Of a stretch of DNA of 23,788 bases, positions 1-23,788 are shown piece by piece (position 1 is the first letter of the stretch; each line of letters starts with the position of its first letter). The DNA is from a virus: the IMG/VR virus record IMGVR_UViG_3300043431_000292, positions 1 through 23,788 of that record; one strand, given 5' to 3'. Position numbers and translations under genes: made by a program. The notes under the pieces were generated by a model that worked only from the letters and a program-made list of their open reading frames with translations, was not told the DNA's origin and did no database searches.

Positions 1-2
1 TA

Positions 3-305
3 TACTCAGCATCTAGCCCAACGTACGCAGTTGATGGGAGGATTGCAGTAATAAACAGCTCGGCAACAAGCTGCAAAATTGTTTCGGTTATCGGTAGATC
101 GTGGTCGGACGGCTCATCATCAAATGTTAAGAGCGTGTTAGGTGTTCACTCCAACGGTGATTTTGTGCTAGCACCGATGGCATCTAACACTGGCGCGGCG
201 TATGGTAATTTCAGCACTGTAACGGGGGTCGGCATTCCGGTGGCTACTAGCTCTCCAACATCTGCGATCGCTGTCCCACCTACAACCTATGTGAGAATTG
301 CGTAA
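3..305 (+). CDS. C-terminal end of a late/tail-region protein (5' end outside window)
   Basis: The reading frame is open from the first bases and closes with TAA at 303-305, giving about 100 residues of a protein that starts upstream. The visible part is rich in Ser, Thr, Ala, Val and Gly and has no charged clusters, typical of beta-rich phage tail or fibre proteins, but I recognise no family. Its stop overlaps the ATG of the next gene by one base, implying translational coupling. The position ahead of other putative tail genes supports a structural role; that role is inference. Confidence 0.6.
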   Translation, partial: YSASSPTYAVDGRIAVINSSATSCKIVSVIGRSWSDGSSSNVKSVLGVHSNGDFVLAPMASNTGAAYGNFSTVTGVGIPVATSSPTSAIAVPPTTYVRIA

Positions 306-685
306 TGAGTGACATTGTTTTTATTTCAGGTGGCGCTTCGCCAACACACAAAACTAGCGGCCTATCTCGCACCGAATACATCGAGCTGTTTACTCCAAGC
401 GAGCAGGCTTTGTATTTCCGTTTTATGGATAATATATATGGCGATTTATCATTTATGCCGACCGGAGCCGTTGCGCTCACAGACGTAGCAGCCGCGCTAG
501 GCTCAAGCCTAACATACATGGATTTAATGATAATTGGCAAGGCGTCATTTACTCTTGCGCCTGCCGAGAGCGGATTCGATATGACCAGTTCAAAAGTGAT
601 TGGCGGTCTAACTGCGATGAGCTTACTTGGTATGCTTGACGACGAGACGAGACTACCCACAATTTTACAAGGTAAGCCGCTATGA
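305..685 (+). CDS. Hypothetical phage protein, 126 aa
   Basis: The ATG overlaps the upstream stop (TAATG) and the stop overlaps the next start (ATGA), so this is an internal gene of a tightly coupled late operon. The protein is soluble-looking and mixed alpha/beta: an N-terminal part with SGGASPTHKTSGLSRTEY, a central hydrophobic stretch (TYMDLMIIGKASFTL) and an Ala/Gly-rich tail. I do not recognise a family. Position suggests an accessory tail or virion-assembly protein. A minus-strand ORF fully overlaps it (280-660) but has no ribosome-binding or operon context and is treated as a shadow. Confidence 0.65.
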   Translation: MSDIVFISGGASPTHKTSGLSRTEYIELFTPSEQALYFRFMDNIYGDLSFMPTGAVALTDVAAALGSSLTYMDLMIIGKASFTLAPAESGFDMTSSKVIGGLTAMSLLGMLDDETRLPTILQGKPL

Positions 686-1068
686 GATACCTAGATGCTA
701 TCCAAGAACGTTACGAGTTATTAGTTCCGCTCAAAATTCGCCTTTTTATTGGTATGATGGTGGCTGCGAATAGTGCAGCACTAGCTATATATTTGGCGTG
801 TAAATTTGCAGATTTTGAGATAGGATATAATCAGGCGTTAGCGTTATTTTTAATTTATCGTGTTTGCGCGTTCATGGCAAACCCGCAAATGAAGCTAACA
901 GACGAAAGCGTAGCATTTATGAGTTCGGAGCGTATATTGTGGAATCTAGCATCCTTTGTGGTATTGATGGCAACGTGGGCAATAGTGTCGATAGGTTGGG
1001 CGCTACTGAAATTGGCAAAATCTGCGATTCTGATGATGCCCTTGCTAAGCAACTATTTAGCGAGCTAG
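682..1068 (+). CDS. Small phage membrane protein, about 3 predicted TM segments
   Basis: The 128-residue product starts with a charged amphipathic N-terminus (MRYLDAIQERYELLVPLKIR). Three hydrophobic stretches follow at about residues 18-40, 50-68 and 86-118. The start overlaps the preceding stop as ATGA. The number of segments and the position at the end of the tail genes would fit a holin or a membrane protein of the lysis or superinfection-exclusion type. No holin signature is recognised and no endolysin is visible nearby, so I leave it as a membrane protein. The last ~90 bases overlap another plus-strand frame (975-1268). Confidence 0.6.
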   Translation: MRYLDAIQERYELLVPLKIRLFIGMMVAANSAALAIYLACKFADFEIGYNQALALFLIYRVCAFMANPQMKLTDESVAFMSSERILWNLASFVVLMATWAIVSIGWALLKLAKSAILMMPLLSNYLAS

Positions 1069-1268
1069 CCGCAGAAGTTGAGGTAGTCTTTAATTCCATA
1101 GATGAAATTGAGCAAAGCGGGAATATAGACTACCTAAAAGCGATATACCATTGTTTAGAACATGTACAAAAAGGTGGTACAATTGAAACATTTAAGCCAC
1201 TTGTAAGGACTTCAACGTATGCCGGACAATCAAGAAGAAAACAAAGCAGGTATAGCGGAATGCACTAG
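975..1268 (+). CDS. Possible small acidic protein in an overlapping frame, start uncertain
   Basis: Between the stop at 1068 and the ATG at 1219 the only open plus-strand frame is this one. It reads like real protein: helical and acidic, with segments such as DDALAKQLFSELAAEVEVVF and SIDEIEQSGNIDYLKAIYHC. It contains no ATG in its coding part. GTG 975 (weak GATGG upstream), TTG 996 and TTG 864 are possible starts. Another possibility is that it is reached from the preceding membrane-protein frame by a -1 shift near the AAAA at 1017-1020. It overlaps the next gene by 50 bases. Existence of coding is fairly likely; the exact start is a guess. Confidence 0.4.
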   Translation: MGNSVDRLGATEIGKICDSDDALAKQLFSELAAEVEVVFNSIDEIEQSGNIDYLKAIYHCLEHVQKGGTIETFKPLVRTSTYAGQSRRKQSRYSGMH

Positions 1269-1683
1269 CAGTCAGGAAAAACTTGTGTCGGCATTACTTA
1301 GTAATAAATTCTTAGAAGCTAGGATTCAAGAAATCTCGACTCTCGTACATAAGAACGACGAAAAGCACACGCAGGCTTATGTTAGCCTGCAAAAATTGAT
1401 ATCCGATAATGATAAAAAACACACAGAGTCAATAGAGTCATTGCGCGTAGAATCAAACGGGCACTACCGCGCCTTGTCCGTGCAAATAAACACAGTCAAT
1501 AACTCTGTGGTTATGCTTACAAAGACATTAAAACCCTATCTTGATCGAGCGAGCAGAGTTAAGGGTTTCGTTTATAAGTGGTCGCCGCTAATCGCATTTT
1601 TATCCATTATTGGTTGGGCGATAACTATTGTTGCGGCTGATAAAATCGGCCTGTTTTTTGATATAGCAATTAAACTACTGTAG
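1219..1683 (+). CDS. Coiled-coil protein with C-terminal membrane anchor, 154 aa
   Basis: The start is supported by TAAGGA about 10 bases upstream. Residues ~20-100 are charged, with helical heptad character (VHKNDEKHTQAYVSLQKLI and SDNDKKHTESIESLRVES look like an internally repeated module). A hydrophobic segment follows at about 124-150 (SPLIAFLSIIGWAITIVAA). The topology is a long soluble N-terminal coiled coil tethered by one C-terminal TM. Similar small tail-anchored coiled-coil proteins occur near phage tail and lysis genes; function unknown. Confidence 0.65.
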   Translation: MPDNQEENKAGIAECTSSQEKLVSALLSNKFLEARIQEISTLVHKNDEKHTQAYVSLQKLISDNDKKHTESIESLRVESNGHYRALSVQINTVNNSVVMLTKTLKPYLDRASRVKGFVYKWSPLIAFLSIIGWAITIVAADKIGLFFDIAIKLL

Positions 1684-1691
1684 GTTAAACA

Positions 1692-2867
1692 ATGGCAACC
1701 ATAACTATATCGGCAGATAGAGACCCTGAAACAGGTAAGCTCAAAGGGAGCTATTCGCCGCCAAATTACGATGTTGGCAGCCCGCCTGTGGCGTCGGCGT
1801 TTTTAGGAACTTTCACGCAGGGCAATACTTTTACTGTGATGGGCAGCAATCTCTCATCAAACCGTCAATCACAATTGTTCTATGATGATTTTTCTTACGG
1901 CACAGTTGGCCAGCCCATCTCTGGCGGTGCTACGTGGACTACATTAGGAGGTCAGCCTCCGTATAGGTATGACTCAACCGGTTTATCCGCAGGGAAAAGA
2001 AGCGCATACTTAGATATGCAGGGAACGTTTGACTACATAACTGGAATAACGTTTGAAGATAAAAATGAGATTCACTGCGAACACTGGCTAAAGTACAATA
2101 TGATTACGGTCGGGCCCGACGATGGATCTGGAGGGCCACAGATGAAACTGACTCGTATCGGCTCTGGGGCTGATCTTGGCTCCATATCAAGCAACCCAAA
2201 TTTAACGCTGACAATGCTTGATGTAAGTGCCGGCGGGTATATAGGTGGATCGCCACAGGTTTTCAACGCACCAGCTAAAAGTACAAATGACACAGGGCAA
2301 AACGTATCTGGTTACATTGCTCTTGCACCAGATAATAGCTGGCATAAGGTTCATATGGCAGGGAAGGTGTCAACGTTAGGTCAAACAAATGGATGGCGTT
2401 ATTTCAAAACAGACCAAATAGGGAATAACTCACAAGGCTACAGCGGGGACGCGGCTACTGCAAGCTGGACGAATGGATCACAAAAGCATTTTGCATCCCC
2501 CAATGGAGTAGTGGCAAGGACTGAGTGGGATGGTGAGCCATGGTCTACCCTAGACTCCGACGATATAAATACGGTCAATCATTATTTCGGTAAAGTTGTA
2601 CTTCCGTTTTTCTCTCGTGTCTACCAAGTGTCCCAAGTTTGGGTGGCTGGATTTTGGCTTAACGATAGTGCAGAGCGGGTAGTAGTATCAACGTCAAGCG
2701 ATACAAATACCGCACTGAAAACTGGGATAATCCAGCCAAACATATCAAGAACAGGCGGTCAATGGCAATTTCAAGTCGAAACCGGAAACCTTCCGGATAG
2801 TGGCGACTTGTACGCGTACGTAGTAAATGCAAATCGTAAAATTTCAGCCCCTTTAAAAATCAGGTAG
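1692..2867 (+). CDS. Beta-rich phage surface/tail protein, 391 aa
   Basis: The protein is long, rich in Gly, Ser, Thr and Asn, and lacks Cys-rich or helical parts. Residues ~38-55 (FLGTFTQGNTFTVMGSNL) and the last ~40 residues resemble short Ig-like/IPT-TIG strands. The central ~60-330 region, with many aromatic residues and DDFSYGTVGQPI-type text, looks like a jelly-roll (concanavalin A-like) carbohydrate-binding body. It sits 8 bases after the upstream stop and 4 bases before the next tail gene. Likely a tail or receptor-binding accessory protein; the fold assignment is inference from composition, not a recognised motif. Confidence 0.6.
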   Translation: MATITISADRDPETGKLKGSYSPPNYDVGSPPVASAFLGTFTQGNTFTVMGSNLSSNRQSQLFYDDFSYGTVGQPISGGATWTTLGGQPPYRYDSTGLSAGKRSAYLDMQGTFDYITGITFEDKNEIHCEHWLKYNMITVGPDDGSGGPQMKLTRIGSGADLGSISSNPNLTLTMLDVSAGGYIGGSPQVFNAPAKSTNDTGQNVSGYIALAPDNSWHKVHMAGKVSTLGQTNGWRYFKTDQIGNNSQGYSGDAATASWTNGSQKHFASPNGVVARTEWDGEPWSTLDSDDINTVNHYFGKVVLPFFSRVYQVSQVWVAGFWLNDSAERVVVSTSSDTNTALKTGIIQPNISRTGGQWQFQVETGNLPDSGDLYAYVVNANRKISAPLKIR

Positions 2868-2871
2868 ACAA

Positions 2872-4140
2872 ATGGCATTAATCGTAAACGGAACAACTCA
2901 ATCCGCCACGGCTGATTTAACCGTTCCTTATATAATGTCCGGCGAGATTACGTTCACTGGGACGTTTAGAACTGGGGCGTCGGTCACTGGCTCGGAGCGC
3001 GTTTCGGCGTCAATTAGGACAGTAAGCGGCAATTACCGAGGACTTAACTTCAGGATAGGCGCAGACGGATATTTTAAGGTTGGGTCAAATACAACGGGCA
3101 GTGATGCATTTGGTACTACCCCATGGCTGGGGGTCGCACAACCCAATACATCCTATAGGTTCCTTGTAAAAAAAGATGTCTCTGGGAATTTAACGGGCTA
3201 CATTAATAGTTTATCTACGACATATACAAGATCTACAGTAAGTAACACATACACACTCACAAAAATTTTAATGAGTGCGACATCAGGCACAGGGGCTCCG
3301 CACTCATTTTTTAACGGACAGTTAGCTAGGGTGGCAATTTTTAACTCTGCTCTATCCGACTCAGATGTGGCCATTTGTTTGTCCCCGTCAACTACCCCAA
3401 TGGATTGCTCTGTCGCCCCGATTGAGTACTGGCCGCTTGTTGGTACAGCGGCTAACAGTGTTGGGGTAAATAGCGCGACACTGTTATCAGGGGCCAGTAT
3501 TGACTCAGACGCCATTGTCGGTCAAACAGTTACAAGTATTAACTCGGGGGCAGCTATTCCCGCAGGTTCCGCGAATGTCCCAGCAGTTACTACGGGATTC
3601 ACAGGGCTTCCAATTTCGATAACGACTAATGCAAGTGGTGTGACCTGCTCCAATATATCAGGCTCGATTAACGCCCCCACTTTTGATGTCAGTGATAGAG
3701 TTGATGGCGGACTGTACCCAAAAAACGGAACTAGCGTACAGTTCACCTTTACCAATGGGTCAGAGTCAGCGTCACTATCGCAAACGGTTGTAAAAAAATC
3801 CGACGAAACACTTGTAGTGGTTTCATCACCGTTATTTACGGCTAACACTATAGCCAATGCAATACTATCTCAAACAGGGAGGACAATAGCCACTGGCGAT
3901 GAGATATATCATACAGTATATGATGATTTATCCATTACCGCTGACACCGACTACACAGTCACAAGTTTAGGCAGTTTTACGATGTGGTTATGGGTGTCTA
4001 GCGGCGCGGATGCTGGGAAAATGTATTTTTATAATGTCGCGATAAGTGAGGGTGGAATTGTAATTAACGGTGGCTTTACATCTTCAGGATTAACATCAAG
4101 CGGCTTAACAAATTCAGGATTGACTAGTATCGGGCTGTAA
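2872..4140 (+). CDS. LamG-like tail/receptor-binding protein with repeated C-terminus, 422 aa
   Basis: Residues ~1-165 read as a LamG/concanavalin A-like sandwich. The segment FFNGQLARVAIFNSALSDSD is the characteristic last-strand motif of that fold (small Gly turn, V.IFN..LS). Beta-rich Ig-like text follows to ~390. The C-terminus ends in pentapeptide-like repeats (SSGLT, SSGLT, NSGLT, SIGL). Such proteins in phages bind surface polysaccharide. It is the last gene of the rightward late block. Its stop codon overlaps the A-run of the terminator that serves the opposing operon. Confidence 0.7.
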   Translation: MALIVNGTTQSATADLTVPYIMSGEITFTGTFRTGASVTGSERVSASIRTVSGNYRGLNFRIGADGYFKVGSNTTGSDAFGTTPWLGVAQPNTSYRFLVKKDVSGNLTGYINSLSTTYTRSTVSNTYTLTKILMSATSGTGAPHSFFNGQLARVAIFNSALSDSDVAICLSPSTTPMDCSVAPIEYWPLVGTAANSVGVNSATLLSGASIDSDAIVGQTVTSINSGAAIPAGSANVPAVTTGFTGLPISITTNASGVTCSNISGSINAPTFDVSDRVDGGLYPKNGTSVQFTFTNGSESASLSQTVVKKSDETLVVVSSPLFTANTIANAILSQTGRTIATGDEIYHTVYDDLSITADTDYTVTSLGSFTMWLWVSSGADAGKMYFYNVAISEGGIVINGGFTSSGLTSSGLTNSGLTSIGL

Positions 4141-4162
4141 AAAAGCCCGTATGAGCACGGGC
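4139..4162 (-). terminator. Rho-independent terminator of the leftward recombination operon
   Basis: Read on the minus strand it is a 6-bp GC-rich stem (GCCCGT, loop GCTCAT, ACGGGC) followed by six T. On the plus strand the hairpin has no T-run, so it is directional for the minus strand, though it could weakly affect the tail transcript. The A-run lies across the stop codon of the LamG-like gene. A second inverted repeat, TGCGCG/CGCGCA at 4173-4193, lies just upstream on the minus strand. The region 4163-4220 holds no gene. Confidence 0.85.
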
Positions 4163-4220
4163 AAGCAGGGAATGCGCGGGAGTTAGGCGCGCACAAGGAA
4201 AGTGTACATCAATCTTGGAA

Positions 4221-4496
4221 TTATTTACCATTTAATCGAAAATCTTCGGTAATCTCGCCATCTATTTTAATATCGCCGCACCTTCTATATTCAATCTCAT
4301 CATCTACAACACCAAGCAGATTATATAAAAACCATACAATAACAGATCCACAAATTAAAGATATGCCAGTAAAAACAACTAAATTTAAGTTATTCATTGT
4401 ATGAATTAAATCTATGTAAATTGGTAATCCGTAAATATATCCAAATACACATACTGCTGATAAAACCACATAAAAAGCAAATTTTCCGTAAGTCAT
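4221..4496 (-). CDS. Small membrane protein, 91 aa, last gene of leftward operon
   Basis: Two hydrophobic segments at about residues 4-30 and 40-62 flank a short loop. The C-terminal tail is acidic and cytoplasm-like (VDDEIEYRRCGDIKIDGEI). The N-terminal wording (MTYGKFAFYVVLSAV) resembles the start of the other small membrane protein of this operon (7635-7817, MKYWAFAFYSVIFEG), so the two may be distant paralogues. It starts one base after the upstream gene's stop and is followed by the operon terminator. Function unknown. Confidence 0.6.
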   Translation of the reverse strand: MTYGKFAFYVVLSAVCVFGYIYGLPIYIDLIHTMNNLNLVVFTGISLICGSVIVWFLYNLLGVVDDEIEYRRCGDIKIDGEITEDFRLNGK

Positions 4497-4497
4497 G

Positions 4498-4890
4498 TTA
4501 GCCCCTATATTTTAAAGTCGTTTGTTCAAAATTAGATTGTGATTGTGCTGCAAATGCAATCGCTTCAACAATCTTCGATACTGGCGAAAGCTTATGCTCC
4601 CTGAAAAACTTATCGTACTCAATTAGATTTACCGCTGTAATCATAATTTTGCCATGGTCAATCCGGTTTTTAGCTGCATAGTTGATTGACTGCAATATAT
4701 CAATAACTGCAATGCGAGTGTTGTCTATTTCAGCCGCGCCGCCGTTAATAACATGCTCTGCTTTTCGCAGTAGTTCGCGAGTATGCGCAAGATTGCTTTT
4801 AGTCTTTGTGTACGAGTCTTTTACTTCGCGCAACTTCTTTTTTGTCTCGGCCAATTCAGCGGCCATGGATTCTACATTCATCTGATTCAT
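4498..4890 (-). CDS. Hypothetical protein with N-terminal coiled coil, 130 aa
   Basis: Residues ~5-50 form a strongly charged coiled coil (AAELAETKKKLREVKDSYTK), followed by a mixed helical C-terminal region without recognisable motifs. Its start overlaps the previous gene's stop by 4 bases, and it ends directly ahead of the next gene, so it is co-translated in the recombination operon. No known family recognised. Confidence 0.6.
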   Translation of the reverse strand: MNQMNVESMAAELAETKKKLREVKDSYTKTKSNLAHTRELLRKAEHVINGGAAEIDNTRIAVIDILQSINYAAKNRIDHGKIMITAVNLIEYDKFFREHKLSPVSKIVEAIAFAAQSQSNFEQTTLKYRG

Positions 4891-5288
4891 TTTTTATCCT
4901 TCGCAGGTGGTAGTCCCATCTTGGACCTGTGTTTATCTCTAATTGATAGCGCCTCCTCGACTGGCACAGGAGGGCATAGCTTTATAGCTCCAATGTAAAC
5001 AACGTAAAGCCCATTGGCGCGCTCGTATAGATTCATGTAGCCAGTTGAGCTTACTTGCTGCCTAATTTTCTTGGTTTCTTTTCCGTTGTTTTTATCTTCT
5101 GGAGCCTGATTAAAAATTGGCAAATTAGCGGGCTGAATTTCTTTTGTGCTGCTAACAACTGGCACAGATTTAAGGCCTTGCTTCTTTAACCATTCTTTTG
5201 TGAGCCTATCTATTTCGTCAATCTCGGCGCGCTTGATATGTGCGCAAGGTGCTGCTGTTCCTGTAAATCTCTCGTCTAAAATTCCCAT
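4887..5288 (-). CDS. Hypothetical protein, 133 aa
   Basis: The N-terminal half is charged and probably helical (EIDEIDRLTKEWLKKQGLKS), the middle is polar and linker-like, and the C-terminal ~50 residues are more compact (YMNLYERANGLYVVYIGAIK then LCPPVPVEEALSIRDK). It sits 11 bases after the coiled-coil gene and overlaps the next by 4 bases. No family recognised; operon membership suggests a recombination or early accessory role. Confidence 0.55.
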   Translation of the reverse strand: MGILDERFTGTAAPCAHIKRAEIDEIDRLTKEWLKKQGLKSVPVVSSTKEIQPANLPIFNQAPEDKNNGKETKKIRQQVSSTGYMNLYERANGLYVVYIGAIKLCPPVPVEEALSIRDKHRSKMGLPPAKDKK

Positions 5289-5299
5289 GATTCACCTAC

Positions 5300-6307
5300 T
5301 TAATAATTTATTGTGCAATTGCGAATAGTATTTTTAGCAAGAGCTACAACGACTGAGGTTGCGAGGTCTTTAGTTAATCCAAGCTCTATAAGATCATCAA
5401 GCGCCTCATTATTCTTGCGCTTCTGATTTGCTTTATTAGCTGCTTGTTTTGTTGCTATGGCTTCTGCTTCGGCCCTCTCACATGCAATGCGGTGTTCGGT
5501 GTCTGCAATGGCCTGAAGTCGATCGCGTTCAGCCTTTTCAGCAGCTTGTTTAGCTGCAATTTCAGCGGCTTGTTTTTGTGCTATTTCACGAGCCTCAGCC
5601 TCTGCCTTTTCACGCTGCGCACGGTCAATAGCTGCTTGCGCTTCTGCTGCTTTCTTGGCGGCTTCATCTTTGATTCGTTGCTGTTCGGCTGCTGCTGCGC
5701 GATCCGCTTCAATACGGGCGTTTTCAGCGGCATCACGCGCTATCTGTTCCTCGCGCTCTTTCTGCGCATTGGCCGCAATCTCAGCATCAATAATAGCCTG
5801 CTTTGCTGCCTCTTCTTTCTGGCGCAAATGCTCGGCATACATGAATACGGCTAGCTCATGATCACGGTCAACCTGTTCTTGCAATTCCTTCGCTGCGATT
5901 TCTGCAAGGCGAATTCTTTCTGCTTCGTCTTCATCGGCAATGCGCTTGGCTTCAATGGCGTCCTGCTCGGCTTGCCAATCATCCAAAGGCTTGCGCACTT
6001 CATCACGCCAAGAATCTAGCGTGTCTCTCATATTCTTACGGTTTGCATCAATCTTTTTTGGTATTTCTTTTGCTTCATCTGCCAAAGCTTTTCCAAGTGT
6101 TTCTAGTGCTGATTTAGACTGAGAAACCTTGTAAGCCATTGACGCAATAGCATCACGGCCTTTCTTGGTCGTCAGGTCTGGCACAAACGCATCTATTTCA
6201 GCGCGTACATGTGCTAGATATGGATCAAGTGCGCCATCTTTTGTGAATACGGCCATAGCCTTTTCACGCGGCGGCATAAAAGCCAATTCTTTGTTTTCAG
6301 TAGTCAT
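5300..6307 (-). CDS. Conserved phage Ala/Glu-rich coiled-coil protein next to the recombination genes
   Basis: Residues 1-115 form a conserved-looking head (LAFMPPREKAMAVFTKDGAL, then DPYLAHVRAEIDAFVPDLTT and KGRDAIASMAYKVSQSKSAL) of a kind I recognise from many temperate phages, always beside an exonuclease and annealing protein. Residues ~115-300 are a very long Ala/Glu/Lys/Arg heptad-rich helix resembling TolA-like stalks. A small C-terminal domain (EALDDLIELGLTKDLATSVV) ends the protein. A rod joining two small domains would suit a scaffold for the recombination proteins; that role is inference. The protein is 14 bases downstream of the exonuclease gene. Confidence 0.7.
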   Translation of the reverse strand: MTTENKELAFMPPREKAMAVFTKDGALDPYLAHVRAEIDAFVPDLTTKKGRDAIASMAYKVSQSKSALETLGKALADEAKEIPKKIDANRKNMRDTLDSWRDEVRKPLDDWQAEQDAIEAKRIADEDEAERIRLAEIAAKELQEQVDRDHELAVFMYAEHLRQKEEAAKQAIIDAEIAANAQKEREEQIARDAAENARIEADRAAAAEQQRIKDEAAKKAAEAQAAIDRAQREKAEAEAREIAQKQAAEIAAKQAAEKAERDRLQAIADTEHRIACERAEAEAIATKQAANKANQKRKNNEALDDLIELGLTKDLATSVVVALAKNTIRNCTINY

Positions 6308-6321
6308 GATTATTTCCTTAA

Positions 6322-6975
6322 TTATTTAATGTATTGATCGTGTTCGGTTGCGAATTGCTTAACCGCGTTTTCAATCCACAGATTGGCCTTTGCGCACTTC
6401 TCTAGCATGGCTTTTTCTATTTCCATGTCACGAGTGTATCGAGCTACAGTTATGCGGTGGTGCATAGGTATGGCGCTGTCAATGATGTGTATTGAACGGT
6501 CATCCCAAGGCTTTAGTAGTTCTTCTGGCGTATCTACTGCGCAGTAGGCTATTTCCCACTCTGGCAAGTCAAACAGGCACATATAGCCGCGAGCCTGCCA
6601 TTCATAGCCTTTCTTGTCTGCATCCTCATAAGTTAGCGGGAACGTTAAAAGCGACAATGCTACCTTAATATCAACGCCTTTCTTGGAGTGCGCAGCGACT
6701 AAATCCGGCTCGCCTGTGATTATTCCGTTGTTTCTGCGTCCAGTGCTTTCGATCTTTTTAAGGTCGTAGAGGAAAACATCATTGTAAAGCTGTATGCCTG
6801 CATCTTCGCACATGCGCCCCTTCTGGATTGCCTGCACATCATCCAAATTCTTGCGCACACCGAAAAGCGTTTCTCGCACAATTTCCATCATTGCAGTTTT
6901 TGCAGTATCGCCAAAAATCTCACCTTTGGTTTTTGAGCCTGTCATTATCTTATCTATCGAGCTGCATCTAATCAT
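6322..6975 (-). CDS. YqaJ-type phage recombination exonuclease (PD-(D/E)XK fold)
   Basis: The catalytic signature is visible: an acidic helix residue near E57 (KGRMCEDAGI), then GEPD with D91, and the V-D-I-K strand with D102 and K104. This is the E...D...DxK arrangement of lambda Exo/YqaJ 5'-3' dsDNA exonucleases. The length of 217 aa is normal. Its start overlaps the annealing-protein gene by 4 bases, the usual pairing for a two-component single-strand annealing recombination system acting on phage DNA ends and replication intermediates. Functional identity rests on motif plus partner. Confidence 0.85.
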   Translation of the reverse strand: MIRCSSIDKIMTGSKTKGEIFGDTAKTAMMEIVRETLFGVRKNLDDVQAIQKGRMCEDAGIQLYNDVFLYDLKKIESTGRRNNGIITGEPDLVAAHSKKGVDIKVALSLLTFPLTYEDADKKGYEWQARGYMCLFDLPEWEIAYCAVDTPEELLKPWDDRSIHIIDSAIPMHHRITVARYTRDMEIEKAMLEKCAKANLWIENAVKQFATEHDQYIK

Positions 6976-7634
6976 TGCGTCACCTGTTCATTTAATACTT
7001 TTAGTTGCGATTCTGTTAATTCAAAACCATGTAGCAACTTTTCTTTTGTGTACTCACCGCTGTTAATTTTTGCAATTGCACCAGCGAGACGGCTATCATT
7101 TATCGGCTCTTTTTGGTGCTGAATTGGCACTGATGATTGTGCGCTTTGGTCTTCGTTTTCATCTTTTGGCAAATGAAGTTCGCCTTTGTGCCATAGCTCA
7201 AGAGCGCAACCAAAACGCATAGCAGCATTTCTAAGAGCATCACCAATAAGCTCTTTAATTGCGTCACCGCCACTCTTTCCAGTAGCATCTCCATACCCAA
7301 GTCTAGTGACGCCAAGGATTGTTAGTTTTATCCATAAGCCGCCTATATTGTCTTTTGCTGGCAGCCCTTGTGCGTCAAGAGCTAAAGGCTCCCAAGACCA
7401 CGCAGGGTCTACATTAAGCAGCCTATCAGTGATTGCAGCGTGCCCAACATAATCAAGGTGTACAACTTGAGGGTGGTGCCAGCCGCCACATATCGTGCAT
7501 CTTTTCCCCTTGCTAACATCAGCCTTTACAGCGTCAGTTTGCGCCTTAGTTGGCTTTGGAAGCTTGCCTACTTGGTGTGGCTCAAATGGCGCTCTTAATT
7601 TTTCAAATCCTGCACGAAGAATATCGTCTGACAT
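6972..7634 (-). CDS. Rad52/DdrA-like single-strand annealing protein
   Basis: The core reads HLDYVGHAAITDRLLNVDP and then a Trp-rich WSWEPL, followed by GLWIKLTILGVTRLGYGDA and IKELIGDALRNAAMRFGCAL. This pattern (V-G-H, TDRL, DP.W.W, G..R.G.G.A, A.KE...DALRNAAMRFG) is that of phage Rad52-like annealing proteins. A small CxxC...HH zinc-knuckle-like motif (CTICGGWHHP) precedes it. The C-terminal ~60 residues are polar and probably interact with partners. The start has a good AGGAG site. Its partner exonuclease lies directly downstream. Confidence 0.75.
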   Translation of the reverse strand: MSDDILRAGFEKLRAPFEPHQVGKLPKPTKAQTDAVKADVSKGKRCTICGGWHHPQVVHLDYVGHAAITDRLLNVDPAWSWEPLALDAQGLPAKDNIGGLWIKLTILGVTRLGYGDATGKSGGDAIKELIGDALRNAAMRFGCALELWHKGELHLPKDENEDQSAQSSVPIQHQKEPINDSRLAGAIAKINSGEYTKEKLLHGFELTESQLKVLNEQVTQ

Positions 7635-7817
7635 TTAAAACTCCTGAGATTCTAATGTTATATTGAAATGCTTTGGTTTTAGCTGTGATCCACTGATTAA
7701 AAGCGCAACCAATATCCACCAACCAGAATGGCCACCGATAAAAACAGCCCAGCCAAATATACCCCAAACTATTCCCTCAAAAATAACTGAGTAAAATGCG
7801 AACGCCCAATATTTCAT
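7635..7817 (-). CDS. Small membrane protein, 60 aa
   Basis: Almost the whole chain is hydrophobic and Trp/Phe/Gly-rich, with two probable TM segments (about residues 4-27 and 30-45) and a polar C-terminus. A GGGGTG ribosome site precedes the ATG. It ends one base before the annealing-protein gene. Resembles the N-terminus of the other small membrane protein of the operon at 4221-4496. Function unknown. Confidence 0.55.
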   Translation of the reverse strand: MKYWAFAFYSVIFEGIVWGIFGWAVFIGGHSGWWILVALLISGSQLKPKHFNITLESQEF

Positions 7818-7820
7818 GCG

Positions 7821-8129
7821 TCACCCCACAACCTTGGATGCCATAATTTCAGCCTCCAACTTAATCTCAAGCTCATTCATGTTCTCGCGCATATCTGGTG
7901 TGATTAGGTATAACTTTCCTGTGCTTGATACCTGCGGAACACCTGCTCTCAATGCTGCAACCGTATTGATATACACAGCGGTTTCACGCTTTAGCTCTAG
8001 GTGCGAAATACTATCTCTAACCTCTAAATATTCCTCGCGAGCAATGCTTTCTTTATACGACCATTCATTTTCAGCCTCTCGCTCATAGTCAACGCCTTGT
8101 GGTTCTTCGAAATCGTCACGCTCTATCAT
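7821..8129 (-). CDS. Acidic hypothetical protein, 102 aa, first gene of leftward operon
   Basis: The N-terminal third is strongly acidic (MIERDDFEEPQGVDYEREAE). A helical middle and a short hydrophobic-beta patch (GKLYLITPDM) follow. GGGAG precedes the ATG at 8129. As the first gene after the divergent control region it is expressed with the recombination functions. Acidic first-gene proteins in lambda-like left operons are often host inhibitors or DNA mimics; that is only a possibility here. Confidence 0.6.
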   Translation of the reverse strand: MIERDDFEEPQGVDYEREAENEWSYKESIAREEYLEVRDSISHLELKRETAVYINTVAALRAGVPQVSSTGKLYLITPDMRENMNELEIKLEAEIMASKVVG

Positions 8130-8155
8130 TTTCTTAACTCCCGCTTGTTATTGAG

Positions 8156-8184
8156 ATTACAATGTAAAGCATCTAGATTTACAA
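8156..8184 (-). promoter_or_regulatory. Candidate leftward promoter of the recombination operon
   Basis: On the minus strand TTGTAA (8184-8179) and TGTAAT (8161-8156) are separated by 17 bp, upstream of the ATG at 8129. The -35 hexamer overlaps one arm of the TGTAAA/TTTACA dyad, so a protein bound there would repress it. Confidence 0.5.
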
Positions 8185-8239
8185 ATCAAGCATTTCTGTA
8201 AATATATTTTATTGGCAGTATAAATAATCGCGCTTTACA
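8163..8239. promoter_or_regulatory. Operator-like cluster of TGTAAA/TTTACA half sites between divergent genes
   Basis: TGTAAA occurs at 8163-8168 and 8197-8202, and its inverse TTTACA at 8178-8183 and 8234-8239. The first pair makes a dyad with a 9-bp spacer. A perfect ATCTAGAT palindrome sits in that spacer region (8171-8178). The last TTTACA is also the -35 of the rightward promoter. Such paired half sites around divergent promoters are the arrangement of phage Cro/repressor operators. The adjacent HTH gene is the obvious candidate binder; no binding data. Confidence 0.5.
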
Positions 8240-8260
8240 TATTGAGCTGGTTGGTATAAT
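8234..8260 (+). promoter_or_regulatory. Rightward early promoter with extended -10
   Basis: TTTACA at 8234-8239 and a perfect extended -10 (TGG then TATAAT, 8252-8260). The spacer to TATAAT is only 15 bp, so the extended -10 probably does most of the work. It lies 27 bases ahead of the HTH gene. The A-rich stretch before it (AAATAATC) is shared with other promoters in the window. Confidence 0.7.
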
Positions 8261-8287
8261 ATCTAATCTCATACATAGGAGGCTCAA

Positions 8288-8509
8288 ATGGCTAAAACTT
8301 TAAATAAAATTGAAATGCTTCATTTAATCCGCAAAGAGATCAAAAGAGAGTTCGGAACATATAGCTTTGCTGCCCCATTTTTTGATGTGACGCCACAGCG
8401 AATGGGGCAGATTCTTGGGGGCAAAGAACCCGATATATCGCCTAAATTATTAAAATTTGTAGGGTACGAAAAGCTTCAGCCTAGATATGCAAAGGAGATA
8501 AAAGTATGA
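8288..8509 (+). CDS. Cro-like helix-turn-helix regulator, 73 aa
   Basis: A perfect AGGAGG precedes the ATG. The middle (SFAAPFFDVTPQRMGQILGG) has the spacing of a helix-turn-helix: a small residue pair, VTPQRMGQI as the recognition region, then GKEPDISPKLLKFVGYEKL. That tail is typical of short phage HTH proteins that end in a K.LK..GYE segment. First gene of the rightward block and next to divergent promoters with inverted half sites, so a Cro or early switch role is likely. It ends overlapping the next start by 4 bases. Confidence 0.7.
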   Translation: MAKTLNKIEMLHLIRKEIKREFGTYSFAAPFFDVTPQRMGQILGGKEPDISPKLLKFVGYEKLQPRYAKEIKV

Positions 8510-8694
8510 ATTGGTTAGACATTGTAAATCAAGGCGAAATAAGAATAGCCAATTGGCCGAAATTGGTGGTTGCTTATTCAAGAAATCACTCTGTTTGCAT
8601 TAAAGTTGATGAGTGCAAATCTATTGTTGATGCAATGGAACTTGCTGTAACCGAATGCTATGAGTTTGTGAGGGGTCAAAATGCTGCTAATTAA
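8506..8694 (+). CDS. Hypothetical early protein, 62 aa
   Basis: A small mixed alpha/beta protein (WPKLVVAYSRNHSVCIKVDE, then CKSIVDAMELAVTECYEFV). The start overlaps the HTH gene stop as ATGA, and the end overlaps the next gene by 14 bases. No family recognised; it reads like coding sequence and its coupling supports it. Confidence 0.6.
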   Translation: MNWLDIVNQGEIRIANWPKLVVAYSRNHSVCIKVDECKSIVDAMELAVTECYEFVRGQNAAN

Positions 8695-8914
8695 CTTACT
8701 AAACGAGCGCACAGAGTTCGACTGGTCACGCGAGAAAGATACTGGCACCGGATTCTTAACGGCGAATAACGGATTTTACAGCTTTTTTATTGATGAAGAT
8801 CGAGAATCAAATACGTTTTACTTGTCGGTTACAGCGCCAAATTACGATAATTCTTTGATGTTTGGCTCAGTAGATGAGCTGGTCGATCATCTAAATAGCA
8901 AGTATCAGATTTGA
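8681..8914 (+). CDS. Hypothetical early protein, 77 aa
   Basis: GAGGGG lies just upstream of the ATG. The protein is acidic, with alternating beta text (GFYSFFIDEDRESNTFYLSV) and a short C-terminal helix (SVDELVDHLNSKY). It is the last ordinary gene before the cassette array; the array's left-end motif begins 7 bases after its stop. No family recognised. Confidence 0.6.
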   Translation: MLLINLLNERTEFDWSREKDTGTGFLTANNGFYSFFIDEDRESNTFYLSVTAPNYDNSLMFGSVDELVDHLNSKYQI

Positions 8915-8920
8915 TGGCTG

Positions 8921-8937
8921 CAACTTTTTGTTATGTG
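8921..8937 (+). promoter_or_regulatory. Shared left-end motif of array 1, attI-like or half attC recombination site
   Basis: CAACTTTTTGTTATGTG ends in a G/TT core (G8930, TT 8931-8932) like the right-hand box of the attC sites in this window. The motif is nearly identical to the one at the start of array 2 (19440-19456), including the next bases (AGGTGA, CGAA). No matching left half of an attC was found upstream, so it is either an attI-like acceptor or the surviving half of an older site. Confidence 0.5.
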
Positions 8938-8948
8938 GAGGTGACGAA

Positions 8949-9128
8949 GTGAAAAAGATAGCGAGTGATTTATACCCGAAGCAACGCACTGGCAAAGAGT
9001 GCAAGAAAACTGAATGCGAGCGTTACGAAGCGTACAAGGCGTGGCAGTGTGGCACAGGCAGCTTGAATTTTTGTATGAGCTGCAAGAATGCGCATGTTTC
9101 GCAGTTTAAGAAAAAGCAAAACACATAA
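8949..9128 (+). CDS. Cassette-borne small zinc-ribbon-like protein, 59 aa
   Basis: GTG 8949 is chosen because a perfect GGAGGTG site lies just upstream; a longer form from 8928 would start inside the recombination motif. Cysteines at about residues 18, 23, 34, 42 and 45 (C-x4-C, later C-x2-C) suggest metal binding. The protein is very basic (ends KKKQNT). Its TAA stop is embedded in the CATAAC box of the attC-like site, a compact cassette arrangement. Function unknown. Confidence 0.65.
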   Translation: MKKIASDLYPKQRTGKECKKTECERYEAYKAWQCGTGSLNFCMSCKNAHVSQFKKKQNT

Positions 9129-9206
9129 CGCTGAGTTAAAGCGCGTCCGTAAATTTTAGTGTAGTAATAAATTCTAATTCCGTCGCTTTGAGCGACTTGT
9201 TAAGTG
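9124..9206 (+). other. attC-like recombination site A
   Basis: Outer boxes CATAAC (9124-9129) and GTTAAGT (9199-9205). The inner arms GTTAAAGCG (about 9134-9142) and CGCTTTGAGC (about 9184-9193) are inverted repeats apart from one extra base and a mismatch. The centre is about 40 bp of AT-rich sequence. This is the R''-L''-L'-R' order of integron attC sites, here 83 bp long. It follows the stop of one ORF and precedes the next. Confidence 0.7.
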
Positions 9207-9217
9207 AGGTAATCAGC

Positions 9218-9361
9218 GTGGGGACTGGATTTAAAATTGACGTGGCACTTAGTATTGTTTGTGTTCTGTTCTTGCAGCTTTGGCCTACCCAAGCCGTTCA
9301 AATTGCGGTGAACGAGCAAATGAAAGGCGGCTATGTGGCAGGGTGGGCGAAATACACTTAA
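9218..9361 (+). CDS. Small signal-anchor-like cassette protein, 47 aa
   Basis: GTG start with GAGGT 7 bases upstream, located 12 bases after the attC-like site. Hydrophobic segment at about residues 8-27 (DVALSIVCVLFLQLWPTQAV), then a short tail ending GGYVAGWAKYT. Probably membrane-anchored. The stop TAA lies in CACTTAAC, which resembles the first box of the attC sites, but no second half follows. No family recognised. Confidence 0.5.
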   Translation: MGTGFKIDVALSIVCVLFLQLWPTQAVQIAVNEQMKGGYVAGWAKYT

Positions 9362-9371
9362 CAGGTAATCA

Positions 9372-9385
9372 ACGGCCTAGGCCGT
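9372..9385. repeat. Perfect 14-bp palindrome ACGGCCTAGGCCGT
   Basis: The palindrome lies in the 72-bp gap before the nin-like block. It could be a protein-binding site. It is not followed by a T-run. A weak promoter-like pair (TTGAGC 9396, 17 bp, TAATAG 9419) lies between it and the next gene. Confidence 0.6.
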
Positions 9386-9433
9386 ATATTTCCAATTGAG
9401 CTAACACAAAGTAAATTCTAATAGGTTTTAACT

Positions 9434-9928
9434 ATGGCAGAGTATTACCTAGATTCATTGATTCAGGTGGCCACAAAACATGCTGAGTCACTAAAAGAGG
9501 CTATCGCTATAGTTGAGTCTGGGAAAGCTGCATACATTTATGTTGGTGAAGCTGATGTAGATAGAGAGCCTAAGCGAAGTAATCCACAAAACAATTTATC
9601 TTTTTTAATTTACACTCGGATAGCTAAAACCTTGTACGGTGGAAATGTTGTACATGCTAGATGTGAGTGTAAATTAAGGTTGGGAGTGTTTATTCTTCGT
9701 CGTGATGACCTGCGATTTAGAGAGATTTACGACAAGCGCGTAAGGCCATTTGATTATGCGGCCAAGCTAGAAATAATGGAGTATTTCCCTGTGACTAGCA
9801 TCATGAATAAAAAGCAAAAAACAGAATACCTGAAAGCCGTGATAAATGATTATTCGCTGAAAGGCGTGTTTTTAGCTGATTTAGACGGTATCGAACCATA
9901 TTTAAACTATCCAGAGAATCAACAATGA
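9434..9928 (+). CDS. NinB/Orf-like recombination-associated protein, 164 aa (tentative)
   Basis: The segment KRSNPQNNLSFLIYTRIAKT recalls the R-S-x-x-Q-N-x-L-x-W motif of NinB/Orf-type nin-region proteins. ECKLRLGVFILRRDDLRFRE and PVTSIMNKKQKTEYLKAVIN look like conserved parts of a phage family of this size. It is coupled (ATGA) to a small Cys-rich gene and then NinG, matching a nin-like recombination cluster. Lambda Orf helps load the annealing protein on single-stranded DNA; whether this protein does the same is inference. Confidence 0.5.
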   Translation: MAEYYLDSLIQVATKHAESLKEAIAIVESGKAAYIYVGEADVDREPKRSNPQNNLSFLIYTRIAKTLYGGNVVHARCECKLRLGVFILRRDDLRFREIYDKRVRPFDYAAKLEIMEYFPVTSIMNKKQKTEYLKAVINDYSLKGVFLADLDGIEPYLNYPENQQ

Positions 9929-10119
9929 CCTGCACAATCTGCAAAATAAGACCAGCAACCAAAGGCTGCTTAACATGCTCATTTAAATGCGCCTGTGATG
10001 CAGCAAACAAAGATAATCCACCGCAATCACTATCGGCAAAAGAGTTTGACGACTGGTCAATAATAAAAGCCAGATTCGACGAAAGCGTTAAAGAGCGCCT
10101 TGTAACGAGATATAAATGA
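9925..10119 (+). CDS. Small Cys-rich zinc-finger-like protein, 64 aa
   Basis: The N-terminal half has seven cysteines in close spacing (CTIC, then GCLTC, then CACD), consistent with metal binding. The C-terminal half is a charged helix. ATGA overlaps on both sides tie it to the upstream NinB-like gene and to NinG. Comparable tiny Cys-rich proteins occur in nin regions of lambdoid phages; no specific family recognised. Confidence 0.6.
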   Translation: MTCTICKIRPATKGCLTCSFKCACDAANKDNPPQSLSAKEFDDWSIIKARFDESVKERLVTRYK

Positions 10120-10670
10120 TGATTAAAGCGTTAAGGCAAAAGAAGTGCAGGATATGCGGTGAGATGTATAACCCTATTAGCAGCTTATCAAAAGTTTGTT
10201 CAATGTCCTGTGCGCTTGATGATGTAGAAAAGTCAAAAGAAAAGAAATTTCGCGAAGAAACAGTTAAGAAAAAACGCGACTTTTTGGCCAAAGATACGCC
10301 ATTTCAGAAGGCCAAGGCTCAAAAATCTTTTAATGAATACATACGCCTACGCGACCACGACAAAGGCTGCATAAGCTGCGATAAGCCGAACGACTGGCAC
10401 GGCAAGTGGAATGCAGGACATTTTAAAACAGTTGGAGCAAGGCCGGATTTACGATTTAATGAAGATAATTGTCATAAGCAATGTGAGCGGTGCAATTCAT
10501 TTTTAAGCGGAAATGTCGCTGTTTACAGGATTATGCTAGTAGCTAAAATTGGCGAATATCGCGTTAGCGCATTAGACGTGGTATCTACAAAAAAATACAG
10601 ATGCGAGGACTATATCGCGATAAATGAACAGTACCAAAAAAAGATCAAAGAGCTTAAAAATAAAGTATAA
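10116..10670 (+). CDS. ninG: NinG/Rap recombination protein
   Basis: An N-terminal zinc site is visible (C11-x2-C14, C28-x3-C32 in KKCRICG and SKVCSMSC). A charged linker follows, then the conserved core with FNEYIRLRDHDKGCISC, WNAGHFKTVGARPDLRFNED, HKQCERCNSFLSGN and YR. This is the NinG signature. In lambda, NinG (Rap) is a structure-specific nuclease acting on recombination intermediates such as D-loops and Holliday junctions. Length 184 aa is typical. Last gene of the nin-like block, followed by a gene-free stretch with a terminator. Confidence 0.92.
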   Translation: MMIKALRQKKCRICGEMYNPISSLSKVCSMSCALDDVEKSKEKKFREETVKKKRDFLAKDTPFQKAKAQKSFNEYIRLRDHDKGCISCDKPNDWHGKWNAGHFKTVGARPDLRFNEDNCHKQCERCNSFLSGNVAVYRIMLVAKIGEYRVSALDVVSTKKYRCEDYIAINEQYQKKIKELKNKV

Positions 10671-10689
10671 TTCATAGGCGCAAGAGCAG

Positions 10690-10722
10690 CTTTGAATAGA
10701 TTCCTGTATTGTCTATTCAAAG
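10690..10722 (+). other. 11-bp perfect stem-loop after NinG
   Basis: Arms CTTTGAATAGA and TCTATTCAAAG enclose an 11-base loop, 20 bases after the NinG stop. No T-run follows, so it is not a classical terminator. It could protect the mRNA 3' end or be part of a small RNA. Confidence 0.6.
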
Positions 10723-10824
10723 ATCAGGCGGCATATAGCAGGCAATGTATGTGATGGTGGCAACGTAATGTTGATTCAAGACCCATATTTATATAGCTAA
10801 TTGAAGGCTACGGCCATCCAAAAT

Positions 10825-10860
10825 AAAAGCCCATAGAGAACTAAATCTTTATGGGCTTTT
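10825..10860 (+). terminator. Strong rho-independent terminator
   Basis: A perfect 11-bp stem (AAAAGCCCATA with TATGGGCTTTT) around a 14-base loop, ending in a T-run. The matching A-run on the other side means it may also work on the minus strand. It closes the rightward transcript through the nin-like block. Confidence 0.85.
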
Positions 10861-10905
10861 TACTTCTTGGCTGGTAGAGGCTTTGAAGGGTAGCTTGTAG
10901 TAAAC

Positions 10906-10964
10906 AAGGCTGTGCAACCAGCCTTGAAACATTAAGGTTATGCGGCGCTTCAACACCGCATAAC
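10906..10964. other. Two adjacent hairpins
   Basis: AAGGCTG/CAGCCTT with a 6-base loop (10906-10925), and GTTATGCGG/CCGCATAAC with a 10-base loop (10937-10964). Neither has a following T-run. The second carries GTTATG and CATAAC, the same boxes as the attC sites but in reversed order, so it is not itself an attC. Confidence 0.55.
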
Positions 10965-11131
10965 ACAAACTTGGAGCGGGTAAATCTTGAGCGATTTCAC
11001 ATATTGAATTATGATCTATACCATAGCTAAAAATATAAATCATGCGCAATTATAAAGCCATATCCTTTTTATGTAAACATATATTTTTCTGAAAAACAAA
11101 ATAAATAATCTAAAATAATAAAGATAATCGC

Positions 11132-11160
11132 TTTACATTCTAAATCTCTTTCGCTACAAT
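11132..11160 (+). promoter_or_regulatory. Rightward promoter TTTACA-17-TACAAT
   Basis: TTTACA at 11132-11137, a 17-bp spacer and TACAAT at 11155-11160, preceded by A-rich AAATAAATAATC-type sequence. It lies 30 bases ahead of the cupin-like gene. The upstream block (TGTAAA...TATATTTT...ATAATCGC) resembles that before the HTH gene, so the two may share a regulator. Confidence 0.75.
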
Positions 11161-11189
11161 AACCACACACAAACACGAAAGAGGTTTAT

Positions 11190-11660
11190 ATGAACCACGA
11201 ACAACTAATGCTAATCACGGCAACAATGCCGATGAAAACAATCGAGGTAGGCGGCTTGCCATACTTGGAGCGTTACTACATTGGCACACTGCCAAACGGT
11301 ACTCAGGAATGGCTACACCGCTTTCTACGTGCTGACAGTGAGCCTCATCTACACTCTCACCCATGGGATGCTGATTCGACAATTCTTTGCGGTGATTATT
11401 TGGAGGAGGTTCAGCGCAGCAATGGGCATAAATTCAGTATTCTGCATGGTGCCGGAATGCAGAACATAATCACGACTGACAAGCTGCATAGAATCGTAGA
11501 CGTAGAGCCTAACACATGGACGCACATGCGAGTGTACGCAGGCCGTGAGCCAGTTTGGTACTTTATTGACGATGCTACCGACACCGATGTCGGTACCAAA
11601 ACAGAAATGAAAACATCACCTATCGACTGGTGGAAATATTGCAAGCCTAGAGGGTATTGA
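11190..11660 (+). CDS. Cupin-like phage protein, 156 aa
   Basis: AAAGAGG precedes the ATG. The protein has a cupin-like metal-site pattern: HLHSHPW at about residues 54-60, followed by a short beta stretch (STILCGDYLEEV) and later HRIVDVEPNTWTHMRV. The His-rich H-x-H-x-H set plus a later His fits the double-stranded beta-helix fold. The N-terminal text (LPYLERYYIGTL) is typical of small phage and bacterial proteins of this type. The substrate is unknown. It heads the replication operon under its own promoter. Confidence 0.6.
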   Translation: MNHEQLMLITATMPMKTIEVGGLPYLERYYIGTLPNGTQEWLHRFLRADSEPHLHSHPWDADSTILCGDYLEEVQRSNGHKFSILHGAGMQNIITTDKLHRIVDVEPNTWTHMRVYAGREPVWYFIDDATDTDVGTKTEMKTSPIDWWKYCKPRGY

Positions 11661-11661
11661 G

Positions 11662-11850
11662 ATGGTCGACCGAACTCTGTGCGCTAATTCTGAATGCCAG
11701 AAGTTTACGGAGTGTTACCGCTCTCAAGCTAAGCCTAATAATGAGCAATACTATTTTAATGGCGGATTAATTATTGACGAAAATGGCTGTGAATATCACG
11801 TTCCTTTTGTTCGTAATGACTTGCAAAACTCCACCAATGTATTAAAATGA
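11662..11850 (+). CDS. Small Cys-containing hypothetical protein, 62 aa
   Basis: It starts one base after the cupin-like stop. The N-terminus (DRTLCANSECQKFTECYR) has three cysteines that could bind metal. The rest is polar with some beta character (EYHVPFVRN). The TGA stop forms the first bases of the outer stem of the structured element that follows. No family recognised. Confidence 0.6.
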   Translation: MVDRTLCANSECQKFTECYRSQAKPNNEQYYFNGGLIIDENGCEYHVPFVRNDLQNSTNVLK

Positions 11851-11918
11851 TTGTGCGCACATAGGATTGGGGGTTCTCGGTCGGTGCGAAACCAGTGTGA
11901 GAGCTGGCGATACAATCA
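11848..11918 (+). ncRNA. Structured leader RNA candidate upstream of the helicase
   Basis: Nested pairing is visible. The outer stem is TGATTGT (11848-11854) with ACAATCA (11912-11918), the inner stem is GTTCTC (11873-11878) with GAGAGC (11899-11904), and a GGT/ACC hairpin with a GCGA-type loop lies at 11883-11893. It sits between a stop codon and a terminator-like stem that precedes the helicase gene, the place for a riboswitch, attenuator sensor or antitermination (put-like) element. I recognise no known riboswitch class. Confidence 0.4.
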
Positions 11919-11928
11919 CAAATTAAAC

Positions 11929-12011
11929 GGGTCGTTAAGACTGCTTGAAGATTTACAGTGTATTTGTGCGCTGTTTATCACTCTCACCAAGCAGCCTTAA
12001 CGGCCTTTTTT
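11929..12011 (+). terminator. Attenuator-like long stem and T-run before the helicase
   Basis: The arm GGGTCGTTAAGACTGCTTG (11929-11947) pairs with CAAGCAGCCTTAACGGCC (11988-12005), with one mismatch, one bulge and one wobble. Six T follow, and the helicase ATG is only 15 bases later. The loop of ~40 bases contains a promoter. A transcript coming from upstream would form the stem and stop; one starting in the loop would lack the first arm. Confidence 0.65.
11952..11980 (+). promoter_or_regulatory. Promoter in the attenuator loop, TTTACA-17-TTATCA
   Basis: TTTACA at 11952-11957, a 17-bp spacer and TTATCA at 11975-11980. The expected start point, about 7 bases on, falls at the beginning of the second stem arm. 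The -35 matches the other promoters of the window; the -10 is weaker. Confidence 0.5.
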
Positions 12012-12025
12012 ATTGGGTAAATTTT

Positions 12026-13324
12026 ATGATCAAATACAGGGAATACCAATCAGCCGCAATCAGCGCGGCAATCAAGGCAAAAAATGGCGTTTGTGTCCTT
12101 CCTACCGGTTCAGGTAAAAGCGTTATATGTGCCGGTATCGTTGAATCATCTGATGGCGGTGTATTGGTTCTTCAGCCATCTCTTGAAATTCTAGAATCAA
12201 ATATTGCAAAGGCGGAATTGCTAGGCATTGATGCTGAAGTTTACAGCGCGTCAGCCGGTAAGAAAACAGTCGGTAAAGTAACCTATGCAACTATTGGCAG
12301 CATAATCAAAAAGCTTGATTTATTCAGCCATGTTGAGAGCGTCATCATTGATGAGTGTCACCTTGTTAACGCAAAGGGCGGAATGTATGAGCAGCTAATT
12401 AGCACCATGCAGCCTAATCGCCTTATCGGCCTAACCGCAACACCTTACCGCTTATCGTCAAATAGCTTTGGCGCATCAATGAAAATTATTACAAGAACTC
12501 GCCCAAAGCTTTTTGACGATATTTTACACGTAACAAACCCATATGAATTGGTTAACCAGGGATTTTTGATGGAGCCTGAATATATCACCATAGCTCACGA
12601 TGAATCTATGCTGCGACAAAATACAACGGGGGCAGAATTTACCGAGTCATCTCAAATAGCGTTCGCCAAGAAAAACAATATCAAAGCCGAAATTGTCGAT
12701 CTGGTATCACGCACCGAACACAATCACTATTTGGTTTTTATTGACTCGGTTGATGAGTCACAAAAAACCGTAGAGCTTTTGCTTGCCAGCGGCATTCCTT
12801 CCGCAGAAATTAATGCGCTAACCCCGAAAAATGAACGTCGCGAAAAGCTGGAAGGGTTTCGCAATGGATCAATCAAAGTGATGGTTAACGTTGGCACACT
12901 TACAACTGGCTACGACTTCCCTGCGCTTGATTGCATTGTTGATGCAGCCGCAACCATGAGCGCAGCACTGCACTATCAGAAAATTGGCCGAGTAGTTCGC
13001 CCATTTGTCGACAAGTATCCAATGGTTTATTGCATGGCTGGAAATTTCCGCAGGCTAGGTAACCCGCTTAAATACACAATGCTTAAAACTGCCTCTGGCA
13101 AGGGCTATGAAGTCTATTCTGAAAACGGCAGGGTAACTACTAGGATAATGACAGGAAAGCCAGAGCAGGACGAAATAGTGTGCTTTGGAAAGCATTCCGG
13201 AAAGCGCCTTGGTGATATAGATACCGGATATATCGAATGGGCAAGCGAAAACCTGAAAGGCGAAAACAAGAACCTTTTTTACTCTGAATTAATGAGAAGA
13301 AAACTATTCTGCGAGGCGGTGTAA
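12026..13324 (+). CDS. SF2 DEAD-like helicase (RadD/UvsW-like), 432 aa
   Basis: Motifs are in order: Q-motif YREYQ (4-8), Walker A PTGSGKS (26-32), Walker B DECH (109-112), motif III LTATPYR (about 139), then the C-terminal RecA domain with VMVNVGTLTTGYDFPALD (motif V) and QKIGRVVRP (motif VI). It is an ATP-driven DNA helicase or translocase, close in plan to RadD/YejH and phage UvsW-type proteins used in replication restart and branch migration. ATG 12026 is chosen because the frame upstream lies in the attenuator. It leads a five-gene replication cluster. Confidence 0.88.
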   Translation: MIKYREYQSAAISAAIKAKNGVCVLPTGSGKSVICAGIVESSDGGVLVLQPSLEILESNIAKAELLGIDAEVYSASAGKKTVGKVTYATIGSIIKKLDLFSHVESVIIDECHLVNAKGGMYEQLISTMQPNRLIGLTATPYRLSSNSFGASMKIITRTRPKLFDDILHVTNPYELVNQGFLMEPEYITIAHDESMLRQNTTGAEFTESSQIAFAKKNNIKAEIVDLVSRTEHNHYLVFIDSVDESQKTVELLLASGIPSAEINALTPKNERREKLEGFRNGSIKVMVNVGTLTTGYDFPALDCIVDAAATMSAALHYQKIGRVVRPFVDKYPMVYCMAGNFRRLGNPLKYTMLKTASGKGYEVYSENGRVTTRIMTGKPEQDEIVCFGKHSGKRLGDIDTGYIEWASENLKGENKNLFYSELMRRKLFCEAV

Positions 13325-14275
13325 ATGTTTAGCTATCAGCATCACATAGGAGATTTTAACAAGGCTACGCGCCACCTAACAAGGGTAGAGCGCAGCATAT
13401 ACCGTGACATGCTTGATCTTTACTATGAGACTGAAAAGCCTCTTCCTGATGATATTAAAGCCATCTGCAGATTGGTTATTGCGCGAGAAAACGAAGAGTC
13501 AACGGCTGTTGAACAGGTGCTGAATGAGTTTTTCCATAAAAATTGTGATGGATGGGCTCATGTTCGCTGCGAATTGGAGATTGAGAAGTATCGTAACAAC
13601 TCTAACCAAAAATCAGAGGCAGGCAAGGCTTCAGCAGCAGCAAGGGCAGCAAAAAGGCAACAGATAATCAACGGACGTTCAACGAACGCTGGTACGGCAG
13701 TTGAACGGGATGCCAACGTAGACTCAACTAACCGTAAACCTCAACCTATAACCAATAACCTTAACCAAGATATTACGCAGGACAAGCCTGCAAAAAAATC
13801 GAAAGCTGTAAAACCTGATTTAGATTATTCGATTTGGCCGCAACTACCTGATCAACAAATTCTTAACGATTGGATTGCGATGCGCAAAGCTAAACGCGCA
13901 CCGCTAAGCCAAACCGTTCTGGATACGTTTGGGGGTGAGTTCAAGAAGGCGGCAACCTTTGGCTACTCTGTTAACGATTGTTTGCGTACGGCCATAGCAT
14001 CGGGCTGGACGGGGTTCAAATTCAGTTGGATGCAAAATCAAAATTCACGAGGATCTCAAAATGGAAACACCGTCCAACCAAAATCACCAATTGAGCGTTT
14101 CATGCAACAGCACTACCCGAACGCAGGAACAGGATTTGAAAATGATCAGCGACCTATGGGGGGCGATGATGGCGCTATTCGGGGAGCTATGGACTCGCAG
14201 CTTCGGGGAGATGCCGGACAAATCAGGCCAGTGGAGACAGACATTATTGGGAGTTTCACGCGCACAGATAGCTGA
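13325..14275 (+). CDS. DUF1376 (YdaU-like) replication protein, 316 aa
   Basis: The N-terminal ~95 residues carry the DUF1376 pattern: YQHHIGDFNKATRHLTRVER, YRDMLDLYYETEKPLPDD, ICRLV, EQVLNEFF and DGWAHVRCELEI. A low-complexity polar linker follows, then a second conserved part at ~170-240 (WPQLPDQQILNDWIAMRKAK ending GWTGFKFSWM). In phages this protein stands where lambda has gpO, and is thought to bind the origin and recruit the helicase loader. GAGGCGG precedes the ATG. The last 70 residues overlap the next gene out of frame and look like filler. Confidence 0.8.
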   Translation: MFSYQHHIGDFNKATRHLTRVERSIYRDMLDLYYETEKPLPDDIKAICRLVIARENEESTAVEQVLNEFFHKNCDGWAHVRCELEIEKYRNNSNQKSEAGKASAAARAAKRQQIINGRSTNAGTAVERDANVDSTNRKPQPITNNLNQDITQDKPAKKSKAVKPDLDYSIWPQLPDQQILNDWIAMRKAKRAPLSQTVLDTFGGEFKKAATFGYSVNDCLRTAIASGWTGFKFSWMQNQNSRGSQNGNTVQPKSPIERFMQQHYPNAGTGFENDQRPMGGDDGAIRGAMDSQLRGDAGQIRPVETDIIGSFTRTDS

Positions 14276-14777
14276 TGCGATTGCTGAGATAAGGTTATCG
14301 GGGCGAAAGTGGCCGCCAGCCGCGCCAGAGTTTCGGGCAATATGCTTAAGTACCAATTCTGAGAGGTTGCCGCCGTTTGAGATATGCGCTGTAGAGATTC
14401 AAAACTTTGTTAGGTTTGGCAGAAAAGATACGCATACGATGACCCAGTTTGTTTATCACATGGTCGTTAAGAATCTGGACTTTTACAATTTCAAAAAGCT
14501 AGAAAAAGAATACGACAGAAACAAGGCGCTAGAGATAGCGTACAAGGCAACATTGTTTCAGCTTGAGTGCGGAGAGAAGTTAATAGCTCCACCGCCACCT
14601 GAAACGCTGCTAGAGAGCAAAAAGCCAGAAAAGCCTAGCAATGACATGCAAAAAGTAGGTTCACCCATAAGCGAGCTTCTGGCGATGTTCGAAGAACCAC
14701 AACAACCAGAGCAACTAACACAATCCGAGATTGATGATCTTGCTAAATTGGAGAGATTGAAGAATGAGCAAAGATAA
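14061..14777 (+). CDS. Lambda P-like replicative helicase loader, 238 aa
   Basis: The conserved start of the domain is MISDLWGAMMALFGELWTRS, followed by SGQWRQTLLGVS, AIAEIRLSGRKWPPAAPEFR and AIC. The W-PP-x-EFR-x-x-C motif is that of lambda gpP-like proteins, which carry the host DnaB helicase to the origin-bound initiator. Two starts are possible. ATG 14061 has a GAGGA site; ATG 14142 has CAGGA and begins exactly at the domain. The overlap with the DUF1376 gene is 215 or 134 bases. Acidic, Pro-rich C-terminus. Confidence 0.8.
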   Translation: METPSNQNHQLSVSCNSTTRTQEQDLKMISDLWGAMMALFGELWTRSFGEMPDKSGQWRQTLLGVSRAQIADAIAEIRLSGRKWPPAAPEFRAICLSTNSERLPPFEICAVEIQNFVRFGRKDTHTMTQFVYHMVVKNLDFYNFKKLEKEYDRNKALEIAYKATLFQLECGEKLIAPPPPETLLESKKPEKPSNDMQKVGSPISELLAMFEEPQQPEQLTQSEIDDLAKLERLKNEQR

Positions 14778-14994
14778 CTATGCAGATGAATTTTTACAGG
14801 CGCAAAATGAAATGAAGCAAGTTCTTTCGCGATGCCCCGTAGGGATTCAAAACTGGTCAATACAGAAAACCATGAATCTTAAAAAGGTGGTAAAAAAGAC
14901 TGAGGCTTTCATAAAACTAAATCCCGCCTCTAAACATGTTGATTTTTTAAAGATTGATAATGCTCTTAATGTTTTAAAGGGCTATTACAAATGA
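14764..14994 (+). CDS. Hypothetical helical protein, 76 aa
   Basis: It overlaps the end of the loader gene by 14 bases, and its stop overlaps the next ATG (ATGA). The sequence is basic and helical (LKKVVKKTEAFIKLNPASKH, then VDFLKIDNALNVLKGYYK). No family recognised; its position within the replication operon supports expression. Confidence 0.6.
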   Translation: MSKDNYADEFLQAQNEMKQVLSRCPVGIQNWSIQKTMNLKKVVKKTEAFIKLNPASKHVDFLKIDNALNVLKGYYK

Positions 14995-15104
14995 CATATT
15001 CACAAAGACTAGATATTTTCTGCTACTGGGCAGACTTTTACGGATTAAAGATCATCACGCCAAAATATGAGCATGATGATAGCGATAGAAGTTGGGCAAA
15101 ATGA
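14991..15104 (+). CDS. Small hypothetical protein, 37 aa
   Basis: A short frame (MTYSQRLDIFCYWADFYGLK, ending SDRSWAK) fills the gap exactly, with ATGA overlaps at both ends. It is aromatic and acidic. Translational coupling on both sides is the main evidence; function unknown. Confidence 0.55.
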   Translation: MTYSQRLDIFCYWADFYGLKIITPKYEHDDSDRSWAK

Positions 15105-15355
15105 GCTACAAACTAGGCAGCAACAACGGCAACTCAAAGCTAAGCGAGCAAGACGTGGAGATTATCAGGTGGAGGGCACAGCGTAAGCGCGACGAGCTTG
15201 CGGATATAGACGCACAGATCGAGGCATTACAGGCAAGACGTGCGCAGGTTGTTAAGTCTGACTCTATAGCCCAGCTATCGCTAGACTTTGACATATCAGA
15301 GAGCGGCATTAAAAACGTTCTGTATCGAAAGGATATTTGGGGGCACGTGAAATAA
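15101..15355 (+). CDS. Small coiled-coil plus HTH protein, 84 aa
   Basis: ATG 15101 is chosen for the ATGA overlap. N-terminal GSNNGNSKLSEQDVEIIR matches the segment found in many small phage HTH proteins (N..KL....V..IR). A short coiled coil follows (LADIDAQIEALQARRAQVV), then a second helix-turn-helix ending SIAQLSLDFDISESGIKNVL and W-G-H-V-K. The pattern IA..F.IS.S.I..V.....W.HV recurs in phage DNA-binding proteins linked to homing nucleases. Probable regulator. Confidence 0.65.
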   Translation: MSYKLGSNNGNSKLSEQDVEIIRWRAQRKRDELADIDAQIEALQARRAQVVKSDSIAQLSLDFDISESGIKNVLYRKDIWGHVK

Positions 15356-15369
15356 ATAAAGAAAAACAG

Positions 15370-15398
15370 TTTACAAAGTAAAGATTGCGGCTTACAAT
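15370..15398 (+). promoter_or_regulatory. Rightward promoter TTTACA-17-TACAAT
   Basis: TTTACA at 15370-15375, 17 bp, TACAAT at 15393-15398, with A-rich AAATAAATAAAG upstream. It lies 37 bases ahead of the coiled-coil gene that starts the helicase-methyltransferase operon. Confidence 0.75.
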
Positions 15399-15434
15399 TC
15401 AGTTTCACAGGGTTTATATAAATAGGGGTTTAAG

Positions 15435-15620
15435 ATGATAGATAAAAAAGTTAAGACTGCGCTTGAGTTTCTGCAAATAGAAATGAGAAAGCAGCTTGAT
15501 GAGATAGAGCAAAAGCTATCTAACATTGTTTTTAATGAGCATGATGCAAATTGGGGCCATGTTGGAAGTGCAGCGCAAGCCGTTAAAGAATTACAAAACA
15601 TAAACGAGTTTTTATCATGA
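15435..15620 (+). CDS. Small coiled-coil hypothetical protein, 61 aa
   Basis: AGGGG precedes the ATG. The first ~35 residues are a charged coiled coil (ALEFLQIEMRKQLDEIEQKL). The remainder is NEHDANWGHVGSAAQAVKEL and a short helix. The stop overlaps the helicase start (ATGA), so it is likely translated together with it. No family recognised. Confidence 0.65.
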   Translation: MIDKKVKTALEFLQIEMRKQLDEIEQKLSNIVFNEHDANWGHVGSAAQAVKELQNINEFLS

Positions 15621-16987
15621 AGTACGAAGACTTTTTAAGAGCAAAAAAGCATAGCTCTGGTGATTACGGATTTGATCCTATTTGGATGCCGCCTAGCGTG
15701 TTTGATTTCCAAGAAGCAATAATAACTAAGTGTATTAAAAAAGGCCGATATGGTGCGTTTGCTGATACCGGTCTAGGTAAGACATTAGTTCAACTTGCTT
15801 TGGCCTACAATGCAGTTTTAAAGACCAATAAGCGCGTTTTAATACTTACCCCTTTAGCAGTTGCCTTTCAGTTTCTTAACGAGGCTGATCGAATTGGTAT
15901 AGATGATATTGAACAGTCTAAAGATGGTAAATTCACAAAGAAAATAGTCGTAGCAAACTATGAAAGATTGCATCTTTTTAATCCTGAGGATTTTGAGTGT
16001 GTGATGCTAGACGAGTCTAGTATTCTGAAAAACTTTCAAGGGTATACTCGTGATGCAATCGTTGCGTTTATCAAGAAAGTTAAATACAGATTTTTGAGTA
16101 CCGCAACGCCTAGCCCGAATGATTTTATTGAGTTGGGGAATAGCTCTGAAGCATTGGGTTACATGGGTTACATGGACATGCTAACCAAGTTCTTCAAAAG
16201 TAATCAATCGAGCGTAGATTCAAACAATCGCAACATAGGCGAGAAGTTCTACCTAAAGCCACACGCTGAGCGTGATTTCTTTGCATGGGTTAATCAGTGG
16301 TCGATAATGGTTAAGCGCCCAAGCGATTTAGGATTCAGTGACGAGCGTTATATTTTGCCGGAGTTAATCACTAACTCACACGTAGTTCACAATAAAGAAA
16401 CTTGGTGTATAAACGGGCAGAACTCACTTTTTGCAATGCCAGCAAAAACAATGAGTGAGGTACGTGTGGAGCAAAAGCAAACCACACAAGAGCGATGCGA
16501 AAAGGCTGTTGAGTTAGCAAGCGGTAAAACGTCTGTTTATTGGTGTAATACCAATGATGAGAGCGCGGCATTGAAAAAGCTGGATTCTGGCGCTACTGAA
16601 ATTTTAGGCTCCATGAGTATCGAGAAAAAAGAAGAAATATTGATAGCATTTGCTAAGGGTGAGATTGATCGACTAATCACTAAAGCGTCAATGACCTCAA
16701 TGGGATTGAACTGGCAACACTGTAATCACACTGTTTATTTCCCAACGTGGAGCTATGAGCAGTATTACCAAGCTATACGCCGTTTCTGGCGCTTTGGTCA
16801 GAAAAACAATGTAGTAGTTGACCTAGTTATATCCGATGGACAAGAGCGGGTTATGGAGGCGCTACAGCAAAAGACTCAAAAGGCTATCCAGCTTTATGAC
16901 AACTTAGTCAAAAATGCTAACCGCGACTTCACCCAACTAACAAAAGAATTTAATCAAAAAGCAAAATTACCGGAGTTTTTAAAATGA
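15617..16987 (+). CDS. SNF2-like SF2 helicase paired with a DNA methyltransferase, 456 aa
   Basis: Motifs are in order: F-Q near residue 31, Walker A ADTGLGKTL (49-57), motif Ia ILTPLAV, Walker B LDESS (about 131-135), motif III STATPSPNDF, and in the second RecA domain MTSMGLNWQ and YYQAIRRFWRFGQ (motif VI). This layout is that of phage SNF2/DEAD-type translocases without an accessory nuclease. It overlaps the methyltransferase start by 4 bases, as commonly seen in phages. It could act in replication or in loading or guiding DNA modification; specific role unknown. Confidence 0.85.
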   Translation: MKYEDFLRAKKHSSGDYGFDPIWMPPSVFDFQEAIITKCIKKGRYGAFADTGLGKTLVQLALAYNAVLKTNKRVLILTPLAVAFQFLNEADRIGIDDIEQSKDGKFTKKIVVANYERLHLFNPEDFECVMLDESSILKNFQGYTRDAIVAFIKKVKYRFLSTATPSPNDFIELGNSSEALGYMGYMDMLTKFFKSNQSSVDSNNRNIGEKFYLKPHAERDFFAWVNQWSIMVKRPSDLGFSDERYILPELITNSHVVHNKETWCINGQNSLFAMPAKTMSEVRVEQKQTTQERCEKAVELASGKTSVYWCNTNDESAALKKLDSGATEILGSMSIEKKEEILIAFAKGEIDRLITKASMTSMGLNWQHCNHTVYFPTWSYEQYYQAIRRFWRFGQKNNVVVDLVISDGQERVMEALQQKTQKAIQLYDNLVKNANRDFTQLTKEFNQKAKLPEFLK

Positions 16988-18024
16988 GTTTAGTAAAAGA
17001 GCAATTAATCACTGATAACTACGCGATCTATAATAGTGATTGCATGGAAGTATTGCCAACGTTGCCGGATGAGTCTATCGACCTTTCAATTTATAGCCCT
17101 CCATTTGCCGGACTTTATAACTATTCAAGCTCGGAGCGCGACTTTTCAAACTGCGAAAGCAAAGAGCAATTTTTAGAGCAATATGATTACCTTGTTTCTG
17201 AAATTGCGCGGGTTACAAAGTCTGGACGAATTACGGCCGTACACTGTACCGATGTTTTTGATAACTCATGCTTCTTGTGGGATTTCCCGAATGAGATTAT
17301 CCGAATACATGCTAAGTACGGTTTTCACTACCGCAACCGAATTACAGTGTGGAAAGAGCCTCTAAAGGTTCGTATGCGCACGATGGTAAAAAGCCTAATG
17401 CACAAGCTAATCGTTGAAGACTCAACTCAATGTTTTACTGCTATGCCTGATTACGTTTTGATTTTTACCAAGAAAGGCGAAAACGCGGCACCAGTAACAC
17501 ATACCTGCGGGTTAAAAAAATACGCTGGCGAGGTGCCAATTTTGCCTAACATTTTACAGGCTTGGAATAATGCTAATGATTCAAAACTAACGGCTACCGA
17601 GTTATGGGACACATTGAATAAAATGTATGTCGATCACGAAGACCCAAAAAGCAATAAGTTAAGTCACTACATTTGGCAGCGTTACGCGTCTAGTGTTTGG
17701 GATGATATTCGTATCGATAATGTTTTACCGTTCCGCGACTCAAAAGAAGACGATGACGAGAAGCACGTTCACCCGCTACAGCTTGACGTTATAGACCGTT
17801 TGGTTGACCTGTACTCTAATGTAGGCGAAACAGTTCTAACCCCGTTTATGGGTGTTGGTAGCGAAGTTTACAGCCCTGTTTCATTAGGGAGAAAAGCAAT
17901 CGGAATAGAGTTAAAAGACAGCTATTTCAAACAGGCAAAAATAAACCTATCAATGGCTGGCAATCGTTTTGAAAAAGAGTCATTCCAAGACTCGCTATTT
18001 GATATTCTTGACGAAACGATGTAA
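16984..18024 (+). CDS. DNA methyltransferase, N4-cytosine/N6-adenine beta-class type, 346 aa
   Basis: The order is catalytic motif IV (SPPF, residues 38-41, preceded by NSDCMEVLPTLPDESIDLSI) and later the AdoMet-binding motif I (TPFMGVGS, about 287-294), followed by GRKAIGIELKDSYF. That order is the beta class of the PF01555 family. SPPF in place of DPPY is commoner in N4-cytosine enzymes, so the target may be cytosine. No restriction enzyme is seen nearby, so self-protection of phage DNA or regulation is more likely than a restriction-modification system. The ATGA overlap couples it to the helicase. Confidence 0.88.
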   Translation: MSLVKEQLITDNYAIYNSDCMEVLPTLPDESIDLSIYSPPFAGLYNYSSSERDFSNCESKEQFLEQYDYLVSEIARVTKSGRITAVHCTDVFDNSCFLWDFPNEIIRIHAKYGFHYRNRITVWKEPLKVRMRTMVKSLMHKLIVEDSTQCFTAMPDYVLIFTKKGENAAPVTHTCGLKKYAGEVPILPNILQAWNNANDSKLTATELWDTLNKMYVDHEDPKSNKLSHYIWQRYASSVWDDIRIDNVLPFRDSKEDDDEKHVHPLQLDVIDRLVDLYSNVGETVLTPFMGVGSEVYSPVSLGRKAIGIELKDSYFKQAKINLSMAGNRFEKESFQDSLFDILDETM

Positions 18025-18182
18025 TGCGATGCGCCAGATGCGATAAAAGAATCCGCGAGGTTTACTACGTAAATGGTAAGCCTTACGGAATCGAATGTGC
18101 AAAAAGGCGCGGTTATTCAGACAAGAAAGTGATTATTAAAAAACCAGTAGAAATTGACGAAAAACAAGGGCAGTTATTTTGA
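18024..18182 (+). CDS. Small zinc-ribbon protein, 52 aa
   Basis: The ATG overlaps the methyltransferase stop (TAATG). MRCARCDKRIREVYYVNGKP begins with a C-x2-C, and a later GIECAKRRGY supplies a third Cys. This is the plan of the tiny single-ribbon proteins common in phages. A lysine-rich linker and an acidic tail follow. It is coupled to the next gene through TTGA. Confidence 0.65.
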   Translation: MRCARCDKRIREVYYVNGKPYGIECAKRRGYSDKKVIIKKPVEIDEKQGQLF

Positions 18183-18403
18183 ATCGACAAGAAATAGCAA
18201 AGCACCTGCGATTTGTAGCAGATCAGATGCACAGCGTTGGAGTGCTGATGGATTATTACGGAGGTCTTGACTCTGAGATGACAACAAAGGCCAGAGAGAT
18301 AATCGGAGCAAGCGCAATAGCTCGATCATGGGCTGAAGCAATAGAAAACGAAACAAGCGAGGGCAGCGAAAGTGAAAACATCACCGTACAAAAATCTATT
18401 TAG
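18179..18403 (+). CDS. Hypothetical helical protein, 74 aa (TTG start)
   Basis: The only start close to the previous stop is TTG 18179, overlapping it by 4 bases, with AAGGGCAG upstream. The sequence is helical throughout (MNRQEIAKHLRFVADQMHSV, then ARSWAEAIENETSEGSESEN). No family recognised. TTG is a guess for the start; an internal ATG (18226) would shorten it. Confidence 0.5.
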   Translation: MNRQEIAKHLRFVADQMHSVGVLMDYYGGLDSEMTTKAREIIGASAIARSWAEAIENETSEGSESENITVQKSI

Positions 18404-18494
18404 ATGCGATTGGAAAGGCATCACAGCAATCGGTAAAACCAGAAAAGAAGCGCGAGACACAATGATTAAGATGATGAGGCAGTTTAAAAAGTGA
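18372..18494 (+). CDS. Small basic protein, 40 aa
   Basis: A GTG-start frame bridging the two neighbouring genes (KTSPYKNLFRCDWKGITAIG, then KTRKEARDTMIKMMRQFKK). It is strongly basic and overlaps the previous gene by 32 bases and the next by 4 (GTGA). The reading frame fills an otherwise uncoded gap and has compact-domain character (K-A-x-D-x-M helix). Existence likely, function unknown. Confidence 0.5.
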   Translation: MKTSPYKNLFRCDWKGITAIGKTRKEARDTMIKMMRQFKK

Positions 18495-18673
18495 TTGATT
18501 TTGAAGTGTGGGTAAACGAGCAAACAAAAATAGTTTGCGATTATTTCGGGATAGGGGAGTTTGAGAGTGAAAAAGTTTCTAAGCGTGAGGGGCAAGGGAG
18601 CAGAGCCGACAAGCCGCCTACAGTTCTACACGCCAGAGTTTCCGTGCAAGATGCGAGTGAATCTATGGGGTAA
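18491..18673 (+). CDS. Small hypothetical protein, 60 aa; 3' half overlaps next gene
   Basis: GTG start overlapping the preceding stop (GTGA). The first ~26 residues (VIDFEVWVNEQTKIVCDYFG) look coding. The rest lies over the start of the next gene and looks like filler (KVSKREGQGSRADKPP). Either a real overlap or a gene whose end has been overwritten by a frameshift into the 18567 frame. Confidence 0.4.
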   Translation: MIDFEVWVNEQTKIVCDYFGIGEFESEKVSKREGQGSRADKPPTVLHARVSVQDASESMG

Positions 18674-18902
18674 GGCGTCAAAGCATCTAAAGCGCGATGT
18701 AGACGTTGATTGTGAGCATCCTTTATCGCTAAAAGAGTTTAGCGAAGAATTAGAGGTAATATCCGAAGGGTTCTTCAATGAGTTTAATGACCTTATCGAA
18801 AAGCAAACTCTAGTTTTAGAGCTAAGCGGTAAACATGCAGATGCTTACGAGCTAAAGAACATGATACCAAGCTACGGATATGATGTATTTGAAATCAAAT
18901 AA
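18567..18902 (+). CDS. Hypothetical phage protein, 111 aa
   Basis: GTG 18567 is chosen because GGGGAG lies about 9 bases upstream; TTG 18561 is too close. The N-terminal part is basic and the C-terminal half helical and acidic (EFSEELEVISEGFFNEFNDL, then KHADAYELKNMIPSYGYDVF). No family recognised. It ends just before a promoter, closing the replication/modification operon. Confidence 0.6.
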   Translation: MKKFLSVRGKGAEPTSRLQFYTPEFPCKMRVNLWGKASKHLKRDVDVDCEHPLSLKEFSEELEVISEGFFNEFNDLIEKQTLVLELSGKHADAYELKNMIPSYGYDVFEIK

Positions 18903-18911
18903 ATAAAAACA

Positions 18912-18940
18912 CTTTACAATCATAAAGGATGTTGCTATAG
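18912..18940 (+). promoter_or_regulatory. Rightward promoter TTTACA-17-TATAGT
   Basis: TTTACA at 18912-18917, 17 bp, TATAGT at 18935-18940, preceded by AAATAAATAAAAACAC. It drives the accessory block that includes cassette array 2. Confidence 0.7.
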
Positions 18941-18983
18941 TTACATCACTGAGGCAATAAAGCTAAAGACAAACAAATAGGCA

Positions 18984-19223
18984 ATGAAGATGGAAAACTT
19001 AAACGCAGCAAACTTCAAATTAGAGTCTCGCGCAAACGTTGCAACTGGCGAGGGTTACAAAGGTGAGTTATTTGACCGCTTTTACAGTGAAGAAGATGAT
19101 TGTTTTGCGGAAGTATTTACTAATTTAGATGGCTCGCAAACTCTAGTTGTTGGCGATCACATTCCTTTCGATCAAGAAACAGAGATTGACGAGCAAGATA
19201 AATTTATTGCGAGCATGTATTAG
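18984..19223 (+). CDS. Acidic hypothetical protein, 79 aa
   Basis: First gene after the 18912 promoter. It is acidic and beta-rich in the middle (CFAEVFTNLDGSQTLVVGDH), with an acidic tail (DQETEIDEQDKFI). ATG 18984 and ATG 18990 are both possible starts. No family recognised. Confidence 0.6.
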   Translation: MKMENLNAANFKLESRANVATGEGYKGELFDRFYSEEDDCFAEVFTNLDGSQTLVVGDHIPFDQETEIDEQDKFIASMY

Positions 19224-19234
19224 TAACGACAATG

Positions 19235-19248
19235 GCGCGAAAGCGCCT
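19235..19248 (+). other. GGCGC-GAAA-GCGCC hairpin in 5' leader
   Basis: A 5-bp GC stem with a GNRA tetraloop (GAAA), 12 bases before a small membrane-protein gene. No T-run, so probably an mRNA stability or translation element rather than a terminator. Confidence 0.5.
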
Positions 19249-19260
19249 ATCGAGGCAAGA

Positions 19261-19353
19261 ATGAAAGATAAAATACTGGGCGCTATATGCTGGGCCGCAC
19301 TATTAGCAATAACCGCATGTTTGTATGTAGGCTGTTTTGGTGTTCCGCCATGA
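19261..19353 (+). CDS. Tiny membrane protein, 30 aa
   Basis: ATG 19261 has GAGG upstream. The product is essentially one hydrophobic segment after a short basic start (MKDKILGAICWAALLAITAC, then LYVGCFGVPP). The cysteine after LAITA could make a lipobox-like site, but the fit is weak. Overlaps the next ATG as ATGA. Confidence 0.5.
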   Translation: MKDKILGAICWAALLAITACLYVGCFGVPP

Positions 19354-19457
19354 CGGCATCAAGATATTGCAAAGCTCACGGAATTAAGAGTCTAACGTTT
19401 CTAGCTAAACAGCTTGGCGTAGATAGGCGAACGATGCACCAACTTTTTGTTAAGTGA
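19350..19457 (+). CDS. Mini HTH protein, 35 aa, running into the array 2 junction
   Basis: The frame begins at the ATGA overlap. It encodes ASRYCKAHGIKSLTFLAKQL followed by GVDRRTMHQLFVK, a recognisable helix-turn-helix core (LT.LAKQLGVDRRTMHQLF). Its stop lies a few bases beyond the predicted cassette crossover (G19449/TT), so the array insertion supplies its last codons. It may be a truncated regulator. Confidence 0.5.
   Translation: MTASRYCKAHGIKSLTFLAKQLGVDRRTMHQLFVK
19440..19456 (+). promoter_or_regulatory. Shared left-end motif of array 2, attI-like or half attC recombination site
   Basis: CAACTTTTTGTTAAGTG, with the G/TT core at 19449-19451. It matches the motif at 8921-8937 in 16 of 17 positions, and the similarity continues (AAGGTGAG, CGAA). 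No full attC could be built with upstream sequence. Confidence 0.5.
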
Positions 19458-19468
19458 AGGTGAGCGAA

Positions 19469-19639
19469 ATGATTAGGAAGCTATTACATGCACACAGAGT
19501 AAAAGTTCATTTGAACTATTGTAAAGGCTCGGCATTTGGCTCAGCTTGTGTGGGAAACCTTGAACGACATAGAGTTTTTAATTCGCTAACAAAAAAGCGG
19601 TACAAGCAATACGCCAAAGTAAAATTTTGGTTTATGTAG
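19469..19639 (+). CDS. Cassette protein, basic, 56 aa
   Basis: ATG 19469 is preferred because GAAGGTGAG lies 5 bases upstream. The product is basic and aromatic (MIRKLLHAHRVKVHLNYCKG, ending KKRYKQYAKVKFWFM), with GSACVGNLERHRVFNSL in the middle. Its stop lies 5 bases before attC-like site B. No family recognised; short basic ORFs of this kind are common in integron cassettes. Confidence 0.55.
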   Translation: MIRKLLHAHRVKVHLNYCKGSAFGSACVGNLERHRVFNSLTKKRYKQYAKVKFWFM

Positions 19640-19644
19640 TAACA

Positions 19645-19729
19645 CATAACGCCAATGTTCAGCGGTGCCTTTTAACAAACAGCGAAAGGCGAACTCTTGC
19701 AGCATCCGTGCTGAAACGCCTTGTTATGA
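19645..19729 (+). other. attC-like recombination site B
   Basis: The boxes CATAAC (19645-19650) and GTTATG (19723-19728) are exact inverse copies. Inner arms: TTCAGC-GG-TGC on the left and GCATCCGTGCTGAA on the right, pairing with two unpaired bases on one strand (the extrahelical bases of attC sites). A further stem GCCTTT/AAAGGC sits in the central part. Length 85 bp. It lies between the stop of one cassette ORF and the start of the next. Confidence 0.8.
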
Positions 19730-19750
19730 CCAACTACCGGAGTAAACAAA

Positions 19751-19954
19751 TTGAATAATAGATTTCCTCACGATAGGCAAATACAGGTGTTTCGGCCAGA
19801 TATGACAACATACAAAATACTAGAAAGTTCGCACTTGATTAGTGTGCAAAATATGTCTGATTCAGAGGTTAGAGTTTCACAGGCATTTCGGGCCAAAGCC
19901 AGTGCTGATGATTTTTCAGTTAAAAACCCATTCTACAATGGGCGCAGGTCATAA
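19751..19954 (+). CDS. Cassette protein, 67 aa (TTG start)
   Basis: TTG 19751 with CGGAG upstream gives MNNRFPHDRQIQVFRPDMTT; ATG 19801 would give a 50-aa form. The middle ILESSHLISVQNMSDSEVRV looks like a compact alpha/beta piece. The stop TAA lies inside the CATAAC box of site C, typical of compact cassettes. No family recognised. Confidence 0.55.
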   Translation: MNNRFPHDRQIQVFRPDMTTYKILESSHLISVQNMSDSEVRVSQAFRAKASADDFSVKNPFYNGRRS

Positions 19955-20035
19955 CGCAGAGCTAAAGCGCGGCTGACTGAGCCAGCTTTAAAACTGCAAA
20001 TTAAATTCTGTCGCCTTTCAGCGACTTGTTAGCTG
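19950..20035 (+). other. attC-like recombination site C
   Basis: Boxes CATAAC (19950-19955) and GTTAGCT (20028-20034). Inner arms GCTAAAGCGCG and GTCGCCTTTCAGC pair with two unpaired extra G (as read on the complement). A small stem GGCT/AGCC sits at the tip. Length 86 bp. The 3' end (GCGACTTGTTA) is identical to site A's (GCGACTTGTTA), so the two sites are related. Confidence 0.8.
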
Positions 20036-20057
20036 AAGCATAACGGAGTGAAAAACT

Positions 20058-20324
20058 ATGAGAATTTGGAAATACAAACTCGAAATAAATGATTTTCAGG
20101 AAATAGAAACACCTTCTGGCGGTGAGATATTAACAGCGCAAATGCAAGGTAATGAGCTGCAGCTTTGGGTTTTGGTGAATGAAAACTCAATACATAAAAC
20201 GACTAGAAAGATTGCCATTTACGGTACTGGAAACCCAATGCCAGAAAGTTGTGGTAAATATATTTCAACGTTCCAGCTGCACAATGGCGCGTTAGTATTT
20301 CATGTGTTCGAACTGGCCAGATAA
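20058..20324 (+). CDS. Cassette protein of a small family common in phages and integrons, 88 aa
   Basis: GGAG precedes ATG 20058. The protein reads MRIWKYKLEINDFQEIETPS, then a beta stretch (ILTAQMQGNELQLWVLVNEN), then IYGTGNPMPES and YISTFQLHNGALVFHVFEL. I recognise this plan (KIWKY.L, QLW.LV, IYGTG.P, GTFQ..G.LVFHVFE) as a small DUF7352-like family found in phage genomes and in integron cassettes. The role is unknown. The stop TAA lies inside the first box of site D. Confidence 0.65.
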   Translation: MRIWKYKLEINDFQEIETPSGGEILTAQMQGNELQLWVLVNENSIHKTTRKIAIYGTGNPMPESCGKYISTFQLHNGALVFHVFELAR

Positions 20325-20404
20325 CGCCAATATAACTGGTGCGCTTTTCACAAGTGATTAGTGCGCCAAACTTAAACCGCATCCAGTTAATATTCTTGTT
20401 ATGT
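20320..20404 (+). other. attC-like recombination site D
   Basis: The best example: GATAAC (20320-20325) and GTTATG (20398-20403) outside; a 3-base unpaired spacer on each side; and inner arms AATATAACTGGTGCG (left) and CGCATCCAGTTAATATT (right). The right arm, complemented, matches the left with exactly two extra bases, the expected extrahelical pair. Length 85 bp. The folded bottom strand has all parts of an integron attC. Confidence 0.85.
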
Positions 20405-20429
20405 GACGGATGCTTGCGAGGATTTAGAG

Positions 20430-20618
20430 ATGGAATTATCAGTTGAATATTTTGAAATTGCACTGGACACCATTGTGAAAAACAACAGGAATACAGCCTC
20501 AATTACACAGAAGGAGCTGAAGTGGATAATTGACGAGCTAAATAAAAATGACAAAGTTACGGTGGGCATAACTACGCACTACCACCCTGACGCAAAACCG
20601 ATTGACGGAATTATTTAA
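20430..20618 (+). CDS. Cassette protein, 62 aa
   Basis: ATG 20430 is chosen for the GAGGA site 8 bases upstream; a longer frame from 20403 would begin in the recombination site. The product is acidic and helical (MELSVEYFEIALDTIVKNNR, then TQKELKWIIDELNKNDKVTV) with a short tail. Next to its stop lies ACACATAAC, a first attC box, but the rest of the site is missing. No family recognised. Confidence 0.55.
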   Translation: MELSVEYFEIALDTIVKNNRNTASITQKELKWIIDELNKNDKVTVGITTHYHPDAKPIDGII

Positions 20619-20628
20619 ACACATAACA
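20619..20628 (+). other. Truncated attC remnant (first box only)
   Basis: ACACATAAC directly after the stop of the last cassette ORF, as at sites A and B, but with no paired second half before the next gene. Probably the right end of the array was lost by deletion. The motif alone is short and could occur by chance. Confidence 0.35.
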
Positions 20629-20669
20629 ATGGAATATACGTATCACGCAAAGTCGAGGCATATAAATCA

Positions 20670-20969
20670 ATGGCTTACAGAGAGACGAAAAAGGCAAGGA
20701 AGATATGGAGCGAGCAGGCCAATGCAGCGCAAGAAAGAAAGCGAAACGCAGACAAAACGCCTAGCTCAATCGTTTTTATTGATCCCTACATGAAAATCAC
20801 GGTGGAGCGAAAGCAAACTAATGAGCTAGCAATTTTCGAGTGTTTTGAAGGTGATAGAATCGACAACTACCGAGTGTACTGTAATGATAAGTTTATAGGT
20901 GTTCAGAGCATTACAGAATTGACGAAAAATATTAGAAAGGCGTTGCCAAGATTCAAGCAGTTTTATTAA
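20670..20969 (+). CDS. Hypothetical protein, 99 aa
   Basis: ATG 20670 is preceded by GAGG about 11 bases away. The first ~30 residues are a basic helix (YRETKKARKIWSEQANAAQE, then RKRNADKTP) and the rest alternates beta text (SIVFIDPYMKITVERKQTNE; YRVYCNDKFIGVQSI) with a final helix. No family recognised. It lies just outside the array and is probably a phage gene. Confidence 0.6.
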   Translation: MAYRETKKARKIWSEQANAAQERKRNADKTPSSIVFIDPYMKITVERKQTNELAIFECFEGDRIDNYRVYCNDKFIGVQSITELTKNIRKALPRFKQFY

Positions 20970-20984
20970 CTAATTAGGTGATAT

Positions 20985-21125
20985 ATGCTTAAAGTTTGGA
21001 TTTTTATTTGGCTTTTATTTGGAGCTTACGCACTAATTGCCGCATATGGTGTCGGTGGATTTAGTGAGGCGTTAATGGCTATGATGAGCGGGTTTATGGT
21101 TGCGCGTAACATGTCAGAGATTTAA
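20985..21125 (+). CDS. Small membrane protein, 46 aa
   Basis: AGGTGA lies 4 bases before the ATG. Two hydrophobic stretches, MLKVWIFIWLLFGAYALIAA and ALMAMMSGFMVAR, with a Gly-rich turn between. Likely a membrane protein expressed with the end of the accessory block; comparable tiny proteins occur next to terminase genes. Function unknown. Confidence 0.55.
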   Translation: MLKVWIFIWLLFGAYALIAAYGVGGFSEALMAMMSGFMVARNMSEI

Positions 21126-21158
21126 AGCTATTCTATAATGCAGAATTACATATAATTA

Positions 21159-21167
21159 TGGTATAAT
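21159..21167 (+). promoter_or_regulatory. Extended -10 promoter before the packaging genes
   Basis: TGGTATAAT at 21159-21167 is a perfect extended -10, identical to the one before the HTH gene. No good -35 is present at 17 bp (nearest is a weak TGCAGA). A second TATAAT lies at 21134-21139. This is likely the start of the late packaging/head transcript, perhaps needing an activator. Confidence 0.6.
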
Positions 21168-21191
21168 CGAGAAAACTACGAGGCTATTACT

Positions 21192-21503
21192 ATGTCTAAC
21201 GTGCGCGAAAATACAGTTAAAGAAAGTCTAACCGCTGGCTCAAATGTAGATGTATTACTAGACCCAGATCACGCTTATGTACGCACTGTCATTGCTGTAA
21301 CTGGTAACATCACAGGAACTATCACAGTAACAAAGAAGATCATAGGCGCTACTAGATTCACTGCACTTAATCCTGCTGGCACTATAGACCTAACAGCAAG
21401 TGACGAGCTAATCATTCAAGGCGCTGGACTAGCTGCAATTAACGTGGCTCATGCTGGTACTGGCGCTGCAATGTCAATACGAGTGACACAGCTATCAATC
21501 TAA
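21192..21503 (+). CDS. Beta-rich small protein upstream of terminase, 103 aa
   Basis: The sequence is dominated by beta strands with Thr, Val, Ile and Gly (TVIAVTGNITGTITVTKKII; DLTASDELIIQGAGLAAINV) and no helices or Cys. It is first behind the extended -10 promoter and ends 50 bases before the terminase small subunit. A decoration or minor structural role is possible; no family recognised. Confidence 0.6.
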   Translation: MSNVRENTVKESLTAGSNVDVLLDPDHAYVRTVIAVTGNITGTITVTKKIIGATRFTALNPAGTIDLTASDELIIQGAGLAAINVAHAGTGAAMSIRVTQLSI

Positions 21504-21553
21504 GCTAAAATACTCGCAAAGCAGCGGTGCTGCGATAACGTGAGGATTGGTCA

Positions 21554-21979
21554 GTGACCAGTAATAACGAGCAAGATAAAAACTTAGGTGGTAGACCATT
21601 ATCATACAAGACAGTCGAAGAATTACAGGCGGCTGTAGACTTGTATTTCGACACCGATGCTTATATTGAGGTTGGTGGAGAGGACAAAGCAAAGATGTAC
21701 GCTCCAACTATGAGTGGACTTGCACTTAGTCTTGGTGTCGATAGAAAAACAATCACAAACTATGCCAACAGAGATGAGTTTTTCCCCACAATAAAAAAAG
21801 CCCGTACCCGTGTAGAGGTTGCACTAGAGCAAAGACTCTACGGAAACAACGTAACAGGCATTATTTTCAATCTAAAAAATAACTTCGATTGGTCTGATAA
21901 GCAAGAGATCAAGCAAGAGACTACCCATAAGATTGAAGAATCATTAGCGGAGCGCCTAACAGGTGGGTCAAAGCGATGA
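21554..21979 (+). CDS. Terminase small subunit (P22 gp3-like), 141 aa
   Basis: GTG 21554 has GAGGATT upstream. The fold is visible: GGRPLSYKTVEELQAAVDLY, then MSGLALSLGVDRKTITNYAN as the DNA-recognition helix-turn-helix, then FFPTIKKARTRVEVALEQRL and GIIFNLKNNFDWSDKQE. This is the gp3-like small terminase plan. It recognises the packaging site and delivers DNA to the large subunit. The acidic C-terminal part is the likely contact to TerL. It overlaps the next ATG. Confidence 0.88.
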   Translation: MTSNNEQDKNLGGRPLSYKTVEELQAAVDLYFDTDAYIEVGGEDKAKMYAPTMSGLALSLGVDRKTITNYANRDEFFPTIKKARTRVEVALEQRLYGNNVTGIIFNLKNNFDWSDKQEIKQETTHKIEESLAERLTGGSKR

Positions 21980-22176
21980 GCGCAGCTAAACTTTATATTT
22001 ATGATGTAAAATCAGGTGTAGAAACTTTCATAGTTTCCAGCGAAAAACAACTAAATTCCAATAATGACATAATTTTATCGTCTGTTGGGTTTGTAAGGGA
22101 TTCGCTTTTGGCAAATGGGATAGATAGCTTTTCTTTGAATTGCATTGCAACATCAGAAGAGTTTCGTGGCTGCTGA
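21976..22176 (+). CDS. Hypothetical protein between terminase subunits, 66 aa
   Basis: ATGA overlap with the TerS stop, and an 11-base overlap with the TerL start. It shows alpha/beta text (AKLYIYDVKSGVETFIVSSE, then SSVGFVRDSLLANGIDSFSL). No family recognised. The exact junctions suggest a real coupled gene rather than a shadow. Confidence 0.55.
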   Translation: MSAAKLYIYDVKSGVETFIVSSEKQLNSNNDIILSSVGFVRDSLLANGIDSFSLNCIATSEEFRGC

Positions 22177-23728
22177 ATTGGCTCCAAACGATAACCACCT
22201 AAAGGCCATTGATTACCTATTAAATCTTGGCTCTTTGTCTATATCAGATTTAGCTGATGCGCTTACTTACAAGTGGTTTCGGCTAAACACTCTTTACCAT
22301 ATCAAAGATAAGTCAGGAGCAAAGGTTTTATTCACTCCCAACCAAGAGCAGGAAGCGTTTTATATTGGGTATCATGGGCGCGATATAATCTTAAAGGCTA
22401 GGCAGCTTGGTTTCACAACATTCAAAATGATTAGTGACCTTGATGACTGCCTATTCACTAAGAATCATTCTGCTGGCTGCATTTGCCACAATCTCGATGC
22501 AGCAAAGGACATTTTTAGAAACAAAATAAAATTTGCATATCAATCTATAACGGATGAGCAGCGCGCAATTATTGCCGAGGCTGGCTACATATTGCCAAAA
22601 CCTGTAAGCGATAAAAACAATAGCTACGTTTTTGATAACGATTCAAGCCTAAAGGTTAGTGTTTCCTATCGTGGAGACACACTGCAAAGCCTGCATATTT
22701 CAGAGTTCGGTAAAATTTGCAGAAAATACCCAGACAAGGCAAACGAGATAGTTACAGGAGCGTTTGAATCTGTAGGCATAGATGGTGATATAACTATCGA
22801 GTCAACGGCAGAGGGGCGCGAAGGTTATTTCTATGATTACTGCGCAAGCTCTCGCAAGCAGAAAGCACCAAGCAAATTAGACTTTAAGTTTCACTTCTTT
22901 TCTTGGTGGTTGCGTCCTGAGTATGAGGTGGATGGCGATATAGCTTCCGCATTAAGCGATTATTTTAGCGAGCTTGAAGGCAAGCATGGAATAACACTAA
23001 GCGAACGGAAAAAGGCGTGGTATAGCGCAAAATGGCGCACTCTCGGTGATGACATGAAGCGAGAGTATCCAAGCACACCAGATGAGGCATTCGAGCAATC
23101 TATTGAGGGCGCTTACTATGCCAAGCAATTCAGCAAAATCTATGCCGATGGGCGAATTTGCCAGCCATTAAAAAATGATGCGCCAGTACACACGGCTTGG
23201 GATTTGGGCGTGGGTGACTCTACCGCGATTTGGTTTTATCAGCGGATAGGAAAAGAGATACACGTTATTGATTTTTACGAAAACAGCGGTGAAGGTTTGC
23301 AGCATTATTTTGGTGTGCTGAAAAGCAGGGGCTATACATACGGAAGCCACTATGCACCACATGATATTGATAACCGCGAATTTGCAGGCAATGGCAGAAG
23401 CCGTAGAGAATTGGCTGGTGACGGATTTATCATTGATGGCGAGCGGTTTTGTGTAAACTTTGAGGTTGTTTCAAGGCGTACAATCGATGAAGGGATTGAA
23501 GATGCTAGGCGCGCACTTGATCGCTGTATATTCGATGCCAAGAAGTGTGAGCAAGGCATAAAATGCTTAGAGTCGTACCGCAAAGAGTGGAATGATAAGT
23601 TAGGATGCTGGCGAGATAGGCCGCTTCACGATTGGTCTAGCCATGCTGCTGATGCATTTCGCTATCTTGCAACCATTGAAGAGGGGCAGAAGCAAATGTT
23701 CTACGCTCCACCAGTGCGCAGAAGATGA
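22166..23728 (+). CDS. Terminase large subunit, 520 aa
   Basis: GTG 22166 is preferred over TTG 22145 for its AGAAGAG site. Motifs: a Walker-A-like LKARQLGFTT (76-85), a Walker-B-like LHISEFGK, a coupling segment IESTAEG, and a nuclease domain starting AWDLGVGDSTAIWFYQ and ending HDWSSHAADAFRYLA. This is the classic TerL plan (ATPase plus RNase H-like nuclease) of headful-packaging phages; length is normal. It powers DNA entry into the capsid and cuts it. The stop overlaps the next ATG by 4 bases. Confidence 0.93.
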   Translation: MAAELAPNDNHLKAIDYLLNLGSLSISDLADALTYKWFRLNTLYHIKDKSGAKVLFTPNQEQEAFYIGYHGRDIILKARQLGFTTFKMISDLDDCLFTKNHSAGCICHNLDAAKDIFRNKIKFAYQSITDEQRAIIAEAGYILPKPVSDKNNSYVFDNDSSLKVSVSYRGDTLQSLHISEFGKICRKYPDKANEIVTGAFESVGIDGDITIESTAEGREGYFYDYCASSRKQKAPSKLDFKFHFFSWWLRPEYEVDGDIASALSDYFSELEGKHGITLSERKKAWYSAKWRTLGDDMKREYPSTPDEAFEQSIEGAYYAKQFSKIYADGRICQPLKNDAPVHTAWDLGVGDSTAIWFYQRIGKEIHVIDFYENSGEGLQHYFGVLKSRGYTYGSHYAPHDIDNREFAGNGRSRRELAGDGFIIDGERFCVNFEVVSRRTIDEGIEDARRALDRCIFDAKKCEQGIKCLESYRKEWNDKLGCWRDRPLHDWSSHAADAFRYLATIEEGQKQMFYAPPVRRR

Positions 23729-23788
23729 TAGAATCAATAGAGGATTATCAACCTGCTATCGTCGTAAACACTGGCGATGCTGTGCATG
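23725..23788 (+). CDS. Start of the next head gene (partial, runs off the window)
   Basis: The ATG overlaps the TerL stop (ATGA) and the frame is open to the last base (MIESIEDYQPAIVVNTGDAV). Position after TerL makes a portal protein the first guess, but only 21 codons are visible, too few to recognise a family. Confidence 0.5.
   Translation, partial: MIESIEDYQPAIVVNTGDAVH

Follow-up and report, generated by a model that had tools for sequence, protein, structure and literature searches.

Inverted attC cassettes and attI-like sites in a tailed phage genome that lacks an integron integrase

Clusters of attC sites without an integrase (CALINs) are already known from phages: they have been described in the virulent phages TJE1, PH101/H101, and P12002L, and in published assays IntI1 recombined attC of PH101 (Qi et al. 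2023, PMC9892861). The arrays described here resemble those CALINs in being integrase-less attC clusters in lytic phages, with small genes of no known function. Unlike for the present phages, the available part of that paper describes no inversion, phage attI, matching host integron lineage, cassette swaps, or attI chimera. Also similar are the sedentary chromosomal integrons of Gammaproteobacteria (our family G027: L228, L229, L231-L234, and L240), which have the same attI core, TAACAGTTTATTnAA...TATATTTCC, and whose attC are recognized by the same covariance model (R1, see below). Unlike the phages, these integrons have intI, and their genes point away from attI, the same way as the attC. 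At about 130 nt, the host attC near the closest IntI exceed the phage attC in length, and they also differ from them in sequence. The "reverse integron" of Treponema (PMC3607928, PMC4909258) is likewise an integron of unusual orientation, but the turned element there is intI (relative to the array), whereas in the present phages it is the genes (relative to attC and attI). Finally, insertion at attG or other secondary sites likewise puts cassettes outside an intI-bearing locus, but such a site is a lone G/TT (a slash marks the crossover point), whereas the phage arrays end in a conserved attI-like site.

The window (the whole stretch of 23,788 nucleotides that was analysed) is a 23.8-kb virus record of a tailed phage, and a marine one according to our best explanation. 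It encodes the small and large subunits of terminase, helicases, a methyltransferase, a single-strand annealing protein, and an exonuclease. The terminase marks the phage context:

22145 to 23728, plus strand: terminase large subunit (PHROG terminase match)

Identity between the window's terminase and its counterparts in Pseudoalteromonas, Vibrio, and Shewanella phages reaches about 63% at most. A near-identity search of an annotated phage collection found no near relative of the window, so we used terminase and attC patterns to find relatives instead. An Rfam search gave 0 matches. All of the contigs that we compared are metagenomic.

We searched for attC with a covariance model, R1, built from 27 bacterial attC: 26 that adjoin intI, all from genomes of a single GTDB class, and the attC of aadA1. 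The structure of R1 is backed by covariation, and its polarity was calibrated on aadA1 of plasmid R100, where gene and attC point the same way, with the attC behind the gene. (R1 replaced a simple box-and-arm scan, which returned many chance matches.) R1 identified four attC in the window, and the best other match scored 9.0 bits, which leaves a gap of 14–24 bits over the background. All four attC are on the minus strand and the genes are on the plus strand; at these four sites, no plus-strand match reached an E value of 10.

19644 to 19729, minus strand: attC site 1 (R1 29.4 bits), predicted crossover between 19649 and 19650
19949 to 20034, minus strand: attC site 2 (R1 22.9 bits), predicted crossover between 19954 and 19955
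20319 to 20404, minus strand: attC site 3 (R1 32.4 bits), predicted crossover between 20324 and 20325
9123 to 9205, minus strand: attC of a second (mini) array (R1 33.1 bits), predicted crossover at 9128/9129 (TAA/C)

These sites are real integron attC, and they match the model of bacterial attC. An earlier note, made from the letters of this DNA, had claimed three sites with the full attC plan in a phage genome without an integrase, and this is what we find: in sites 1 to 3 (86 nt each), the outer boxes are inverse (TAAC...GTTA), the spacers are unpaired, the inner arms contain extra bases, and the tip is variable. The stop codons that it placed inside the first box of two sites are there as well, at sites 2 and 3. 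The note also spoke of four sites. The covariance-model search that it proposed matched all of its attC and turned up a fourth complete one at 9123–9205, outside the range that it had given, while what lies near 20628 is the edge of an attI-like sequence and not an attC. With three attC within 761 nt and no IntI, the main array is a CALIN.

Sites that are 82–91% identical to site 3 are present in L007, L099, L102, L111, and other records (these labels are our own). When 431 kb of other phages were scanned with R1 at E ≤ 0.2, nothing matched but two L076 sites and, in L106, the array of the window itself; L106 is a near-identical relative of the window. Minimum free energy folding of the four sites as single-stranded DNA was weak (z from -0.9 to -3.2), and only site 3 formed a long, attC-like stem. 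We rejected transposons or REP-like repeats as a reading of these sites because the units are gene-sized and end at the R box.

A crossover in attC takes place at the G/TT of the R' box. Because the attC of the window are on the minus strand, the crossover lies at their left end in the gene direction, at TAA/C, and because attC polarity opposes the gene direction, a unit comprises an attC and the gene downstream of it. Each unit would begin with the base that follows a TAA and end with the TAA of the box after it. On this point the earlier note was mistaken: it had the sites facing in the gene direction, and because that polarity was wrong, so were its unit boundaries (an ORF with the following attC, cut at G/TT on the right). 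The ORF that it took for the first cassette gene is flank, and the gene after site 3 is a cassette gene. The genes and predicted units are as follows:

19454 to 19639, plus strand: gene before the array; no attC lies ahead of it, and it is flank and not a cassette gene in the present reading
19650 to 19954: predicted unit of attC site 1 and gene B
19751 to 19954, plus strand: cassette gene B (67 aa, from the ORF list), with the following crossover point at the end of its stop TAA
19955 to 20324: predicted unit of attC site 2 and gene C
20058 to 20324, plus strand: cassette gene C (88 aa), DUF7352 (Pfam PF24043, E = 3e-26)
20325 to 20626: predicted unit of attC site 3 and gene D
20432 to 20618, plus strand: cassette gene D (62 aa), in the last unit and adjoining attI; an ORF with a ribosome-binding leader, GCTTGCGAGGATTTAGAG, that is common to other cassettes
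9123 to 9205 and 9218 to 9361: predicted unit of the second array (attC and ORF)
9218 to 9361, plus strand: cassette gene of the second array (ORF of 47 aa, GTG start), with the predicted crossover at the end of its stop TAA

Arrays of this kind are present in about 30 IMG/VR phage records. Our viral set consisted of 24 loci found with an attC-derived pattern, with about 110 sites in them by R1, and was later extended with extra loci to about 30 records. For each interval between neighboring sites, we compared the direction of the longest ORF to that of the attC. In phages, 5 intervals had the same direction and 72 the opposite, versus 97 same and 15 opposite in bacteria (p about 1e-30). Thus, in 72 of 77 phage intervals, the genes do not have the direction expected of a complete integron, in which cassette genes run along the attC and are read from Pc away from attI. 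R1 does not force this inversion, because TJE1 comes out with normal polarity: re-scanning with R1 recovered the attC clusters of both TJE1 and H101/PH101, and only the latter (Pseudoalteromonas phage KR534323, 76529–77987) shares with the window attC that are inverted relative to the annotated genes.

The stop codon of the ORF ends right at the crossover in 47 of 75 phage units versus 38 of 102 bacterial units. A stop codon in the box is frequent in bacterial arrays too and is therefore not special evidence, and we dropped it as a proof of design after this bacterial control. In one diverged pair (L146 and L094), the downstream attC are more alike (0.74) than the upstream attC (0.56), contrary to the proposed unit; a similarity of 0.74 is attained by 9% of random attC pairs.

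Among the cassette genes of the window, only gene C belongs confidently to a family (DUF7352). Similarly, most of the 69 cassette proteins from related phages are small and have no recognized family. The recognized cargo includes Lar anti-restriction proteins, TET-associated glycosyltransferases (TAGT), DNA methyltransferases, PAPS reductase/DndC-like proteins, and HTH regulators. A leader, GCTTGCGAGGATTTA, lies directly before the start codon of different cassette genes in L007, L101, L119, L132, L140, L145, and the window (20405–20431), and is in part tied to one attC subtype. In L104 (3319–3417), a cassette of a phage array appears to contain a tRNA-like gene (alanine, cgc, by ARAGORN).

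As in a complete integron, the arrays of the window are adjoined by attI-like sites, which the earlier note had overlooked, as it had the second array (9123–9394):

9359 to 9394, minus strand: attI-like site of the second array, a clear copy, TAACAGGTAATCAACGGCCTAGGCCGTATATTTCC, aligned with phage and host attI (the first bases, TAACA, are invariant)
20621 to 20660, minus strand: degenerate attI-like site (copy from 20624 onward), ACATAA/CAATGGAATATACG, identified by alignment with host attI, predicted crossover between 20626 and 20627

In about 18 phage records, the array ends in such a sequence, a conserved one whose start coincides with the boundary; it reads TAACAGTTTATTCAACGGCCTAGGCCGTATATTT or, in a variant form, TAACAGCGGAATATACGGCC. 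Read in the attC direction, it can be seen as having the L-R inverted-box plan of attI (GAATAAAC-T-G/TTA). The attI-like sequence is also present upstream of intI at 7 of 8 close IntI loci: that of a gammaproteobacterial MAG (L115/L240) and, among the seven closest IntI relatives that we inspected, those of six; in the seventh, L230, it was not seen.

From these features, we consider it likely that a tailed marine phage carries two integron platforms without an integrase, each with attC cassettes that end in an attI-like site, and that the units are exchanged via an IntI. The phages themselves do not seem to supply it: the window and 25 related phage records had 0 matches to the integron integrase (TIGR02249) at E ≤ 10, so that the window is not a complete integron in this respect. 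Because the phage attI matches chromosomal attI, the host's IntI is suggested as the driver. Among 144 genomes of the likely host family, which is gammaproteobacterial, 111 have an IntI. We infer that this integrase may be what moves the cassettes during infection.

The earlier note had also supposed that the phages exchange genes with host integrons, and the distribution of the attC does not bear this out. The attC subtypes of the 24 viral loci had 0 matches in the 144 host-family genomes, and in 257 Gb of genomes we found them only in one 3-kb phage-like MAG contig (L088), along with one distinct Cycloclasticus attC; this contrast between phage and host subtypes is partly built in because the search pattern was derived from the phage sites. 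(Other pattern matches, in Massilia, Yersinia, and two Chitinophaga genomes, were judged by eye to be chance.) The phages appear to keep a cassette pool of their own. L088 (SYDJ01000086.1) has six attC-like sites and was binned with a gammaproteobacterial MAG in which intI with a matching attI is also present, and L088 and its MAG are possibly a phage and its host. The attI similarity, together with the binning of this phage contig, suggests the tie between the phages and an IntI-bearing MAG. In the Cycloclasticus MAG (L085, 6777–6853), the locus has two bacterial attC, of which one is near the phage pattern, and the genome has its own intI.

These same searches bear on the source of the integrase. 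It could come from another phage or a plasmid, or be a phage recombinase unlike IntI, instead of being encoded in the host chromosome, and the phage records may be fragments; also, neither the 257 Gb of genomes nor the host-family genomes yielded a bacterial array with these attC subtypes. We consider this unlikely, as none of the 25 phage records has an IntI, no relatives of the L115 IntI were found in viral contigs, and the phage attI matches chromosomal intI loci.

If the sites are active with a host integrase, then genes should enter, leave, or be swapped as whole units. The comparison of related phages that the earlier note had proposed reveals such units, and neither of the outcomes that the note had named as refuting it came about. 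G008, G018, and L103 share a left flank that ends in GTTGATAAGAGATAR/CGC (GATAR/CGC), and G008 and G018 share a right flank that begins with TAA/CAGCGGAATAAACGG (TAA/CAG); L103 has lost attI and kept the sequence behind it. Between the predicted points, the cassettes are wholly different, and the left border has attC of different types. Another example is a 1.16-kb unit that G002 and G010 share at 88% identity, which comprises an attC, a small ORF, and a TET-associated glycosyltransferase (Pfam E = 7.5e-49). The similarity starts at the left end of the attC and stops at TAA/C; beyond this point, one phage has attI and the other has a further attC. In these comparisons, as in integron cassettes, a gene and an attC are exchanged together, in a single unit whose ends lie at the crossover base, and the unit is an attC with its downstream gene. 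As aligned, the genomes show exchange among phages.

Two phage genomes would also be joined at attI on occasion. L106 (IMGVR_UViG_3300044806_000330) matches the window at 98% from 18369 to 20628, including the array. Past 20628, L106 has attI and the terminase genes of a different phage, and only about 5 nt (TAACA) are common at the join. Judging from this alignment, L106 is a chimera of two phages joined at the attI point. Over the stretch that was compared by BLAST, the array of the window recurs in both L093 and L106 with 100% identity.

These junctions are also where homologous recombination has to be weighed: the attC-like repeats could now be mere recombination sites (or intergenic terminators) at which phage annealing recombinases exchange cassettes without any integrase. 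The phage does encode a single-strand annealing protein and an exonuclease, and attC subtypes recur across phages, which would provide short homology. But the attC that come next at the three-phage junction are of different types and have only about 6 nt in common, the overlap in L106 is of similar brevity, and the breakpoints are at the canonical crossover base instead of being scattered over a homologous attC stem. We therefore view this explanation as improbable.

An even poorer fit is the view that these are ordinary host cassettes, with units of an ORF and the following attC, that reached the phage by chance and are traded with host integrons. It draws on the tandem arrangement, in which attC-like sites follow short ORFs in the same direction, and on the attC clusters that were already described in phages (in the available part of PMC9892861). 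It is very unlikely given the inverted polarity of nearly all intervals, the shared cassette and the swap junctions at TAA/C, and the near absence of the attC subtypes from bacterial genomes. That the sites are chance hairpins or assembly artefacts, as metagenome contigs and modest folding z-scores might suggest, is hardly credible given the R1 gap, the recurrence of arrays in about 30 records from many samples (with the window's own array repeated in L093 and L106), and junction overlaps that are too short for an assembly join.

We return to phage platforms served by an integron integrase. In such platforms, phage transcription would read the cassette genes toward attI, which is the reverse of a bacterial integron. 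A broader version has about even chances of being correct: a network of lytic marine phages would combine a phage attI and phage-specific inverted attC cassettes with the host's IntI, the inversion would separate the phage and host pools, and attI would also serve to swap genome arms. If so, the inversion would keep the pools apart because each cassette would be antisense in the other's platform.

Phage attC clusters without an integrase were already known (Qi et al. 2023). What is new is the systematic inversion, attI in phages that have no integrase, the match to a host integron lineage, and the junctions of swaps and of a chimera. In the literature that we searched, which mostly excluded subscription papers, preprints, and supplements, we found no account of gene-inverted phage cassettes, of phage attI without an integrase, or of attI chimeras. 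Taken as a whole, the comparisons suggest that phages may borrow a host integrase to swap whole gene units. If this is true, then phages have a cassette pool and a landing site of their own and trade small accessory genes by means of a bacterial recombinase. This would explain, in a testable way, the mosaicism of phage genes and the exchange of terminase arms, and it would give attC polarity a role beyond gene expression.
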